64,000 nucleotides of DNA from Spartobacteria bacterium (GTDB lineage Bacteria; Verrucomicrobiota; Verrucomicrobiia; Chthoniobacterales; UBA10450), in assembly GCA_003167555.1 (NCBI GenBank), contig PMSN01000003.1:62001-126000 (forward strand), written 5' to 3'. The notes below the pieces were generated by a model. That model was not told the origin of the DNA and made no database searches. It worked only from the letters and a program-made list of their open reading frames with translations. Shown in pieces: positions 1 to 64,000 of this stretch (its first letter is position 1; each line of letters begins with the position of its first letter). Position numbers and translations under genes: made by a program.

Positions 1-3000
1 CCGCCGACCGGTTTCACTGGCACCTACACGTTCCAATATCGGCTAACGAATGTCGCGGGCACTTCAGACGCGACGGTTACGGTCCAGGTGCGACCGGTTG
101 CGACAGCCGATACCTTTGGCCCTCCCAATGTTATCGGTAACGTCAGTATCGACATCGCCACCTCGGTCTTCCTCGCCAACGACATCTACAACAATCCGGT
201 AACCTTTAATCTGGTCAGTAACACGACGACCCAGGGCGGAAGCATTACCATCGCCGGCAGCACCCTGACCTACAACCCGCCGAGAGGTTATGAAGGCGCC
301 GATACCTTCACCTATACCATCACGGACAACAGTACGTTTACTTCTACCTCGGCCACCGTGACCATGAACGTGAGCGGGATGATCTGGTTTATCAACAACA
401 ACGCCGGAGCCTGCTCGTCGAACTGCGATGGGCGTCTTTCGAATCCTTATACCACGCTTGCGGCCTTCAACACCGCCAATGGCTTGAGCGGCGGACTCAA
501 TCCGGACAACAACGACAACATCTTTGTCTACGAGAGCGCCACCGCTTACGACAGCCCCAGCACCGGCGCGGTGACATTGCGCACTGGTCAGAAACTCATC
601 GGGCAGGATGCGACGGCCAGCCTCGCGACCATTACCGGACTTACTCCACCGGCTGGCAGCGCTGCTCTGCCGGCGATGAACAGCGGCAACGCTACGGTTA
701 CCAACATCACGAGCACGGTGACGCTGAACACCAATACGACTGTAAGAGGCCTTCAGATCAACTCAACAACGAGCACCGGCATGAATGATCCGGGAGGTGC
801 CATCAGCGGCGTCAACGTCAGCGAAGTGAATGTCGCCAGCACGACAGGCACTGCTGTTTCCTTGTCGAACGTTGATGGGACCTTGTCCTTTATCAGCATT
901 TCCGCCAACGGCGGCAGTAAAGGGATCGCGCTTAACAATGTGTGTAACACGTCCGGCAGCTTCACGGTCAACGGCGTGGGCACGACGGCCGGCAGCGGCG
1001 GCACGATCCAGAACATCAGTGCTCGCGGGATCGAGGTCATCTCGGCGAAGAACGTGACGCTGAAGAACATGAACTTCACGAACGCCAACACAACAAACGG
1101 AGCGGACCCAACCATCACGCCTTCGACCTGTGGCGACATTGCCAGTTCCACCGACGACAACATCGGCTGCAACGCGTCGATCTACTTGCAGACCGTGACC
1201 GGCGCGACCTTGGATCGAGTCGTGGTCGACACCGCGGCGCAGATGGGCATCAACGGAAACTCCGTGACGAACTTCTCACTCACCAACAGCACTGTGCAGA
1301 AGGCGGGGAACCAGGTGAAGGAGAGCGGCATCACCATCAAGAATCTTCTCGGCACTAACACCTTTACCAACGACACCCTACAACAGAACAACGAATGGCC
1401 TTTGCGGGTGCAGAACTGGACCGGCACATCGACCATCACAATCGATACCGTGACCTTCAACGGTCTGGGCAAGGCGAATGTCGCGGCCCAGGACGGCTTC
1501 CTCTTCGGCCTCTCCACTGGTGCGACCTCGGCGAACATCACCGTGCAGAACTCGAAGTTCTACAATAACCACGCTTATGGCTCTCAGATCGATACCGTCA
1601 GCGGTGCGATCACGGTTACCTTCGATAATAACGACTTCGGCCAGACCAATGGCACGACGATCAGTAACTCCAACAGCAACGGCATAGCCCTGACCATGTC
1701 GAACGGCGGCACGCTCGACTACACGGTCAATAACAATCGGCTCTACGGTCAGGATGTAGTAGGTATCGTTCTGGACGAATCAGGCTCGAGCACGGGCACG
1801 GCCCATATTAGCGGCACGATCAGCAACAACACCATCGGCGATAATGCTGTCGCGAACTCGGGCGCCGACACAAACGGCAATGGCATTCAGATCAACGGTC
1901 AGGGCGCCGGAACAGTGTCGGCAAACATCACCGGCAACACGATCTCGCAGGTGCAGAACACCGGCATCAACATCGAGACGATGACGAACAGCTCGAAGGG
2001 CATCTTCCATATTAAGGGCAACACCCTTAATCCCGCGACGACTATCAACAACTTCGCCATCTCGATCTGGGCTGGCAACTCCTCCCTCGACACGACGAAC
2101 GTCTGCGCCGAGATCGGCGGCACGGTTCTCGCCGACAAGAATACGATCAACGGTGTTTGGTCTAGTAACATTGGCATCCGCACCCGCCAGCGCTTCACGA
2201 CTACTTACAACGTCTCTGGCTTCAACGGGACAGCAAACTCGGCTGATTCCTCGCAACTCCAGACGTATATCGCCGCCAGAAACACGTTGAATGCCGGGCA
2301 GACCGTAAGCTCGTCCACAACCACGGCGTATGTTACCGGCGGCGTAACGTGTGCGACGGTGACGCCGCTGCTCTTCGCGCCAGGCGGCGTCGATGCGAAC
2401 GCGGCCTTATCTAAAGGCGCGCTCCTCACTCAGGCCGCGTTGGACTCCACGGTCGCCACTGCTCGTCAGCGGTGGGAAGCGACCGGAATCACAGCCGAGC
2501 AAGTCGCGACCTTGCGCAGTCTGAGCTTTGAAGTAGCCGATCTACCGAGCCTCAAGCTCGGCGAAGCGGACGGAAATCACATCCGTGTCAGCAGAAACGC
2601 CGGTGGCAACGGTTGGTTCATTAGTTCTACAGCTAAGGATGACAAACAGTTTGGTAAGTCGGTCTCAGCTACTCGCAGCTATACCGAACCATCAGGGGCG
2701 CCGGCCGGCCGCGTCGATCTGCTGACCGCGATCATGCACGAGATGGGTCATGCTCTGGGTCTGCCCGATACCTACGACGCGAAGGATCGCGACAAGGTGA
2801 TGTATGGCTTCCTTACCAATGGCGAGCGCCGCGTTCCAGCAAAGGGAGACGCGACCGCGGTCAAACCCGAGGCGCAAACTAGGTCGCAGTTCCTGGCTGC
2901 GCCTGTAACCATCGGCACGATCCCGCAAGGCAAGAGCGTCACGGTGAGATATCACGCTGCTATCAACAATCCTATTCCGTCGAGCGCGTCGCCCATCTCA

Positions 3001-6000
3001 AGCCAGGGCACAGTCAGCGGCAGTAACTTCTCCAACGTCCTGACAGATGATCCGGCTGTCGGCGGCACGACCGATCCGACTCTTACTCCTGTCACCGTCC
3101 CGCCGCGCTCCTACAGCGCCGGCGGTCCGCCGCCCGCGACCGGAACCGTGAATCAGCCTTATGCCGGTTACACCTTTATCGCCGATGGCGCTCCGGCGCC
3201 CACTTACACGGTGCAATCAGGCACCTTGCCTCCAGGAATTACTTTAAGCTCCGGTGGCGTGCTCTCGGGGACACCTACGACGGTCGGTGTTTACTCAGGC
3301 ATCGTGGTGCGTGCTAGCAACGCGGCCGGCGTCCTCGACACGGCTGCCTTCACCATCACCATCAATCAGGTGGCTGCTACCATCAGCACGCAAGCTTCCG
3401 CCGGAGTTGGCCTGGGCAACACCATTTTCGACACGGCGACTATCACTGGAACCAGTCCGACCGGGACAGTGACCTTCAAGCTCTTCGGCCCGGGCAATGG
3501 CAGCTGCACCGGCACACCGATCTCTACCACGACAAAACCAGTCAATGGCAACGGCCCCTACACGTCCGCTACCTTTACGCCGACGGCAGCCGGGACCTAT
3601 AACTGGGTTGCCTCTTACAACGGTGACACGAATAACGTCGGCGCATCCGGAACGTGCGGCGATCCGAACGAGTCGGTCACTGTGGCGAAGGGGACGACGA
3701 CAACGGCTGTGACCACGTCCAAGACTCCCACGGTGTTTGGCGAGAGCGTGACCTTCACGGCGACCGTGTCGCCGGTGGCGCCGGCTACGACCACACCTAC
3801 AGGGACCGTCCAGTTCCTGGTGGATAACGTGAACGTCGGCAGCGCTGTTACCCTAAGCAGCGGCCAGGCCCAACTCACGACCTCATCGCTCGCTCTGGGA
3901 CCGCATACGATCAAGGCCGATTACCAGGGAGATACGAATTACGCCGGCGGCAATGGTACGGTTGCCCAGACGGTCAACCAGGACAGCACGACCACGGCTG
4001 TGACGTCGTCGGTTAACCCGTCCAGTTTCGGACAATCGGTCACCTTTACCGCGACGGTTACGGCAAACTCGCCTGGCGCCGGAACGCCGACCGGGACCGT
4101 GCAGTTTACGGTCGACGGCACAAACCTTGGCGCAGCCGTTACCTTGAGCAGCGGCTCAGCGCAGGCCAGCACAGCTTCGATAACAGTGACCGGCAGTCCG
4201 CACAGCGTGAAGGGCACGTACAGCGGCGACGTCAACTTCCTTACCAGCAACGGATCGGTGGCTGGCGGCCAGACCGTGAACAAGGCCGGCACGACGACCA
4301 GTGTAAGTTCATCGGCTAACCCATCCATGCCCGGACAAAACGTTACCTTTACCGCCACGGTCGCCGTCTCGTCACCCGGCGCGGGAAGTCCCACCGGGAC
4401 CGTGCAGTTTGCCGTTGATGGCACCAACCTTGGCGGAGCGGTTGCACTGAGTGGCGGCACGGCGCAGGCGAGCACCTCCTCGATAACGACTGCCGGCAGT
4501 CCGCACACCGTCACCGCGACTTACAGTGGCGATACTAACTTCGCCACCAGCGGCGGCTCGCTTCCTGGCGGCCAGACGGTCGGCAAGACAACTCCCACGA
4601 TCAGCACGCAAGCGTCGCCGAACATCATCGTCGGGAGCGCCACTATCTCCGACACCGCTACGCTCGGCAGTGGCCTCAATCCGACCGGGACGATCACCTT
4701 TACCCTCTTCGGACCAAACAACGGCTCGTGCAGCGGCGCCGCGATCTTCACTTCCACCAAGACAGTGAACGGCAACGGGAATTACACTTCCGATCCGTTC
4801 ACGCCGACCACCTTCGGCACCTACAACTGGATTGCCACCTACAATGGCGACGCCAATAACAACACTGCCGCGGGAGCTTGCGGTGCGCCGAACGAATCGG
4901 TCTTCGTCGATCAGGCGCCGTCGCTGCAATGGAGCTCCGCCACCTACAGCGTGAACGAGAACGCCGGCACGGTGACCTTGACCGTGACACGCACCGGCAA
5001 CAATTCCGCTACCGCCGTGGTGCACTACGCGACCAGTGACGGTTCGGCCAAGGCCGGCAAGGATTACACCGCGTCTTCCAGCGACATCACGTTCAATCCT
5101 GGCGACACGAGCAAGCCGGTGGTCGTCACGATCCTGAATGACAATCTGCCTGACGGGAATGAGATCTTTACCGCGACCCTCAACGCGGTAGCGGGCGCGC
5201 CGGTGGGCACACCGCAGACCACGACCGTCACAATCGTCGAAACCAACGGCACGCCGACACCCACACCTACACCGACGGCGACGCCGACAGCTACACCTAC
5301 CGCCACACCGACCGCCACACCTACACCTACTCCTACGCCGACCCCGGCTCAGGCATTGAACATCTCGACCCGCCTGCGAGTAGACGTAGGCGACAAGGTC
5401 ATGATCGCGGGCTTCATCATCACCGGGAACGCGAACAAGCCGGTGGTGCTGCGCGGGATGGGACCGTCGCTAACGGCGTCATCGAATATCCCAGCCAATC
5501 TAGTGCTGGCCGATCCCGTGCTCGAGCTGCGCGGCGCCAACGGCGCCTTGATCATGCGGAACGATAACTGGAAAGACGACCAACGCGCCTTGATCGAAGG
5601 CACACCATTCCAGCCTACGGACGATCACGAGTCGGTCATCGTGGCGACGTTGCCGCCTGGAAATTACACCGCCATCCTGACCGGAAGGAACCAGACCACC
5701 GGCATAGGTCTGGTGGAAGTATACGACAATGGCCAGGCCGTCGACTCACAGCTGGCTAACATCAGCACGCGCGGCTTCGTCCAGGCGGCGGACAACGTCA
5801 TGATTGGCGGCTTCATGCTGGGCGGTAACAACAACCCGACCCGGATCGCCGTGCGCGGCCTCGGACCTTCGCTCGCGCAATTCGGTTTGAGTAACGTCCT
5901 GGCCGATCCGACGCTCGAGTTGCACGACGCCAACGGCACCCTGCTGATCTCGAACGACAACTGGCAGGACGATCCAGTCTCCGCGGCGCAACTGACCGCC

Positions 6001-6135
6001 AACGGCCTCGCGCCGCAGAACCTGAAAGAATCCGGCATCTTCACGACGCTGCCACCGGGCGCCTTCACCGCGATCCTGGCCGGGCAATCCCCGGGCACCG
6101 GCATCGGCCTGGTGGAGATCTACAACTTGAAATAA
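1..6135 (+). CDS. Giant secreted adhesin-like protein with beta-helix, metzincin motif, Ig-like repeats and Calx-beta (5' truncated by window)
   Basis: The frame is open from base 1, so the true start lies outside the window; a GTG at 88 is only an internal codon. At least 2044 residues remain. Numbering from base 88, the order is: cadherin/VCBS-like domain (to about 95), Asn/Thr-rich parallel beta-helix region (about 130-700), a metalloprotease segment with HEMGHALGLPD at 884-894 and a possible Met-turn DKVMYG, a putative-Ig domain, a run of Big_3-type Ig repeats (about 1200-1500), a Calx-beta domain, a Thr-Pro-Ala linker, and two copies of a roughly 110-residue C-terminal domain ending GIGLVE(V/I)Y. 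The HExxHxxGxxD form is known for some metzincins. It is probably exported or surface-bound, with the repeated C-terminal domain as a candidate sorting or anchoring unit (inference). Substrate unknown. A palindromic repeat follows the stop by 8 bases. Confidence 0.9.
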   Translation, partial: PPTGFTGTYTFQYRLTNVAGTSDATVTVQVRPVATADTFGPPNVIGNVSIDIATSVFLANDIYNNPVTFNLVSNTTTQGGSITIAGSTLTYNPPRGYEGADTFTYTITDNSTFTSTSATVTMNVSGMIWFINNNAGACSSNCDGRLSNPYTTLAAFNTANGLSGGLNPDNNDNIFVYESATAYDSPSTGAVTLRTGQKLIGQDATASLATITGLTPPAGSAALPAMNSGNATVTNITSTVTLNTNTTVRGLQINSTTSTGMNDPGGAISGVNVSEVNVASTTGTAVSLSNVDGTLSFISISANGGSKGIALNNVCNTSGSFTVNGVGTTAGSGGTIQNISARGIEVISAKNVTLKNMNFTNANTTNGADPTITPSTCGDIASSTDDNIGCNASIYLQTVTGATLDRVVVDTAAQMGINGNSVTNFSLTNSTVQKAGNQVKESGITIKNLLGTNTFTNDTLQQNNEWPLRVQNWTGTSTITIDTVTFNGLGKANVAAQDGFLFGLSTGATSANITVQNSKFYNNHAYGSQIDTVSGAITVTFDNNDFGQTNGTTISNSNSNGIALTMSNGGTLDYTVNNNRLYGQDVVGIVLDESGSSTGTAHISGTISNNTIGDNAVANSGADTNGNGIQINGQGAGTVSANITGNTISQVQNTGINIETMTNSSKGIFHIKGNTLNPATTINNFAISIWAGNSSLDTTNVCAEIGGTVLADKNTINGVWSSNIGIRTRQRFTTTYNVSGFNGTANSADSSQLQTYIAARNTLNAGQTVSSSTTTAYVTGGVTCATVTPLLFAPGGVDANAALSKGALLTQAALDSTVATARQRWEATGITAEQVATLRSLSFEVADLPSLKLGEADGNHIRVSRNAGGNGWFISSTAKDDKQFGKSVSATRSYTEPSGAPAGRVDLLTAIMHEMGHALGLPDTYDAKDRDKVMYGFLTNGERRVPAKGDATAVKPEAQTRSQFLAAPVTIGTIPQGKSVTVRYHAAINNPIPSSASPISSQGTVSGSNFSNVLTDDPAVGGTTDPTLTPVTVPPRSYSAGGPPPATGTVNQPYAGYTFIADGAPAPTYTVQSGTLPPGITLSSGGVLSGTPTTVGVYSGIVVRASNAAGVLDTAAFTITINQVAATISTQASAGVGLGNTIFDTATITGTSPTGTVTFKLFGPGNGSCTGTPISTTTKPVNGNGPYTSATFTPTAAGTYNWVASYNGDTNNVGASGTCGDPNESVTVAKGTTTTAVTTSKTPTVFGESVTFTATVSPVAPATTTPTGTVQFLVDNVNVGSAVTLSSGQAQLTTSSLALGPHTIKADYQGDTNYAGGNGTVAQTVNQDSTTTAVTSSVNPSSFGQSVTFTATVTANSPGAGTPTGTVQFTVDGTNLGAAVTLSSGSAQASTASITVTGSPHSVKGTYSGDVNFLTSNGSVAGGQTVNKAGTTTSVSSSANPSMPGQNVTFTATVAVSSPGAGSPTGTVQFAVDGTNLGGAVALSGGTAQASTSSITTAGSPHTVTATYSGDTNFATSGGSLPGGQTVGKTTPTISTQASPNIIVGSATISDTATLGSGLNPTGTITFTLFGPNNGSCSGAAIFTSTKTVNGNGNYTSDPFTPTTFGTYNWIATYNGDANNNTAAGACGAPNESVFVDQAPSLQWSSATYSVNENAGTVTLTVTRTGNNSATAVVHYATSDGSAKAGKDYTASSSDITFNPGDTSKPVVVTILNDNLPDGNEIFTATLNAVAGAPVGTPQTTTVTIVETNGTPTPTPTPTATPTATPTATPTATPTPTPTPTPAQALNISTRLRVDVGDKVMIAGFIITGNANKPVVLRGMGPSLTASSNIPANLVLADPVLELRGANGALIMRNDNWKDDQRALIEGTPFQPTDDHESVIVATLPPGNYTAILTGRNQTTGIGLVEVYDNGQAVDSQLANISTRGFVQAADNVMIGGFMLGGNNNPTRIAVRGLGPSLAQFGLSNVLADPTLELHDANGTLLISNDNWQDDPVSAAQLTANGLAPQNLKESGIFTTLPPGAFTAILAGQSPGTGIGLVEIYNLK

Positions 6136-6143
6136 CTGTTCGC

Positions 6144-6209
6144 CTGTAGCGGCGGTCTCTGACCGCCGTGTTACCCATTCGCTTCGGCGGTCAGAGACCG
6201 CCGCTACAG
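6144..6209. repeat. Perfect palindromic repeat (CTGTAGC family)
   Basis: Two perfectly complementary 25-base arms (6144-6168 and 6185-6209) begin CTGTAGCGGCGG and flank a 16-base loop. It lies just after the giant adhesin stop and could act as a transcription terminator as well as a REP-like dispersed repeat. A diverged relative with the same CTGTAGC ends is at 55221-55308. Confidence 0.85.
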
Positions 6210-6253
6210 AAGCAGACTATGAAGCCGCGGGCTTAAACACTAACATATACCAG

Positions 6254-6685
6254 GTGAGTCCGAAGCAAGCTTTGGCCTTCGTGAAGAAAAGCGGCGTCGT
6301 GCTGGAATCGGTGCATGGAGTTGTGCCGAGCCTGGCTGAGGCTATCGCAGGAAAACCCGTCCGCGGTAATTGGTGGGCGCATCCCAAGGCAGACATCATA
6401 TTCCATTGCTCGCGCGCGGTGCGTGCTTCGCCGGACGTAATTACCTGCCGTCTAGTTGCTGGGAAGATAACTTATGTGCATCGACGTCTTTGGCCCGCCC
6501 TGGTTCGCCTGGCGGACCGGTTCGAGGCGAGCCGGCTCGCTGCTATTCGAGAGATTCACACTGCCGCCGGGAGGCACAAAATTGAGGTAACACTTTTTCC
6601 GGCGTGGGTCTCTCCGGAAGTAAGGCGAGCGGCTTCGAATCTCAGCACCGCGCAAGCGGCCGATCTTCTTCGGATTGGTCCTTGA
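6254..6685 (+). CDS. Conserved hypothetical protein, 143 aa
   Basis: GTG start; the frame upstream is open but has no better ATG near it. The protein is soluble with no signal peptide or membrane segment. It starts SPKQALAFVKKSGVVLES and carries a GNWWAHPK motif and a Cys-Arg-Leu-Val segment followed by KITYVHRRLWPALVRLA. I recall a widespread bacterial family of unknown function with this WWAHP/YVHRRLWPAL pattern, but I cannot name a domain. It stands alone between a palindromic repeat and a converging hypothetical gene. Function unknown; the coding call rests on coherent composition and the family resemblance. Confidence 0.7.
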   Translation: MSPKQALAFVKKSGVVLESVHGVVPSLAEAIAGKPVRGNWWAHPKADIIFHCSRAVRASPDVITCRLVAGKITYVHRRLWPALVRLADRFEASRLAAIREIHTAAGRHKIEVTLFPAWVSPEVRRAASNLSTAQAADLLRIGP

Positions 6686-6705
6686 TAGTTCGCCCGGCGC
6701 CGCGG

Positions 6706-7011
6706 TTAGCGTTGCGGAAAATCTTCCACCGACATGATCACATCGCGATCATCGAATGGCACGTGAGTCGACGCTTCGAATTGGAACGCGGTGCGTTTGG
6801 AACGAATTTCCTTGATGGTGAAATGGACCGAGCGCTCTCGGATCGTAAACCGAAGTGACAATCCGACTTTGCGAAAGCGCGCGTCGGTTTCCTTGATCCA
6901 TTCCTTGAAACGCTCGGCATTGAAGGTGCCCATGTCGCGGATCAAAACGGAATGCAGTAGCTGGCGGACGGCTTCTCGCTGCTCCTTGGGGCTGGAATGC
7001 ATCTGGATCAT
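6706..7011 (-). CDS. Hypothetical protein, about 101 aa
   Basis: A small soluble protein rich in charged residues (KEWIKETDARFRKVGLSLRF). The ATG at 7011 is preferred over a longer in-frame start at 7101 because the extra 30 residues are Arg/Pro/Ser-rich and look non-coding. It ends 20 bases past the stop of the converging upstream gene. No recognised domain. The pattern of alternating hydrophobic strands (FTIRERSVHFTIKEI, AFQFEAS) suggests a small alpha/beta fold, but this is only inspection. An overlapping frame is nearly as long, so the call is modest. Confidence 0.5.
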   Translation of the reverse strand: MIQMHSSPKEQREAVRQLLHSVLIRDMGTFNAERFKEWIKETDARFRKVGLSLRFTIRERSVHFTIKEIRSKRTAFQFEASTHVPFDDRDVIMSVEDFPQR

Positions 7012-7194
7012 ACCTGGGTTTGAGCAGAACGAGTGCCGCGGCCGCGCAAGCGCCGACGGTCTGCCAAACCCAAATCGACCTGATCCTCTCGATGGAACCA
7101 TTCGATGTCATCAAGCCCCCAAAGATTCCAACGGCTTTACTTCTCTGGGCTGATCTTGCTTCACCGGCTCAACTGTTGCTAAAAGCTCTGCAAC

Positions 7195-8208
7195 ATGGCG
7201 CGAGTCATTCTACTTTCGGCAACTCCGGCGGACGACGAAACGGAATTCAATCGTGCGCCGCTTCTCGAGCTGAGGAAAGGCGCGGAGCACGATCGCTTCG
7301 GCATCCACACGCTTACAACCGATCCGGAGGACGCCGACGTGATTCTCTTCGTGGAATTCTATGGCGCTGGTTGGTACTTCGAGCGGGTGCGGCATCATCC
7401 ATTCGTGCGGAAGTATCGCGAGAAATGTTTCGTCTTTTGCTCGAACCCTTTCGTTATTCCATTCCTGCCCGGAATCTTTTCGTCGGTCGAAAAACGATGG
7501 TCATCTCCCCGCACCCGTGCCGGCTTTTACCTGGGCCGCACCACGAACGAGTTCACGACCTTCACGGCTCCCACTGACGACATGCCGTATCTCTTTAGCT
7601 TTATGGGCTCGATCCGGAACGCCCGGGTCCGGCGGGATCTGGCGACCTTGCGGCACGCGAGAAGTTTCTTTCAAAATACCGTCGACGATTTCGATCGCAT
7701 CCTGCACCGGAAGATGGATGCGCGTGAGAGACTCGACTACCACCGGCGATATGCTGAACTGACCAAGGCCAGCAAATTCGTCCTTTGCCCGAGAGGTCTG
7801 AGCGCGTCGAGCATCAGGTTATTCGAGACCATGCGGATGGGACGTGTGCCAGTGATTCTGTCCGATGGATGGGCTGGGCCCGCCGGCCCGTGCTGGGACA
7901 AGTGCGCCCTTCGCGTAAAGGAAAAGGACTTTGCCCAAATCCCACGCCTGCTCGAACAACGGGAGGGCGACGCCGTCGCCATGGGAGAGTTGGCTCGTAA
8001 AGAATGGGAGGAATGGTTCTCGGACGAGGTGGTCTTTCACCGCGTCGTCGAGCTCTGTCTGGACATCAAACGGAAGCGGTGGGTTCCGGAAAGTTTGGCG
8101 CGCTGGCCGGTTTACCTCCAGTGCCTGCGCCCGTTCCATCTTCGGCACATGCTCGGGGCAGGATATCGCGCGGTCCGGCGGGCAATGAGAATCGGGTCGT
8201 CGCCGTAA
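7195..8208 (+). CDS. Exostosin-like (GT47-type) glycosyltransferase
   Basis: A 337-residue protein resembling the exostosin family, which transfers sugars in glycan synthesis. The diagnostic part is the C-terminal nucleotide-sugar binding segment KASKFVLCPRGLSASSIR (from about residue 190) followed by LFETMRMGRVPVILSDGW, matching the family's SKF-LCPRG and E-M--G-IPVI pattern. There is no signal peptide or clear transmembrane helix, so it is probably cytoplasmic. It has no linked glycan-synthesis genes here; neighbours are a hypothetical gene and a response regulator on the opposite strand. Acceptor and sugar donor cannot be inferred. Confidence 0.8.
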   Translation: MARVILLSATPADDETEFNRAPLLELRKGAEHDRFGIHTLTTDPEDADVILFVEFYGAGWYFERVRHHPFVRKYREKCFVFCSNPFVIPFLPGIFSSVEKRWSSPRTRAGFYLGRTTNEFTTFTAPTDDMPYLFSFMGSIRNARVRRDLATLRHARSFFQNTVDDFDRILHRKMDARERLDYHRRYAELTKASKFVLCPRGLSASSIRLFETMRMGRVPVILSDGWAGPAGPCWDKCALRVKEKDFAQIPRLLEQREGDAVAMGELARKEWEEWFSDEVVFHRVVELCLDIKRKRWVPESLARWPVYLQCLRPFHLRHMLGAGYRAVRRAMRIGSSP

Positions 8209-8245
8209 GCCCCTGCGATCACCTTGCCGCCCGCGCGGAGAGGAA

Positions 8246-8632
8246 TCACGCTTTCTCAGTCCGCTGTGCCAGCAAGTGTGCGATGGAACTCTCGATATCC
8301 GCGATGCAGACCGGCTTCTTGAGATAAGCATCACCGCACGCGGTTAACGCGTTCTCATGATCCTCCTCGTTGCCGTAGGCCGAATAATACAGAATGGGAA
8401 TGGTGGGTCGCAGGGCACGCAGCCTTTGGCATAGCTCCACTCCCGTCCCATCCGGGAGCCGCACGTCCAGAATGTAGAGATCGAAATCGATTTCTTTCGC
8501 CAGCTCGAACCCTTCGGCCACGCTTCCAGCGGTGAGGACGCCATAGCCGCAGTCCTGCAACAGAGCGGCCATCATCAGTCTTGTATCCTGATGATCATCG
8601 ACGTGAAGGATGCGAGCTTTTGTGCGTTCCAT
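8246..8632 (-). CDS. Single-domain response regulator (receiver only)
   Basis: 128 residues make one CheY-like receiver domain with no output domain. The acidic pair D12/D13, phospho-acceptor D56 (in YILDVRLPDG), Ser84 and the Lys-Pro at 106-107 are all present. Such stand-alone receivers relay phosphate between a kinase and another protein or act by binding. It converges with the glycosyltransferase gene. No kinase gene is adjacent; the nearest are at 36.6 and 61 kb. A second stand-alone receiver lies 0.6 kb away on the other strand. Confidence 0.9.
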   Translation of the reverse strand: MERTKARILHVDDHQDTRLMMAALLQDCGYGVLTAGSVAEGFELAKEIDFDLYILDVRLPDGTGVELCQRLRALRPTIPILYYSAYGNEEDHENALTACGDAYLKKPVCIADIESSIAHLLAQRTEKA

Positions 8633-8852
8633 GGCTGGTGATTCTGCAGTCAGCCGTTGAACGTATCAGGAAGAGCCGCGATGCGCGACCATTCTCTGTT
8701 CCGATTTTGGAGAGACTCGCCAACCGCCCGCAGGCCGTGTTTTCCAATTCTTGGTCCGTGAACATCGGGACAATTTTTCATTGACACATTCGATGCGCGG
8801 CAGGCATTACTGAGGCCGACAGTCTGGAGTCAACAGGAGGCAAACCAAGACC

Positions 8853-9260
8853 ATGCGCATCCGCAACCCTCGTCACCAAATCGCCAAAGGTTGTTGCGTG
8901 ATTTTATTCTCCGGCCTGATGGCCGCTTCCTCGTGGGCCACCCTTGTCTGGGACCTGAATCCCTTGCACCAGGACGGAGCCTTGGGTTCGAGCAGTCACA
9001 CCTACACGTCGATGGGATTTTCGATCATTGCTTATGGTTTCGATAACCCTGGCGGCATTGGACTCACGCATGGCCTGTTCTACAAAAGCGACGCCGATAG
9101 CGGCGGCGCGGGGGAATTCGGCAACGTTCCGAACTTCGGCCAGCATAACTTCTACTCGATCGTGGCCGCGGCGGACGATGTCTTCCCGATCTCCTTCGCG
9201 GCGGACCTGCCTCCTGTGCCGGGAGTTAGCACCCTCTTGTCGGAAATAGCCGCGGAATGA
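8853..9260 (+). CDS. Exported protein, possibly a truncated PEP-CTERM-type protein
   Basis: 135 residues with an N-terminal signal peptide (basic MRIRNPRHQ, hydrophobic core ending SSWA). The mature part is Gly/Ser/Asp-rich (GFSIIAYGFDNPGGIGLTHG, FYKSDADSGGAG), resembling the N-terminal half of PEP-CTERM exported proteins. The protein stops after PPVPGVSTLLSEIAAE, without the usual PEP motif, helix and Arg tail. Its stop overlaps the next start as ATGA, so translation is probably coupled to the downstream receiver protein, an odd pairing for an exported protein. It may be the front half of a longer gene cut by deletion. A purine-rich AGGAGG lies 12 bases before the ATG. Confidence 0.65.
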   Translation: MRIRNPRHQIAKGCCVILFSGLMAASSWATLVWDLNPLHQDGALGSSSHTYTSMGFSIIAYGFDNPGGIGLTHGLFYKSDADSGGAGEFGNVPNFGQHNFYSIVAAADDVFPISFAADLPPVPGVSTLLSEIAAE

Positions 9261-9646
9261 TCGAGCCCCAGCAACCGCTCCGCGTTCTCTGCGCGGACGA
9301 TAATGTTCTCGTGCTGGATATGCTTGCGAAGACGTTGCAATCCGTCGGTCACCACGTGGAAGTGGCGATGGATGGACGAGCCGCTGTTAGTCGCGTGGCG
9401 AAGGACCCCGCCTATTTTCATTTGATCGTCACCGATACGCGCATGCCGCGCTTGGACGGCTTCGGCCTCGTCCAGGAAGCCCGGTCCGCGGGCTACGAAG
9501 GGAAGTTCATTGTCTTTGCGAACGCGCTCAGTCCCGAAGAACGACAGCGTTATGACAAACTGCGAGTCGACCGCGTCATCGATAAGCCCGGGAGAAGCGG
9601 CGAACTGGTTGGGGCCATCAGCGAATTGAGCGCCGCGCTCCGCTAA
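9257..9646 (+). CDS. Single-domain response regulator (receiver only)
   Basis: 129 residues forming a CheY-like receiver. Acidic D14/D15, phospho-acceptor D60 (LIVTDTRMPRLDG) and Lys110 (VIDKPG) are present, but the usual Ser/Thr after strand 4 is not obvious (FIVFANALS has Ala/Asn there). No output domain. It overlaps the preceding exported-protein gene by ATGA and its own end overlaps the converging cysteine desulfurase end by 4 bases. Likely a phosphorelay or binding-type regulator; partner unknown. Confidence 0.88.
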   Translation: MIEPQQPLRVLCADDNVLVLDMLAKTLQSVGHHVEVAMDGRAAVSRVAKDPAYFHLIVTDTRMPRLDGFGLVQEARSAGYEGKFIVFANALSPEERQRYDKLRVDRVIDKPGRSGELVGAISELSAALR

Positions 9647-10830
9647 ACAGCGGCCGCCTCGGGCATGCGGGCCGCGGGCGACAGAGCCCGCAACTTGGCG
9701 ATGACTTGCGCCAGGATCTCCACGGCCTTGTCCACCTCCGCTTCGGTATTAAATCGGCTGAAGGAAAAACGCATGCTGCCGCGCGCGCCCTCATCGCTCA
9801 ACTTCATCGCGCGCAAAACCCGCGACGACTCGATCGCACCAGTGCGGCAAGCCGAGCCGGCCGAGCAGCAAATCCGCTCGCGATCCAGCATCATGAGCGC
9901 CGCGTCCGATTGAATGCCGGCGAATGAAAAGTTTGTGGTATTGGGCAGGCGCGCCGCGCGCCCGCCATTCACGGAGCTTCCCGGCACCCTCTCGAGCACG
10001 CTCGTTTCGAATCGATCGCGCAGAGCGCGGACGCGCGTTTCTTCATCCTCGAGTGCGGCCATCGCGCATTCCGCGGCTTTGCCCAGCGCGACAATGGACG
10101 CCACGTTCTCCGTCCCGGCGCGCCGATTATTCTCCTGGCTTCCGCCGAGCAACGACGGCCGGAAAGCGGAGCGTTTGTTTACGTAAAGCGCACCTACGCC
10201 TTTCGGTCCATGCAGCTTGTGCGCGGAAAGTGAAAGCGAATTGATCGTCGAATTCGCCAGGCGAATCGGGATTTTTCCCGCCGCCTGGATTGCATCCGTG
10301 TGAAAGAGCACGCGCTTGCGCCGCGCGATCTCGGCGATTTTCTCCACGGGAAATAGAACGCCGGTTTCGTTGTTGGCCCACATGGCGGAAATGATGGCGG
10401 TTTGCGGCGTGAGCGCGCTCTCCAATTCCTCCAGATCGAGATTGCCCTCGCCATCGACGCCCACGGTCGTGACCAAACACCCGCGTTTCGAGAGCACTTC
10501 ACAATGGCGAAACGTCGCGCTGTGTTCGACCGCGGTCGTGACAATGTGCTGCCGGGCCGGATCGAGCTGAAGTGCGGAATTGAGCGCCGCATTGTTCGCC
10601 TCCGTCCCACAGCTGGTGAAAACGATTTCGCCCGGCTCGCAGCCCAGCAGCGCCGCGACCCGCTCCCGTGCGAGATCGATCGCGCGCCGCACCTGCGCGC
10701 CGAACGCGTAGCCGCTCGAGGGATTGCCGTAGTAATCCGTCAGGTAAGGGAGCATCTCCTCGATCACGGCTGGATCGAGTTGCGTCGTCGCGTTGTTATC
10801 GAGATAGATGATCTGCTCGCGGGAGATCAT
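9643..10830 (-). CDS. Cysteine desulfurase, NifS/IscS class
   Basis: A 395-residue PLP enzyme that removes sulfur from cysteine for Fe-S cluster and thio-modification pathways. It begins YLDNNATTQ, typical of the family. The Schiff-base lysine is K205 (SAHKLHGPKG), the PLP-ring histidine is in TAVEHSAT, and the catalytic cysteine is C328 in CCSAGSACRTG. The short Cys loop places it in group I (NifS/IscS) rather than SufS. The SufCBD genes are 46 kb away and no scaffold gene is adjacent. The C-terminus overlaps a converging gene by 4 bases. Symbol withheld because nifS, iscS and related paralogues cannot be told apart here. Confidence 0.93.
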   Translation of the reverse strand: MISREQIIYLDNNATTQLDPAVIEEMLPYLTDYYGNPSSGYAFGAQVRRAIDLARERVAALLGCEPGEIVFTSCGTEANNAALNSALQLDPARQHIVTTAVEHSATFRHCEVLSKRGCLVTTVGVDGEGNLDLEELESALTPQTAIISAMWANNETGVLFPVEKIAEIARRKRVLFHTDAIQAAGKIPIRLANSTINSLSLSAHKLHGPKGVGALYVNKRSAFRPSLLGGSQENNRRAGTENVASIVALGKAAECAMAALEDEETRVRALRDRFETSVLERVPGSSVNGGRAARLPNTTNFSFAGIQSDAALMMLDRERICCSAGSACRTGAIESSRVLRAMKLSDEGARGSMRFSFSRFNTEAEVDKAVEILAQVIAKLRALSPAARMPEAAAV

Positions 10831-10891
10831 GGAACGGTCAGTTTATTGATTCGCTGCGTCGAGGTAAAGCGCGCTCTGGCGGAAGCCGCAT

Positions 10892-11233
10892 CTATTCCGG
10901 GGGCCGCGGGGCATTCCCGGGATGCTGCGGCGCGTGATGGGTGTAACGAAAATAAAGATTCCGCAGGTAGATCGGCAGCGGCAGCAGGCTTTGTAAAACG
11001 CCCACCGAATCGTGCCGGTAAATCGCAAAATAGCTCAGGGTCAAAAAAGATCCGAGCGCGCTGCATTCCCAAAAGCCGAATGGGATCACGCTTTTGCGCG
11101 CGCGTTCCGACGCGATCCACTGGATAATGAAACGAACGCCAAAGATCAGGCTCCCGCTCAAGCCGATGATTTTCCACGGATTGAGCGCGATGCCGAGCAC
11201 CTTCGTCTCGGCGAGGAATTGCAAGCTGTTCAT
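10892..11233 (-). CDS. Lipid A biosynthesis N-terminal domain (LAB_N) membrane protein
   Basis: 113 residues with three hydrophobic helices and the LAB_N pattern (GLSGSLIFGVRFIIQWIASE, then PFGFWECSALGS and LPIYLRNLYFR). In some bacteria this domain is fused to lipid-A-disaccharide synthase; elsewhere it stands alone next to glycosyltransferases. Here it is alone. Its ATG overlaps the stop of a 67-residue upstream frame as ATGA, suggesting coupled translation. Inner-membrane location is expected; molecular role is unknown. Confidence 0.82.
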   Translation of the reverse strand: MNSLQFLAETKVLGIALNPWKIIGLSGSLIFGVRFIIQWIASERARKSVIPFGFWECSALGSFLTLSYFAIYRHDSVGVLQSLLPLPIYLRNLYFRYTHHAPQHPGNAPRPPE

Positions 11234-11433
11234 AAGGCGGAAACGTTCCGACAGATCGTCGCGGGCGACCAGCTTTTTGTGTTGGACTTGATCTCCGCGC
11301 CGCGCGAGCGAAGAAATTCCATGCCGGAAACAAACGCTTCGCCGCGCACCGCTTTTATCTCAATCACGGCATGGACATCACTGCGCACCACTTCCAATTG
11401 AAGCTGGCCTCGTAAGTCAGCGCACTCGCTCAC
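11230..11433 (-). CDS. Small hypothetical protein, 67 aa, coupled to LAB_N gene
   Basis: A short soluble protein without a recognised domain (HAVIEIKAVRGEAFVSGMEF). It is called because its stop overlaps the ATG of the LAB_N gene by ATGA, a usual sign of an operon, and because it fills the space between that gene and the divergent hisC. Codon use is compatible with coding but length gives little statistical support. It could also be leader sequence. Confidence 0.45.
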   Translation of the reverse strand: MSECADLRGQLQLEVVRSDVHAVIEIKAVRGEAFVSGMEFLRSRGAEIKSNTKSWSPATICRNVSAL

Positions 11434-11479
11434 AGCGCGATCTGTTCATCCTCCGAAATCCATCTAAGATTCCAGCCGC

Positions 11480-12586
11480 ATGTCATCCATCTGGGATCTC
11501 GCCAATCCGCAACTGCGCGACTTGCGCGTTTACGAACCGGGGAAACCCATCGAGGAAACCGCGCGCGAGCTGGGCACGGACGCCGGCCACATCATCAAGC
11601 TCGCCTCGAACGAAAACCCTCTCGGTCCTTCACCGAAAGCTTTGGCCGCCATCCGCGCCGCGCTGGAATCGTCGCACCTCTATCCCGATGGCGGCGGCTA
11701 TTATTTGTGCGATGCGCTCGCCGCGCAGCTCGGTGTCAGCCGCGATCACCTCATCCTCGGCAGCGGGTCGAACGAAATCATCGAGTTCCTCGGCCACGCC
11801 TTTCTCGATCGCGGCGATGACGTGATCACTTCGGAGCACGCCTTCATCGCCTATAAACTCGTCGCGGCGATTTTCGGCGCGCGCACGATCGAAGTGCCGA
11901 GCCCCGATCTGCGGCACGACCTCGACGCGATGATCGCCGCCATCACGCCGAAAACGCGACTCATCTTCATCGCGAACCCCAACAATCCCACCGGCACGCT
12001 CGCCGGGCAGGAGGAGATCGATCGTTTCATCGAACGCGTCCCGGAAAACGTGGTCGTTGTTTTCGATGAAGCCTACTTCGAATACCTCGATGATCCGCCC
12101 GACACGCTCCGTTTCGTCCGCGAAGGCCGGAACGTAGCCGTGCTCCGCACGTTCTCGAAAATCCAGGGCCTCGCCGGTCTGCGGATCGGCTACGGCATCG
12201 CGCGTCCGGAGTTGATCCGGGTCCTGCAAAAAGCGCGGCAACCTTTCAACGTGAACGGTCTCGCCCAGGCCGCCGCGCTCGCCGGCCTCGCCGATGTGGA
12301 GCACCGGCGCGAAACCAAACGCATCACCGACGAAGGCCGCGCCTGGTTGCAGGAGCAATTTGCCGCGATGGATCTTCGCTACGTCCCAAGCGTCGCGAAT
12401 TTCGTCCTCGTGAATGTGGGCGATGGCGCGGAAATTTTCCGCGCACTGCTCCATCGGCAAATCATTGTGCGCGCGTTGAAAGGCTACAATCTGGCGGAGT
12501 GGATTCGAATTTCAGTCGGCACGATGGAACAGAATCGTCGCTGCATCGCAGCGTTGCGGGAAGTCTTGGGCAACCGGCCAGGGTGA
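11480..12586 (+). CDS. hisC: Histidinol-phosphate aminotransferase
   Basis: 368 residues, class-II fold aminotransferase that converts imidazole-acetol phosphate and glutamate to histidinol phosphate. Features seen: substrate loop KLASNENPLGPSP, NPNNPTGT, DEAYFEY, the PLP lysine at about K227 in TFSKIQGLAGLRIGYG, and the C-terminal RISVGT arginine motif. This set is typical of HisC rather than of aspartate aminotransferases. The stop overlaps the mnmE start (TGATG), so the two are likely co-transcribed. No other histidine genes are in the window. Confidence 0.92.
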   Translation: MSSIWDLANPQLRDLRVYEPGKPIEETARELGTDAGHIIKLASNENPLGPSPKALAAIRAALESSHLYPDGGGYYLCDALAAQLGVSRDHLILGSGSNEIIEFLGHAFLDRGDDVITSEHAFIAYKLVAAIFGARTIEVPSPDLRHDLDAMIAAITPKTRLIFIANPNNPTGTLAGQEEIDRFIERVPENVVVVFDEAYFEYLDDPPDTLRFVREGRNVAVLRTFSKIQGLAGLRIGYGIARPELIRVLQKARQPFNVNGLAQAAALAGLADVEHRRETKRITDEGRAWLQEQFAAMDLRYVPSVANFVLVNVGDGAEIFRALLHRQIIVRALKGYNLAEWIRISVGTMEQNRRCIAALREVLGNRPG

Positions 12587-13944
12587 TGGACGCCAAGCAA
12601 TGTGCGGTCGCCGGCGAAACCATCGCGGCGATTTCTACTCCCGCGGGCGAAGGCGCCATCGCACTGATCCGCGTTTCCGGCGAGGACGCGCTCGCGTTGG
12701 CCGATCGCATTTATCGCGGCAAAGAAAAGCCGTCGGAGTTTCCGTCGCACACACAACGGCTCGGTGAAATCGTCGAAGCCGATCGCGTGGTCGATCAGGT
12801 GATGCTCGCGGTCCATCGGGCGCCGGCCAGTTATACCGGGGAAGATTTGATCGAGATCAGTTGCCACGGCGGGGTTCTCGTCGCGGGGCGCGTGCTCGAA
12901 GCGTGTCTCCACGCCGGCGCGCGCATGGCGAATCCGGGCGAGTTCACCGAGCGCGCTTTTCTCAACGGCAAGATGGACATGACGCAAGCCGAAGCCGTCA
13001 TGGATTTGATCCGCGCCCGGACCGATCTCGCGCTTCGCTCCGCGCACGAGCAACTCGAGGGACGGCTCGGTTCCGAGATCACAGCCGTCCGCGAGAAAAT
13101 CGTCGAAATGCTCGCGCACGTCGAGGCCTCGATCGATTTTCCCGATGAAGACATCGCGCCGGATGAAGGCGGAAAGTTGCGGGCGCGGCTCGATTCCATC
13201 ATGCAACGGATGCGCGATCTGCTGGCGACCGCCGAGCATGGGCGGATTTTGCGTGAAGGCCTGCGCGCGGTCATCTACGGCCCGACCAACGCCGGGAAAT
13301 CGAGTCTCTTGAATCGCCTGCTCGGTTACGATCGCGCCATCGTGGATGAAACGCCGGGCACGACCCGCGACACGATCGAGGAAGTTATCAACCTGCGCGG
13401 CATACCGGTTCGGCTTCTCGACACTGCCGGTTTGCGCGCTTCGACCGATCCCATCGAACAGGAGGGCATGGCGCGCACCGAGCGATCAATGGCCGCGGCG
13501 GACCTTCTTCTCCATGTCCTCGATCGCAACGCGCCCAAGCCGGCCGGTTTCGATGAGAATCTCACCGATCAAACTCGGCTCGTGCTTTTGAACAAAAGCG
13601 ATCTTCCGGAGCATCCCGACTGGAAAAATCACGAAGCCCTGCGGATTTGCTGCGTGCGGGAAAATGGATTGCGCGGTCTGGAAGAAGCGATCGTCGCGAG
13701 CATTTCCCGGCATCACTTGCGGCCCGAGAGCGCGCTCGCCATCAACAGTCGGCATCGCGATTGTCTCCGGCGTGCTTTGGCGTCATGCGAACTCGCCGCC
13801 ACGACAATGACGAACGGACTCGCGCCGGAATATATCGCGGTCGATCTCCGGGGGGCGTTGGGCGCGCTCGGCGAAATTACCGGCGCGGACAACGTGGAGG
13901 AAATCCTCGACTCCGTCTTCGCGCAGTTTTGCATCGGCAAATGA
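12586..13944 (+). CDS. mnmE: tRNA uridine-5-carboxymethylaminomethyl synthesis GTPase MnmE
   Basis: 452 residues. MnmE works with MnmG to modify U34 of certain tRNAs. The N-terminal formyl-THF-binding domain begins ETIAAISTPAGEGAIALIRV; the inserted G domain has G1 GPTNAGKSS (about 231), G3 DTAGLR and G4 NKSD (about 336-339); the C-terminus is FCIGK with the conserved Cys. The ATG at 12586 overlaps the hisC stop and gives the normal N-terminus; an in-frame ATG 87 bases upstream would add hisC-overlapping residues not typical of the family. A partial repeat follows the stop. Confidence 0.95.
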   Translation: MDAKQCAVAGETIAAISTPAGEGAIALIRVSGEDALALADRIYRGKEKPSEFPSHTQRLGEIVEADRVVDQVMLAVHRAPASYTGEDLIEISCHGGVLVAGRVLEACLHAGARMANPGEFTERAFLNGKMDMTQAEAVMDLIRARTDLALRSAHEQLEGRLGSEITAVREKIVEMLAHVEASIDFPDEDIAPDEGGKLRARLDSIMQRMRDLLATAEHGRILREGLRAVIYGPTNAGKSSLLNRLLGYDRAIVDETPGTTRDTIEEVINLRGIPVRLLDTAGLRASTDPIEQEGMARTERSMAAADLLLHVLDRNAPKPAGFDENLTDQTRLVLLNKSDLPEHPDWKNHEALRICCVRENGLRGLEEAIVASISRHHLRPESALAINSRHRDCLRRALASCELAATTMTNGLAPEYIAVDLRGALGALGEITGADNVEEILDSVFAQFCIGK

Positions 13945-13947
13945 ACC

Positions 13948-13996
13948 GTCATCCCGAGCTAGCTTGCCCTGAGCGAAGTCGAATGGGAGGGACCCC
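13948..13996. repeat. Partial GTCATCCCGAG-family repeat (one arm)
   Basis: About 49 bases starting GTCATCCCGAG and ending GGGAGGGACCCC, with an internal GAGCGAAGTCGA block, lie between the mnmE stop and the pyrD start. Only one arm is present. The full palindromic form is seen at 17991-18078 and 54310-54393. Confidence 0.7.
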
Positions 13997-14000
13997 GTAG

Positions 14001-15017
14001 ATGAACCCCAACGCCCTCTACGAACATCTCGTTAGGCCGCTGCTCTTTTCGCTCGATCCGGAGACGGCCCATCACCTCGCGCTTCGCTCTCTGCGCATCG
14101 CGTCGCGGCTGCCCTTCGCGCTCCAGACGCTTCATCGCTTCCAGCCGCGGCTGAAACCGACAACGCTTTTCGGTCTCACCTTCCCAAATCCAATCGGACT
14201 CGCTGCCGGCTTCGATAAGAGCGGCGTGGCGATCCCGGCCTGGGCCGCGGTCGGCTTCGGCTTCGTCGAGATCGGTACGATCACGGCAAAAGCGCAGCCG
14301 GGAAATCCAAGGCCGCGGATCTTTCGCTATCCACAGCAGGAAGCCCTCATCAATCGGCTCGGCTTCAACAACGACGGCGCCGACATCGTCGCGGCCAGGC
14401 TCCGCAAATTGCGCGGCAGCGGTCGCTGGCCCCAAATCCCTGTTGGCATCAACCTCGGTAAGTCGAAAGTCACGCCGATTGAAAATGCGGCTGGCGATTA
14501 TCTCCATTCTTTCCGTCTCCTGCGCGAGTACGCCGATTACATCGTGCTCAACGTCAGCTCGCCGAACACGCCCGGCCTGCGTTCGCTCCAGGAACACGAC
14601 GCCCTTGAACAATTGCTGCGCGTCATCCGCCAGGAAAACCAAACCGCGCCCAAACCGATCCTGTTGAAAATCGCGCCCGACCTAGCGCTCTCCGATCTCG
14701 ATCAAATCATCGCGACCTGCGAAGCGAATGAGATCGCCGGAATTATCGCGACGAACACGACACTCAATCACACCGCAATTCCGCGAGCGCTCGATCAAGC
14801 CGGCGGCCTGAGCGGCCGGCCATTGCGAGAGAAGTCGACGGAACTGATCCGCGCGATCACTGCGCGATCGCGCCTGCCCGTCATCGCCTCCGGTGGAATT
14901 TCCGATGCCGAGAGCGCCCGCGAAAAACTCGAAGCCGGCGCGCAACTTCTCCAAGTCTACACCGGCTACATCTACCGCGGCCCCGGTTTGCTCCGCGAGA
15001 TCGCGGAGAATTTGTAG
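14001..15017 (+). CDS. pyrD: Dihydroorotate dehydrogenase (quinone), class 2
   Basis: 338 residues. Oxidises dihydroorotate to orotate with quinone as acceptor at the inner membrane, step four of pyrimidine synthesis. Class 2 features: the N-terminal amphipathic helix region (LVRPLLFSLDPETAHHLAL), GLAAGFDKSG, INRLGFNNDG, and NVSSPNTPGLR, whose second Ser (about 187) is the catalytic base; FMN-site residues SGGIS and YTGYIYRGP follow. pyrR-pyrB-pyrC are 36 kb away, so the pathway is split. The start lies directly after a partial repeat. Confidence 0.94.
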   Translation: MNPNALYEHLVRPLLFSLDPETAHHLALRSLRIASRLPFALQTLHRFQPRLKPTTLFGLTFPNPIGLAAGFDKSGVAIPAWAAVGFGFVEIGTITAKAQPGNPRPRIFRYPQQEALINRLGFNNDGADIVAARLRKLRGSGRWPQIPVGINLGKSKVTPIENAAGDYLHSFRLLREYADYIVLNVSSPNTPGLRSLQEHDALEQLLRVIRQENQTAPKPILLKIAPDLALSDLDQIIATCEANEIAGIIATNTTLNHTAIPRALDQAGGLSGRPLREKSTELIRAITARSRLPVIASGGISDAESAREKLEAGAQLLQVYTGYIYRGPGLLREIAENL

Positions 15018-15026
15018 ACCAGCCTT

Positions 15027-15745
15027 CTATTTCGGGCCGGGCGACGCGGCGATCGTTTTCAGATCGCTGATGCTCCCGTCCGCGAAGACAATGAGATTGC
15101 CATTGCCGTGGACGGGAAGCAACAACGTCGCGAGGATGGCGAGGATGACGATCGCAATGACAAGCTCGAGGAGCGAAAAGGCAGCGGGCTTTGAACGCAT
15201 CGTCCCCGCGAATTCCTGCACGGCCGCGATCGTGTTCAGGCGATCGGCGAAGGTGTGCGTGCTCACGATCTCGGGATAAAACTCCGGAGAGGTGTCGATG
15301 TTGTGATTGTAGGCGGTGACGCCGGCGGCTTTGAGTTTGCGCGCTTCAGTGGGTCCGATCTGGCCGAGCGTGACGCACACCTCCATCCCGAGCCGGCTCA
15401 CTTCGCGCACGGTCTCGAGGACTTGTTCGAACTTTGGTGTGCCGTCGCGCACACTGCGCCAGGCGGCGCCCATGCAGAAGCGCGTGGCGCCCTCCGCGCG
15501 AGCGCGGTGCGCGGCGGAGAGAATGTCGTCGACGGGAAGAAGCTCCTCGCGTTCGAGCCCGGTCGCGTAGTGCGAGCTTTGGGCGCAGGAGCGCAGTCTT
15601 CGCTGCAACCGCCCGTCTTGATGCTGAGCAAACTGCAACGCTGGAGTTGTTCGCCGCGCCAACGCCGGAGGTGCACCTCGCGGCTTTGCGAGATCAGGTC
15701 GAAGAGCGTCTGATGGTAGAGCGTTGAAAGCGTCTGGAAATCCAT
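15027..15745 (-). pseudogene. bioB: Broken biotin synthase gene fused to a pilin fragment
   Basis: From the ATG at 15745 the protein reads MDFQTLSTLYHQTLFDLIS and reaches CSLLSIKTGGCSEDCA, the start of the BioB radical-SAM motif, then leaves frame. One base is missing near 15588-15590, in the codon before the third cluster cysteine. The frame one step over continues the family sequence (CAQSSHY, then MGAAWRSVRDGTP, YNHNIDTSPEFY) as far as AVQEFAGT at 15201. There BioB stops, about half its usual 320-350 residues, and is joined in frame at 15200 to a type IV pilin N-terminus (AAFSLLELVIAIVILAILAT) followed directly by a pilin-like tail (FADGSISDL). Frameshift, truncation and fusion make it non-functional unless the frameshift is an assembly error; even then the C-terminal half of the barrel is gone. 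Confidence 0.85.
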
Positions 15746-15796
15746 CCCGCACTCGACGCGATGGAGCGCGTCCGATGGCCGCAACTCATTTCGCAA

Positions 15797-16492
15797 TCAG
15801 TTCGTCCACTTGCCGGTTTTCGTAATCAGGATCGGCAATTCTTCCGACATGTATTGCGTTTTCCCGATCACGCCCCACATCGCAATCCCGGTCGCGGCCT
15901 TCCATTTTTTCGACATGCTCTCGCCGGTGTGGCAGCCCCAGCTCTTGACGAACGCGCCACGCGCGAAATCGCGGGAATTGATTTTTTTCAGTTCGCTCTC
16001 GTGCAGCCACGATTTGCAGGCGCTCTCGATGTTGCTGCTGTAATCGAACATGAAACATTTCGCGTTCGAATGCCCGAAGTATTCGAAGTCGGCGACCTTC
16101 ACGCTGTCGCGCGGCTGGCCATTGTTCAGGTAGTTGATGACGTCGTCGCCGTTCTGAAAATAGACCAGCTTCAGGTTAAACTTGTCGCGGACAGAATTGA
16201 TGAGGGCGATCAGGTCCTGCTTGTCCTGCTGCGCCCGATCGAGGTAACCCTGTTTGTAAACCAGCCATGTGATCATGGCATTGGGCCCCGATTCCGTCCG
16301 AATCTGCTCGGTCCGAATCCGCGCGGCGTGGACGAAATTCGCCCACCAATGATCGTGCGGCTGGGCTTTGTATTTTTCCCATTGCATGAGCGACGGGCCG
16401 CCGACCAACAGAATGTTTTCGCCGGGGACCGCCGCGGCGGAAGCGAGCCGGACCAGGAGCGCGAAAAAAAGAATCGGGAGCAGGCGTTTCAT
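15797..16492 (-). CDS. Secreted protein with His and Cys motifs resembling a clan CD peptidase
   Basis: 231 residues with a signal peptide (MKRLLPILFFALLVRLASA). Two short motifs stand out: VADFEYFGHSNAKCFMF and FVKSWGCHTGESMSKKW. Each follows a hydrophobic stretch that could be a core strand, as in caspase/gingipain-like (clan CD) enzymes, where a His-Gly/Ser after one strand and a Cys after the next form the dyad. That reading is mine, from motif spacing only, and needs a structure-based test. Stands alone between the bioB relic and lysA. If not a protease, it is an exported protein of unknown function. Confidence 0.75.
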   Translation of the reverse strand: MKRLLPILFFALLVRLASAAAVPGENILLVGGPSLMQWEKYKAQPHDHWWANFVHAARIRTEQIRTESGPNAMITWLVYKQGYLDRAQQDKQDLIALINSVRDKFNLKLVYFQNGDDVINYLNNGQPRDSVKVADFEYFGHSNAKCFMFDYSSNIESACKSWLHESELKKINSRDFARGAFVKSWGCHTGESMSKKWKAATGIAMWGVIGKTQYMSEELPILITKTGKWTN

Positions 16493-16557
16493 CGGAAAGG
16501 GTGGGAGCAGTATTTATGCTCATAGCGAAAGGAGCGCAAGTGCAACGCGGGGTTGTG

Positions 16558-16644
16558 AGGTGGATCGCGCGCTCCGTCGCGCGATGCTATGGGGCGACTT
16601 CGACGTGATTATCTGCCGTCGAGCGCGGAGCGCTCGATCCACCT
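16558..16644. repeat. Imperfect palindromic repeat (AGGTGGATCG family) at the lysA 3' end
   Basis: Arms 16558-16584 and 16619-16644 (AGGTGGATCG..GCGCTCCG) are complementary with a few mismatches around a 34-base spacer. The outer end touches the lysA stop codon (bases 16643-16645 on the minus strand), so the repeat abuts or overlaps the last codon. Confidence 0.7.
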
Positions 16645-17944
16645 ACTCGCATTCGCCGCGGACCAGATCTTCCATCGTCTGCCGCTCGCGAATGAGCGAG
16701 AAAGTTTCGCCGCGCACGAGCGCCTCGGCGGGGAGCGGGCGCGAGTTATAATTCGAAGCCATCACGAACCCGTAGGCGCCGGCGCTCATCAGCGCGACGA
16801 GATCGCCCTCGTTCATTTCAGGCAAGTCGCGATCCTGCGCGAAAAAATCGCCGCTCTCGCACACCGGGCCAACAACATCGACACACGCGCGCGCGGGGCC
16901 GGACGGTTCACGAACGGGAACGATCTCGTGGTAACTTTGGTAGAGCGCGGGCCGGATGAGATCGTTCATCCCGGCGTCGACGATCACGAATTTCTTGTGC
17001 TCGGTTTGCTTGATGTAACGGACCCGAGTGAGGAGGACTCCGGCGTTTCCCACGAGAAGACGGCCCGGCTCCAGCAGCACGCGCAATCCAATCGCGCGGA
17101 GCGGCGGCGAAATGGCGGCGACATAATCGTGGATCGTGAGCGGCAAATTAGTGGTGGCGCGGACGCGATCCTTTTCGCTCCACCAATCGCCGCTCCCGCT
17201 GGCCATCGACGATTCGTAAACGATCCCGACCCCGCCGCCGACGCTAAAGAATTCGAGCGCGTACCGTTCCTTGAGGTGTTGAATGAGCGGCGTCACTTTC
17301 CTGATCGCCTCGACGAATGGCGTCGCATCGGTGATCTGCGAGCCAATGTGCATTTGCACGCCGTGGATGGCGATGTTGGGCATGGCGGCGGCCCGCTCAT
17401 AGATTTCGGAGACGCGTTCGAGGGCGATGCCGAATTTATTTTCGCTCCGCCCAGTCGACACATAGCGATGCGTCCCGGCATCGACATCGGGATTGACGCG
17501 CAACGCAATCGGCGCGCGCACGTCTTTCCCCCGCGCGACGCGATCGATGTAGGCGAGCTCCGCTTCGCTTTCGACGTTGAAACTCAGGACCCGTTGCTCG
17601 AGCGCGTATTCGATCTCCTCCTGCGATTTGCCCACTCCGGCAAAGGTGCATTTCTGCGGATCTCCACCGGCCGCGAGAACGCGAAAGAGTTCACCGCCGG
17701 AAACGATGTCGAAGCCGGCGCCTTCATCCGCGAGCAAACGGAGGATCGCGCGATTCGAGTTGGCTTTGACCGCGTAGCAAATGAGGTGATCGATCTCGCC
17801 CAGGGCTGAATCGAGCCGGCGGTAATGATCGAGAATGGTGCCCGCGCTGTAGACATAAAGCGGTGTTCCGTATTTCTCCGCGACGCGTTCGAGGGCCACG
17901 CCTTCGCAATGGAGGCTGCCGTCGTGATAGCGAAATGAATGCAC
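16643..17944 (-). CDS. lysA: Diaminopimelate decarboxylase
   Basis: 433 residues. PLP enzyme that decarboxylates meso-diaminopimelate to lysine, the last step of lysine synthesis. The PLP lysine is K60 in CYAVKANSN; HIGSQI, GGGVGIVYE, EPGRLLVGNAG, CESGDFFAQDR and AYGFVMASNYNSRP all match LysA. I chose the GTG at 17944 because the following residues HSFRYHDGSLHCEGVALE match the usual N-terminus. Longer in-frame starts (ATG 17995; 18214) would translate the GTCATCCCGAG repeat (HPERSEAKSRDP) and the 3' end of the permease gene. Upstream is the metal-uptake group in the same direction, separated by that repeat. Confidence 0.93.
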   Translation of the reverse strand: MHSFRYHDGSLHCEGVALERVAEKYGTPLYVYSAGTILDHYRRLDSALGEIDHLICYAVKANSNRAILRLLADEGAGFDIVSGGELFRVLAAGGDPQKCTFAGVGKSQEEIEYALEQRVLSFNVESEAELAYIDRVARGKDVRAPIALRVNPDVDAGTHRYVSTGRSENKFGIALERVSEIYERAAAMPNIAIHGVQMHIGSQITDATPFVEAIRKVTPLIQHLKERYALEFFSVGGGVGIVYESSMASGSGDWWSEKDRVRATTNLPLTIHDYVAAISPPLRAIGLRVLLEPGRLLVGNAGVLLTRVRYIKQTEHKKFVIVDAGMNDLIRPALYQSYHEIVPVREPSGPARACVDVVGPVCESGDFFAQDRDLPEMNEGDLVALMSAGAYGFVMASNYNSRPLPAEALVRGETFSLIRERQTMEDLVRGECE

Positions 17945-17990
17945 GCGAAAAGGTAGCGGCGGTTGTGGGACAAGGAAGGGCGATTTGCGT

Positions 17991-18078
17991 GTCATCCCGA
18001 GCGAAGTCGAGGGACCTCGCCGTGCGTCTAGCGACTCATCGGGGTCCCTCGACTTCGCTTCGCTACGCTCGGGATGAC
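17991..18078. repeat. Palindromic repeat (GTCATCCCGAG family)
   Basis: Outer ends GTCATCCCGAG and CTCGGGATGAC; arms 17991-18016 and 18043-18078, the right arm carrying about 10 extra bases. It ends 8 bases after the stop of the metal permease gene (minus strand), so it probably terminates that transcript. Read on the minus strand it encodes the SEAKSRDP/STSLGMT peptide often mis-annotated as protein. Confidence 0.85.
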
Positions 18079-18086
18079 ATGCAACT

Positions 18087-18905
18087 CTACGTCGCCGGTT
18101 TTCGGCGCAGAAGCGAGATCGCGGAAACCACGATGAGCAGCGCGCCGAAGGTGCAGACGATCGCGGCGCCGGAAGGCAGGTCCCACCAAAACGAAAAAAA
18201 GAGGCCGCCGACACCGCCGATCAACGCGATGAGCCAGCCGACCAGGAGACGGCGCGAGAGCGAGCCAGCCAGATTGATTCCGCAGACCGCGGGCACAATC
18301 AGATAACTGAAGACCAGCAGCACGCCGGCGATGCGGACAAAACTGGTTACGACCAAACCGAACGCTGCATAAAAAAGAAAATCCCACCAGCGCACGCGCA
18401 GACCGCTCGCATACGCGCCATCGCGATCGTACGAGACGAGCAGGAAATTTTTCCGGAGAACGAAGTGCAACACGCCGACGGCGGCGAAAAGCCCAAAGCA
18501 AATCCACACGTCTGTCGGTGAGACGAGAAGAATATTGCCGACCAGCATTTGTTTGATTTCCTCGTCGCCTTCCGCCGCGCGGCTGAGGAGCAGGACCGCG
18601 GCGGCCGCCGCGACAACGTAGGCAATGCCGATGATCGCTTCCTGCGGAATTTGGCTCGTTCGTTTTCCCGTCATGGAAAAGATCGCGGCGCCGAGGAGCG
18701 TGAACCCCAACGCGATCCCGAAAGTCGCGGGGCTGTGCAGATCGATGCGGAAGAGCAGAGCGACGCAAATTCCGAGCGAGGCCATTTGCGCCATCGCGAT
18801 GTCGATGAAGATAATGCCGCGCTGCACGACGTGCAGGCCGAGATAGACCAGCAGCCACGGCAATAGAACACAGGCCACGATCGGCCAAAACATTACTTCC
18901 CACAT
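18087..18905 (-). CDS. Metal ABC transporter permease, ZnuB/MntB family
   Basis: 272 residues and about eight hydrophobic helices. The family pattern is clear: GLHVVQRGIIFIDIAMAQMA near the N-terminus, GIAYVVAAAAAVLLLSRA, and LLVFSYLIVPAVCG in the second half. It would form the membrane channel for zinc or manganese import. The ATG at 18905 has AAAGGGAA just upstream; an in-frame extension to 19295 is the antisense-like shadow of the binding-protein gene. It follows the binding-protein gene by 35 bases on the same strand. No ATPase gene lies in the cluster, so it must borrow one from elsewhere. Confidence 0.9.
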   Translation of the reverse strand: MWEVMFWPIVACVLLPWLLVYLGLHVVQRGIIFIDIAMAQMASLGICVALLFRIDLHSPATFGIALGFTLLGAAIFSMTGKRTSQIPQEAIIGIAYVVAAAAAVLLLSRAAEGDEEIKQMLVGNILLVSPTDVWICFGLFAAVGVLHFVLRKNFLLVSYDRDGAYASGLRVRWWDFLFYAAFGLVVTSFVRIAGVLLVFSYLIVPAVCGINLAGSLSRRLLVGWLIALIGGVGGLFFSFWWDLPSGAAIVCTFGALLIVVSAISLLRRKPAT

Positions 18906-18940
18906 AATTTCCCTTTCCGTTTCATTCGTTAGGCGGCGGA

Positions 18941-19840
18941 TTATTTCATCGCCGCCGTCAGTCGCGAGACGAGGGCATCGATCAACTTCACGTAACTCTC
19001 GGTGCCGGGAATGCCGCCGGGAAATTGGGAGAAATCGATGACCTTCGCGCCGGTCGCGCTGGCTGCCTTCTCCGCGATTTTCCGATCGTGATACGGCTCC
19101 ACGATGATCACTTTCACATTCTTGGCCTTCATTTGCGCGATCACTTCGACGAGATGCGACGGCGACGGCGGGATGCCCGGTTTCGGCTCGAGGAAAATGT
19201 CGATGTTCACGCCGAAGCGGTGCGCGAAGTACGGCCACGAGTCGTGATAGGCGACGACGTTCTGACCTTTGAACGGCAGGAGCGCGGCGCCCCATTCCTG
19301 AAGCTTCGCGTTGATCGTCGCTTCGAATTTCTTGTAGTTCGCGTCGTAGGACGCAGCGTTGGCCGCGTCGATCGCGGAGTAGGATTGCGCGATGTGCTGG
19401 GCGACAGTCTTCGCGATAATCGGATCGACCATGAAGTGCGGATTGCCGAGCGCGTGAACGTCGCCGGCCGCCCGCGTGACATTCGCGGGCACATTCATGA
19501 GCCGGATGCCCTGCGACGCTTGCACGCGTCCGGGTTTGCCGACTTCGATTTTCGGATTGCGCGCATTTTGCAAGAGTGGCGGCAGCCAGCCGATCTCGAG
19601 CTCCGCGCCGCCGTCAATGAGCACGTCGGCCGTGCGCAATTGCACGACGAAGCTGGGACGCGCATCGACGAAGTGCGGATCTTCCGTGGGCTTGGCCATG
19701 ACGGTCACGTCCACTTTGTCGCCGCCAATCTCTTTCGCGATCGAACCGAAATCGGCCAGCGTCGCGACGACATTCAACTTCGCTTGCGCGGCGACGGCCG
19801 AGGCGCAAATCACCGACAGGATGAGCAGGATTTTTTTCAT
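18941..19840 (-). CDS. Periplasmic zinc/manganese-binding protein, ZnuA-like
   Basis: 299 residues with a clean signal peptide (MKKILLILSVICASAVAAQA). Cluster 9 solute-binding protein: DPHFVDARPSF, ADVLIDGGAELEIGWL, GNPHFMVDP, HDSWPYFAHRFG and EPYHDRK supply the likely His/Glu/Asp metal ligands. There is no long His-rich loop, unlike E. coli ZnuA. It lies 3 bases after the porin gene stop and 35 bases before the permease, so the three are probably one operon. Metal specificity (Zn or Mn) cannot be decided from sequence. Confidence 0.92.
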   Translation of the reverse strand: MKKILLILSVICASAVAAQAKLNVVATLADFGSIAKEIGGDKVDVTVMAKPTEDPHFVDARPSFVVQLRTADVLIDGGAELEIGWLPPLLQNARNPKIEVGKPGRVQASQGIRLMNVPANVTRAAGDVHALGNPHFMVDPIIAKTVAQHIAQSYSAIDAANAASYDANYKKFEATINAKLQEWGAALLPFKGQNVVAYHDSWPYFAHRFGVNIDIFLEPKPGIPPSPSHLVEVIAQMKAKNVKVIIVEPYHDRKIAEKAASATGAKVIDFSQFPGGIPGTESYVKLIDALVSRLTAAMK

Positions 19841-19843
19841 GAT

Positions 19844-21436
19844 TTAGAATTTGTGGGCGCCGTGCGCGCCGAGAATGAACTCGAATTGGAAGAAGATGGA
19901 ATCGACGTCGCGACTGGCAAGAAACGCATTCTCCTCCAGGAAATCGTGATTGTATTGCAAGCGGAGCTTGGAGAATTCAGTCGGATACCAAGTCAGATTC
20001 ACCGAGACGCGCGAGCGGGTCTGGCGCATGTCGTCATCGGTGAAGAGCGAAGGTTCCATATGCAAGTAATCCCCGCGGATGCCGGCGACCCAGCCCTTCT
20101 TGAAGCCCCAGAGCACCTGCGAATAAATTCCCCAATCGTGAAAGGTCTCGGCGACGGGGAAAGAATCAGCGAGGCCTTGTCCGGCTTCGAAGCGGCGATA
20201 CATCGCTTCCGTTTGCCATTTCACAAAAGGAAATCCGCCTTCGGCCCGCGGGCTCTTCCATTTGTAAAGAAGATCGGCGCCGTAAATCTGGGTGTGCGCA
20301 TTCGGACCAGTGTCGTTCGAGCCGAAGGCGCCTGAAGCACCCACGAGGACCGTCTGGGTGTCGCTGAGGTTGAAGGAATTTTCGACACGCGGAACGAAAA
20401 CGAGATCGCGCAGCGCGCTCGCCTCACGATCGAACGTCATTCGTCCGTAGAAGACACCGTTGTCGCCGGGATTCCGAAACGAATACGCGGTGCCGCCGCG
20501 GCCGTTCTGCACGGCGAAGATGACCTGCGAATACCATGGCACCGGCACCGTCCACGAAATCTGAGCGCCGAGGCCTCGCATGCCATCCGGACCAAGCAGC
20601 CGTCCATTGACCAGCGGAGAATCAGCAAACTCCCAAGTGTGAGGGTGGGTGGGATTGATCCGTCCGAAGGCCTCGAAGAACTGCCCGGCTTTGATTTGGA
20701 GGCCGTAGGGCAGGTCCGTCGTTTGCAGGAACGCCTCTTCGAGTTCGATCTGCGTCGCGTTGCCGTTGTCGAGCTTCAGAACGATGTTCGCGAAGCCTTC
20801 GAAGTAGGGATCGACGGCGCCGTCGAGGGCGATCTCCGCGTTGCGGCCATTGAACCCGCGCTGCTGCGGATCGTGGTCGCCCACTTCGAGGCGGTCCAGG
20901 TGTCGCTCGCTCGAAGCGGCCAGCGCGAACATGCCGTCGAACGAAATGTTCATGTAGTTCTTGTTTCCCCCGCCGGTGAGTGAGATCGGCTGCGTCAAGG
21001 AAGAGCTCGTGTCCGTGCTCGAGACCGTCGCGGCCGTCGCCGTGACCGACGCATCTGTGGTGGGAAATAAAGTGCCATTGGCGTTAACCGGCGGCGCGGC
21101 TGCGACCACGGCATTATCGGTCGTGGGAAAAAGCGAGGGCGCGCTCGCGGCCGGCGGCGATGTGCTTGGCGCGGCGGCGGTTTCCTGTTCCGAACTTTGC
21201 GGAAGCGCGGGCGGATTGGAATTATTTTTCTCGTTCGCAGTCTGCTGTTCTTTCACCTGCTTCTGGAGCGTCTGCACCAGCTCGGTGAGGGATTGGACTT
21301 GTTGCCGCAGCGCTTCGACATCAGCCGCGGTGGCCGCCGGGCTCGGGGCGGCGGGAGAAGCGGCAGGCTCGGCGCCTTTCGCTCCGTCAATCGCGAGCAC
21401 GCCACAGGCGAGCGCCACGAATATATTGTTTTTCAT
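19844..21436 (-). CDS. Outer-membrane porin-like beta-barrel with N-terminal coiled coil
   Basis: 530 residues with a signal peptide (ends AIDGAKGA). A short coiled coil (VEALRQQVQSLTELVQTLQK) is followed by a long Ser/Ala/Pro/Thr-rich linker, then a barrel-like region with aromatic girdles and repeated short strands (NVVLKL-type, RSRVSVNLTWYPTEFSKLRL), ending with Phe as outer-membrane proteins do. It resembles phosphate-selective or carbohydrate porins in general shape. The position directly before the ZnuA-like gene (3-base gap) suggests it carries the metal ion or a metal chelate across the outer membrane. Confidence 0.8.
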   Translation of the reverse strand: MKNNIFVALACGVLAIDGAKGAEPAASPAAPSPAATAADVEALRQQVQSLTELVQTLQKQVKEQQTANEKNNSNPPALPQSSEQETAAAPSTSPPAASAPSLFPTTDNAVVAAAPPVNANGTLFPTTDASVTATAATVSSTDTSSSLTQPISLTGGGNKNYMNISFDGMFALAASSERHLDRLEVGDHDPQQRGFNGRNAEIALDGAVDPYFEGFANIVLKLDNGNATQIELEEAFLQTTDLPYGLQIKAGQFFEAFGRINPTHPHTWEFADSPLVNGRLLGPDGMRGLGAQISWTVPVPWYSQVIFAVQNGRGGTAYSFRNPGDNGVFYGRMTFDREASALRDLVFVPRVENSFNLSDTQTVLVGASGAFGSNDTGPNAHTQIYGADLLYKWKSPRAEGGFPFVKWQTEAMYRRFEAGQGLADSFPVAETFHDWGIYSQVLWGFKKGWVAGIRGDYLHMEPSLFTDDDMRQTRSRVSVNLTWYPTEFSKLRLQYNHDFLEENAFLASRDVDSIFFQFEFILGAHGAHKF

Positions 21437-21560
21437 TAATTCTCCTGACTTGGATCGGGATTTAGCCCGACATGAAACGGACCGCGTCCGGCGCGCATTG
21501 GATCAGCAGCCCGCGGAACGCCGCGCGTGGCCACCGTCCGCCGAAGCGGAACACCAATGG

Positions 21561-21887
21561 TCAGGAGAGGACCGGAGGCGCGTGCTCGAGGAGAGAGAAA
21601 TCGAGGCGCGGACTAACGATCTCAAAGCTGCGAAGAGAAAAGGCGTCGCCTTGTCGAGGCGCGGGGGGAGCGATCGAGATCGCGTCACAAGGAGTGTGCT
21701 GGCAATGACCCGACGCGAGCAGAGTCACCGCGCATTGATGGCTGGCGTCCGCACTGGCTCTGTGAATGCGCTCGTGCAGTTGGGGCGTGGCGGAGAGAAC
21801 CAGCGCGAAAAGAAAAGCGCCCATGAACGCCGCTGCCACGAGCGAATGCCGGACGCTCATTTTGCCAGCGAGGAGACGCAGCCTCAT
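21561..21887 (-). CDS. Small exported Cys/His-rich protein next to metal uptake genes
   Basis: 108 residues from the ATG at 21887 (a second ATG at 21860 is possible). One N-terminal membrane/signal segment (HSLVAAAFMGAFLFALVLSA) precedes a short Cys/His region: LHERIHRASADASHQCAVTLLASGHCQH. The His/Cys pattern could bind a metal. Similar small proteins occur in other Verrucomicrobia beside metal genes, as I recall, but the family is unnamed to me. It is 125 bases before the porin gene on the same strand and starts about 126 bases from the divergent pdxH, so it is probably the first gene of the metal operon. Confidence 0.65.
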   Translation of the reverse strand: MRLRLLAGKMSVRHSLVAAAFMGAFLFALVLSATPQLHERIHRASADASHQCAVTLLASGHCQHTPCDAISIAPPAPRQGDAFSLRSFEIVSPRLDFSLLEHAPPVLS

Positions 21888-22012
21888 TGGGCATGAGTGT
21901 GCTTCCTGCCTGCGAAAGGGCAAGCACGATCTGTGGGTGCTGGACAGCGGTGACACGAATCCTCCTTCGACATTCTCGCCGGACTCAAATAATCTTCAGC
22001 GTTTCCTGAGCT

Positions 22013-22666
22013 ATGGAATTGACGCCCACTGAGCTGACTGGTCTGCGGAGCGAATATGCCGCGCACGGTTTGCGCCGCGCCGAGCTGCATTCCGATCCGA
22101 TCAAACAATTCAGCGCCTGGTTCGCCGCCGCGCTCGCCGCCGATATTCGCGACGCCAACGCGATGACCCTGGCGACAGCGACTCCCGACGGCCGCCCGTC
22201 CGCGCGGATCGTTTTGTTAAAGGGCTTCGATGAGCGCGGTTTTGTTTTCTTCACAAATTATCTAAGTGAGAAAGGCAGGCAGCTCGAAGCGAATCCCTAC
22301 GCGGCGCTTGTTTTTTATTGGGTCCAAATCGAGCGGCAGGTCCGGATCAGCGGTGCGGTGGAGCAAACATCGCGCGAAGATTCCGGGGCCTATTTTCATT
22401 CGCGGCCCGCGGGGAGCCAGCTCAGCGCCTGGGCTTCGAAGCAGAGCCAGGTCGTCGATGCCCGGCAAGTCCTCGATTCGCGGCTCGAGCAAATGAAGGA
22501 GCGTTTCTACAAGGGGGAGATTCTGCTGCCGCCGCATTGGGGCGGGTATCGGGTGAACCCGGACACGATCGAATTCTGGCAGGGCCGTCCCAATCGCCTG
22601 CACGATCGGTTTCGCTATTCACGTCAAACCGGGGGCGCGTGGAAGATCGATCGCCTCGCGCCGTGA
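22013..22666 (+). CDS. pdxH: Pyridoxamine 5'-phosphate oxidase
   Basis: 217 residues. FMN enzyme that oxidises pyridoxine or pyridoxamine phosphate to PLP. Seen: NAMTLATATPDGRPSARIVLLKG, FFTNYLSEKGRQLEANP, FYWVQIERQVRISG, HSRPAGSQLSAWASKQS, and the C-terminal RLHDRFRYSR and WKIDRLAP. Length is standard for PdxH. The stop overlaps the GTG of the next gene by GTGA. It is divergent from the metal-uptake genes. Confidence 0.94.
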   Translation: MELTPTELTGLRSEYAAHGLRRAELHSDPIKQFSAWFAAALAADIRDANAMTLATATPDGRPSARIVLLKGFDERGFVFFTNYLSEKGRQLEANPYAALVFYWVQIERQVRISGAVEQTSREDSGAYFHSRPAGSQLSAWASKQSQVVDARQVLDSRLEQMKERFYKGEILLPPHWGGYRVNPDTIEFWQGRPNRLHDRFRYSRQTGGAWKIDRLAP

Positions 22667-23402
22667 CTTCAGACGAGTCGCCGCGCTCGCGCGCGTGGAA
22701 GGATAATCCGCATCCGCGTTATTGGTGGCATCACCTGGCCGGCACCGACTATGTCCCACCAATTTATTCTGAGCTGAGCGAAGCCGAATGGCGGACACTG
22801 CGCGATTGGTATGGCTGATTTCGTTTCTGCATGGGTTCGTGATGGGAAATCGCATCAGCCGGATCGTCCAGCTCGGCACGTGCGCGGGTTACTCGGCGCT
22901 GCTTCTCGGATGGATGCTGCGGCGAATGAACGCGCCGCGCGGGCTCTTCAGTTTGGATCTCGATCCGGCGATGTGCGAAATGTCGCGGCGCTGGATCGCG
23001 CGCGCCGGACTGAAAGATTTTGTCGAAATTGCCGAGCGCAGTTCGCTCGATGCCGGGTCAACGGCCGCCGCGCGAAATTATCTCGGGGGCGAGCCCGCGC
23101 TGATCATTCTCGATAGCTCGCACGAATATCAATCCACGCTGGTGGAACTCGATCTCTGGTATGGCGCACTCGCGCCGGGCGGACTTCTGGTTCTTCACGA
23201 TGTGAGCCGTTTCGCCGCGGAGTTCGATGTCACGCGTGAAGGCGGAGTCCGCCGTGCCTTTGCCGAATGGCGGAAAGCGCATCCCGACGTGGAAACATTT
23301 TCTCTCAACGGTGAGGCACGCTCGATGGATTTACCGAGGCCGCTTTACAAAGATGCATGCGGCATCGGTTTGATTCACAAATCGGAACTGCCAGGAGTTT
23401 GA
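22663..23402 (+). pseudogene. Frameshifted class I SAM-dependent methyltransferase
   Basis: From the GTG at 22663 the first frame encodes DNPHPRYWWHHLAGTDYVPP and SEAEWRTLRDWY and stops at 22818. The methyltransferase core continues in another frame from about 22815: LQGFVMGN-like segment FLHGFVMGN, then IVQLGTCAGYSALLLGW (motif I), FSLDLDP, ALIILDSSHEY and LLVLHDV. Both halves look like one protein family, so a frameshift, probably with a small deletion near 22795-22820, has split it. An internal ATG at 22788 could express only the core. It overlaps pdxH by 4 bases, so it was co-transcribed. Substrate unknown. Confidence 0.7.
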
Positions 23403-23407
23403 CACCA

Positions 23408-23914
23408 ATGTCTGATTCGAGACTTGCCCTGGCGCGCGGCGACATTACGAAGCTCGCCATCGACGCGATCGTGAACGCGGCCAACACGGCTCTGCTCGGT
23501 GGTGGTGGAGTCGATGGCGCCATTCATCGCGCCGCCGGCCCGCAACTGCTGGCCGAATGCAAAACGCTGGCCGGCTGCCGGTCCGGCGAAGCGAAGATCA
23601 CGCGCGGCTATTCGCTTCCCGCGCGTTTCGTCATTCACACCGTGGGACCGGTTTGGTCGGGCGGCGAAAGCGGCGAACCGGAGACGCTCGCGAATTGTTA
23701 TCGAAATTCCTTGCAGATCGCGGTGACGAACGACTTGCGCACGATCGCGTTCCCGGCCATCAGTTGCGGCGTCTATCGCTACCCGATCGTCGACGCCGCC
23801 AGGATCGCGGTCGACACGACGTCCGAATTTCTGCGCGAAAACAATTCCGTCGAGCAAGTCACATTCGTCGTCTCCACCGACGAGATCTACGCAGCGTATC
23901 GAAGACTTCTCTGA
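23408..23914 (+). CDS. Macro-domain protein (ADP-ribose/O-acetyl-ADP-ribose hydrolase type)
   Basis: 168 residues. Macro domain that binds ADP-ribose and may remove it or deacetylate O-acetyl-ADP-ribose. Key signs: RLALARGDITKLAIDAIVNAANTALLGGGG with the NAAN and GGGGVDGAIH signature, AGCRSGEAKITRGYSLP, FVIHTVGPVW, and IAFPAISCGVYRYP. This is the MacroD/YmdB-like group. The ATG at 23408 gives the normal N-terminus; an upstream in-frame codon overlaps the methyltransferase end. Short gene, stands before hrpB. Confidence 0.92.
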   Translation: MSDSRLALARGDITKLAIDAIVNAANTALLGGGGVDGAIHRAAGPQLLAECKTLAGCRSGEAKITRGYSLPARFVIHTVGPVWSGGESGEPETLANCYRNSLQIAVTNDLRTIAFPAISCGVYRYPIVDAARIAVDTTSEFLRENNSVEQVTFVVSTDEIYAAYRRLL

Positions 23915-23915
23915 G

Positions 23916-23958
23916 TTCGACATTGGACGTTGAACGTTGGGCGTTGGACGTTCTCCCC
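23916..23958. repeat. Short intergenic repeat with iterated GGACGTT/GAACGTT units
   Basis: About 40 bases built from near-identical units (TTGGACGTT, TGAACGTT, TGGGCGTT, TGGACGTT) fill the gap between the macro-domain gene and hrpB. This kind of unit, translated as the QRPTSN peptide on the other strand, is a known dispersed intergenic repeat in this sort of genome. Confidence 0.55.
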
Positions 23959-23960
23959 TC

Positions 23961-26507
23961 ATGCGACGCGAGGACCTTCCAATCTTCGAACTGGAACAAT
24001 CACTCGTAGCCGAACTCAACGCGCATTCCCGCCTCATCATCCAGGCCCCGACCGGTTCCGGAAAATCCACCCAGGTCCCGCAGATCCTGCTCGATCACGG
24101 ATTGCTCGGTGACGGGCAGGTCGTGATTCTCCAACCGCGCCGCCTCGCTACGCGTCTGCTCGCCGCGCGCGTCGCGTCCGAGCGCAATGGCCGGCTCGGC
24201 GACGAAGTCGGATATCAAATTCGATTCGAAAATGTCACGTCACAGCGCACCCGCATCCGTTTTGTGACCGAAGGCATTCTGCTGCGGCAACTGATCCAAG
24301 ACCCGGAATTGCGCGGCGTCGCGGCGATTCTCTTTGATGAATTTCACGAGCGCCATCTGTATGGCGACATTACCCTCGCGCGCGCGTTGCAACTCCAGGC
24401 GACTTCGCGCCCCGATCTAAAACTCGCTGTTATGTCCGCGACTTTGGACGCCGGCCTCCTGCAAGAATACTTGGAGCCGTGCGACGTTTTGAGTTCGAGC
24501 GGTCGCGCCTACCCGGTCGCGATCGAATACCTGCCGAAGCCAGTCGGCGGCGAGAATTATCCGATCTGGGAACTGACGGCCGATGAACTGGAGCGGCTCG
24601 CGTCGCGCACGGAAGGCGACGTGCTCATCTTCATGCCGGGGAAATACGAGATAGGGCGCACCATTTCCGCGGTGCGCGCTTCTCGCGTGAGCGACCAATT
24701 CGTTGTCGTGCCGTTGCATGGTGAGCTGCCACCAGGCGAGCAGGACGCCGCGCTCCGCCATTATGAAAAACGCAAGGCGATCGTCGCGACGAATGTGGCC
24801 GAGACTTCGCTCACGATCGACGGAGTCCGCGTCGTCATCGACAGCGGCGTGGCGCGGATGGCGCGGTTCGACGCACGCCGCGGGATCAACACCCTCCTCG
24901 TTGAGAAAATCAGCCGCGCTTCCGCCGATCAACGCGCCGGACGCGCGGGACGCACCGCGCCCGGCCATTGTTTGCGGCTCTGGACGGAGCGCGAGCACAT
25001 CGAGCGCGCCGCGCAGGAACTCCCCGAAGTGAAGCGGCTCGATCTCGCCGAGGTCGTTCTCACTCTGAAAGCGAGCGGCGTGGAAGAGATCGGCAACTTC
25101 CGCTGGTTGGAGCCGCCCGATCCGCAAGCGCTCGCCCGCGCCGAACAACTGCTCGTCGATCTCGGCGCGCTACACGCGGAGGGGGCTGCGCAAACCGTCA
25201 CGCCACTCGGCCGGCGCATGCTCGCGTTCCCGGTCCATCCGCGCTATGCGCGCATGCTGCTCGCCGCGCAGGAATATCATTGTGTGCGCGCCGTCGCATT
25301 GATCGCGGCACTGACCCAGGGCCGCAATCTCTTGCGCCGCCTCGAGAATAAACAGGCGCGGGAAGATCGCGAAGATGTCCTCGGCAGCGCCGCGGAATCG
25401 GACCTTTTCATTTTGATGCGGGCGTTTCGCTACGCGGAAAACAGCCGGTTCGATGGGCAACGTTGCGCGCGCCTTGGGATCAACCCCGGCGCGGCGCGTG
25501 AAGCCGCGCAGTTGGCCGACCAATTCCTCGCGATCGCTCGCGATGAAGAGCTCGATCTCGAAACCGGCGAAGTGAAGCCCGGCGCGATCGAGCGATGCGT
25601 CCTGGCGGGATTTCCAGATCAAGTCGCAATGCGGCTGGACGCCGGGACGCTCCGGTGCGCGCTGGTGCACGGCCGGCGCGGGGTGCTGGCGCGCGAAAGC
25701 GCTGTGCACGGCGCGCCTTTGCTCGTGGCCTCGGAAGTTCGCGAAATCGAAAGCAGCGAGAAAGAGCGTCAGGTCCTGCTCACGCTGGCGACCAGGATCG
25801 AGGAAGATTGGTTGCGCGAATTATTTCCGGAATCGCTTCGGGAGGAGACGCGGGTGGAATTTGACCCCGCTCTTCGCCGCGTCGTCGGCCGGCGCGCCGT
25901 GCTCTTTCACGATCTCGTTTTGCGGAGCGAAGATTTTTCGCCGAAGGGCGACGTGAGAACTGCGCAGATTCTCGCGCGCGAAGTTCTGGCGGGAAGTTGT
26001 CCGCTCAAACACTGGGACAACGCCGTCGAACAATGGATCGAGCGCGTCAGCTTCGTCGCGACGCAATTTCCGGAATTCGAATTCCCGCAAATTGACGAAG
26101 CCGGCAAACTTTTGCTCCTGGAACAAATCTGCCAGGGCGCCGCGAGCTACAAGGAGATCAAAGAGCGAACGGTTTGGCCGGTCGTGAAATCGTGGCTGAA
26201 CGCGGCGCAGCTGCAACTGCTCGACGATTATGCGCCGGAGCGGATCAAGCTGGCGAAGGGCCGTGCCGCGAAAATCGTCTACGGAAATTCCGCCGCGCCG
26301 ACAGTGGCCGCGCGAATTCAGGACCTCTACGATACGCCGCGCGGGTTGAGCGTCGGCCGCGGGCGGATCGCGTTACGAATCCAGGTGCTCGCGCCGAATC
26401 ATCGTCCGATTCAAATTACCGAAGACTTGGAGACCTTTTGGCGAGAGAATTATCCCAAGATCAAGAAAGAGCTGCAGCGAAAATACCCGAAACATGAGTG
26501 GCGGTAA
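23961..26507 (+). CDS. hrpB: ATP-dependent RNA helicase HrpB
   Basis: 848 residues, DEAH/RHA family. Walker A QAPTGSGKST at about 29-38; DEAH-type Walker B variant FDEFHERH at about residue 128; SAT motif VMSATL; ATNVAETSLTIDGV and the QRAGRAGRTAPGHCLRLW motif VI. The C-terminal HrpB domain is present (LRGRIALRIQVLAPNHRPIQIT-type segment). Length is typical. The ATG at 23961 follows a repeat; an in-frame upstream codon at 23937 lies inside that repeat and is unlikely. RNA target unknown; this family is not essential in E. coli. Confidence 0.93.
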   Translation: MRREDLPIFELEQSLVAELNAHSRLIIQAPTGSGKSTQVPQILLDHGLLGDGQVVILQPRRLATRLLAARVASERNGRLGDEVGYQIRFENVTSQRTRIRFVTEGILLRQLIQDPELRGVAAILFDEFHERHLYGDITLARALQLQATSRPDLKLAVMSATLDAGLLQEYLEPCDVLSSSGRAYPVAIEYLPKPVGGENYPIWELTADELERLASRTEGDVLIFMPGKYEIGRTISAVRASRVSDQFVVVPLHGELPPGEQDAALRHYEKRKAIVATNVAETSLTIDGVRVVIDSGVARMARFDARRGINTLLVEKISRASADQRAGRAGRTAPGHCLRLWTEREHIERAAQELPEVKRLDLAEVVLTLKASGVEEIGNFRWLEPPDPQALARAEQLLVDLGALHAEGAAQTVTPLGRRMLAFPVHPRYARMLLAAQEYHCVRAVALIAALTQGRNLLRRLENKQAREDREDVLGSAAESDLFILMRAFRYAENSRFDGQRCARLGINPGAAREAAQLADQFLAIARDEELDLETGEVKPGAIERCVLAGFPDQVAMRLDAGTLRCALVHGRRGVLARESAVHGAPLLVASEVREIESSEKERQVLLTLATRIEEDWLRELFPESLREETRVEFDPALRRVVGRRAVLFHDLVLRSEDFSPKGDVRTAQILAREVLAGSCPLKHWDNAVEQWIERVSFVATQFPEFEFPQIDEAGKLLLLEQICQGAASYKEIKERTVWPVVKSWLNAAQLQLLDDYAPERIKLAKGRAAKIVYGNSAAPTVAARIQDLYDTPRGLSVGRGRIALRIQVLAPNHRPIQITEDLETFWRENYPKIKKELQRKYPKHEWR

Positions 26508-26581
26508 GCCTTTCTCTTCGATCATGAGGAAGAAAGATTGAACGAGAGACGCAAACCGCCCTCCAATTACGAAGAAATAGT

Positions 26582-27079
26582 ATGATCAATCCGAACGGTG
26601 ACGAATTTATGGAAGACGATCCGATGGCGGCCCCAATGAGGGCGAACGAAGAACGAATCTCCGCGGAAAGCCCCGGGCGACTCCGGCAGGCGGCCGACAA
26701 GGTTTCGACCGTGGCTGGCGAGGCCTGGGAACAAACAAAAGAGAAAGCGAGCACGGCGCGCGAGCGCACGGAATTTTTCCTGCGCGAAAATCCGGTGCCG
26801 ACCGTGCTGGGGGCGCTCGCCCTCGGCGTCGCCATCGGCCTGGCGATTCGTTATTCTTCCAGCTCAGCCGAGAAGGAAGTCGAATCGAAATCGCCGCTCG
26901 CCAATGTGGATTTGGGCATGCTTTCGCTTCCGTTCCTCTGGCCGCTTTTCAAATCGGTCCGGCGCAAATACGAAGATTCAGCCGATGCGGTGAAGGATGG
27001 CGTCGAGCGTCTGAAAAAAGTGGACGTGGATCGCTACGTGAAACCGCTCCGCAAGAAGTGGAAGGCGTGGGCGAACTGA
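26582..27079 (+). CDS. DUF883/YqjD-type membrane-anchored protein
   Basis: 165 residues. A charged helical N-terminal half (RLRQAADKVSTVAGEAWEQ) leads to REN-P and one transmembrane helix (PTVLGALALGVAIGLAIRY), the layout of YqjD/ElaB proteins that bind ribosomes at the inner membrane in stationary phase. Unlike those, about 80 further residues follow, with a second weak hydrophobic stretch and a basic tail. Ribosome binding is inferred from the family. A palindromic repeat lies 12 bases after the stop. Confidence 0.75.
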   Translation: MINPNGDEFMEDDPMAAPMRANEERISAESPGRLRQAADKVSTVAGEAWEQTKEKASTARERTEFFLRENPVPTVLGALALGVAIGLAIRYSSSSAEKEVESKSPLANVDLGMLSLPFLWPLFKSVRRKYEDSADAVKDGVERLKKVDVDRYVKPLRKKWKAWAN

Positions 27080-27090
27080 GTCCGAATGTT

Positions 27091-27165
27091 TGGTAGGGCG
27101 AGACTCTGTCGAGCCGTCCGTTATCTAACGCCTGCCTCACGGCTCGGCGGAGCCTCGCCCTACCA
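27091..27165. repeat. Palindromic repeat (GGTAGGGCGAG family)
   Basis: Arms 27091-27117 and 27139-27165 start TGGTAGGGCGAG and differ at only three of 27 paired positions, around a 21-base loop. It may serve as the terminator of the preceding DUF883-type gene. Confidence 0.85.
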
Positions 27166-27191
27166 GTAGAAGAGAAACCAACCTTTGCAGT

Positions 27192-27209
27192 GGCATTTTC
27201 CAAAATGCC
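27192..27209. promoter_or_regulatory. Short perfect inverted repeat upstream of the cytochrome gene
   Basis: An 18-base palindrome (GGCATTTTCCAAAATGCC, 8-base arms, 2-base loop) ends 17 bases before the GTG start of the cytochrome gene. It is AT-rich in the middle and could be an operator or a small hairpin. No regulator is assigned. Confidence 0.35.
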
Positions 27210-27226
27210 GGTGCTAGACTTTTCGC

Positions 27227-28372
27227 GTGTTGCTGAAAGCTGCGCGCATATGTCTTTTCCTCGCCGCGGGTGCGGGCAGCCTCCTGGCGAAAGAGCCGCT
27301 GCAAATCCGTGAGAGCACCTTTATTGGCGCCGTCGGATGCAAATCGTCGAGCTGCCATGGCGGCGCAGGCCCGAAACGCAGCCAATACATCACGTGGAGC
27401 CAGCACGATTATCACACGAAGGCTTTTCCCGTGCTGCTCAATGCGCGCTCGGCCCGGATCGCGGAAGGGCTCGGGATCACCGAGGCCCAAACCAGCGCTC
27501 GCTGCACGGTTTGCCATTCGCCTTTGCAATCGGTCGCGGCGAGCCGGCTCGCGGCTACTGCGCGTCCCGATGAAGGCGTCTCGTGCGAAAGCTGTCACGG
27601 CGCCGCCGGCGGCTGGCTGCGCGGTCACACCCGGACCGACTGGACTTACAACATCCGTGTTTCCGCCGGCATGCGCGATCTTCGCAGCCTTTACGTCCGC
27701 GCGAATGCCTGCGTGGCTTGCCATCAAAATGTTCCGGCGGATGTTTTGAAAGCAGGTCATCCCGAATTGTTCTTCGAACTGGATGGTCAATCGATGGCCG
27801 AGCCGAAACATTGGCGCGACGATGAGGAAGCGTGGAGCGGTTTGCGCGAATGGTTGACGGGGCAGGCGGTGGCGTTGCGGGAAATCAGTTGGGCGTTGGT
27901 GAACGAGCCCGGCGACGATTTGGCGAACGCGCGCTGGAACGGTGTGGCCTGGCTTTGCGCGACGGCCGCGTCGGCCAATGGCGCGTGGCCGCAGATGAGC
28001 CCGCCGCCGGGCGCGCCCGGCATTTCCGATTTCACTCAAGCGCAAAAAGAAGCCGATGCGCTCGCGCGCAAGGCGGCCATGTCCAACTGGAGCGAAAGCG
28101 TCGCGCGGACGTTGCTAAGCAGACTCGCGTCCACGGATGCGGAGTTTGCGGCCAAAGGGACTGCGAATCCTGTGCTCGCGCAGCGCGCGAAACGGCTCGT
28201 CCTCGCGCTCGACCGGTTGACGAACGCGCTCAATCCAAATCGCGGCGGGCCGCGGAAGATTGATGCTGAGCTCAATCAGCTTTTTGCGGATGTGAAAACG
28301 CCAGACGCCTTCGATCCGTCTGCCTTCACCGCTCATCTGCAAACTTTCGGCGCCGCGCTGGAGTCAAGGTAG
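27227..28372 (+). CDS. Exported multiheme c-type cytochrome (four heme sites)
   Basis: 381 residues with a signal peptide (LLKAARICLFLAAGAGSLLA). Four heme-attachment sites lie in the N-terminal half: CKSSSCH, which has four rather than two residues between the cysteines, then CTVCH, CESCH and CVACH. Single His residues (SQHDYHTKAF, RGHTRTDW, AGHPELFFEL) are possible distal ligands. It resembles the cytochrome c554 superfamily; the helical C-terminal half has no heme site. The start is GTG. The stop codon TAG lies inside a palindromic repeat. A ResB-like gene follows, so maturation may be local. Confidence 0.85.
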   Translation: MLLKAARICLFLAAGAGSLLAKEPLQIRESTFIGAVGCKSSSCHGGAGPKRSQYITWSQHDYHTKAFPVLLNARSARIAEGLGITEAQTSARCTVCHSPLQSVAASRLAATARPDEGVSCESCHGAAGGWLRGHTRTDWTYNIRVSAGMRDLRSLYVRANACVACHQNVPADVLKAGHPELFFELDGQSMAEPKHWRDDEEAWSGLREWLTGQAVALREISWALVNEPGDDLANARWNGVAWLCATAASANGAWPQMSPPPGAPGISDFTQAQKEADALARKAAMSNWSESVARTLLSRLASTDAEFAAKGTANPVLAQRAKRLVLALDRLTNALNPNRGGPRKIDAELNQLFADVKTPDAFDPSAFTAHLQTFGAALESR

Positions 28373-28453
28373 GGACGCCGCGCTGCGGCGTCCGCGCGCT
28401 GCCTTGGATGCGCGAAGAATTACGACGGACGCCCGCAGCGCGGCGTCCCTACC
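28368..28453. repeat. Palindromic repeat (GGTAGGGACGCCGC family) containing the cytochrome stop codon
   Basis: Arms 28368-28394 and 28426-28453 (GGTAGGGACGCCGCGCTGCG) are near-perfect complements around a 31-base loop. The TAG at 28370-28372 that ends the cytochrome gene belongs to the repeat. Confidence 0.85.
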
Positions 28454-28495
28454 CTTCGAACTCTCGCGTTGATCGTCCCGCACTTCTCGCGGAAA

Positions 28496-30466
28496 ATGTC
28501 CGTCCATCGCATGGCCACCGCTTCCCCGACTTCACGCCCGAGCTGGCAACGCACCCGGCTCTTCCGTTTTTTTTCGTCGCTGAAGCTGGCGGTGGTCTTG
28601 CTCGGCGTTCTGATCATTGGCGCGATCGCGGGCACGCTCTACGAATCGACTTTCGATGCGAAAGTCGCGCGCGCCTATGTCTATGGCGCGTCCTGGTTCA
28701 ATCTCTGGCTCCTTTTTCTCGCGGCGAATCTCACCGTCTCGGCCCTCTCGCGCTGGCCCTGGAAAAAACATCACGTCGCGTTTCTCATCACGCATCTCGG
28801 TATCATCACGCTTCTGGCCGGTTCGCTCATCGGACGGATCTGGGGAATCGAAGGCACGATCACGCTCTTCAAAGGCGAGCCGCCGACCGATCATTTGCTC
28901 GTCGATCAACATCAGCTTCGAGTCCGCGACACCGACGGCCTCGTGAAAGGATACGCGGCGGAATTCATTCATCGGCCGCCCACCCCGCAAAAGCCGTGGG
29001 ACCTCGGCACGCTCGCGGGCCGCGCGCGGCTCAGCATCGTCGACTACGCGCCGGCGATCGAAGGCAAATTGAATCCGAAATCGCTCAAGGCCGGCGGCGT
29101 GCCCGCGCTGCATTTCACCATCGCCACCAAAATGATGGGCCAGCATCTCGAAAGCTGGCTCATGGCGGATGATCGCCAGCACGGCGCGTTCAACATGGGC
29201 CTGGCCACGATCGAGCTGAAACGCGGGACCGCGCCTTCGAACGCCGCCTCGAATTCCGCCGCGGAAACAAAGAGCGGCGGCGAAGTTGAAATAGAGGAAG
29301 CGATCTTTGCCTTCGCGAAAGCGCCCGAGGAGCAGATCGCGCGAGTGGTGAAGGGCGGGAACAGCGGCGCGAAAGTACAGTTGTCTCCGCCGCAAAATGG
29401 AAACAAAGGCAGCGTCGTCGTGAGCATGAACGGAAAAACGTGGACGTTCGATGTCGCGCAAAATCTTGGGAATGACGCGCCGCTCGACGGCACGTCCTTT
29501 ACGTTGCGGATCGATAATTACTGGCCCGATTTTCGAATCGAAAACGGCAAGCCCACTTCATTGAGCGATCAGCCGAATAATCCCGCCGTGGTCGTGACGC
29601 TCCGCGGCAAGGGAGTGCCCGCGACTTCCGCGCCGAAAGCGCATGGCGATACTGCGACGGGCGCGGCGCCAGAAATGCCTGCCGATGGCGAGACGGCTCC
29701 GAATCGTCTCACGCTTTTCATCGCCGATGACGGCAATGTGACCTACGACCTCGCCTCGAGAAAACTCGGGCATTCCACCGGCAAGCTCGAATTGGACAAG
29801 CCGCTCACGACCGGCTGGGCTGATTGGCAATTGACGCTAGACCGTACCATCCCGCACGCGCAGGAATGGATGGATTTTATTCCCGCGAAATCAGCGGCGC
29901 CCACCGCGGAATTGCCCGACGGCGTCCGCGTCCGCGTCGAACAAGGCGCGGAAATTTCCGAGCAATGGATCCCCGCGGGCTGGCAAGTCAGCGTGCCGGT
30001 TTCGACGGCGGAAGTGCAGATCGCGTACGGCTGGAAACAAATCGCGTTGCCGATCGCGCTCGAGCTGGTCGATTTCGAAGTGCAACGCAATGAGGGCAGC
30101 GACAGTCCGGCCGGCTTCAAGAGCACGGTGCGCGTGACCGATCACGAAGGCCGCACCGCCACGGGCCAATGTTGGATGAATAATCCGTTCAGTTATCCCG
30201 GCGAATCGTGGCGGACCTGGACGGGGCTGACTTTCAAAATGTCGCAGGCCTCCTGGAATCCGGACAATCTCGGACAAAGCACGATCCAGATTTTGCGTGA
30301 TCCGGGCTGGCTTCTGAAATGGGTCGGCTCAATCCTGATCGTTTCCGGCATTTTCATGCTTTTTTATCTGAAGGGCTTCCGGCGTCCACCCGCCGCGTCT
30401 CCACCTCGTGCTGCTCTGCGCCCGCGCGTCGAAGCCGAGAAAGCTTTGGTTTCATCCGCGACCTAA
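28496..30466 (+). CDS. ResB-like cytochrome c biogenesis protein
   Basis: 656 residues from the ATG at 28496 (28511 also possible; a TTG at 28469 is unlikely). Three N-terminal transmembrane helices (LAVVLLGVLIIGAIAGTLYE, WLLFLAANLTVSAL, HVAFLITHLGIITLLAG), a long periplasmic domain, and a final helix (LLKWVGSILIVSGIFMLFYL) followed by a basic tail. This is the ResB/Ccs1 layout of system II cytochrome c maturation, which normally needs a CcsA/ResC partner; none is in the window. Adjacent to a multiheme cytochrome. The C-terminal extension is Pro/Arg-rich. Confidence 0.85.
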   Translation: MSVHRMATASPTSRPSWQRTRLFRFFSSLKLAVVLLGVLIIGAIAGTLYESTFDAKVARAYVYGASWFNLWLLFLAANLTVSALSRWPWKKHHVAFLITHLGIITLLAGSLIGRIWGIEGTITLFKGEPPTDHLLVDQHQLRVRDTDGLVKGYAAEFIHRPPTPQKPWDLGTLAGRARLSIVDYAPAIEGKLNPKSLKAGGVPALHFTIATKMMGQHLESWLMADDRQHGAFNMGLATIELKRGTAPSNAASNSAAETKSGGEVEIEEAIFAFAKAPEEQIARVVKGGNSGAKVQLSPPQNGNKGSVVVSMNGKTWTFDVAQNLGNDAPLDGTSFTLRIDNYWPDFRIENGKPTSLSDQPNNPAVVVTLRGKGVPATSAPKAHGDTATGAAPEMPADGETAPNRLTLFIADDGNVTYDLASRKLGHSTGKLELDKPLTTGWADWQLTLDRTIPHAQEWMDFIPAKSAAPTAELPDGVRVRVEQGAEISEQWIPAGWQVSVPVSTAEVQIAYGWKQIALPIALELVDFEVQRNEGSDSPAGFKSTVRVTDHEGRTATGQCWMNNPFSYPGESWRTWTGLTFKMSQASWNPDNLGQSTIQILRDPGWLLKWVGSILIVSGIFMLFYLKGFRRPPAASPPRAALRPRVEAEKALVSSAT

Positions 30467-30477
30467 CGACACGTTTC

Positions 30478-31137
30478 ATGCTGGATCGAAATTTCAATCT
30501 TACAGGATTTGTTTTCTTCCTGATCATCGCCGCCTTGTCCGCTTCGTGCGCTTCGCACCACCACAAGCTCGGCAAGGGCGAGAACTACAAGCCGGGCGGC
30601 ACGTGGGGTTATTTCACTGGTCCGGTCGACACACGCTGGAATGCGGACGGCAGAACCATGACGGTTCTAAGCGAGTTGCGTTACACGGATCCGCAGGGCG
30701 AGGTCTGGATCGCGCCGGCCGGCTCGCAGATCGATGGCGCATCGATTCCGCGCACGCTCTGGTCATTTATGGGTGGACCGTTCGAGGGAAAATATCGGAA
30801 TGCGTCGGTGCTGCACGACGTTGCCTACGATCAAAAAAATCATCCGCCGCAGGAAGCCGATCGGATGTTTTACAACGCGATGCGTTGCAGCGGCGTGAGC
30901 GCGCTCGAAGCCAAGACGATGTATTACGCGCTGCTCCGTTTCGGCCGGCATTGGAAATTTTCGATCAAGAAAGCGAAGCCAGTGCTGCCGGAGTCGACGG
31001 AGCGCGTCCTCGAATCTCAGGGCCCGAGATCCACTGAACTCGGGCCGAATGACGTGAACGCGATCGAACAATGGATCAAGCGAAACGATCCGAGCCTGGA
31101 CCAGATCGAATCACGGGTAGACGCGAAAGGGCGCTAG
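30478..31137 (+). CDS. DUF1353-type lipoprotein
   Basis: 219 residues. The lipobox LSASC at about residue 20-24 after a hydrophobic signal marks it as a lipoprotein. The body has the DUF1353 pattern: IAPAGSQIDGASIPRTLWSF, EGKYRNASVLHDVAYDQ. DUF1353 occurs in phage and bacterial proteins with no settled function. The ATG at 30478 is 11 bases after the ResB-like stop, so the two may be co-transcribed. An in-frame start at 30319 lies inside the ResB-like gene and is rejected. Confidence 0.8.
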   Translation: MLDRNFNLTGFVFFLIIAALSASCASHHHKLGKGENYKPGGTWGYFTGPVDTRWNADGRTMTVLSELRYTDPQGEVWIAPAGSQIDGASIPRTLWSFMGGPFEGKYRNASVLHDVAYDQKNHPPQEADRMFYNAMRCSGVSALEAKTMYYALLRFGRHWKFSIKKAKPVLPESTERVLESQGPRSTELGPNDVNAIEQWIKRNDPSLDQIESRVDAKGR

Positions 31138-31159
31138 ACGTTATTATCGTTTGAGCGCT

Positions 31160-31315
31160 GTCATCCCGAGCCGCGCAGACGGCGAGGGACCTCACGCAGG
31201 CTCACCGGCGCGCTTGCTCGAGTGCCTGGTCGCCCACGGTTTCGACGCGGAAGGGCGCAAGGAAACCAGCATTGCAACTGTGAGGTTCCTCGCCGTCTGC
31301 GCGGCTCGGGATGAC
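31160..31315. repeat. Long palindromic repeat (GTCATCCCGAG family, GCCGCGCAGACGG variant)
   Basis: Arms 31160-31195 and 31280-31315 begin GTCATCCCGAGCCGCGCAGA and are nearly perfect complements; the roughly 84-base centre is unrelated sequence. A second copy with the same arms and a different centre is at 56301-56457. It sits between convergent genes and probably terminates both. Confidence 0.85.
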
Positions 31316-31338
31316 ACCGCTCTATCTTTGTCAGGCAG

Positions 31339-33069
31339 TTAACGAACCTTGCCCGGCCCCCAGAGCGCCCGGCCTGGTTTCGCTCCGGTGTGCTCACCAT
31401 CTTTCAGAACCTGGACGCCATTCACGAACACATGCTTCATCCCGACGGCGTACTGGTGCGGCTTCTCAAACGTGGCCCGGTCCGCGATCGTGGCCGGATC
31501 GAAAACAACCACGTCCGCGAACATTCCTTCCCGGACGAACCCGCGATGATCCAGGCCGAGATTCGTCGCCGGCAATCCGCTCAAGCGTTTCACCGCTTCG
31601 GCGAGCGAAATGATTTTCTCGTCGCGGACATAGCGGCCTAACAAACGCGCGAAATTTCCGTAGGCGCGTGGGTGCGCGTTCGCCTTTAGGAAAACACCTT
31701 CGGGCGCTTGCGAGGCTTCGTCCGAGCCGAACGAGACCCAGGGCTTCGCGATTTCCTTGCGGATGTTTTCTTCCGACATCAGGAAGTAAATCGTGTCGAT
31801 GCGCGATTCGTCTTCGCTGAGCAAATCCATGATCGTCTCGACCGGGTCCTTGCCCCGCAGCTTTGCCACTTCCGCGAGCGACTTGCCGGTGAGCGGCTTC
31901 AATTTCTCCGACTTGAAACCGCAGAGCAAAATCCGATCGGGCGAACCGGCGGCGAGATAAAGGTTTTCCCATTTGTTGGTGGGAGCGCGCACTTCCGCGG
32001 CGATCTTCTCGCGAGTGGCGGGGTCGCGCAGGCGTTTGAAGAGTGCCGGATAACCGCCGTCCTCCGTCCATGGCGGCAGACAAGCGTCGAGGCCGGTGCC
32101 GGCGGCGGGATAGGTGTACATGTCGGCGGTGATTTTGAGACCGGCTTTACGCGCCTCCTCAATTTTCGCGAGCGCGGCCGGGAGCTTCGGCCAGTTCTGC
32201 TCCCCCGCGGCTTTGAGGTGATAAACTTCCGCCGGAATTTTCGCTTCGCGGCTGATGCGAATTAGTTCATCGATCGCCTCGAGTAATTTGTTTCCCTCGC
32301 TTCGCATGTGCGAAATGTATTTGCCCTGATACTTCGCCGCGACTTTGCACAGCTCGATCAACTCCTCCGTCTTCGCGTAGAAGGCCGGCGGGTAAATGAG
32401 CGACGTGCCGATGCCAAGCGCGCCGTCCTCCATCCCGCGCCGGACGAGCTGGCGCATTTCTTCCAATTGTTCCGGCGTCGGCGCCTTGTCTTCGAGGCCG
32501 ATGACGTATTCGCGAATGGTCGTCGCCCCGAGGAACGAAGCAATGTTCGGCGCCACGCCGCGCCGCTCCATGTAGGTGAGGTATTCCGCGAGCGTGTTCC
32601 ACTTGATCTCGAATTTGATGTCGCGTTGCTGCTCCAGCATCCGCGTTTTCATCCGGTCGTTCAGCGGTCCCATCGATTCGCCTTCGCCCATAATCTCGGT
32701 GGTGATGCCTTCCCGGATTTCACTCTGCGAACGGCCATCCTCGATGAGCGATTCGTTCGACCAGGAAAGCATGTTGATGAAACCAGGCGCGACCGCCAGG
32801 CCCTTCGCGTCGATCACGGCCCGCGCGCGATCCGCTGGGAAATCTCCAAGCGCGACGATGCGGTCGCCACGAATGGCGACATCGGTAACGCGAGGTTTTT
32901 CGCCGCTGCCATCGTAGAGGGTGCCGCCTTTGATGAGCACGTCGAACATCTCCGGCGCCGGCTCCACGCCCCGGGCAAGAAAGGGAAGCGCCACGGCCAG
33001 AAAAAGCGCCGAGAGCATCTTCGGAAATTGCCGGCCTAACGAATGCTTTCGGAATGGCATTTCATTCAT
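31339..33069 (-). CDS. Exported D-aminoacylase/N-acyl-D-amino acid deacylase-family amidohydrolase
   Basis: 576 residues with a signal segment (MLSALFLAVALPFLARG). Amidohydrolase of the D-aminoacylase group: DVLIKGGTLYDGSGE, VAPGFIN, YISHMRSEG, EVYHLKAAG, TADMYTYPA, WVSFGSDEASQAPEG and the C-terminal FADVVVFDP. The first metal motif, normally HxH after APGF, reads MLSWSNESL, so those ligands are absent; I recall a subfamily with this LSW-SES form. A nearby MGEGESMGP segment is also typical of it. Whether it still hydrolyses D-amino acid amides is open. Its ATG overlaps the Gre factor stop by 8 bases. Confidence 0.85.
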   Translation of the reverse strand: MNEMPFRKHSLGRQFPKMLSALFLAVALPFLARGVEPAPEMFDVLIKGGTLYDGSGEKPRVTDVAIRGDRIVALGDFPADRARAVIDAKGLAVAPGFINMLSWSNESLIEDGRSQSEIREGITTEIMGEGESMGPLNDRMKTRMLEQQRDIKFEIKWNTLAEYLTYMERRGVAPNIASFLGATTIREYVIGLEDKAPTPEQLEEMRQLVRRGMEDGALGIGTSLIYPPAFYAKTEELIELCKVAAKYQGKYISHMRSEGNKLLEAIDELIRISREAKIPAEVYHLKAAGEQNWPKLPAALAKIEEARKAGLKITADMYTYPAAGTGLDACLPPWTEDGGYPALFKRLRDPATREKIAAEVRAPTNKWENLYLAAGSPDRILLCGFKSEKLKPLTGKSLAEVAKLRGKDPVETIMDLLSEDESRIDTIYFLMSEENIRKEIAKPWVSFGSDEASQAPEGVFLKANAHPRAYGNFARLLGRYVRDEKIISLAEAVKRLSGLPATNLGLDHRGFVREGMFADVVVFDPATIADRATFEKPHQYAVGMKHVFVNGVQVLKDGEHTGAKPGRALWGPGKVR

Positions 33070-33574
33070 AACGAATATCTACAATCTCCAGCGTCTCTTC
33101 CCCAGACGGAAATTTGAAATGAATGCGCTGACCACGTTTGCCATTCACGAGCGCTTTCGCAATGGGCGAGAGCCAGCTGACCCAGCCGCGGTCGAGATCG
33201 ATTTCGTCCACGCCCACGATGCGGTAGCTCACCTCGGCGCCATCGCTTTCGCGCACTTTCACGGTCGCGCCGAACCGCACCACATCCGCTGGACCGGCCG
33301 GAGGCGCGACGACTTCGGCTGATTGCAAACTCTCCTCGAGCTGCATCATTCGCTGGTCGAGCCGGGCCAGTTGCCGCTTCGCGTCCGGATCGTCTTGTGC
33401 GTCCGTGAGTCGTGGCCGCGCGATCTCAACCAACTGCTGAAGTTCCTCGCGCAACTTCTGCGCGCCGGTGGCGGTAATGTAATTCCTTGCGCCTGGCGCC
33501 AGCGCGGAAGTCAGCGGCGGGAGATCGGGAATGTCCGGTCCATCCGTTTCCTCGCGCGTGAACGCTTTGCTCAT
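33062..33574 (-). CDS. Transcript cleavage factor of the GreA/GreB family
   Basis: 170 residues. GreA/GreB factors enter the RNA polymerase secondary channel to rescue stalled complexes. The protein has the coiled-coil part (ITATGAQKLREELQQLVEI, QLARLDQRMMQLEESLQSAE) and the C-terminal FKBP-like part (VRFGATVKVRESDGAEVSYRIVGVDEID, ISPIAKALVNGKRGQRI). A disordered 30-residue N-terminal segment (PDIPDLPPLTSALAPG) precedes the coil. The ATG at 33574 overlaps the GH75 stop (ATGA), and its own stop overlaps the next gene, so the three are translated as a coupled unit. Confidence 0.85.
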   Translation of the reverse strand: MSKAFTREETDGPDIPDLPPLTSALAPGARNYITATGAQKLREELQQLVEIARPRLTDAQDDPDAKRQLARLDQRMMQLEESLQSAEVVAPPAGPADVVRFGATVKVRESDGAEVSYRIVGVDEIDLDRGWVSWLSPIAKALVNGKRGQRIHFKFPSGEETLEIVDIRYE

Positions 33575-34932
33575 GCGCTCGGCGATGGAATCGGAAACGC
33601 GAACGTGGCACTGGGTGACGCTCCCGGTGACGCGGAGGCCGATGGCGTTGCAGTTGGTGACGGCGTCGGTGTCGGCGTTGGCGTCGGTGTCGGCAATGGC
33701 GGAATAATATTTTCCCAATGGTGCAGCGGAACGCTCGCGCCGCCGATTTCCTTCACCAACGCTTCGCTGCGCGCCTGAAGCTTTTCGAGATCGGGAGGCC
33801 CGAATGGCGGGTCGGCCGTGCCGGGAAAGATCAGGTAAGTCACTTTTAGATCGCTCACCGGCCGGTTGTTCGGTGTCGCCAGCGCGTTGATTTCCTTGGC
33901 GATGCGTAAGGATGCTTCGCCGGTTTTGTCTGGCGGACCGACGTCACCGACAATCGCCGGGAAAATGCGATCGCCGAAAATCACCAGGGCGTAGTCGCCC
34001 ACTTTGCCGCCATCCGCTTTGCCCAGGCCCGACGGAATCACGATGTAGGGATCGGTCGCGCCGATCAAAAAGCTGTATTTCTTCATCGACTCGATTTCGT
34101 CGCGGGCCACCGAGATGCCCGCTTTCAAATCGCGTTTGCGCTCCGCGGTCGTGGTCTTGATTGCGAGTTCCCCTTCGTAGCGTTTCAATCTTTCTTCCGT
34201 GGGCGCGAGGTAAGGATTCGGAAGCTGGCTCTTCTTCGGCCACTTGAAACTTGTGAATGGTTTGAAATTTGGAGACGAGCCGGAGCCGGCCGGAAGCCGA
34301 TCGGAGTCGGAGCCATCGGCATCGACGTCCATGTCCGCTTGCAAAAGGACAACGCGCCGATGGCTCTCGGGGTGGCGCAATTGCAGGACCGTCTGGCAAT
34401 CGTAAAAGTTATGGCGCGAAAGGAGTTGATCGAGCCGGACGAGGTTCTCGCGCAAATTTTTCAGCTTGGTGTCGTAGAGTTCCTTGAAGTAGGGCGAGAC
34501 CGATTCCGGCGTGATCATCGCCGCGAGGCCCGGGAGCAGCCGCGGCAATTCCGGACTTACCTTCGCCAGCTCGTCGATTGTTTTATTCGGCGCGGGAACG
34601 CGCGCGTGCAGCTTTAATTCCAAGACATAACTCTGGGGATCGGCGCGCTCATCGGAAGCCGCGCCGCCGGGCGTGGGCTCGACCGCCGCTTGCACGGTGA
34701 TCCCGCTGAAAAGGCGCGCGGTGTCGAGCTTGCCGGTGATGAGAGGCGGCTTGTTCGGCTGCGCGGGCGTGGGCGATTTCTCCGGCGCCTCGATCTCGAT
34801 CGGCTCCTCGGGATTGACCTGAGTGCGGTGCCATTGTTCGAGCGAAATCCAGCGCAGAACAATCGCCGCCAGAACTGCCGAGAGCAGAAGAAGCGCGAAA
34901 AAGCGCAGCGTCCTCACACGAAATTTTCGCAC
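33571..34932 (-). CDS. Glycoside hydrolase family 75-like (chitosanase) exported protein
   Basis: 453 residues. One N-terminal transmembrane or signal helix (FALLLLSAVLAAIVLRW) is followed by a Pro/Glu-rich linker, a middle domain, and a segment GDYALVIFGDRIFPAIVGD followed by VGPPDKTGEASLRIAKEIN that matches the catalytic signature of GH75 fungal-type chitosanases, with the conserved Asp/Glu. A Thr-Pro-Ser-Ala tail (TPTPTPTPTPSPTATPSAS) ends it. It would cleave chitosan; probably periplasmic or surface-bound. The stop overlaps the Gre start. An amidohydrolase follows in the same unit. Confidence 0.8.
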   Translation of the reverse strand: MRKFRVRTLRFFALLLLSAVLAAIVLRWISLEQWHRTQVNPEEPIEIEAPEKSPTPAQPNKPPLITGKLDTARLFSGITVQAAVEPTPGGAASDERADPQSYVLELKLHARVPAPNKTIDELAKVSPELPRLLPGLAAMITPESVSPYFKELYDTKLKNLRENLVRLDQLLSRHNFYDCQTVLQLRHPESHRRVVLLQADMDVDADGSDSDRLPAGSGSSPNFKPFTSFKWPKKSQLPNPYLAPTEERLKRYEGELAIKTTTAERKRDLKAGISVARDEIESMKKYSFLIGATDPYIVIPSGLGKADGGKVGDYALVIFGDRIFPAIVGDVGPPDKTGEASLRIAKEINALATPNNRPVSDLKVTYLIFPGTADPPFGPPDLEKLQARSEALVKEIGGASVPLHHWENIIPPLPTPTPTPTPTPSPTATPSASASPGASPSATFAFPIPSPSA

Positions 34933-34939
34933 GCGGCTG

Positions 34940-35260
34940 TTACTTCTTTATCCAGGCGACGATTGCCACGATGACGCCGAGGATGCTCAAGACCGACATC
35001 AAACCTGCCGGCATCGCCTGGCCCGTTTTGAGAAACGCGGGGACGAATCTGCCCGCGAGCAGGATTGAGATGACGCCCGCCAGGATCAAACCAGCGGCCA
35101 GATTTTGCGGCAACAAAAAGGCCGCCACCAAGAGAAGAATGCCGGAGATCGAGCCGGCGATGATCGACGCGGTGCTGCCGGCTTTCACAAAACCGATCAC
35201 GCCGCCGATGATCGTGAGCAGCCCGAAAATAATGAAATAGATTTTAGCCGGGCCGATCAT
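34940..35260 (-). CDS. TMEM14/UPF0136-type small membrane protein
   Basis: 106 residues with four hydrophobic helices and the Gly-rich pattern GLLTIIGGVIGFVKAGSTAS, SGILLLVAAFLL, GRFVPAFLKTGQAMPAGLM. This matches the TMEM14 family, whose bacterial function is unknown. It is 7 bases from the GH75 gene and may head the same transcript. Confidence 0.82.
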   Translation of the reverse strand: MIGPAKIYFIIFGLLTIIGGVIGFVKAGSTASIIAGSISGILLLVAAFLLPQNLAAGLILAGVISILLAGRFVPAFLKTGQAMPAGLMSVLSILGVIVAIVAWIKK

Positions 35261-35386
35261 CTCTTCGCATTGGTAACCCGGGCCGCTGCTTCTGTCTAGG
35301 CGGCCCGCGCGGCTCGAAGCGGGCCTACCCTGACGAAGAGATGCCGGCGCCGCCGGCCCAGCATGTGAAGGCCGCGGCGCCGGCGA

Positions 35387-35788
35387 TTAGTTGAATGGCG
35401 ACCAGAAGGTATTGTCGGTCACATCCGAAAGCGCGGTCTTCGAGGCTGCGGGAACGGAGGGGAGTGAATCGACGGCCTGAGCGCCATACGCGTTTCCGAG
35501 AATGTCGACTCCCGTCAATTGGAGATTCGTGCCGGCCTTGAGATACCTGGTCCAATCCGTGACCGCCACGGCGGAGCCGGTGCTCTTGTTGTTTTCGATC
35601 GCGTATTGGTCGACCGCCGAGTCGATCAAGCGCAAGTCGTTAATGATCCGGCTGGCTTGCGAGCGTTTCCGCGCGCGGAGGAATCCCGGCACGGCGATGG
35701 CGGCCAGCAAGGCGATGATCGAAACGACGATCATTATTTCCACGAGCGTGAAGCCCTCGTTGAACTTTGCAAAAGCTGATTTCTTCAT
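35387..35788 (-). CDS. Type IV pilin/pseudopilin-like protein
   Basis: 133 residues with a type III leader: after a basic MKKSAFAKFNEG comes the cleavage/methylation motif GFTLVEIMIVVSIIALLAAI, cut after Gly before Phe. The rest is a short pseudopilin globular region (RIINDLRLIDSAVDQYAIEN, common in type II secretion GspG-like and prepilin proteins). No pilus or secretion genes are nearby; the fragment at 15027-15200 is unrelated in sequence beyond the leader. Confidence 0.9.
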   Translation of the reverse strand: MKKSAFAKFNEGFTLVEIMIVVSIIALLAAIAVPGFLRARKRSQASRIINDLRLIDSAVDQYAIENNKSTGSAVAVTDWTRYLKAGTNLQLTGVDILGNAYGAQAVDSLPSVPAASKTALSDVTDNTFWSPFN

Positions 35789-35884
35789 GTCTCCTATTTT
35801 AGCAACCGGGAGACCAAGCGGGACGCGAGCGCGCCGCGTCTTTGTGTAGGGCGCAGTCCTACGCGCTGGCCGCGGGCAAATTAC

Positions 35885-36571
35885 TCAGGCCGTCGCGGCG
35901 GCGTGCGCATCTTCCCAGCGCGTGGCGGCGCGGCGCAGCTCGATTGCGGTCGTCAGGCCGAGCTTTTCTTTGGCGCGCGCGCAATAGGCCTGGACCGTTT
36001 TGAAGTTGATGTGGAGGACGCTGGCGATTTCCGAAGTGCTCAGGCCCCGTCCAAGAAGGCGAAATATTTCCAGCTCGCGATCGCTCAATTGCTCGACCCG
36101 CTCCGCGCTGACCGACTCGCGCTGGCGTTGCCCGGCCACGAGGCTCGCCATCCGCGCGACCACGTTGTCGCTTAGGTAAACGCCGCCTTCGAGCACGCGG
36201 CGGATGGCTGTGAGCACATGGCCGGTCGTCTCCCGTTTCATCACGTAACCGCGGGCGCCCGCCCGCAACGCGCGCTCCGCGTAAAGCATTTCATCGTGCA
36301 TCGAGACCACGATCACGGCCATCGCGGGCTGCTGGATTTTCAAATCCTTGATCAATTCCAATCCCGACGTGTTCTTGAGCGAGATATCGATCAGCGCGAC
36401 ATGCGGCCGGCTCGCCGCGATCGCTGGCAAGGCCGAGACCGCATCTTCCGCGACGCCGCAGATTTCGAGGTCGCTCTCTTGATTGATCAGCGTCCTCAAT
36501 CCGTCGCGCACTAGCGGATGATCGTCGACCACAAACACGCGGCTCTTTCGCGCCAGGAAATCAGATTTCAT
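35885..36571 (-). CDS. NarL/LuxR-family response regulator
   Basis: 228 residues. Receiver domain (FVVDDHPLVRDGL, phospho-acceptor Asp in HVALIDISLKNTSGL, MKRE/ARGYVMKRET lysine) followed by a LuxR helix-turn-helix (ELEIFRLLGRGLSTSEIASV, then INFKTVQAYCARAKEKLGL). The ATG at 36571 overlaps the end of the kinase gene by 11 bases; a longer start at 36613 lies within the kinase. Together they form a two-component pair, likely transcription control. Regulated genes unknown. Confidence 0.93.
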   Translation of the reverse strand: MKSDFLARKSRVFVVDDHPLVRDGLRTLINQESDLEICGVAEDAVSALPAIAASRPHVALIDISLKNTSGLELIKDLKIQQPAMAVIVVSMHDEMLYAERALRAGARGYVMKRETTGHVLTAIRRVLEGGVYLSDNVVARMASLVAGQRQRESVSAERVEQLSDRELEIFRLLGRGLSTSEIASVLHINFKTVQAYCARAKEKLGLTTAIELRRAATRWEDAHAAATA

Positions 36572-37709
36572 CGTGCTCCCTTCCGTTCCGCCGCGCACCT
36601 TGTGGGAGGACACAGGAAATAATTGTCCCCCCCGGGCTGCGCCGCAACGCTCTGAAATCAGCCCCGATCAAATTTGCTCCATGGCGCATTATCTTAAGAC
36701 CGAGTCCATTCGTTTCGCTCGCATCGTCGAGCCCCACGCCGTCATCGAAGACATTGAGGCTCAGTTCTCCATCCGCCGCGTCGAGTTCGATCACGATCCG
36801 CCGCGCGCGCGCGTGCTTCACCGCATTGGCGACCGCTTCCTGCGCGATGCGATAGAACTGCGTCAGCACGGCCGTATCACCGGACTCGCTTTGGCTTTCG
36901 TTATGCTGAAATTCACAATGGATGCCGGTGCGTTCCTGCGTGTTGTGGGCCAGCCCTTCCAAGGCGTTCGCCAATCCTCCTCGTTCGAGATCGGGAGAGA
37001 ATAATCCGCGGGCCAGGTTGCGCGTCAGATCCATTCCCTCCTCGATTAACCCGACGAGCTTCCCGGCCTCCATCGCTTCTTCGGGCAGCTTCGAGTTGAG
37101 CTTTGCTCGAAGCACCTGGGCGGCCAGCGCGGTCCCGGTGAGGTGTTGGCAAAGATTGTCATGCAAATCGTGGCCCAGCCGGCGCCGCTCCCGCTCCGTC
37201 ACCTCGGTCATTTCCTTTTCGAGCCGCATTCGCTCCAGAATTTCTTCCTGGAGATCGGCCGTGCGGAGACGCACCCGATCGTCCATTTGCCGGAGCGAGG
37301 CGCGCCAGCGGGCGAGCAGCCAGACAAAGATCGCGTACGAAGTCAGCCCGACCGCTTCATTCCAGAATCGCACTTCCGGTATGCCGCAGGCGAGATCGGA
37401 GAGGATGGAAGTGCCGACGCTTAGGCCGGACAGGAGCATTCCAAAGCTCCGGCCTACGAACCAGGTTCCCAGGGTAATGGGAATGAGATAAAAGATCAGC
37501 ATCGACCGCTCGTAACCGGTCCAGTAATCGACCAGGCCCACGAGACCAATCCAGATCAACGAAAGCGACGCCACGCTGACGCGGGAGGCTTTCTCCAAGG
37601 CGATGTTCGCAGGCACAACTGCGCGGCCGATCCAAGCCTCTGCCGCGCTTTCCTTTTCGAGCGGGGCAGACCGTGGCGGCGCGAATGTGTCGGAAACCAA
37701 AGCGTCCAT
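36561..37709 (-). CDS. Membrane sensor histidine kinase (HisKA_3 type)
   Basis: 382 residues. Three to four transmembrane helices in the first 140 residues (LSLIWIGLVGLVDYWTG, MLIFYLIPITLGTWFVG, SFGMLLSGLSVGTSIL) form a compact sensor without a large periplasmic domain. The phospho-acceptor His is in RRRLGHDLHDNLCQHL, typical of HisKA_3 kinases that pair with LuxR-type regulators. The ATPase part shows DDGVGLDD and NGLGLKIM. It overlaps the downstream regulator gene, its evident partner. Signal unknown. Confidence 0.93.
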   Translation of the reverse strand: MDALVSDTFAPPRSAPLEKESAAEAWIGRAVVPANIALEKASRVSVASLSLIWIGLVGLVDYWTGYERSMLIFYLIPITLGTWFVGRSFGMLLSGLSVGTSILSDLACGIPEVRFWNEAVGLTSYAIFVWLLARWRASLRQMDDRVRLRTADLQEEILERMRLEKEMTEVTERERRRLGHDLHDNLCQHLTGTALAAQVLRAKLNSKLPEEAMEAGKLVGLIEEGMDLTRNLARGLFSPDLERGGLANALEGLAHNTQERTGIHCEFQHNESQSESGDTAVLTQFYRIAQEAVANAVKHARARRIVIELDAADGELSLNVFDDGVGLDDASETNGLGLKIMRHGANLIGADFRALRRSPGGTIISCVLPQGARRNGREHDEI

Positions 37710-37904
37710 CTCGCTTCCACGAAAGCGATTCGCGTGCTAGGCGACCAATGGACCCCGCGATGCGAGAAGGGCCAGCGCGGTAGCGCTCGCCCTAATCTCT
37801 GGAAACTACGGCAAGAGGTTTTTGAACCGTTCTTAATCGGAATAGCTGTTGCCCTCGACTGGCTTGTCTCTTTCCTTCAGTGGCGACGTAGCTACCCTCT
37901 CGAT

Positions 37905-38783
37905 ATGAAAGCGAATCGCCTGGCACTCACGCTTCTGTTGCTAGCGAGCGCCACGGTCTTTCCACTGGCCGCGCAGCAGACCAAGGCTGATCAAAAGCCG
38001 CTTGAGGAAGTGAAGGCCAAGGCAGAAGCAGGCGACGCAAATTCCCAGGTGGAACTCGGTCTACGCTACGCCAAGGGCGAAGGCGTGGCGAAGGATCCGG
38101 TGGAGGCGGTGAAATGGTTTCGCAAAGCCGCCGAGCAGAATCTCGCCGAGGCTCAATCGAGATTAGGCTTCTGCTATTCCACTGGCGAAGGCGTGGCGAA
38201 AGATCCGGAGGAGGCGCTGAAGTGGTATCGCAAAGCCGCCGAGCAGAATCTCGCCAAGGGTCAATTCAATTTGGCTCTCTGCTACGAGGAAGGCGAAGGC
38301 GTGGCGAAGGATCCGGTGGAGGCGGTGAAATGGTATCGCAAAGCCGCCGAGCAAGGTTACGCCCCGGCTCAGCTCAATTTGGCTTTCTGCTACGCCAAGG
38401 GCGCAGGCGTGACGAAGGATCAGGTGGAGGCCGTGAAATGGTATCGCAAAGCCACCGAGCAGAATGACGCCAAAGCTCAATACTTTTTGGCCCTCTGCTA
38501 CGCCGATGGCGCGGGCGTGGCGAAAGATCAGGCGGAGGCGGTGAAGTTGTATCGCAAAGCAGCCGAGCAGAATCTTCCCGAGGCTCAATACAATTTGGGC
38601 TATCGCCTCTCCACGGGCGACAGCGTGGCGAAGGATCAGGTAGAAGCTTACAAGTGGCTGCTGCTGGCGGCGAAGCAAGGAGATGAGGATGCAAAGAAAA
38701 CCGTGCCCCTGTTGGAAAAGGATCTGACGCCGGAGCAGATCGCGGAGGGACAAAAGCGGGCGAACGATTTTAAGCCGCGGTAG
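37905..38783 (+). CDS. Exported Sel1-like tandem-repeat protein
   Basis: 292 residues with a signal peptide (LALTLLLLASATVFPLAAQ). Six near-identical 36-residue Sel1 units follow, each with AxxxLGxxYxxGxGVxKDxxEAxKWYRKAAEQ-like spacing, then a partial unit and a tail. Sel1 repeats are superhelical protein-binding modules, often with signalling roles. DNA copies of 108 bases are highly similar, suggesting recent duplication or gene conversion. The ATG at 37905 is chosen because it begins the signal peptide; an upstream in-frame ATG at 37734 adds non-signal sequence. It is 40 bases before the transporter gene. Confidence 0.88.
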   Translation: MKANRLALTLLLLASATVFPLAAQQTKADQKPLEEVKAKAEAGDANSQVELGLRYAKGEGVAKDPVEAVKWFRKAAEQNLAEAQSRLGFCYSTGEGVAKDPEEALKWYRKAAEQNLAKGQFNLALCYEEGEGVAKDPVEAVKWYRKAAEQGYAPAQLNLAFCYAKGAGVTKDQVEAVKWYRKATEQNDAKAQYFLALCYADGAGVAKDQAEAVKLYRKAAEQNLPEAQYNLGYRLSTGDSVAKDQVEAYKWLLLAAKQGDEDAKKTVPLLEKDLTPEQIAEGQKRANDFKPR

Positions 38784-38822
38784 GTGGCCATTCACCACGG
38801 CGATCATTCGACGCACATCATT

Positions 38823-40106
38823 ATGACTAAGCGTGCCCTGACTTCCAACAAAGAGAGCCAGAATCCAATTGTCCGGTTTTTCGCCAATCTTGGACCGGGC
38901 TTGATCACCGGTGCGGCAGATGATGATCCCTCGGGAATTGCGACCTATTCCACGGCCGGTGCTCTCTTAGGCACCGGTCAGCTTTGGACGGCGCTCATCA
39001 CCTGGCCGCTGATGGCGAGCGTGCAAATGATGTGCGCACGCATCGGCATGGTGACCGGGCGAGGACTAGCAGGAGCATTTCACCACAAATTCCCCAAACC
39101 TTTGATTGCCATATTCGCGGCGGCACTGCTGATCGCGAACACCATCAACATCGGCGCGGACCTCTCTGGCATGGCGGACGCGGCGGAAATGTTGTCAGGC
39201 ATCAACTCGCACTACTTCGTGATCCTCTTCGGCCTCGCTATCTCTGTTGCTACCGTGCAATTCCGGTATCACCAGATCGCCAACGTTCTAAAATGGCTGG
39301 CTCTCACGCTCTTTGCCTACGTCATCACGGGTTTCGTGATCGGGCCGGACTGGGGCAAAGTCGCTCACGACACTTTTATTCCATCATTGCCCAAGGGGCA
39401 CGAAGGATGGGGGATGCTCGTTGCGATCCTGGGAACGACGATCAGCCCGTATCTTTTCTTCTGGCAGAGCTCACAGGAAGTTGAGGAAGAAAAGGCCATC
39501 GGACGCCGCATGCTGGCCTGGCGAAAAGGGGCGACCAGGCGCGAGATCGGAGCGCGTAAGATGGACGTCGGGATCGGCACATTTTTTTCGAACCTGGTGA
39601 TGTATTTCATCATTTTGAGCACCGCGCTGACTCTGCACGCGCATGGCACGACGAACATCGAAACGACCAAGCAAGCAGCCGAGGCGCTCCTGCCGCTGGC
39701 CGGCAAATTCGCTTATCTCCTCTTCACCGTCGGCATCATCGGTGTCGGCTTTCTCGCCATCCCCACTCTTTCCGGTTCGGCTGCGTACGCTTTCGCCGAG
39801 ACATTCCACTGGCGACAGGGACTTGATTCCAAATTCATGGCCGCACGCGCTTTCTATGGCGTGGTCATTCTCTCCACTCTCATGGGTGTCGGGCTCGATT
39901 TTGCCCGTGTGAACCCGGTCAAGGCGCTTTATTGGACAGCGATCATCAACGGCCTCCTCGCGCCCTTTCTTCTGGTTGGAGTTTGGCTCGTCGCATCCGA
40001 CCGGAAGATCATGCAGAACCAACCCAGTTCTCCTCTGGGTTTGGTGTGCGTCGGGCTGACGACCCTGCTAATGTTTGCCGCCGCCATCGGAATGTTTGTT
40101 TTCTGA
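38823..40106 (+). CDS. Nramp-like divalent metal transporter (divergent motifs)
   Basis: 427 residues with about ten or eleven hydrophobic helices. Overall layout and the first helix (LGPGLITGAADDDPSGIATYS) place it in the Nramp/NRAMP-related superfamily. The usual DPGN in helix 1 is DPSG here, and the MPHNLYLHS of helix 6 is replaced by GTTISPYLFFWQSSQEVEEE. These changes also occur in NRAMP-related proteins with other substrates, so metal choice is uncertain. The ATG at 38823 is preferred over the upstream GTG at 38784. No metal regulator is adjacent. Confidence 0.85.
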   Translation: MTKRALTSNKESQNPIVRFFANLGPGLITGAADDDPSGIATYSTAGALLGTGQLWTALITWPLMASVQMMCARIGMVTGRGLAGAFHHKFPKPLIAIFAAALLIANTINIGADLSGMADAAEMLSGINSHYFVILFGLAISVATVQFRYHQIANVLKWLALTLFAYVITGFVIGPDWGKVAHDTFIPSLPKGHEGWGMLVAILGTTISPYLFFWQSSQEVEEEKAIGRRMLAWRKGATRREIGARKMDVGIGTFFSNLVMYFIILSTALTLHAHGTTNIETTKQAAEALLPLAGKFAYLLFTVGIIGVGFLAIPTLSGSAAYAFAETFHWRQGLDSKFMAARAFYGVVILSTLMGVGLDFARVNPVKALYWTAIINGLLAPFLLVGVWLVASDRKIMQNQPSSPLGLVCVGLTTLLMFAAAIGMFVF

Positions 40107-40318
40107 CGGGAGGAGAGGACCGCGCTCCTAACGAGAATAAGATCAGCGACGGCTACCGGGAGCGAGCGCAAATCGAAGTGGGAGTGGTTCAGTCATGGCG
40201 CGGGGAAGTCAGGCCGAACCTTCTCTCTGCTCGTCGAAGAGCTTTGTCGAGATTGCCTCTGGTCGATCTTCTTTTAGACCGCGCTGACAGTGTGCGGTCG
40301 GTCTCAGCTAATAGTTCT

Positions 40319-40651
40319 TCAATTTCGGATGCGAACCCTCGGTTTCTTGCCTTGCTTCATCTCTTTGAGCTTAATGCAAACGACGGTGAGCCAGGTGATG
40401 TCGAAAGCATTGCCGAGAGGCTCGTCATCTTGGTGGCTCATGCTGCTGTAGGTATCGTCGATACCCACCGCCCAGATTTCTTCGCCAGCCTGCTTGAGCG
40501 CGGTGACGACGTCTGAGCCATCCATGCCCTTAGCCTGTTCTTTGAACAAGTCCCATAGCTTGTCCCGAAAAGGAGAAACCGCATCACGCTGGAATTTCTG
40601 CGATTTCTTCACCTCGCGCCCTCGTATTTTGCCCCCGGTTTTCAAGAACAA
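40319..40651 (-). CDS. Hypothetical protein, 110 aa
   Basis: A soluble, Lys-rich protein with no recognised domain (FRDKLWDLFKEQAKGMDGSD, then VVTALKQAGEEIWAVGIDDT). It starts the AT-richer accessory patch. A stretch of about 212 bases between the transporter and this gene shows nothing else. Coding status is moderate. Confidence 0.5.
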   Translation of the reverse strand: MFLKTGGKIRGREVKKSQKFQRDAVSPFRDKLWDLFKEQAKGMDGSDVVTALKQAGEEIWAVGIDDTYSSMSHQDDEPLGNAFDITWLTVVCIKLKEMKQGKKPRVRIRN

Positions 40652-40670
40652 GTCGCACGGGGCGTAACCT

Positions 40671-40817
40671 TTACAGGCGACCGAGCAAAAACAGAATCAC
40701 AACGATTAGGAGAATGATTCCGATTAGGCCGTGCGATCGGTAGCCGAATCCATAGCCGCGTGTCGGGAAAGCCCCTACTAACAACAGAATTACAACGATA
40801 AGAATAATTAAACCCAT
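40671..40817 (-). CDS. DUF3309-type small membrane protein, 48 aa
   Basis: A 48-residue protein below usual ORF cut-offs: ATG at 40817, GLIILIVVILLLVGAFP, a Gly/Tyr/Arg hinge (TRGYGFGYRSHG), then a second near-copy helix LIGIILLIVVILFLLGRL. This two-helix pattern with a GYG hinge matches the DUF3309 family of small bacterial membrane proteins. It stands 20 bases from the next gene on the same strand. Function unknown. Confidence 0.8.
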   Translation of the reverse strand: MGLIILIVVILLLVGAFPTRGYGFGYRSHGLIGIILLIVVILFLLGRL

Positions 40818-40874
40818 GCGATCATTTCTACTTTCATCCTCGCACTTTCACAAGTCCCGAAGTTAGAAATTCAA

Positions 40875-41219
40875 TTGCCCGAAAGCCGCCGCAAACTTCG
40901 CGTTCGCTTTCCCGCGGAGATAAATTTTGCCTCAGGAAATTATCGATTTATTGCCGGAATAGATTATCTTGGGCGTCTGGACGCGCTCACCAAAGACGTG
41001 CGGAACGACCGCCCGACGCTGAAATCTCAAATCGAAATGGTACGACGGGAGATTCAAGAATATGGCGAGTGCGTCGTCGGCTGCGCGGAATTACGCGTGC
41101 TCTGCCCGGATGAAGTTCCGGCAAGCACTCAATGGAACGCAATCGCCAGGATCGCTAAGAGCGAAAATTGGAGTTTCACCTATTGCCCTGACGGCAGTGT
41201 CAGTTTCGCGAAGCTCTAA
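40875..41219 (+). CDS. Hypothetical protein, 114 aa
   Basis: TTG start, no obvious Shine-Dalgarno. A soluble protein with three Cys (ECVVGCAELRVLCPDE) and a WSFTYCPDGSVSF end; no recognised domain. It lies in the accessory patch and diverges from the DUF3309-type gene. Coding status is uncertain. Confidence 0.45.
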   Translation: MPESRRKLRVRFPAEINFASGNYRFIAGIDYLGRLDALTKDVRNDRPTLKSQIEMVRREIQEYGECVVGCAELRVLCPDEVPASTQWNAIARIAKSENWSFTYCPDGSVSFAKL

Positions 41220-41362
41220 TCCGAAACTGAGCCACTACCCGCCTTTTAGGAATTACGAATCCGATTGCGACCGACTGCTAGTGCTGCAAAGACGCCCGCA
41301 CCAACTAGGCCAGTCGTCGCGCCCTGAATCAGCGCATCCCAATGAACGTACTGGCACCTCCG

Positions 41363-41542
41363 TTACAGCATTTCGGTCTGCTTATGCCCAGCCAATTCCC
41401 GCACGGCCATGGCGAAGGGGTTGATCTGGCTGGGGGCGTCGATCCGCTCGGTGCCGGTGAGCAGGCCTTCGATGGTGACGACCTCGTTAGGGAATTCGCT
41501 GCGGTCGCAGAGCCACTGTAAATTGTCGCCGAAGTAGAGACG
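41363..41542 (-). pseudogene. DNA methyltransferase relic (5' and 3' ends joined)
   Basis: One frame without a start codon encodes RLYFGDNLQWLCDRSEFPNE, the N-terminus of site-specific adenine DNA methyltransferases, then runs straight into VVTIEGLLTGTERIDAPSQ, INPFAMAVRELAGHKQTEML and a stop, which looks like the C-terminal end of such an enzyme. The catalytic middle (several hundred residues) has been deleted. A second copy of the 5' end is at 42916-42972. Not functional. Confidence 0.65.
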
Positions 41543-41620
41543 CGGGGGCGCAGCGTCAATTCAGGAACTCTCCCGTTCGAAGGCGCGTCGTGCTTGACTG
41601 CGGCCATCCTCCGTTTGCCT

Positions 41621-41667
41621 TGGGTTGGGCGCGACTCGAACCCGCAACCAACGCCCTAAAAGGGCGT
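41621..41667 (-). pseudogene. 3' half of a tRNA-Lys (possible attachment-site scar)
   Basis: On the minus strand: anticodon arm ACGCC-CTTTTAG-GGCGT (anticodon TTT, Lys), a short variable loop, TpsiC arm with loop TTCGAGT and one mismatch in its stem, then CCAACCC and the discriminator A. The matching acceptor 5' strand and D arm are absent upstream, so only the 3' half remains. Integrases commonly insert at tRNA 3' ends and duplicate them, which fits the surrounding gene debris. Confidence 0.55.
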
Positions 41668-41743
41668 GGATTTGCTTGGTAACGGGTCTGCGGTTGCGGT
41701 TTAGTTGCTATTTTTTGGGCCTCGTGGCGTCGAAGCGCCTGTC

Positions 41744-41947
41744 TCAGCAAGCGTGCAGATTCAGCGACGGAGCATTCTGCATCGCGAACTGTCGGCTGGT
41801 CTTCTCGTCCGATTTCACTTTGCTGCGGAGATCATCGACGAGCTTCTGGAGCTGGGCGCGTTCTTTCGGATCGAGGGGTTGCTTGAGCACCCTCTCAAAA
41901 TACGAGAGCGCCTCTGCTTCTTGGCCTTGGATGTATGCGTAGCTCAT
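41744..41947 (-). CDS. Small TPR-like protein, about 67 aa
   Basis: Starts at the ATG at 41947, which overlaps the stop of the preceding reading frame (ATGA). Contains one TPR-like helix pair (MSYAYIQGQEAEALSYFERV, then LKQPLDPKERAQLQKLVDD). A single repeat is too little for a stable TPR domain, so it may be the end of a longer gene cut by deletion. Function unknown. Confidence 0.45.
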   Translation of the reverse strand: MSYAYIQGQEAEALSYFERVLKQPLDPKERAQLQKLVDDLRSKVKSDEKTSRQFAMQNAPSLNLHAC

Positions 41948-42972
41948 GATGTTGAGGTGCGATTGTCTGCTGTGTCCAGCATACGGTAAAGCTCCTTTTG
42001 CGCAATCCACTGGAAGCCGCGGTGGTTCGTCAACAGGGCAATGTCAATATCCCCGCCCACGGTCGGCATGTTGCCAGAGAAGCGTTGGTAGTCTGATGTG
42101 GTGCGGATAAGAAATTTCGCGTAATCCACGGCATCTTGAAGCGAGAACGATGCCAGGTTCAGCCGGTGTGAAGGCGCCTCCCAGAGCATATTTACTACGG
42201 TTGGATCGCCCGAGATGGTGCAACCGATTTCATCATACACGTCGACCTTTGTTTTCTTGCCGATGGAAATCAGGTGGGTGCGTGAGATCGGCTCTCCATT
42301 GCCTGCCCGTGCGAAACCAGCAAACTGAAATCCGAATGGAAATCAGTCGTCAGGCTGCAACTCAATCGACAGTTCCATTTTCTTAAGCTGCGCCACCAGT
42401 TGCGCATGAAAATATTTCACAATGAAATCCGACATAGTTCCAAAAAAGTCGTCATCGGAATCCACCTCCGCGGGGAATTTAGGAACTAGGTCGATCATGT
42501 GATTGTAAATGCTGCGATTATTCACAAACCCCCAGCCGTAGATCGCCAGCCCGAAACGGTCCTTCACTGAAAATAGCTTTTGCGTGTAAGGCCAAGTGGA
42601 ACTTGGGATTGTCATCGGAGGAGCCTGCGCATCTTTTATCTCCGTGATCTCCCCGCATTTCTCGCACTTGCCGGTGACAGTCAGTTTTTGATTGATGGCT
42701 TGCGTCAGCGTCGAAAGGCTGTCGGAGGCGATCACAATTCCATCGGGCACGCGGAGGGAACGTTCAGCGTCATTTGATCGGATGACGCTGACAATCGCGA
42801 GTATTTCCGTCAATGAAAATTCCCGTCTCGCGGGGGCGTTCTTCAAGGCTATTTTGTGCGCGATTGACGCCCTTTTCACTTTGGCAATTGCGACGGCGGC
42901 TAGGGCCGCTACGGTCGTCTGATCCCGGTCGCGCAGCCACTGCAAATTATCGCCGAAGTAGAGCCGATTCAT
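41944..42972 (-). pseudogene. Proteasome-like (Ntn-hydrolase-like) gene with internal stop and methyltransferase 5' fusion
   Basis: From ATG 42972 the frame opens with NRLYFGDNLQWLRDRDQ, again a DNA methyltransferase N-terminus, then about 40 low-information residues. The body resembles proteasome beta-like proteins (LRVPDGIVIASDSLSTLTQ, YTQKLFSVKDRFGLAIYGWG) with a CEKCGE zinc-ribbon-like insert. The frame meets TGA at 42343-42345 after LQPDD and resumes in the same frame with FPFGFQFAGFARAGNGEP and GGDIDIALLTNHRGFQWIAQ to a stop at 41944. A Trp codon (TGG) mutated to TGA would explain it. As it stands it is a broken gene; a readthrough or sequencing error would restore it. Confidence 0.65.
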
Positions 42973-42983
42973 TAACAGCGACA

Positions 42984-43009
42984 GATTCCTCGACTTCGCT
43001 CGGAATGAC
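42984..43009. repeat. Half GTCATTCCGAG-family repeat
   Basis: GATTCCTCGACTTCGCTCGG followed by AATGAC is the right arm of the GTCATCCCGAG-type palindrome in a variant form; no left arm is present nearby. It lies just upstream of the proteasome-like pseudogene and in frame encodes the SFRAKSRNLS peptide. Confidence 0.6.
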
Positions 43010-43203
43010 AATAGAGGAAGAGGCGGTTCATTGAGAGGAACAGGAGGAGGTTCCCATTCGCCGGCGCTCAGTGCAAGCTCGCGTCTTCGTTGGGTCGAAA
43101 GCGACCCGACCTCGGACACGCACAACTTCCGCAACCGCTGCGGATCGTTACTGTGCGCGGCGGGCCAGCATCAAGCAAAGCTGAGCCAGCACCAGACAAC
43201 CGA

Positions 43204-44094
43204 TCAAACCGAGGGCGTAGGTTGCCATTTGCAACTTTCCGTTAACATCTTCGACGCATGCCGAGCTAAAAAAAGAGCGTAACGCGCAATCACTTTAAGG
43301 CAGTGCTGCGTCACAGACCAAATCCGCCCGCGTGCATGAACTCCGATTACGAGCAGGCCAAATACTGGCCACACCGCCCAGTGGGTGTATTCCGGGACCA
43401 CAACCAAATTAAAGTTATCAAGCGAAATGTCGTTGTCGTCGGTGCCACCCGTGTTATCGACGCTTGTTCCGCCGACGGTCATGAACGTAAAGCGGATCAG
43501 GCCCGAGTTGCTTCCAGTGTTGAAGGTCAGGGTGGCGTGGCTCCACAAACTGTCCGGGTTGCCGTTGGAGTTGGGTGTCTGAAAATTCGCGGCGGCAATA
43601 TAGAACAAACTGGATGCATTCTGCGGCACGTTTCCTTTTGAATCCAGGCTTACATAGGCGTTGAGAAAAGCCTGTTGTGCCTGCTGGACAGATTCGCCGC
43701 GGAAATCAAAGGTGAGGGAATAACTAGTGTTGGCTGTTAGATTCACAGCCTGGTAAATCGAATTACCCACGGTGTAATTTCCGGTTCCGGCAATACTGTC
43801 CAATTGCACGGAGTAGTTGCCATCCGAAGCTGGAGGTATCCAGTTATCGCCTGTCTGGTTGGTGCCAGCGATATAATTGTCTGCGCCCGATGCCCCGCTG
43901 AGTGTGGTCGTCCAACCAGGAATTTGAGAACCTGCCCCCACGGCTACGGCGGTCGTTGGAGTCACTCCAGTTGTTCCCGTGTCTTCAAAGCTGGGATTCT
44001 GGATCAGGTTTCCATTGGCGGGAGTAGGCGCTCCGCAGAAAAGGACGAAACGGGCGAGCAAGACGGCAAGGCCGGCTCTATTGCAAAGAGACAT
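43204..44094 (-). CDS. Exported PEP-CTERM-like protein with a carbohydrate-binding-type body
   Basis: 296 residues with a signal peptide from ATG 44094 (LAVLLARFVLFCGAPTPANG). The body has the sequence start NLIQNPSFEDTGTTG, shared with DUF642-type and similar carbohydrate-binding modules, and beta-rich repeats. Near the C-terminus VVPEYTHWAVWPVFGLLVIG and then HARGR resembles a PEP-CTERM sorting signal (Pro-Glu, helix, basic end), but about 40 extra residues follow. The extra tail may be a read-on past a lost stop. No exosortase is in the window. Confidence 0.75.
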   Translation of the reverse strand: MSLCNRAGLAVLLARFVLFCGAPTPANGNLIQNPSFEDTGTTGVTPTTAVAVGAGSQIPGWTTTLSGASGADNYIAGTNQTGDNWIPPASDGNYSVQLDSIAGTGNYTVGNSIYQAVNLTANTSYSLTFDFRGESVQQAQQAFLNAYVSLDSKGNVPQNASSLFYIAAANFQTPNSNGNPDSLWSHATLTFNTGSNSGLIRFTFMTVGGTSVDNTGGTDDNDISLDNFNLVVVPEYTHWAVWPVFGLLVIGVHARGRIWSVTQHCLKVIARYALFLARHASKMLTESCKWQPTPSV

Positions 44095-44230
44095 CGAAGC
44101 CTTTCTAGCAAAGGCAATGCCAACGACGTTGGAATCCAGCCTAGCGACAAGGGAGTGCGGACGCAATTCATCGCTAAAAGTTCGCAAGCCATCGGCAGCG
44201 GGCGCGCCGCGCTTCTGCTAAGCGTGCCAG

Positions 44231-44905
44231 ATGGAGAAATCTTGTGTCCTTCTCGCTGGTCTCGCGGCGTTCGTGTTTCTTTGCTCAGCCCATTCTCTTT
44301 GCGCGTCTGAACCTCTCTTCGCCTTCACTTACGAGGTCACTACCGCGGACAAAGGTGAACTGGAATTGGAGAATTGGGTCACGTGGCAGTTTCACCACGG
44401 TCGAAATGGCGAGCCGAACACACACGAATTCGATTTTCGGCATGAGCTCGAGTACGGCGTCACGGATCGGTTCCAAGCCTCGCTCTACTTCGCCGATTGG
44501 CACATCAACGATCATCCCGGCGGCGAGGACCGCGTCCATTACGATGATGCGGCGCTCGAAGTCATTTACCGGCTCTCGAGTCCCGACACCGATTTTCTAG
44601 GCAGCGCGGTTTACGGGGAAATCCGCGGCGGACCGGATTTCCTTGAGTTTGAAGGAAAGATTCTTCTCCAGAAAAATTCCGGAAAATGGATCGCGGCGTA
44701 CAACGCGGAGCTGGAAGGAAGGTGGATGGGCGAGCGTCTGGAAGAACGCGCGGGTGAATTCGCCCAGTCGATCGCGGTGAGCTTTGAGATCAATCCGCGC
44801 TTCACGGTCGGCGCTGAGGCGCTGCATGAGATCGACATTCCGAACTGGGACAAAGCGGATGAGCCGAGTGTGCAGACGCGATTGATTACCGGCTTCGAAT
44901 TTTAG
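44231..44905 (+). CDS. Exported beta-rich protein (outer-membrane barrel-like)
   Basis: 224 residues with a signal peptide (LLAGLAAFVFLCSAHSLCAS). The mature part is made of alternating strands with many aromatic and charged residues (FTYEVTTADKGELELENWVT, VTDRFQASLYFADWHIND) and ends in Phe (LITGFEF), typical of outer-membrane barrels. I cannot name the family. It converges with the EamA-type gene, ends overlapping by 4 bases. Confidence 0.78.
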   Translation: MEKSCVLLAGLAAFVFLCSAHSLCASEPLFAFTYEVTTADKGELELENWVTWQFHHGRNGEPNTHEFDFRHELEYGVTDRFQASLYFADWHINDHPGGEDRVHYDDAALEVIYRLSSPDTDFLGSAVYGEIRGGPDFLEFEGKILLQKNSGKWIAAYNAELEGRWMGERLEERAGEFAQSIAVSFEINPRFTVGAEALHEIDIPNWDKADEPSVQTRLITGFEF

Positions 44906-45327
44906 CGGCGGAGCAGCAACAATCCCGCTATCGACATCACGACCCCGAGCAACCGGAACGGCGACGCGGGCTCTTTGAAGAAGAATATTCCCGCCACCGC
45001 CATCATCGCGGCGCCCACCGCCAGGATCGCCGGCACCGCGGAGAGCGGCCCGCCTTTTTGGAAGAGCAAAAAGAAAACGATCGTGCCCACGCCCACGCAC
45101 AATCCCGTCAGGATCGAGTAGTTGATTCCCGGCATCGACGCCGTCTGACTCCAGCGCCCCGAGAAGCGCAGATAAAGCAGGTAGAGCAGAATCGTGATCG
45201 CAGCCGACGCCTCCACTACGAAACCGCCCAGCCCATCGCTGATATGGTCCGACGCCAGCTTGGTGAAAATCTGGTGCGCCCCGTAAAGAATCGCCGCGAC
45301 GAACGCGTACCAAAACCAGCCGGTCAT
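44902..45327 (-). CDS. EamA/DMT-family membrane protein (short)
   Basis: 141 residues with four to five hydrophobic helices (WFWYAFVAAILYGAHQIFTK, ITILLYLLYLRF, LTGLCVGVGTIVFFLLF, LLGVVMSIAGLLLL). The EamA drug/metabolite transporter fold usually has two such halves; this has one, so it would dimerise like small multidrug resistance or single-domain DMT proteins. Substrate unknown. The ATG at 45327 is 50 bases after the upstream DUF1259 relic. Confidence 0.8.
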   Translation of the reverse strand: MTGWFWYAFVAAILYGAHQIFTKLASDHISDGLGGFVVEASAAITILLYLLYLRFSGRWSQTASMPGINYSILTGLCVGVGTIVFFLLFQKGGPLSAVPAILAVGAAMMAVAGIFFFKEPASPFRLLGVVMSIAGLLLLRR

Positions 45328-45377
45328 GAATGACCGTTGACCGAACCAGACAGAAAGCAAACTCTAGAGACGCCGCC

Positions 45378-46281
45378 TCATGGTTTCGCCAGGTTGAGCG
45401 CGGCTTTGATGGAATTGGCCAGCGCAGCAGCTTTCCCGCGGCCCAATAATGCAGGAACATCATGCGCGGTTGTTCATGGGTCATGTGCTGATGGATCGCG
45501 ACGATGTTGATGTTCGCGGCGCGCAATGATTTCAGCACCGGCTGCAACTCATCTTCAGTCACGGCAAAATCGCCATCGACGATCGCGTTGTCGTCCGCGC
45601 CGGCGAACGCCGCCCAGGTGTTAACGCCGATTTCTTTCCCGATCTCCATCCCGTTCATCTGCGACTTCCTGCCAATCGTGAATTTCACCATCCCGTCTTT
45701 CACATCGCCTTGTAGAGCGAAGATCTCATTTAGGGGCGCGGGCGTGATCGAACTTTTGTCGGGCAACGATTTCTTTTCATTCTCGCTCTGAGCAAATTCG
45801 TTTGCCGGTGTCGCGTTTGCCGTGCGGATCGTTTTGATGGTGTCGTAAACCTTCTTCACCGCACCGGCCAGTTTCTCGCCGCCGCCTTCGCCGCTGATGT
45901 GCATGAAATAAACTTTCGGCTCGTCGAAGAAGAAATGATTGTGCAGCGCGGTTACGCTCAGTCCATTGTCGAGCGCGGCTGACATCACGGGATTCACTTC
46001 ATCTTCAAAGAGGACGGTGTCGCCCATCATCATGGCTTTGTCGTTCGTGCCCTGGAACGCGGCCCACGTCCCGAGTCCCATGAACGGAGGCATCTGCCAG
46101 CCAGCTACGGAAACTTTCACGTCGTCGCGGGGGAAGGTGACTTTGTAGACCCCTTCCGCCTGGTTCATCTTCCCTTGAGACCCGTGATTTCATCGATCTT
46201 CGCCGTATCGAGCGCAGCTTCCGCCGCGCAGACAGCACCGAACAAAGCACCGGCCAGACAAATAACGCGGAATGTTCTCAT
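45378..46281 (-). pseudogene. DUF1259 (LppY/LpqO-like) exported protein with two frameshifts
   Basis: A signal peptide frame (ATG 46281, RTFRVICLAGALFGAVCAAE) ends at ITGLKGR with TGA at 46165. The DUF1259 body continues in a shifted frame (NQAEGVYKVTFPRDDVKVSV, HNHFFFDEPKVYFMHISGEG, IHQHMTHEQPRMMFLHYWA). Near 45428-45440 it shifts again: the correct C-terminus (GKAAALANSIKAALNLAKP) is in the other frame and stops at 45378. Both shifts are single-base events. DUF1259 proteins often carry two copies of the domain, as here. Its function is unknown. It is either a pseudogene or a site of sequence errors. Confidence 0.8.
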
Positions 46282-46382
46282 GTTAATGAATTCGTTTGGC
46301 GGACTGAGCATGCTCGCCTTATTGGTGAATCCTTCCAAATGGAACTGTCTGATCGCGACTGGAGGACGCAACCCCTTTTCGA

Positions 46383-47693
46383 GTGAGCACCCCATCCCAG
46401 CGCGCCCCGAGTTTCGCCGAAGCATTCCGGTTTTGGCTGAAGCTGGGCTTCATCTCCTTCGGCGGACCGGCCGGCCAGATCGCGATCATGCAGACGGAAT
46501 TGGTCGAGCGCCGGCGCTGGATCAGCCAGTCGCGTTTTCTGCATGCGCTGAATTTTTGCATGCTCCTCCCTGGTCCCGAGGCGCAACAGCTCGCCATCTA
46601 TTGCGGCTGGCTCCTGCACAAAACCTGGGGCGGTATCGTGGCTGGCGCGCTCTTTGTCATCCCGTCGATGTTCGTCTTGTGGGGATTGAGTTTCGTTTAT
46701 GCGGCCTACGGTAATGTGCCATGGATTGCGGCGATCTTTTACGGCCTCAAGCCCGCGGTCTTCGCCATCGTCGCGTATGCCGTCCTCCGCATTGGGCGAA
46801 AGGCGTTGCGCAATCCGGTCATGTGGATCATCGCCGCCGGTTCCTTCGCTGGAATTTTTTTCTTGAAGGTGCCGTTTCCCGTCATCGTGTTGAGCGCGGG
46901 AATCGTCGGTTTTGTTGGCGGCAAATTAGCGCCGGCGATGTTCTCCGCCGGCTCGAATAAGAGCGAGGGAGAATCGAGCGTGTTGGATGATGAGGGTGAA
47001 TCGCCGGCGCACGCGAAACCGTCGTTCGGCAGAGCGGTGCGGGTGTGTCTGGTCTGGGGACTGTTGTGGTGGTTGCCGATTCTGGCGCTCGGATTCTGGC
47101 GCGGGTGGGACCACACGCTGTTTCAAGAAGGACTTTTTTTTGGCAAAGCGGCGGTCGTCACTTTCGGCGGCGCGTATGCGGTGTTGCCGTACGTCGCGCA
47201 GCAAGCGGTCGAGCATTATCACTGGCTCGGGCCGGGACAAATGATGGACGGGTTGGGCCTGGCGGAAACAACACCGGGTCCGCTGATCATGGTGCTGCAA
47301 TTCGTCGGGTTCATGGGTGGTTGGAGCCGGCCGATGGGTTTGTCTCCGCTGCTCGCCGCGACGCTGGGCGCGTTCATCACCACGTGGGCCACCTTCGTGC
47401 CGTGCTTCCTCTGGATTTTTCTCGGCGGCCCGCATATCGAACAACTGCGCGGCAACAAGACGATCGCTTCCACGCTCTCAGTCGTGACCGCGGCAGTCGT
47501 AGGCGTGATCCTGAATCTTGCGGTCTGGTTTGGTCTGCACGTGCTTTTTCCGGGAGGCCAGGCGATCGATTGGTTCGCGCTGGCGATCGGCGTGATCGCG
47601 TTCAGCGGAATGCTAAGGCTAAAGTGGAGTGTTGTGCCGGTCGTGCTCGGCAGCGGCGCCGCCGGTTTGATCTATCAACTGATCGTGCGCTGA
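46383..47693 (+). CDS. chrA: ChrA-type chromate transporter
   Basis: 436 residues. CHR family, long-chain form with two homologous halves. The first has FGGPAGQIAIMQTELVERRR and MLLPGPEAQQLA; the second has FGGAYAVLPYVAQQAVE and GLAETTPGPLIMVLQFVGF. These are the family signatures, with about ten helices in total. ChrA exports chromate, or chromate/sulfate-like anions, from the cytoplasm. The start is GTG at 46383. No chrB or other chromate gene is adjacent. The 5' end is divergent from the DUF1259 relic. Confidence 0.9.
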   Translation: MSTPSQRAPSFAEAFRFWLKLGFISFGGPAGQIAIMQTELVERRRWISQSRFLHALNFCMLLPGPEAQQLAIYCGWLLHKTWGGIVAGALFVIPSMFVLWGLSFVYAAYGNVPWIAAIFYGLKPAVFAIVAYAVLRIGRKALRNPVMWIIAAGSFAGIFFLKVPFPVIVLSAGIVGFVGGKLAPAMFSAGSNKSEGESSVLDDEGESPAHAKPSFGRAVRVCLVWGLLWWLPILALGFWRGWDHTLFQEGLFFGKAAVVTFGGAYAVLPYVAQQAVEHYHWLGPGQMMDGLGLAETTPGPLIMVLQFVGFMGGWSRPMGLSPLLAATLGAFITTWATFVPCFLWIFLGGPHIEQLRGNKTIASTLSVVTAAVVGVILNLAVWFGLHVLFPGGQAIDWFALAIGVIAFSGMLRLKWSVVPVVLGSGAAGLIYQLIVR

Positions 47694-47707
47694 CCTTTCG
47701 GTGCGCG

Positions 47708-49138
47708 CTAGTTGATCATCACGACCGTGCCGACGGGGATTTCGACAAACAATTTTTTTGCCGCATCGGACGGCAGACGAATGCAACCATGCGAGGCGGG
47801 GTAAGGCTGCACCACGCCTTCGTGCATGCCGAAGTCACGACAATTGAGGCGCATGAAATAAGGCATGGCGCACTTGTAGATGGTCGAGCGATGGTCGCGG
47901 TCTTTGTCGGTGATGACGTACTGGCCGGCGGGCGTCCCGAAGCCCTGGCGGCCGGTGGAAACTTTCGTGGTGAAAATAGTGACGCCGTCCTTGATGATCA
48001 TGGCGTTTTGTTTCGCGAGCGAAATCTCCACGCGCAATTGATCGGGCATGGGGCCGCAACCGAGGAGCATTTGCGTGCACTGCCAGTTTTCGCTCCACGC
48101 GGCAAAATAAAGCGGGAGCATTTTCTCGTGTGGCGTGGCCCGGTTCCGGTCGGCGCCGGCATCGAGCAAGGCGCGGACGTAATCGGCCTTGCCGAGCCCG
48201 GCCGCGAGCATCAACAAATTGATGCCGCTCTCCTGCTCGATATAAAGGCGCAGGTATTTCGATTTCAGGAGCGACATGAATTCTTTCTCGCAATTTTTCG
48301 GCAAGGCAATGTTCGGGTCGCTGCCGCAGGCGAGGAGAGTGCGGAACAGCACCGCGTCATCCTTGGCGATGGCGTAGGCAATCAGCGGCGTCGTGCCTCC
48401 TTCGCGGGTGGGAGGCGCGGGATGCTTGCTCAAGAGAAGCCGGACCTGATCTTTCATGTCCGCGTGCAGTGCGACCTCGAGCGCGTGCCTGGTGCTGGGC
48501 GTCCAGTGCAGAGTGGCGGGGGATTTCTCCAGGACGCTCTGAAAAATCTTCATGTCGCCGGTCTCGAGAGCCATCGTCAACAAGTCGCGATCCGGGGCCG
48601 AAACCACCTCGAGGTTCGACATACGCGGCAGAAGAAGTTTGACCGCCTCGAGCTTCCCGGCGCGGATCGCATAATGCAGCGCGGTGCGTCCGGTCGAATC
48701 CATCGAATCCACCCGGGCTTGGTGTTCGAGCAAGGTCCGGAGCATTTCGACATTGCCATTCGTGGCCGCCACCATGAGAGCCGTAAGACCGGAGTCGTTG
48801 GTGGCCTCGACGGATGCGCCCACTTCGATGAGGCGGCGGACGACCTCCCAATCCTGTTTCAATGCAGCCGCCACCAGCGCTGCCTCGGCCGGCGCAAACG
48901 GCGCCTTCACGTCAATCTCAGAGAGGAAACAATGATCGACGATGTGATTTCGACGCGCGGCCATCAGCGGTAGCAATGCATCGCGGGTAAGCGATGAAGA
49001 GCGGGTTTCCGCGCTTAACGACGGTGGCCGGGCAGGCAACCGAGGCTGCGCCTGCGGGTCGGGCGCGAGACTTGTCGATCGAACGATGAGCAGCGCGGCG
49101 ATGATGCCGGTAAGAGTTCGAAAGGCGGAAACACGCAT
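47708..49138 (-). CDS. Ankyrin-repeat protein with C-terminal L,D-transpeptidase domain
   Basis: 476 residues from the ATG at 49138, which starts a signal peptide (FRTLTGIIAALLIVRSTS). Ankyrin repeats span about 100-360 (DSGLTALMVAATNGNVEMLR, DSTGRTALHYAIRAGKLEAV, GINLLMLAAGLGKADYVRAL). The C-terminal 110 residues are a YkuD L,D-transpeptidase: FTTKVSTGRQGFGTPAGQY and the catalytic SHGCIRLPSDA. It would form or edit 3-3 peptidoglycan cross-links in the periplasm. Ankyrin and YkuD in one protein is an unusual but seen combination. It converges with chrA. Confidence 0.88.
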   Translation of the reverse strand: MRVSAFRTLTGIIAALLIVRSTSLAPDPQAQPRLPARPPSLSAETRSSSLTRDALLPLMAARRNHIVDHCFLSEIDVKAPFAPAEAALVAAALKQDWEVVRRLIEVGASVEATNDSGLTALMVAATNGNVEMLRTLLEHQARVDSMDSTGRTALHYAIRAGKLEAVKLLLPRMSNLEVVSAPDRDLLTMALETGDMKIFQSVLEKSPATLHWTPSTRHALEVALHADMKDQVRLLLSKHPAPPTREGGTTPLIAYAIAKDDAVLFRTLLACGSDPNIALPKNCEKEFMSLLKSKYLRLYIEQESGINLLMLAAGLGKADYVRALLDAGADRNRATPHEKMLPLYFAAWSENWQCTQMLLGCGPMPDQLRVEISLAKQNAMIIKDGVTIFTTKVSTGRQGFGTPAGQYVITDKDRDHRSTIYKCAMPYFMRLNCRDFGMHEGVVQPYPASHGCIRLPSDAAKKLFVEIPVGTVVMIN

Positions 49139-49315
49139 GTCGGGAAAAGACGCACCAAATATTACACCTTGCGTCAAGAGGATAAGAGCACGGGAGAGGC
49201 CAGAGAGAGTTTTGGCCAATGCCGACGCGGCTGCTGTTTGTCTCGGTCAAATGGCTTGACCAGGCTTCCTGCGCCCCAATAGGGTAGTAATCCGCTCTAA
49301 AAAAGGAAAACACCG

Positions 49316-49984
49316 ATGAAAACAATGATCCTCGCCATCTCTGCTCTCGTCATTGCTGCTGCGCCTTTGGCACGCGCCCAGGAAGAGGCGAGCCCCATGC
49401 CGGCAGCCTCGCCCGAAGCGACCGTGTCCGAGAAACCAACCGCGTCTCCTTCCGATACCAGTGTTTCGGTGACGACCGAGAAGACTGCTTCGCCGTCGCC
49501 AAACCCGAGCGCCTCGCCATCGGCCTCACCGAAATCGTCCCCGGCTGAGAAAAGCAGCGCCAAGACCGCGCCAACTTCGGCGGCGGTCATGCCGGTGAAG
49601 AAATCGACCCCGGAAGCGACGCTCAAAGACATTGAGGACAAATGGGAAGCGTCCATCCAGGTGCACGATCCGGCGGTCGCGAAGGCCTATCTGGCAAACG
49701 ATTTCCGAGGCGTCAGTTCAAAAGGGAAGGTGATGAGCAAGTCGAACCTTCTTTCCGAACTCAAAAAGGACACCGATACCTACACCTCCACCAAGAACGG
49801 CAAGCTGGATGTGCGCGTATTTGGCGGCCAATTCGCGGTGGTCATGGGCACGTCGACAGAAATCGGCAAGGACAAGGCCGGGAAAGCCTTTAATCGCAGC
49901 TTTCGTTGGACCGATACGTGGGTAGCCCGCGGCGGTAACTGGCAATGCGTCGCTTCCCAAGCGATGCTCATGTCGTCGAAGTAG
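49316..49984 (+). CDS. Exported DUF4440 (NTF2-like) protein
   Basis: 222 residues with a signal peptide (MKTMILAISALVIAAAPLA). A Ser/Pro/Ala/Lys-rich linker (about 25-90) separates it from an NTF2-like DUF4440 domain: TLKDIEDKWEASIQVHDPAV, AYLANDFRGVSSKGKVMSKS and FRWTDTWVARGGNWQCVASQ. DUF4440 proteins are small cone-shaped folds with varied roles; the ligand is unknown. The gene stands alone. Confidence 0.85.
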   Translation: MKTMILAISALVIAAAPLARAQEEASPMPAASPEATVSEKPTASPSDTSVSVTTEKTASPSPNPSASPSASPKSSPAEKSSAKTAPTSAAVMPVKKSTPEATLKDIEDKWEASIQVHDPAVAKAYLANDFRGVSSKGKVMSKSNLLSELKKDTDTYTSTKNGKLDVRVFGGQFAVVMGTSTEIGKDKAGKAFNRSFRWTDTWVARGGNWQCVASQAMLMSSK

Positions 49985-50080
49985 TTCCTTAGAGTCAGGC
50001 AAGCGAAGCGGCCGCGCGGACGAGAACATTCCGCGCTTGCCCGGTTTACTCGTACGCTCAGGCCGGTAGCTTAGACGCTC

Positions 50081-51124
50081 ATGGCTATTTCAGAGGGCGA
50101 AATCAAAGAAGCGTTGAAAGCGGTGAAGTATCCCGGCTTCAGTCGCGACATTGTTTCGTTCGGCTTGGTAAAGGGAATTCAGATCGACGGTGGAGCCATC
50201 ACCGTGCAACTCGCGCTCGCCACGAATGAGCCCGCGATTCCGCAAGCGATCAAGACAGAGGCCGAGCAGATTCTCCGCGCCATGCCTGGCGTCGAAAACG
50301 CCCGCGTCCTGATCGATATCCACGCGCCGCCGGCTGGAGCAGGAGCGGCCGGAGTGGGGACGACACGCATTGAAGGAATCAGACACGTCATCGCGATCGC
50401 GAGCGGCAAAGGCGGCGTCGGGAAATCGACCGTCGCGGCCAATCTCGCTGTCGCCCTGGAAAAAACCGGCGCACGCGTCGGCCTTTGCGATTGCGACATC
50501 TACGGTCCGAGCATCTCGCTTATGTTCGGAACGCGCGATCGGCCCACGGCCACGGAGGAAAACCGGATCATCCCGATCGAGCAATACAATCTCAAGCTGA
50601 TGTCGATGGGATTCCTCCTCGAAGACTCGGCGCCCGCGATTTTGCGCGGTCCGATGGTGACGCGCTACACCCAGCAATTCCTGCGGCAGGTGGAATGGGG
50701 CGAGCTCGATTATCTCGTGCTCGATCTGCCGCCGGGCACCGGCGACATTCAGCTCACGATCGTGCAAACCGTCGCACTCGCCGGTGCGATCATCGTGACC
50801 ACGCCGCAGGAAGTGGCGCTGATCGACGCCCGGAAGGCTTCGACCATGTTCGAGAAAGTGAATGTGCCGGTCCTGGGCTTAATCGAAAACATGAGCTACT
50901 TCGAATCGCCGAGCGACGGCAAGCGCTACGACATTTTCGGCTCGGGCGGCGGGGCGCGCGAAGCGAAACGTCTCCGCGTTCCGTTACTGGGGCAGATTCC
51001 CATCGACATCGCCACTCGCGAATCCGGCGATCGAGGCATGCCGATCACCGCTGAGGACGTTAATTCACCCGTCGCCGCCGAGTTCATGAAGATCGCCCAA
51101 GGGCTTCGCGAGACCCTGCCGTAG
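50081..51124 (+). CDS. Mrp/NBP35-type iron-sulfur cluster carrier ATPase
   Basis: 347 residues. An N-terminal DUF59-like part (ALKAVKYPGFSRDIVSFGLV) precedes the P-loop ATPase: deviant Walker A ASGKGGVGKST at about 108-118, LRGPMVTRYTQQFLRQVEWG, DLPPGTGDIQLT. These proteins bind and transfer Fe-S clusters. The usual CxxC between ENMSYF and the following Phe-Gly is absent here (ENMSYFESPSDGKRYDIFG), as in some Mrp proteins, so cluster binding is uncertain. Symbol withheld. The nearest Fe-S genes are sufCBD 6 kb away. Confidence 0.9.
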   Translation: MAISEGEIKEALKAVKYPGFSRDIVSFGLVKGIQIDGGAITVQLALATNEPAIPQAIKTEAEQILRAMPGVENARVLIDIHAPPAGAGAAGVGTTRIEGIRHVIAIASGKGGVGKSTVAANLAVALEKTGARVGLCDCDIYGPSISLMFGTRDRPTATEENRIIPIEQYNLKLMSMGFLLEDSAPAILRGPMVTRYTQQFLRQVEWGELDYLVLDLPPGTGDIQLTIVQTVALAGAIIVTTPQEVALIDARKASTMFEKVNVPVLGLIENMSYFESPSDGKRYDIFGSGGGAREAKRLRVPLLGQIPIDIATRESGDRGMPITAEDVNSPVAAEFMKIAQGLRETLP

Positions 51125-51201
51125 CCTGGAATTGAATAGGTACGCCCGCTGCTACATCTAAGTCAGGACGATATGGTTTTTGTTGACCAAATCTGGGTTA
51201 T

Positions 51202-51447
51202 ATGAAAAACAGTCCCGAGATGACCGCCGCCCAAGGGGAACAATCTCAGTTCGTGAAGAACTCGGTGCTCTACAAAGAGTTCCTGGCCGAGCGGGAAGAA
51301 ATTTTGAAACATAAATGGATCGAGAGCGAGAAGGTCGGAGCCGACATCGGCTTTGAAAAGGCCCTGCTTGATTGGATCGTGAAATATCGTTCCAGCTGGC
51401 GGAACAAGCGGATGAAGGAGGCCAAGGCCGAAACAACCGCGTCGTAA
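51202..51447 (+). CDS. Small conserved hypothetical protein, 81 aa
   Basis: A helical protein with a repeated charged pattern (LYKEFLAEREEILKHKWIES, then EKVGADIGFEKALLDWIVKY and WRNKRMKEAK). I recall short bacterial proteins of this kind next to DUF4032-type genes, but I cannot assign a function. It is 78 bases after mrp on the same strand and may share its transcript. Confidence 0.7.
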   Translation: MKNSPEMTAAQGEQSQFVKNSVLYKEFLAEREEILKHKWIESEKVGADIGFEKALLDWIVKYRSSWRNKRMKEAKAETTAS

Positions 51448-51468
51448 TCTTTCCCACTATCCTTTAAT

Positions 51469-51486
51469 GCGATCCCGCGAGGTCGC
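51469..51486 (+). promoter_or_regulatory. Candidate PyrR-binding hairpin upstream of pyrR
   Basis: GCGATCCCGCGAGGTCGC contains TCCCGCGAGG, which fits the core of the PyrR recognition loop (UCCNGNGAGGY) at every fixed position, and the flanking GCGA/TCGC can pair to close the stem. It lies 62 bases before the pyrR start. In Bacillus, PyrR binds this loop to control transcription attenuation; in mycobacteria a similar loop blocks translation. No clear downstream terminator hairpin is seen, so translational control seems likelier. Confidence 0.6.
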
Positions 51487-51548
51487 CAAGGAATCCGCTG
51501 ACCACCCAACCACATCATCCCGCTTCGCCCGCCAGCGCCACTCCTCCG

Positions 51549-52079
51549 GTGCTGGATGCCGACGCCATTGGGCGCGCCCTACGCCGCATCGCGCACGAAA
51601 TCGTCGAGCGCAATCCGGAGCTCGGCTCCGTCATTCTCGCCGGGATTCCTTCGCGCGGCGTCGAGATCGCCCTCCGGCTGGCCGGCATCATTGAGTCGTT
51701 GCGACAAATTCAGGTTCCGACCGGCATCATCGATGTTTCGATGCACCGCGATGATGTCGGCACCCGCGCCGAGCTGCCGCGGATGCAAGCGTCTCACCTT
51801 CCACTGCCGCTCGAAAACAAAACCGTCATCATTGTCGATGACGTTTTCTTCACCGGCCGCACGGCCCGCGCGGCGATGGACGCGATCAGCTCGTTCGGCC
51901 GGCCCGCGCGCATCCAGCTCGCCGCGCTGATCGACCGCGGTCATCGCGAGTTGCCGATTCGCGTTGATTACGTCGGCAAGAATCTGCCGACCGCGCCCGG
52001 GGAACGGGTCCGTTTGCGTCTTGAAAATGTGGATGGAGAACCGGATGCCGTTTGGCTGCTGAAGGAGGAGAAGGCATGA
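51549..52079 (+). CDS. pyrR: Pyrimidine operon regulator PyrR
   Basis: 176 residues. PyrR binds pyr mRNA in response to UMP and can act as uracil phosphoribosyltransferase. The PRPP-binding motif [20 protein letters not shown] is present, with [20 protein letters not shown] before it and [20 protein letters not shown] after. The start is GTG at 51549. The stop overlaps the pyrB start (ATGA). A matching recognition loop lies upstream. Confidence 0.93.
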
Positions 52080-53023
52080 CGGAACCCGGCAAGTCGAAGA
52101 TGCGCTGGCAACGGAAGGATCTGCTCGGTATTCGCGAGCTTTCCGCGGAGGAAATCGTTTTCATTCTCGACACGGCTGGCGCGTTCAAAGAAGTCGGCAC
52201 CCGCGAGATCAAGAAAGTGCCTGCGCTCCGCGGCAAGACGCTGGTGAATTTTTTCGTCGAACCGAGCACACGCACGCGCACCTCTTTCGAGATCGCGGCG
52301 ATTCGCTTGAGCGCGGATGTCATCAACATTTCGGCGGGTTCTTCCAGCCTGACGAAAGGCGAAACGCTCAAGGACACCGCGAAAATTCTCGAAGCGAACC
52401 ACGCCGATCTCATCGTCCTGCGGCACAGCTCGGCCGGCGCGCCGCAGTTTCTGGCCGAGCGCCTCACCTCGAGCATCATCAACGCCGGCGACGGCGCGCA
52501 CGAGCATCCCACCCAGGCGCTCCTGGATCTTTACACGATCCGACAAAGGAAAGGCGCCGTGGCAGGACTCCATGTCGTCATCATCGGCGACATCCTCTTC
52601 AGCCGTGTCGCGCGCTCGAATATCTTCGCTCTCCTGAAACTGGGCGCGCGCGTGACCCTGGTGGGTCCGAGCACGCTCGTGCCGCGCGAATTTGAAAAGC
52701 TCGGTGTCGCCGTCTCCTACAATATCGATGAGGTGTTGCCGAGCGCCGACGTTGTAAATCTCTTGCGCATTCAACACGAACGCCAGCGCAAGGAGTATTT
52801 CCCCGGCATCGGCGAATACATCCGGTTGTTCGGCCTAACGAAAGAACGCGCGAAGCTTTTGAAACCGGATTGCCTGATCATGCATCCCGGCCCGATCAAT
52901 CGCGGCGTCGAACTGGATAGCGATTTGGCCGACGGCGCTCAGAGCGTGATCCTCGAGCAGGTCACGAACGGTCTCGCCGTCCGGATGGCGGTCCTTTACC
53001 TCTGCGGAGGAATTTCGGCGTGA
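52076..53023 (+). CDS. pyrB: Aspartate carbamoyltransferase catalytic subunit
   Basis: 315 residues. Joins carbamoyl phosphate and aspartate, the second step of pyrimidine synthesis. [17 protein letters not shown] carries the STRT carbamoyl-phosphate site, [14 protein letters not shown] the second signature, and RLQ-like [16 protein letters not shown] the aspartate region. The ATG at 52076 overlaps the pyrR stop by ATGA. No pyrI gene follows. The stop meets the pyrC start (TGATG). Confidence 0.95.
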
Positions 53024-54303
53024 TGAATACGCTTATTCGCAATGGCCGCATCATCGATCCCGCGAACAAGCGCGATGAGATCGGCGACCTGCTGATTGTC
53101 GATGGCCGCATTGCTAATCAATCCGCAATCCGCAATCCGCAATCCGAAATTGATGAGATCGACGCGAGCAATCTCATCGTCTGTCCCGGCCTGATCGACC
53201 TCCACGTACACCTCCGCGAGCCAGGCTTCGGCTGGAAGGAGACGATCGAATCAGGCGCGCGCGCGGCCGCGGCCGGCGGATTCACCACGATCGTTTGCAT
53301 GCCGAACACATCGCCGGCGGCTGATAGCCCGAGCACCATCGCCTGGATCAAGGATCGCGCGGCGGAAATCGCGTGCGTCAATGTCTTGCCCACCGGCGCC
53401 ATCTCGAAAGGTCTGATGGGCGAAGAGCTGGCGCCGATCGGTTCACTCGCGCAAGCCGGCGTCGTTGCGATCACGGACGACGGGCGTTGCGTGCAGAACA
53501 ACGAACTCATGCGGCGGGCCGTGGAATATGCGCGGATGGTCGGCCTGCCTCTCTTCGATCATTGCCAGGATTACAATCTCGTCGGGAACGGCGTGGTGCA
53601 CGAGGGATATTGGAGCACGCTTCTCGGGCTGCCGGGCTGGCCGAGCGCCGGCGAGGAAGCGATCGTGATGCGCAACGTTCTCCTGGCCGAGCTTTGCGAC
53701 CATCACATTCATTGCCAGCACATCAGCGCCGCGGGGAGCGTCCGAATTTTGCGCGAAGCGCAGGCGCGCGGCGTCAAGATCAGCGGCGAAGTTTGCCCGC
53801 ACCACATCGCGCTCACCGACGACGCGATCCAGAACTTCGATACGAACGCGAAAATGAATCCCCCGTTGCGCGCGAAAGAGGACGTGGCGGCGTTGCTCGG
53901 CGGAATTGCCGACGGCACGATCGCGATCCTCGCGAGCGATCATGCGCCGCACGCGAAGTTTGAAAAGGAAGTCGAGTTCGATGCCGCGCCCTTTGGGATC
54001 GTGGGATTGGAAACCGAGCTGGGATTGTTTCTCGATCTGCTCGTGCACAAGAACAAAACGATCGATCTGCCGCGGTTGATCGAAATGTTCACCGTGAATC
54101 CCGCGCGGCTTTTGCAGATCGAGGCGGGAACGCTTTCGCCCGGCCGCGCCGCCGATGTCACCTTAATCGATCCCGAGCTGGAATGGACTTTCGACGCGAA
54201 GGCGTCTCAATCGCTCTCGCGCAACACGCCGTTCGACGGCTGGAAACTGAAAGGACGCGCCGTTCGCACGATTGTCGGCGGACGGACCGTTTGGAAATTG
54301 TAG
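53023..54303 (+). CDS. pyrC: Dihydroorotase
   Basis: 426 residues, class I (long) form. Cyclises carbamoyl aspartate to dihydroorotate. The metal site HxH is in DLHVHLREPGF; KMNPPLR, the HCQHIS histidines, and the third-motif ASDHAPH follow; the C-terminal FTVNPARLLQIEAGTLSPG matches. The ATG at 53023 overlaps the pyrB stop as TGATG; a GTG three bases earlier is possible. A perfect palindrome 6 bases after the stop is the likely operon terminator. Confidence 0.94.
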   Translation: MNTLIRNGRIIDPANKRDEIGDLLIVDGRIANQSAIRNPQSEIDEIDASNLIVCPGLIDLHVHLREPGFGWKETIESGARAAAAGGFTTIVCMPNTSPAADSPSTIAWIKDRAAEIACVNVLPTGAISKGLMGEELAPIGSLAQAGVVAITDDGRCVQNNELMRRAVEYARMVGLPLFDHCQDYNLVGNGVVHEGYWSTLLGLPGWPSAGEEAIVMRNVLLAELCDHHIHCQHISAAGSVRILREAQARGVKISGEVCPHHIALTDDAIQNFDTNAKMNPPLRAKEDVAALLGGIADGTIAILASDHAPHAKFEKEVEFDAAPFGIVGLETELGLFLDLLVHKNKTIDLPRLIEMFTVNPARLLQIEAGTLSPGRAADVTLIDPELEWTFDAKASQSLSRNTPFDGWKLKGRAVRTIVGGRTVWKL

Positions 54304-54309
54304 CGCTCC

Positions 54310-54393
54310 GTCATCCCGAGCGTAAGTCGAGGGACCCCGTGTTGTCAGCTGCACGTTTCGCCACGGGGTCCCTCGACTTACGCTCGGGATGAC
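54310..54393. terminator. Perfect 32-base palindrome between convergent genes (GTCATCCCGAG family)
   Basis: Arms 54310-54341 and 54362-54393 are exactly complementary over 32 bases with a 20-base loop; ends are GTCATCCCGAG. It lies 6 bases after pyrC and 24 bases from the end of the converging CBS gene, so it probably terminates both. It is the best-kept member of the dispersed family. Confidence 0.8.
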
Positions 54394-54417
54394 CTTGCTG
54401 CGGACCGGCGCTCCAAA

Positions 54418-54867
54418 TCACCCGGAATAGCCGCCGGAGATATAACTCTCCAAATGCGCGATCGCGGCCGACTGCGTGGCGATGACGCATTTCACCAGGT
54501 CACCGATGGAAATAATCCCGCGCAGTTTTTCGCCATCCACCACTGGCAAATGCCTGATCCGTTTGTCGGTCATCATGCGCAGGCAATTCTCGACTGGCTC
54601 GCGCGAAGTCACGACCGTGAGATCGCTCGACATGATCTCGTGCACCTGGGTTTCGCGCGAACGTTTCCCGCGCAGCATCACCTTGCGCGTGTAGTCGCGC
54701 TCCGAAATCATCCCGACAAGTGCGCCATCCTTGATGACAAGGAGCGCGCCGACATTCTTGTTCGCCATGATCTCGACCGCTTCGAACACGGTCGCTTCCG
54801 GTGAGACGGAAAAAATCTCGGCGCCTTTCTGGCCGAGGATCGCGTCGATTGTTCCGCTTACGTCCAT
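54418..54867 (-). CDS. Tandem CBS-domain protein
   Basis: 149 residues with two CBS motifs (SPEATVFEAVEIMANKNVGA, VIKDGALVGMISERDYTRKV; then REPVENCLRMMTDKRIRHLP, VVDGEKLRGIISIGDLVKCV). A stand-alone pair usually forms a Bateman module that binds adenosyl nucleotides, often AMP or ATP, and controls a partner. The partner is unknown. It converges with pyrC across the palindrome. Confidence 0.9.
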   Translation of the reverse strand: MDVSGTIDAILGQKGAEIFSVSPEATVFEAVEIMANKNVGALLVIKDGALVGMISERDYTRKVMLRGKRSRETQVHEIMSSDLTVVTSREPVENCLRMMTDKRIRHLPVVDGEKLRGIISIGDLVKCVIATQSAAIAHLESYISGGYSG

Positions 54868-54962
54868 GTTCGTGAAGCGCTGCCTTGGCAGCGAATCCGC
54901 TGAAGTGGAATGCGAAACTAACGACGCGCGCCCCGCCTGGCAATACTTCTCTGCGCCAGGAT

Positions 54963-55151
54963 TCAGGCTCTTTTAGAAACAATGAACTCGAATTCGCGTT
55001 GCTGCGGTCGCGTGGCAGGGGCCGGTGACGCGGCGATGGAGTAACGCAAGGCGCGCAGAATTCGCAGGCCGCGCTCGATCCGGTCCGGGCGGACCGAATA
55101 GGGCACGGCGATCAAATTGCGGCGCGGATAATGAATTTTGTATCTTTTCAT
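54963..55151 (-). CDS. Small basic hypothetical protein, about 62 aa
   Basis: Starts at ATG 55151 with GAGG just upstream (an alternative at 55181 adds 10 residues). The N-terminal part is very basic (MKRYKIHYPRRNLIAVPYSV) with no signal or domain. It lies between the CBS gene and a palindrome. Coding status is moderate. Confidence 0.4.
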   Translation of the reverse strand: MKRYKIHYPRRNLIAVPYSVRPDRIERGLRILRALRYSIAASPAPATRPQQREFEFIVSKRA

Positions 55152-55220
55152 GGCCTCATCCTGAAACAGGGGGTAGGACATTGACTGTCCAATGGTGAAG
55201 AATTACCAAATTATTTTTCC

Positions 55221-55308
55221 CTGTAGCCGCGCCCCTGTGGGGCGCGCGGGATCGCGCTAAATGGCAGCGAGGGCGTCTATCAAGCGGCCCACAGGGCGGC
55301 TGCTACAG
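55221..55308. repeat. Imperfect palindromic repeat (CTGTAGC family) at the WYL gene start
   Basis: Ends CTGTAGCCGC and GCTGCTACAG with imperfectly paired arms around a loop that contains the ATG at 55261. It is a relative of the perfect copy at 6144-6209. Confidence 0.7.
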
Positions 55309-56289
55309 AAACCCGATCATGGGTCTTCGCGTCCGCCGCTTCAGCGGATGATGCGGCTGCACGCGGCGCTCAAGTCGCATCACCTGCCGAACTGCCAGAC
55401 AATCGCGCGCGAGCTGGAGGTTTCGCCGAAAACCATCCAGCGCGACATCGATTTCATGCGCGACCGGCTCGGCTTGCCGATTGATTATGACGCGAAACGC
55501 TTTGGTTTTTATTACACCGAGGCCGTGACCGGATTCCCGAGCATCGAAGTTTCAGAAGGCGAGATCACGGCGCTCTTCGTCGCGCAGAAGGCGCTCGCGC
55601 AATACAAAGGCACACCCTTCGAACGGCCGCTGCGCTCCGCCTTTCGAAAAATCACGGATGGGCTGAAGGATCGCGTCTCCTTTTCGTGGACCGATCTGGA
55701 AGATGTCATTTCGTTTCGGAGCGCGGGAGTGAGCCCGGCCGATCTTGAACTATTCGAGCTGGTGAGCAAGGCGGTGCTCCGGTCGGTCGAGATCGAATTC
55801 GAGTATCGGAAACTGAAGAGCAACGTCTACGAAGCGCGGCGGGTCCGGCCGTACCATCTCGGATGCCTCGAAAACCAGTGGTACCTCTTCGCGGAAGATT
55901 TGGATCGAAGGCAGGTGCGGACATTTGCGCTTCCTCGCATGCGAAAGGGCTCGCTCACTACGAGGGGCTTTCGCCGGCCGGCCGACTTTTCCATCAGCAA
56001 AATCTTACGCGGAAGCTTCGGCGTTTTTTCCTCGGGGAAGACGCACCGGATCCGGCTGCAATTCGATTCTTACGCTGCGCGACTGGTCGCCGAACGGACC
56101 TGGCACGAATCGCAGCGCATCCGTTCGCTGCCCGACGGCTCGATCATTCTACAGCTGGAACTCGGTGGCCTGGAGGAAATCGAGCGGTGGATTCTGAGTT
56201 GGGGGAGCCATGTTCACGTGATCGAGCCTGCGGCGCTGCGCGCGGTGATTCGCGATGCGGCTGCGTCCATCTTGAAGCTTTATCAATGA
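55261..56289 (+). CDS. WYL-domain transcriptional regulator (YafY type)
   Basis: 342 residues if started at 55261. The N-terminal winged HTH (SRPPLQRMMRLHAALKS, then ARELEVSPKTIQRDIDFMRD) is followed by the WYL domain (EIEFEYRKLKSNVYEARRVR, PYHLGCLENQWYLFAEDL) and the WCX end. These bind DNA and often a nucleic acid or nucleotide ligand. The conserved RPPLQRM before the first internal ATG (55348) indicates that translation begins upstream, so the start lies in the palindromic repeat at 55221-55308, which may have replaced the original start. Target genes unknown. Confidence 0.85.
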   Translation: MAARASIKRPTGRLLQKPDHGSSRPPLQRMMRLHAALKSHHLPNCQTIARELEVSPKTIQRDIDFMRDRLGLPIDYDAKRFGFYYTEAVTGFPSIEVSEGEITALFVAQKALAQYKGTPFERPLRSAFRKITDGLKDRVSFSWTDLEDVISFRSAGVSPADLELFELVSKAVLRSVEIEFEYRKLKSNVYEARRVRPYHLGCLENQWYLFAEDLDRRQVRTFALPRMRKGSLTTRGFRRPADFSISKILRGSFGVFSSGKTHRIRLQFDSYAARLVAERTWHESQRIRSLPDGSIILQLELGGLEEIERWILSWGSHVHVIEPAALRAVIRDAAASILKLYQ

Positions 56290-56300
56290 AAAGAAAGCAT

Positions 56301-56457
56301 GTCATCCCGAGCCGCGCAGACGGCGAGGGATCTCACAAGCGGCCTATCGCTTTCGCGCCATGTCACGCGTCTACGTCAAGTGGCGCCGCACCTTCGCAAG
56401 GCAAAACAACTTGCAGTTGTGAGGTCCCTCGGCGCGCTTCGCCAGCCTCGGGATGAC
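56301..56457. repeat. Long palindromic repeat (GTCATCCCGAG family, GCCGCGCAGACGG variant)
   Basis: Left end GTCATCCCGAGCCGCGCAGA and right end with CCTCGGGATGAC; the right arm has a different inner part (GGTCCCTCGGCGCGCTTCGC) and so is imperfect. Left arm and size match the copy at 31160-31315. It separates the convergent WYL and sufD genes and probably terminates both. Confidence 0.8.
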
Positions 56458-56466
56458 ACGCTCGCG

Positions 56467-57825
56467 TTAGCGCCGGGCGAATTTCGCTTCGATCAATTGG
56501 TGCACGAGCGCGTTGATCGCGGAATGATCCAGGCGATCGACGACTTCATTTAGAAAACCGCTGACGAGAAGTTGCTTCGCGACGGACATCGGGATGCCGC
56601 GCGACAGCAGATAGAACATCTCGTCTTCGTCGATCTGGCCGGAGGTCGCGCCGTGGCTGCACTTCACATTATCGGCGAGAATCTCCAGGCCGGGCATCGA
56701 GTTCGCTTCGGCATCGTCGCTCAACAAAAGATTGCGGACCGTCTGATACGCATCCGTGAAGTGCGCGTGCGGCTCGACTCGGATGAGGCCGCCGAAAGTA
56801 TTTCGGGCCCGGTCGGTCAGAGCGTTTTTGTAAAGAAGATCGCTGGTCGTGTGCGGACTGATGTGATCCTGCAAGGTGCGGGCGTCGAATTCCTGGCTGC
56901 CATCGGCCACGCAAACGGCGAGGAGATCGCTCCGGGCGCCTTCTCCGGTGAGCCGGCTCAAACTTTCGAAGCGCGAGTAAGCGCCGCCGAGATGGACATT
57001 CAAACTCAAACCGGAAGCGTCGCGCGCCACGGTGGTGGCGTTGATCTGGATCGACAACACCTTGTCATTCCACGTCTGCGCGCAGATGTAATTGACCTTC
57101 GCGCCCTGGCCGACCACGAGGTCGTTTACGCCGCAGGCGAACCCGCCACGGTCCCGATGCGCCGAGCGGAAATTTTCGATCACGGTCACTTTGGAAAGGT
57201 CGTCCGCGATGAGAAGCGTGTGCGGGAAGACCGCGGCGTTTTCTCCGTGCAGCCAATGGAAGATTTCGATCGGCAGTTCCACTTCCACGCCGCGTGGCAC
57301 GTAGAGAAACGTTCCGGATTTTGCGAAGGCCTCGTGGAGCGCGGCGAATTTCGCCGATCCGAGCGTGGCCGGTTGCGCCATAAAGTGCCGGCGGAACAAT
57401 TCTTCGTGCTCGAGCAGCGCCCGCTCGAGCGGCATCAAAAGCAGGCCGCGTTTCAGCAGCGCTTCCGGCAACGGATCGCGCCGCAGTAATTGATCGTCCG
57501 CAAAAATTAGCCGGCCCGCGACCGCATCGAGGCCCGTTGACCGCTCGAGAATTTCATCTCGTTCGGTTTGCTTCAGGCTGCCGCCTTGTTTGTAACTGGA
57601 AAGATCGAGCGCATTGACGCTGGAAAATCGCCAGGGCTGGTCCTTCCGGTTTGGATAAGGCAGCGTTTCGAACTTCGCCCAAGCCGCGCGTTGTTGCTCG
57701 TGAAACCAACCGGGAAGGTCGGCGGTACGCGCGTCGGATGGACCGGAAAGAATCGCCGGCTCGGATTGTTCCTGCGGCGATTCGAGTTCCATTACATCAT
57801 CAAGAACGGCTGTCGGGTTGGTCAT
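56467..57825 (-). CDS. sufD: Fe-S cluster assembly protein SufD
   Basis: 452 residues. Partner of SufB in the SufBCD scaffold. The N-terminal AWAKFETLPYPNRKDQPWRFS is typical, as are EVELPIEIFHWLHG, VNLNVHLGG-like SGLSLNVHLGGAYS and the C-terminal CSHGATSGQIDEDEMFYLLS and FLNEVVDRL. Last gene of sufC-sufB-sufD, 93 bases after sufB. It acts with SufB to build the cluster; SufS and SufE genes are not in the window. Confidence 0.93.
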   Translation of the reverse strand: MTNPTAVLDDVMELESPQEQSEPAILSGPSDARTADLPGWFHEQQRAAWAKFETLPYPNRKDQPWRFSSVNALDLSSYKQGGSLKQTERDEILERSTGLDAVAGRLIFADDQLLRRDPLPEALLKRGLLLMPLERALLEHEELFRRHFMAQPATLGSAKFAALHEAFAKSGTFLYVPRGVEVELPIEIFHWLHGENAAVFPHTLLIADDLSKVTVIENFRSAHRDRGGFACGVNDLVVGQGAKVNYICAQTWNDKVLSIQINATTVARDASGLSLNVHLGGAYSRFESLSRLTGEGARSDLLAVCVADGSQEFDARTLQDHISPHTTSDLLYKNALTDRARNTFGGLIRVEPHAHFTDAYQTVRNLLLSDDAEANSMPGLEILADNVKCSHGATSGQIDEDEMFYLLSRGIPMSVAKQLLVSGFLNEVVDRLDHSAINALVHQLIEAKFARR

Positions 57826-57918
57826 GCTCGCAAAATTAGACGCAAACGGCGGCCCACTTCGGCCTGACTCAGTGCAGGCTCCGACCGCCGCGGTTCGCTC
57901 TTGTCTTGGGGGCGGAAC

Positions 57919-59328
57919 CTAGCCGACCGAGCCTTCCATCTCAAGCTCGATCAGGCGCTTGAGCTCGACGCTGTATTCCATCGGGAACTGCCGGACGAGA
58001 TCGTTCACGAACCCGTTCACGCTCAAGCTCATCGCCTGCGCTTCGGTGAGGCCGCGCTGTTGCATGTAGAAAATTTGCTCGGCGCTCACCTGGCTCACGC
58101 TCGCCTCGTGCTGAACGGAGTTGCCCGTGCCGCGAACCGTGATCGCTGGATAAGTGTCGGTCCGGCTGGTGGAATTGATCAGGAGCGCATCGCACTCGGT
58201 GTTGTTCTTGCAATTCTTCAAGTGCTTCGGGATTTGGACGAGACCGCGATAAGTCGCCCGGCCTTTGCCGATGCTGATGCTCTTGGAAATGATGTTGCTC
58301 GTCGTTTCATCCGCCGCGTGCACCATCTTCGCGCCGGTGTCCTGGTGTTGCCCGTCGCCGGCCAACGCAATGGAAAGCACTTCGCCGCGGGCGCGCCGGC
58401 CTTTCATGATGACGCCGGGATATTTCATGGTCAGGCGCGAGCCGATATTGCAATCGATCCATTTCACCTCGGCGTCTTCGTGGGCGAGGCCGCGCTTCGT
58501 CACGAGATTGAAAACGTTCGACGACCAGTTCTGCACCGTGATGTACTGGAGCTTCGCGCCTTTCAACGCGACCAGTTCAACGACGGCGCTGTGCAACGTC
58601 GCCGTATTGAACTTCGGCGCCGTGCAGCCTTCCATGTAGGTCAGCTCCGAGCCTTCATCGCAGATGATGAGGGTGCGCTCGAACTGCCCGAAGTTCTCGG
58701 CGTTGATCCGGAAGTAAGCCTGGAGCGGATGCTTCACTTTCACGCCCGGTGGCACGTAGATGAACGAACCGCCGCTGAAGACCGCCGAGTTGAGTGCGCT
58801 GAATTTGTTGTCGCCGGTCGGAATGACTTTTCCAAACCATTTTCGGAAAATTTCCGGATGGTTCTTTAGACCTTCCGTGCTCCCGACGAAGATGACGCCT
58901 TGCTCGCCGACGGCTTTCTTGATGTTGGAATAAACGGCCTCGCTATCGAACTGCGCTTCGACGCCGGCGAGAAACTTCCGTTCCTGCTCCGGAATGCCGA
59001 GCCGCTCGAATGTCCGCTTCACATCGTCCGGCACATCTTCCCAATTGCGCTTCGGTTGGGTTCCCGCGCTGAGGTAGTAGCGGATGTTTTCGAAAACGAT
59101 CGCTTCGAGATCCTTGCTCGCCCAATGCGTCGGCATCGGCTTGCTCATGAAAGTCTTGTAAGCCTTAAGGCGGAACTCGCGCACCCAATCGGGATCGTCC
59201 TTGATGTCCGAGATGAAGTGGATCGTCTTTTCCGTCAATCCGACTCCAGCGTCGTGCGTGTGCGTTTCGGGATACGCGAAGTTCCCGATGTTCCGCTCGA
59301 TTTCCAAAGGTGATGCTTCTTTAACCAT
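57919..59328 (-). CDS. sufB: Fe-S cluster assembly protein SufB
   Basis: 469 residues. Scaffold subunit on which the cluster is built. Seen: [20 protein letters not shown] region, [56 protein letters not shown] with the conserved Cys, [12 protein letters not shown], and the C-terminal [20 protein letters not shown]. The ATG at 59328 has GGGAG upstream; an extension to 59370 runs into sufC. sufC ends 13 bases before the start. Confidence 0.95.
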
Positions 59329-59341
59329 AAGAGTCTCCCAG

Positions 59342-60115
59342 TTATGCCAGCGCCGGCTCGCCGACTTCATCCTTCACCGTTTCGTAGCTTTCGTAACCTT
59401 TTTCTTCCAGCTCGAGCGCGAGTTCTTTTCCTCCGCTCCGCACGATCCGGCCCTGGACCATGACGTGAACGTGATCGGGGATAATGTAATCGAGCAGCCG
59501 CTGGTAATGCGTGATGAGAAGAACGCCGAGATTCGGGCTGCGCAGAGAGTTGACGCCATTCGCGACGACTTTCAGCGCGTCGATGTCGAGACCGCTGTCG
59601 GTTTCGTCGAGCACGGCATATTTCGGTTCGAGCATCGCCAGTTGCAGAATTTCGTTCCGCTTCTTTTCGCCGCCGGAGAAGCCTTCATTCACCGAACGCG
59701 AAGTGAATGAGCGATCCATTTCGAGCAGGTCCATCTTTTCGTAAAGCTTCGCGTAGTAATCGGTCGCCTCGAGCTCCTCGCCCTCGGGGAGGCGGGCCTG
59801 GACCGCCGCGCGCAGGAAATTCGCGATCGACACGCCCGGGATTTCGCTCGGGTATTGAAAGGCAAGGAAGAGCCCTTTCCGCGCGCGTTCGTCCGGCGCG
59901 AGTTCGAGAACATTCTCGCCGTCCATCAACACTTGACCGGTGGTGACCTTGTAATCCGGATGGCCGGCGAGGACTTTCGCGAGCGTGCTTTTCCCGGAGC
60001 CGTTCGGCCCCATGATCGCGTGGATCTCGCCTTTTGGAACGTCGAGCGACAGGCCGCGAATGATCTCCTGGTCCGCGATGGACACACGCAAGTTATGAAT
60101 AGACAATTGGCTCAT
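59342..60115 (-). CDS. sufC: Fe-S assembly ATPase SufC
   Basis: 257 residues. ABC-type ATPase that drives the SufBCD complex. Walker [10 protein letters not shown] at about 36-44, the signature [20 protein letters not shown], and Walker B with D-loop [16 protein letters not shown]. The GEKKR form of the signature is typical of SufC. It heads the sufC-sufB-sufD order on the minus strand. Confidence 0.95.
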
Positions 60116-60301
60116 TTAGTGGGGAACGAAACATAGCCGGTTTGGGCTGCTTTGCGAGGAGCGAAATGGCGGCTCTCCGCCACAGTGGCGCGAGGATTTC
60201 AATCCCGGGCCACCGTCAGTATGGAAATTGTAAAACCGGGGCACTTTTCCTGCTTTATTCCGCTGGAGGCTGGTGCCGATCGCCAACCCCATCTTAACCG
60301 C

Positions 60302-61015
60302 ATGACGATTGACTCAACCATCGCTCCCGACGCCAGCACTGCCCTGACGGCAGCTGCGAGCGAGTTGAACAATCTTCTGGAAATCATTTCCGGCACCAGC
60401 TCAGTCATCGAGAATATTTGGGAGGGCAACGAAGGCTCGCAGAAATATTTCGACATGCTTCGCGCGAGCGTCGATCGGGCTGCGACGATAACCGCGCAAC
60501 TGGTTGAGCACTCGGGCGGCACGGACAAAAAGATTTTGCTGCATCCCGAGCTGACCGCATACGCGCAGCCGCGAAAAGCGCCTGCGCCGGCTCCTAAGAA
60601 AGCGCGCCGCCTTCTCGTGGTGGACGACGAACCGATGGCGCTCGTCCTGGCCAAGCGAATTCTTTCGGAGGCCGGGTTCGAAGTCGTGACCGCGCAGTCC
60701 GGTTTCGAATGTCTGGATATTTTCCGGCAGAGTTCCCGCTCCTTCGATCTCGTCTTGCTCGATCTCTCGATGCCGTTCATGGATGGGGAAGAAACTTTTG
60801 GCCGGCTCCGTGGGATCCATCCCGAGGCCGTCGTGCTGCTCAGCACTGGCTTCATCGCACAGGAGCGGCTCGACCGCATGCTCGCTGCCGGCATGGCTGG
60901 ATTCCTTCGCAAGCCGCATCGGCCGGACGAAATGGTCGCGCACGTTCGGCGGGTGCTGGAATGCGTAAAGATGTCGCGCGCCGGCTGCGTCGTGGACACG
61001 CTCGCAGCTTCCTGA
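60302..61015 (+). CDS. Receiver-domain protein with degenerate kinase-type N-terminus
   Basis: 237 residues from ATG 60302. The N-terminal 100 residues look like a histidine-kinase dimerisation helix (LTAAASELNNLLEIISGTSS), but the phospho-acceptor His expected before ELNN is Ser. A Pro/Ala/Lys linker leads to a receiver domain (RLLVVDDEPMALVLAKRILS; phospho-acceptor Asp in LVLLDLSMPFMDGEE; LRKP lysine). So it can be phosphorylated but not autophosphorylate. It lies 16 bases before the cNMP-binding kinase gene on the same strand, its probable partner. Confidence 0.85.
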   Translation: MTIDSTIAPDASTALTAAASELNNLLEIISGTSSVIENIWEGNEGSQKYFDMLRASVDRAATITAQLVEHSGGTDKKILLHPELTAYAQPRKAPAPAPKKARRLLVVDDEPMALVLAKRILSEAGFEVVTAQSGFECLDIFRQSSRSFDLVLLDLSMPFMDGEETFGRLRGIHPEAVVLLSTGFIAQERLDRMLAAGMAGFLRKPHRPDEMVAHVRRVLECVKMSRAGCVVDTLAAS

Positions 61016-61031
61016 TCGCCGCGGCGAAATC

Positions 61032-62159
61032 ATGAGCGCATCTCTCGCCAAAGCCTTCGATCAACTCTCGCATAACCGGTTGTTCGAAGGCATCGAATCC
61101 GCGCTCCTCGAGAAAATCGCACCCGATGTTCACCTCGTAGAACTCGACGACGGCGAGGTGATTTTCCGCGAAGGCGATCCGGGCGATCTGCTTTATCTCG
61201 TCGGGGAAGGTTCCGTGAAGATTTCGAAATCCGGGCGCGGCGGCCAGCAGGAGACGCTCGGCTTCATTCAATCGGGAAACTTTTTTGGCGAAATGGCCCT
61301 GCTCGACGGCGCACCGCGTTCCGCCATGGCGACCGCGGCGGAACCGACGCTTCTGGGCACGGTCGACGAGCGGACTTTCCAGCACATCCTCGAGCTCGCT
61401 CCCAGCCGGTTGCACATGAATTTCTTGCGCTCCGTTTCCGAACGGCTCCGGAGCGTGAATTCGCACTTCATCAGCGAAGTGATGCGCACCGAACGCTTGA
61501 GCCTGGTCGGCGCAATGGCCAATTCCATTATTCACGACCTAAAAAATCCCATCTGCATCGTGCGGTGTTGCTCCGACCTGATCGCGCGCGACAGCACCGA
61601 TCCGCGTGTGCGCGAACTGACTTCGATGACCGAAAAGGCCGTCGACGGCATGCTCTCGATGACGCAGGAGCTGCTCGATTACGCGCGCGGCTCCACCTCG
61701 CTTTCACTCGAAACCGTTTCGATCTGGCGTTTGCTCGACGAGTTGAATCAGCAATCGCTCCGTCTTCTCCCCGGGCACAACATTCAGTTCGCAAAAAATA
61801 TCCGTTACGACGGAAACGTGGTGGTCGATCTACCGCGGTTCATTCGCGTTCTCTGCAACCTCATCAAGAACGCGCGCGAAGCGATGCCGAACGGCGGCAT
61901 TCTCACGATCAGCACCGATCGTGTGGGCGACCAGGTCGTCCTCCGCGTCTCCGATACCGGCGTCGGTATTCCGCCGGAGATTCTGGCGAAAGTCTTCGAG
62001 CCCTTCGTCACCCACGGAAAATCGCATGGCACCGGTCTCGGAATGGCGATCGCCAAATCAGTCATCGATGCGCACAGCGGAAAAATTTCCATCTCGAGTG
62101 TCCACGGCAACGGCACCACGGTGGACATCCGCCTTCCCGCGCCGCCAGCGACTGCCTAG
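61032..62159 (+). CDS. Cyclic-nucleotide-binding sensor histidine kinase
   Basis: 375 residues. Residues 10-125 are a cNMP-binding fold (LFEGIESALLEKIAPDVHLV, IFREGDPGDLLYLVGEGSVK, FFGEMALLDGAPRSAMATA), followed by a HisKA domain with the His in SIIHDLKNPICIVRC and a HATPase domain (NLIKNAREAMPNGGIL, VSDTGVGIPPEILAKVFEPF, GTGLGMAIAKSVIDAH). It has no membrane segment, so it senses inside the cell. In the cNMP pocket, Phe-Gly-Glu-Met-Ala-Leu-Leu matches binders, but the ligand is unproved. It follows the receiver protein and would pass phosphate to it. Confidence 0.9.
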   Translation: MSASLAKAFDQLSHNRLFEGIESALLEKIAPDVHLVELDDGEVIFREGDPGDLLYLVGEGSVKISKSGRGGQQETLGFIQSGNFFGEMALLDGAPRSAMATAAEPTLLGTVDERTFQHILELAPSRLHMNFLRSVSERLRSVNSHFISEVMRTERLSLVGAMANSIIHDLKNPICIVRCCSDLIARDSTDPRVRELTSMTEKAVDGMLSMTQELLDYARGSTSLSLETVSIWRLLDELNQQSLRLLPGHNIQFAKNIRYDGNVVVDLPRFIRVLCNLIKNAREAMPNGGILTISTDRVGDQVVLRVSDTGVGIPPEILAKVFEPFVTHGKSHGTGLGMAIAKSVIDAHSGKISISSVHGNGTTVDIRLPAPPATA

Positions 62160-62250
62160 CGGCGAAGTTGCGAATTGCAATTTGCGATCTAAGAATGTGA
62201 TCGGTGGTCGCCGAAACCCAAAATCGGCAATCGAAAATCCAAAATGGATT

Positions 62251-62324
62251 TACCCCGTGGTGTAACGGTAACACAGCGCCCTTTGGAGGCGTTATTCATG
62301 GTTCGAATCCATGCGGGGTAGCCA
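62251..62324 (+). tRNA. tRNA-Gln (anticodon TTG), CCA encoded
   Basis: 74 bases. Acceptor TACCCCG pairs with CGGGGTA; D arm, anticodon arm GCGCC-CTTTGGA-GGCGT with anticodon TTG (reads CAA), and T arm CATGG-TTCGAAT-CCATG are all regular. G73 and the encoded CCA end it. No frameshifts or mismatches seen. Confidence 0.95.
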
Positions 62325-62348
62325 CGTAAAAGGCTTCGCCTCACGTGG
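62322..62348 (+). terminator. Hairpin overlapping the tRNA-Gln CCA end
   Basis: CCACGT...ACGTGG encloses AGGC-TTC-GCCT, a strong stem starting at the CCA of the tRNA. No run of T follows. It may help end or process the tRNA transcript, or be another small dispersed palindrome. Confidence 0.4.
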
Positions 62349-62490
62349 CTGGGCTTGACGGGACGGACCGTGCGGAGCCAAAGCTGGCTGCGATTCGTCC
62401 AGGGAACCGTTTTAGATAGTGACGTAACTGGGTACGCAAAAGGCGTCCCCCGGGCCCCGCTTTTTAGAAATTGCTCCCGGGCGCGTTGAC

Positions 62491-63534
62491 CTACTTTCCT
62501 TCCGCGTAGACGAGGATTTTGAAACTTCCCGGCACCATATTCGGGCGCTGGCGCGGGGCGCCGGGAGAGGGCGTCGGAAGCGGTTCGAATTTCGCGGCGG
62601 CCAGGTAGAGATTGTGAGTGACTGAATCGAGCGCCATCGTGCGCGAGCCGCGCTCGGTCGAGAGAGTTTGCACCACCGTCATTTTGTCCGGCGTCTCTTC
62701 TTTCGCGATTGTGACGACGCCTTCGCCGCATGAGCTGAAGGCCAACTGGCGCTGCGCATCAAAGGCGTTCGCGTCCACGCCTCCGCCGATCGGCACGGTG
62801 TTCAGAACCTTTCCCGTCTTGTCGTCCATCATGATCATCAGCTTGTTGCTGCAACCGATAAAGAGGCGGTGATGCTCGGCATCGATCGCCATTCCGGAAG
62901 GCTCTTCGCCTGGGGCGAGCGGCCAGGTGTCCGCGACCTGGTGAGTTTTCGCGTCGATCGTGACGACTTCATTCTTGTCTTCGATGTTGCAATAGACGCG
63001 CCCGGTTTCCTGATCGAACGCGGCGAATTCAGGTTTGCCGGGAAGCGGCACCGTTGCGACGACGTTACCGGTTTTCGCTTCGAACACGGTCGCCGAATGG
63101 CCGCGGCCATTGAACGTGTAAACCTCCTGCTGCGCCGGGTTGTAAAGAATCGCATCCGGGTTCTCGCCCGTTTTCACCTTCGAAATTGTCTGCAACGTTT
63201 TGAGATCGACGATGCTGGCGGTCGACTCTTTGCCATTACTGGAAAAGCCGCGGCCCAAGTCGGCGGCGATCGCGAAACCGTGGATGCCCTGCGTATCGGC
63301 GATCTCGCCGGCGATCGCATCTTTCGTCAGGTCGATAACGACAATCTTCGTCGCGTGCGTGACGTAGAGCCGGTGCGCGGCCGGATCGATCGAGAGATAA
63401 TCCCAGCCGCCTTCGCCGCCGACGGGAATTTCCTTCACGAATTGATACTGACCGGCCAGGCACTCCGCAGCGCCGCAAAAGGCGAGCAGAATGAAGCTGA
63501 GTTTCGCGAGACGCGTGACGATGGGTGTTTTCAT
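62491..63534 (-). CDS. Exported YVTN-type beta-propeller protein
   Basis: 347 residues with a signal peptide (LAKLSFILLAFCGAAECLAG). The rest is a seven-blade propeller of YVTN/YncE type: DYLSIDPAAHRLYVTHATKI, LKTLQTISKVKTGENPDAIL, DQETGRVYCNIEDKNEVVTI, AIDAEHHRLFIGCSNKLMIM. Periplasmic; ligand unknown. It is 36 bases from an RND pump gene on the same strand, so it may be co-transcribed. Confidence 0.88.
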   Translation of the reverse strand: MKTPIVTRLAKLSFILLAFCGAAECLAGQYQFVKEIPVGGEGGWDYLSIDPAAHRLYVTHATKIVVIDLTKDAIAGEIADTQGIHGFAIAADLGRGFSSNGKESTASIVDLKTLQTISKVKTGENPDAILYNPAQQEVYTFNGRGHSATVFEAKTGNVVATVPLPGKPEFAAFDQETGRVYCNIEDKNEVVTIDAKTHQVADTWPLAPGEEPSGMAIDAEHHRLFIGCSNKLMIMMDDKTGKVLNTVPIGGGVDANAFDAQRQLAFSSCGEGVVTIAKEETPDKMTVVQTLSTERGSRTMALDSVTHNLYLAAAKFEPLPTPSPGAPRQRPNMVPGSFKILVYAEGK

Positions 63535-63570
63535 AGAAGTAGTGAGGGGACTGTAGAACTGATCGGCGAT

Positions 63571-64000
63571 CTATCCAGTTTCGCGGCGCGCGTCGAAGAG
63601 TGAGAGCAGCGTCGGCAGGACAATCAGGACGAGCGGCAGACCGAACAGGAGCCCGGAGATGATTGCGATCGCAAGCGGCTGTTGCATCGCCGAGCCTTGA
63701 CCGATTCCCAGCGCGAGCGGCAGCAACGCGAGGATTGCCGCGAAAGTCGTCATGGCGATCGGCCGCATGCGATTGATGCCCGCCACGATGAAGCGATCGT
63801 CGCTGGGCGGCAGGTCGCGATACTCCGAGTAATAAAAAATCGCGATCTCAGTGACGATGCCGATGATCATCGTCATTCCCATGCGCGAAGTGATGTTGAA
63901 CTCAGTCCGCGTCAGCCAGAGACCGAGATAAACTCCCGCGACGGCAAAGAGCGTCGTCAACATCATGGCGATGGCGGCGCGGAATGACTCGTAAAGAATA
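63571..64000 (-). CDS. RND-family efflux pump, C-terminal end (5' part beyond window)
   Basis: The frame is open to the window's right edge; the visible end reads ILYESFRAAIAMMLTTLFAV and then VYLGLWLTRTEFNITSRMGM, typical of the last transmembrane helices of an RND pump, with helices TTFAAILALLPLALGIGQG and AIAIISGLLFGLPLVLIVLP. It belongs to the HME/HAE class inner-membrane component; which one cannot be told from the end alone. Confidence 0.88.
   Translation of the reverse strand, partial: ILYESFRAAIAMMLTTLFAVAGVYLGLWLTRTEFNITSRMGMTMIIGIVTEIAIFYYSEYRDLPPSDDRFIVAGINRMRPIAMTTFAAILALLPLALGIGQGSAMQQPLAIAIISGLLFGLPLVLIVLPTLLSLFDARRETG

Follow-up and report, generated by a model that had tools for sequence, protein, structure and literature searches.

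Introduction

Islander recognizes islands in tRNA genes by the signature of a displaced 3′ tRNA fragment, with a crossover centred on the anticodon as one of two classes (PMC4383910). We compared with this and two further systems a patch of DNA at positions 40319–43203 of a 64,000-nucleotide window, the term used here for the whole stretch analysed (bases 62001–126000 of contig C26, in a genome of 4.2 Mb, 29 contigs and 98% completeness). As in Islander's tRNA-gene islands, the window holds a displaced 3′ fragment broken off in the anticodon region, and relatives carry tyrosine recombinases beside such fragments; unlike them, it has neither an integrase nor an intact tRNA-Lys gene on the same contig, is at most a relic, and would be rejected by the Islander integrase filter. 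The second system is that of small elements pairing a tyrosine recombinase with a rolling-circle-type Rep (PF23343, ORF2/G2P). Complete examples of 5.15 kb (genome G002) and 5.5 kb (G017) exist in the family, the latter carrying a distant homologue of a gene that is broken in the window; the window, however, possesses neither integrase nor Rep. The third is the N6/N4 DNA methyltransferase with a restriction-endonuclease-like C-terminus (PF01555 plus Mrr_cat/NA-iREase1-like). Both ends of such a gene lie at 41363–41542 and a 5′ stub at 42916–42972, but ~490 codons are missing from the first copy and nearly all from the second, leaving no functional gene.

With a probability that we put at about 0.72, positions 41363–42972 are what decay and rearrangement have left of one or more small integrative elements, of the kind that attaches at tRNA-Lys(TTT) in this bacterial family, mixed with two deleted methyltransferase copies. 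The mobile-DNA debris thus spans ~1.6 kb, beside two small ordinary conserved genes.

A patch within a variable interval

The patch is AT-richer than its surroundings, as an earlier note on this DNA had said: its GC content is 54.0%, against a mean of 60.1% (sd 1.1, minimum 57.1%) for 2885-bp windows outside 37741–44901, and the lowest-GC windows of that size within the 64 kb begin at 40001–40251. It lies in an interval that one genus member does not possess. In G003, position 37740 is joined to 44902 with 24 bp between them, at a junction between a sensor kinase gene and an EamA-like transporter gene, and 7.16 kb are missing; G005 shares the left boundary and then continues with other sequence. 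In the window, the kinase gene occupies 36561–37709 and the EamA-like gene 44902–45360. We therefore treat 37741–44901 as a variable site. Thirteen integrases used as queries found no integrase similarity across the whole 7.2-kb interval, and no Rep similarity was found across it either. Tblastn, profile and synteny comparisons resolve the following features.

37741–44901, no strand: variable interval, absent in G003 (blastn synteny and G003 junction sequence)
40127–40198, no strand: one copy of a short repeat dispersed through the genome (present several times in this genome, dozens of times in G002 and many times in related genomes)
40319–40651, minus: conserved small gene, not debris (83–87% nucleotide identity elsewhere in G002, G003 and G005; dN/dS 0.10–0.23)
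40671–40817, minus: DUF3309 small membrane protein gene (Pfam 6.9e-12; synteny with locus L061)
40875–41219, plus: conserved 114-aa gene, not debris (89–92% nucleotide identity in G005 and G003; dN/dS 0.20–0.29)
41363–41542, minus: internally deleted methyltransferase, the first ~20 codons fused to the last ~40 of a ~560-aa N6/N4 DNA methylase (tblastn, intact homologue L107)
41620–41666, minus: 3′ half of tRNA-Lys(TTT), reaching from the anticodon stem to the discriminator base; remnant of an attachment site (47 nt with 96% identity to G000:C3:15999–16070)
41667–41722, minus: sequence past the tRNA-Lys break, probable element arm (common to displaced halves L096 and L097; shuffle test)
41780–41960, minus: remnant tail of a TPR-like gene (weak; weak TPR matches only)
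41944–42780, minus: Ntn-hydrolase/proteasome-like gene of the phrog_5990 family with an in-frame TGA at 42343–42345 (the alignment to the G017 and G281 homologues continues past the stop)
42916–42972, minus: 5′ stub left of another methyltransferase copy, MNRLYFGDNLQWLRDRDQ (76% identity to L107 over 17 codons)
42983–43011, no strand: dispersed palindrome-type repeat, which also immediately precedes the methyltransferase start at several homologous loci

The left third of the patch, 40319–41239, consists of ordinary conserved genes, in blocks that occupy different places in different relatives. In G005 (L061), the DUF3309 gene is linked to the 114-aa gene and the 3′ end of an Nramp gene; the counterpart of 40668–41239 follows directly after the Nramp gene end, without the 558 bp present in the window. 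Judged from the dN/dS ratios, the genes at 40319–40651 and 40875–41219 are under purifying selection. Searches of the small frames against Pfam, NCBIfam and PHROGs returned DUF3309 and phrog_5990 and nothing else. The frames at 40319–40651, 40671–40817 and 40875–41219, which had been taken for small orphans in a patch made up wholly of element debris, are thus genes with close relatives in the genus or a named domain, and the debris does not reach into the left third. In the synteny comparison proposed in the earlier note, the interval is missing in G003 and the left-third genes are conserved. For 41363–42972, the matches listed in the other seven genus genomes include none at the DNA level, tRNA-Lys genes aside; a plasmid collection queried with the patch DNA gave no match.

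The displaced tRNA-Lys half

Read on the minus strand, 41620–41666 agrees with the tRNA-Lys(TTT) gene on contig C3 at 45 of 47 positions. The match begins one base past the 3′ end and stops in the anticodon stem, and the 5′ half is missing; it constitutes a displaced tRNA-Lys terminal fragment as Islander defines one. The C3 gene is the sole full-length tRNA-Lys-like match in the genome. The claim of a tRNA-Lys 3′ half, and the proposed check of the segment against the 3′ end of the intact gene, are both borne out, and the same half flanks integrases and one complete element in relatives. The break inside the anticodon stem resembles an integrase attachment remnant. Read from the sequence, one of the two mismatches opens a T-stem pair, and we therefore consider the segment not functional. 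ARAGORN and Rfam, run over the window, report tRNA-Gln at 62251 alone, which places the tRNA-Lys half under their thresholds.

Some 50 bp on the anticodon side of the half resemble the corresponding sequence at L096 and L097, with scores reached by 0/500 and 2/500 shuffles; this similarity beyond the break is convincing for only these two of ten loci and not for the other eight. It suggests that the ~50 bp may be element-arm sequence. In such ends, the arm lies past the anticodon, and the chromosome or a neighbouring element past the 3′ end. By way of L096 and L097, the window combines the two marks of a relic, namely a fragment and probable element-arm sequence common to other element ends.

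As the intact tRNA-Lys gene lies on another contig, no pair of tRNA and fragment bounds an island at the window locus. Taking the half and the C3 gene as the two ends of one huge island was rejected, as such an island would span well over 200 kb of C26 together with 16 kb of C3 and enclose several tRNA genes. The supposition that an element inserted here at tRNA-Lys is not supported: the gene is on another contig, and the patch lacks an integrase.

Two other tRNA loci of the genome have features of their own. The tRNA-Lys locus (L009 6690–7160; G000:C3:15689–16159) carries a small GIY-YIG endonuclease gene, with partial tRNA-like copies with hairpin-like anticodon arms on both sides; 5′-half copies adjoin tRNA-Lys also in G015, G439 and G442. 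At L015 (G000:C14:82178–83472), a tRNA-Leu(CAA) gene lies near an integrase gene, possibly an occupied island.

Displaced halves and complete elements in relatives

The intact tRNA-Lys gene was used as a query against 81 genomes of the family, which yielded about ten further displaced halves (G002, G009, G021, G026, G027, G029, G034, G440, G445 and G457), all of which break off no more than a few bases from where the window half does. Past the break, three fetched loci (L093, L098 and L102) carry a tyrosine recombinase that starts ~75–150 bp from the end of the half and reads away from it. The Pfam catalytic domain scores above cut-off for two of the three; the L098 recombinase runs off its contig and has a weak match to the central domain alone.

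One of these loci holds a complete element. In G002, 5.15 kb (L093 4013–9247; G002:C38/C54) with a tyrosine recombinase and a PF23343 Rep lie between the displaced half and an intact tRNA-Lys, bounded by 42-bp direct repeats. Contigs C38 and C54 end in an identical stretch of 1252 bases in which the intact tRNA-Lys junction lies, and the two contigs therefore join there. All three parts of an Islander island are thus present, a tRNA, a direct-repeat fragment and an integrase between them. A second element, of 5.5 kb in G017 (L118 3171–8713; G017:C4), encodes an integrase, a Rep that is weakly PF23343-like and a protease-like protein; it sits at the 5′ half of tRNA-Arg(CCT) and is flanked by a perfect 39-bp repeat of that half.

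Broken, probably accessory genes

Homologues in G017 (E 1e-10) and G281 (E 8e-13) match the frame at 42345–42780 together with its extension to 41944 as a single protein, confirming that the gene is interrupted by the TGA. All six members of the alignment match phrog_5990, a phage protein family with no assigned function. The alignment holds the motif DGIxxAxDS, which we take to be the N-terminal pattern of Ntn hydrolases, and matches proteasome chains weakly in profile comparison (E 0.22–0.58). Of the earlier description as a TGA-interrupted proteasome-like gene, the interruption stands; the label, which draws on these motifs and weak profile matches, is a lead. The G017 homologue is distant (~23–27% identity), belongs to an element at a different tRNA, and differs from the window gene in its orientation relative to the element end. 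Its position inside the 5.5-kb element means that small integrative elements of the family carry such genes. The window gene was not found in other relatives (58 searched, E 0.001), and viral contigs queried with the G017 protein gave no match.

Intact methyltransferase homologues (L107 and L109) are ~560 aa long and combine a PF01555 methylase domain with a restriction-endonuclease-like C-terminal part. Tblastn with L107 places its residues 2–25 at 41542–41471 and residues 509–558 at 41512–41366, adjacent and in frame, which marks an internal deletion of ~490 codons; at 42969–42919, residues 1–17 only are matched. A complete PF01555 domain, as a functional methyltransferase would have, is thus not present, the window holding terminal codons alone. 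The earlier note had listed two 5′ remnants. The one at 42916–42972 is indeed a 5′ stub, and 41363–41542 is instead a 5′ end fused to a 3′ end; the deletion and decay that the note had proposed are confirmed. The named relatives retrieved with the methyltransferase peptide belong to soil Verrucomicrobia and include one member of the Chthoniobacterales; the plasmid collection gave no match to the peptide. Ten scanned methyltransferase loci contained no tRNA gene, and no convincing tRNA-Lys half was found at the homologue loci searched. The two deleted copies probably represent a second accessory gene.

Discussion

A mechanistic model for the origin of the half can be proposed. A tyrosine recombinase would cross over in the anticodon region of tRNA-Lys; the 3′ half brought in by the element would restore the gene, and the old 3′ half, displaced, would mark the far end beside the integrase arm of the element. 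The window would retain such an end, in which arm sequence adjoins the displaced half on the anticodon side. The broken protease-like gene may have arrived together with the half, and integrase and Rep would have been deleted, either before the segment came to the variable site or afterwards. Beneath this model lie the identity of the half, the common break region, the integrases beside halves and the one complete element in relatives, together with a further complete element that carries a distant homologue of the broken gene, the large deletions and the interval missing in a relative. With integrase and paired tRNA missing in the window, we file the locus as a relic, not an island.

How the segment came to lie here is a separate matter. 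The half and its neighbours may have come as passenger DNA, either through recombination between short repeats scattered over the genome or in a transfer from some related species, so that an integrase never acted at this locus; we give this nearly even odds. No second attachment repeat or tRNA is present at the locus, the dispersed repeats at 40127–40198 and 42983–43011 lie at block edges, and blocks such as the Nramp 3′ end with DUF3309 and the 114-aa gene travel as units among relatives. Passage of this kind accounts for the arrival of the segment, but not for the integrase-type break of the half, and is compatible with an origin of the half in a small integrative element. A single tRNA-Lys island that carried the methyltransferase as a restriction-modification function and was later deleted, as the earlier note had envisaged, is unlikely. 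A gap of 78 bp separates the methyltransferase stub from the tRNA half, and the intact homologue unites methylase and endonuclease-like parts; yet the stub lies past the 3′ end of the half, where one would expect chromosome or another element. The homologue loci searched, with neither tRNA gene nor convincing tRNA-Lys half, also speak against the methyltransferase as island cargo. As the patch has no integrase or Rep and the half is unpaired with a tRNA, the element and the methyltransferase cannot be placed in a single island.

Two further readings carry little weight. The GIY-YIG gene and the partial tRNA copies around it would allow the fragment to stem from a local duplication system at the tRNA-Lys locus and not from an integrase element; those copies, however, differ in the anticodon arm and break elsewhere, and the window half adjoins no GIY-YIG gene, with comparable halves adjoining integrases, which makes this origin very improbable. 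That the patch consists of ordinary conserved genes with no mobile element holds for 40319–41239 but fails for 41363–42972, with its deletions, stop-broken gene and tRNA fragment and with no match listed in the seven genus genomes apart from tRNA-Lys genes; for the patch as a whole, we regard this reading as scarcely credible.

Understood as the remains of a small integrative element, the window locus is a scar of a known and familiar kind, and the small integrase and Rep elements of the relatives are more interesting than the scar. Tentatively, and with the odds against it, the relic and the G002 and G017 elements might together form an uncharacterised group of ~5-kb integrative elements in soil Verrucomicrobia, with a tyrosine recombinase, an ORF2/G2P-type rolling-circle Rep, insertion in the anticodon region of tRNA-Lys or tRNA-Arg, and an optional Ntn-hydrolase-like accessory protein. 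For annotation, the pieces within 41363–42972 are pseudogenes and attachment-site debris, and 40319–41239 holds genes. For this little-studied soil lineage, the 3′ side of tRNA-Lys emerges as a recurrent integration site, and the window relic points to small integrase and Rep elements that are intact in relatives.
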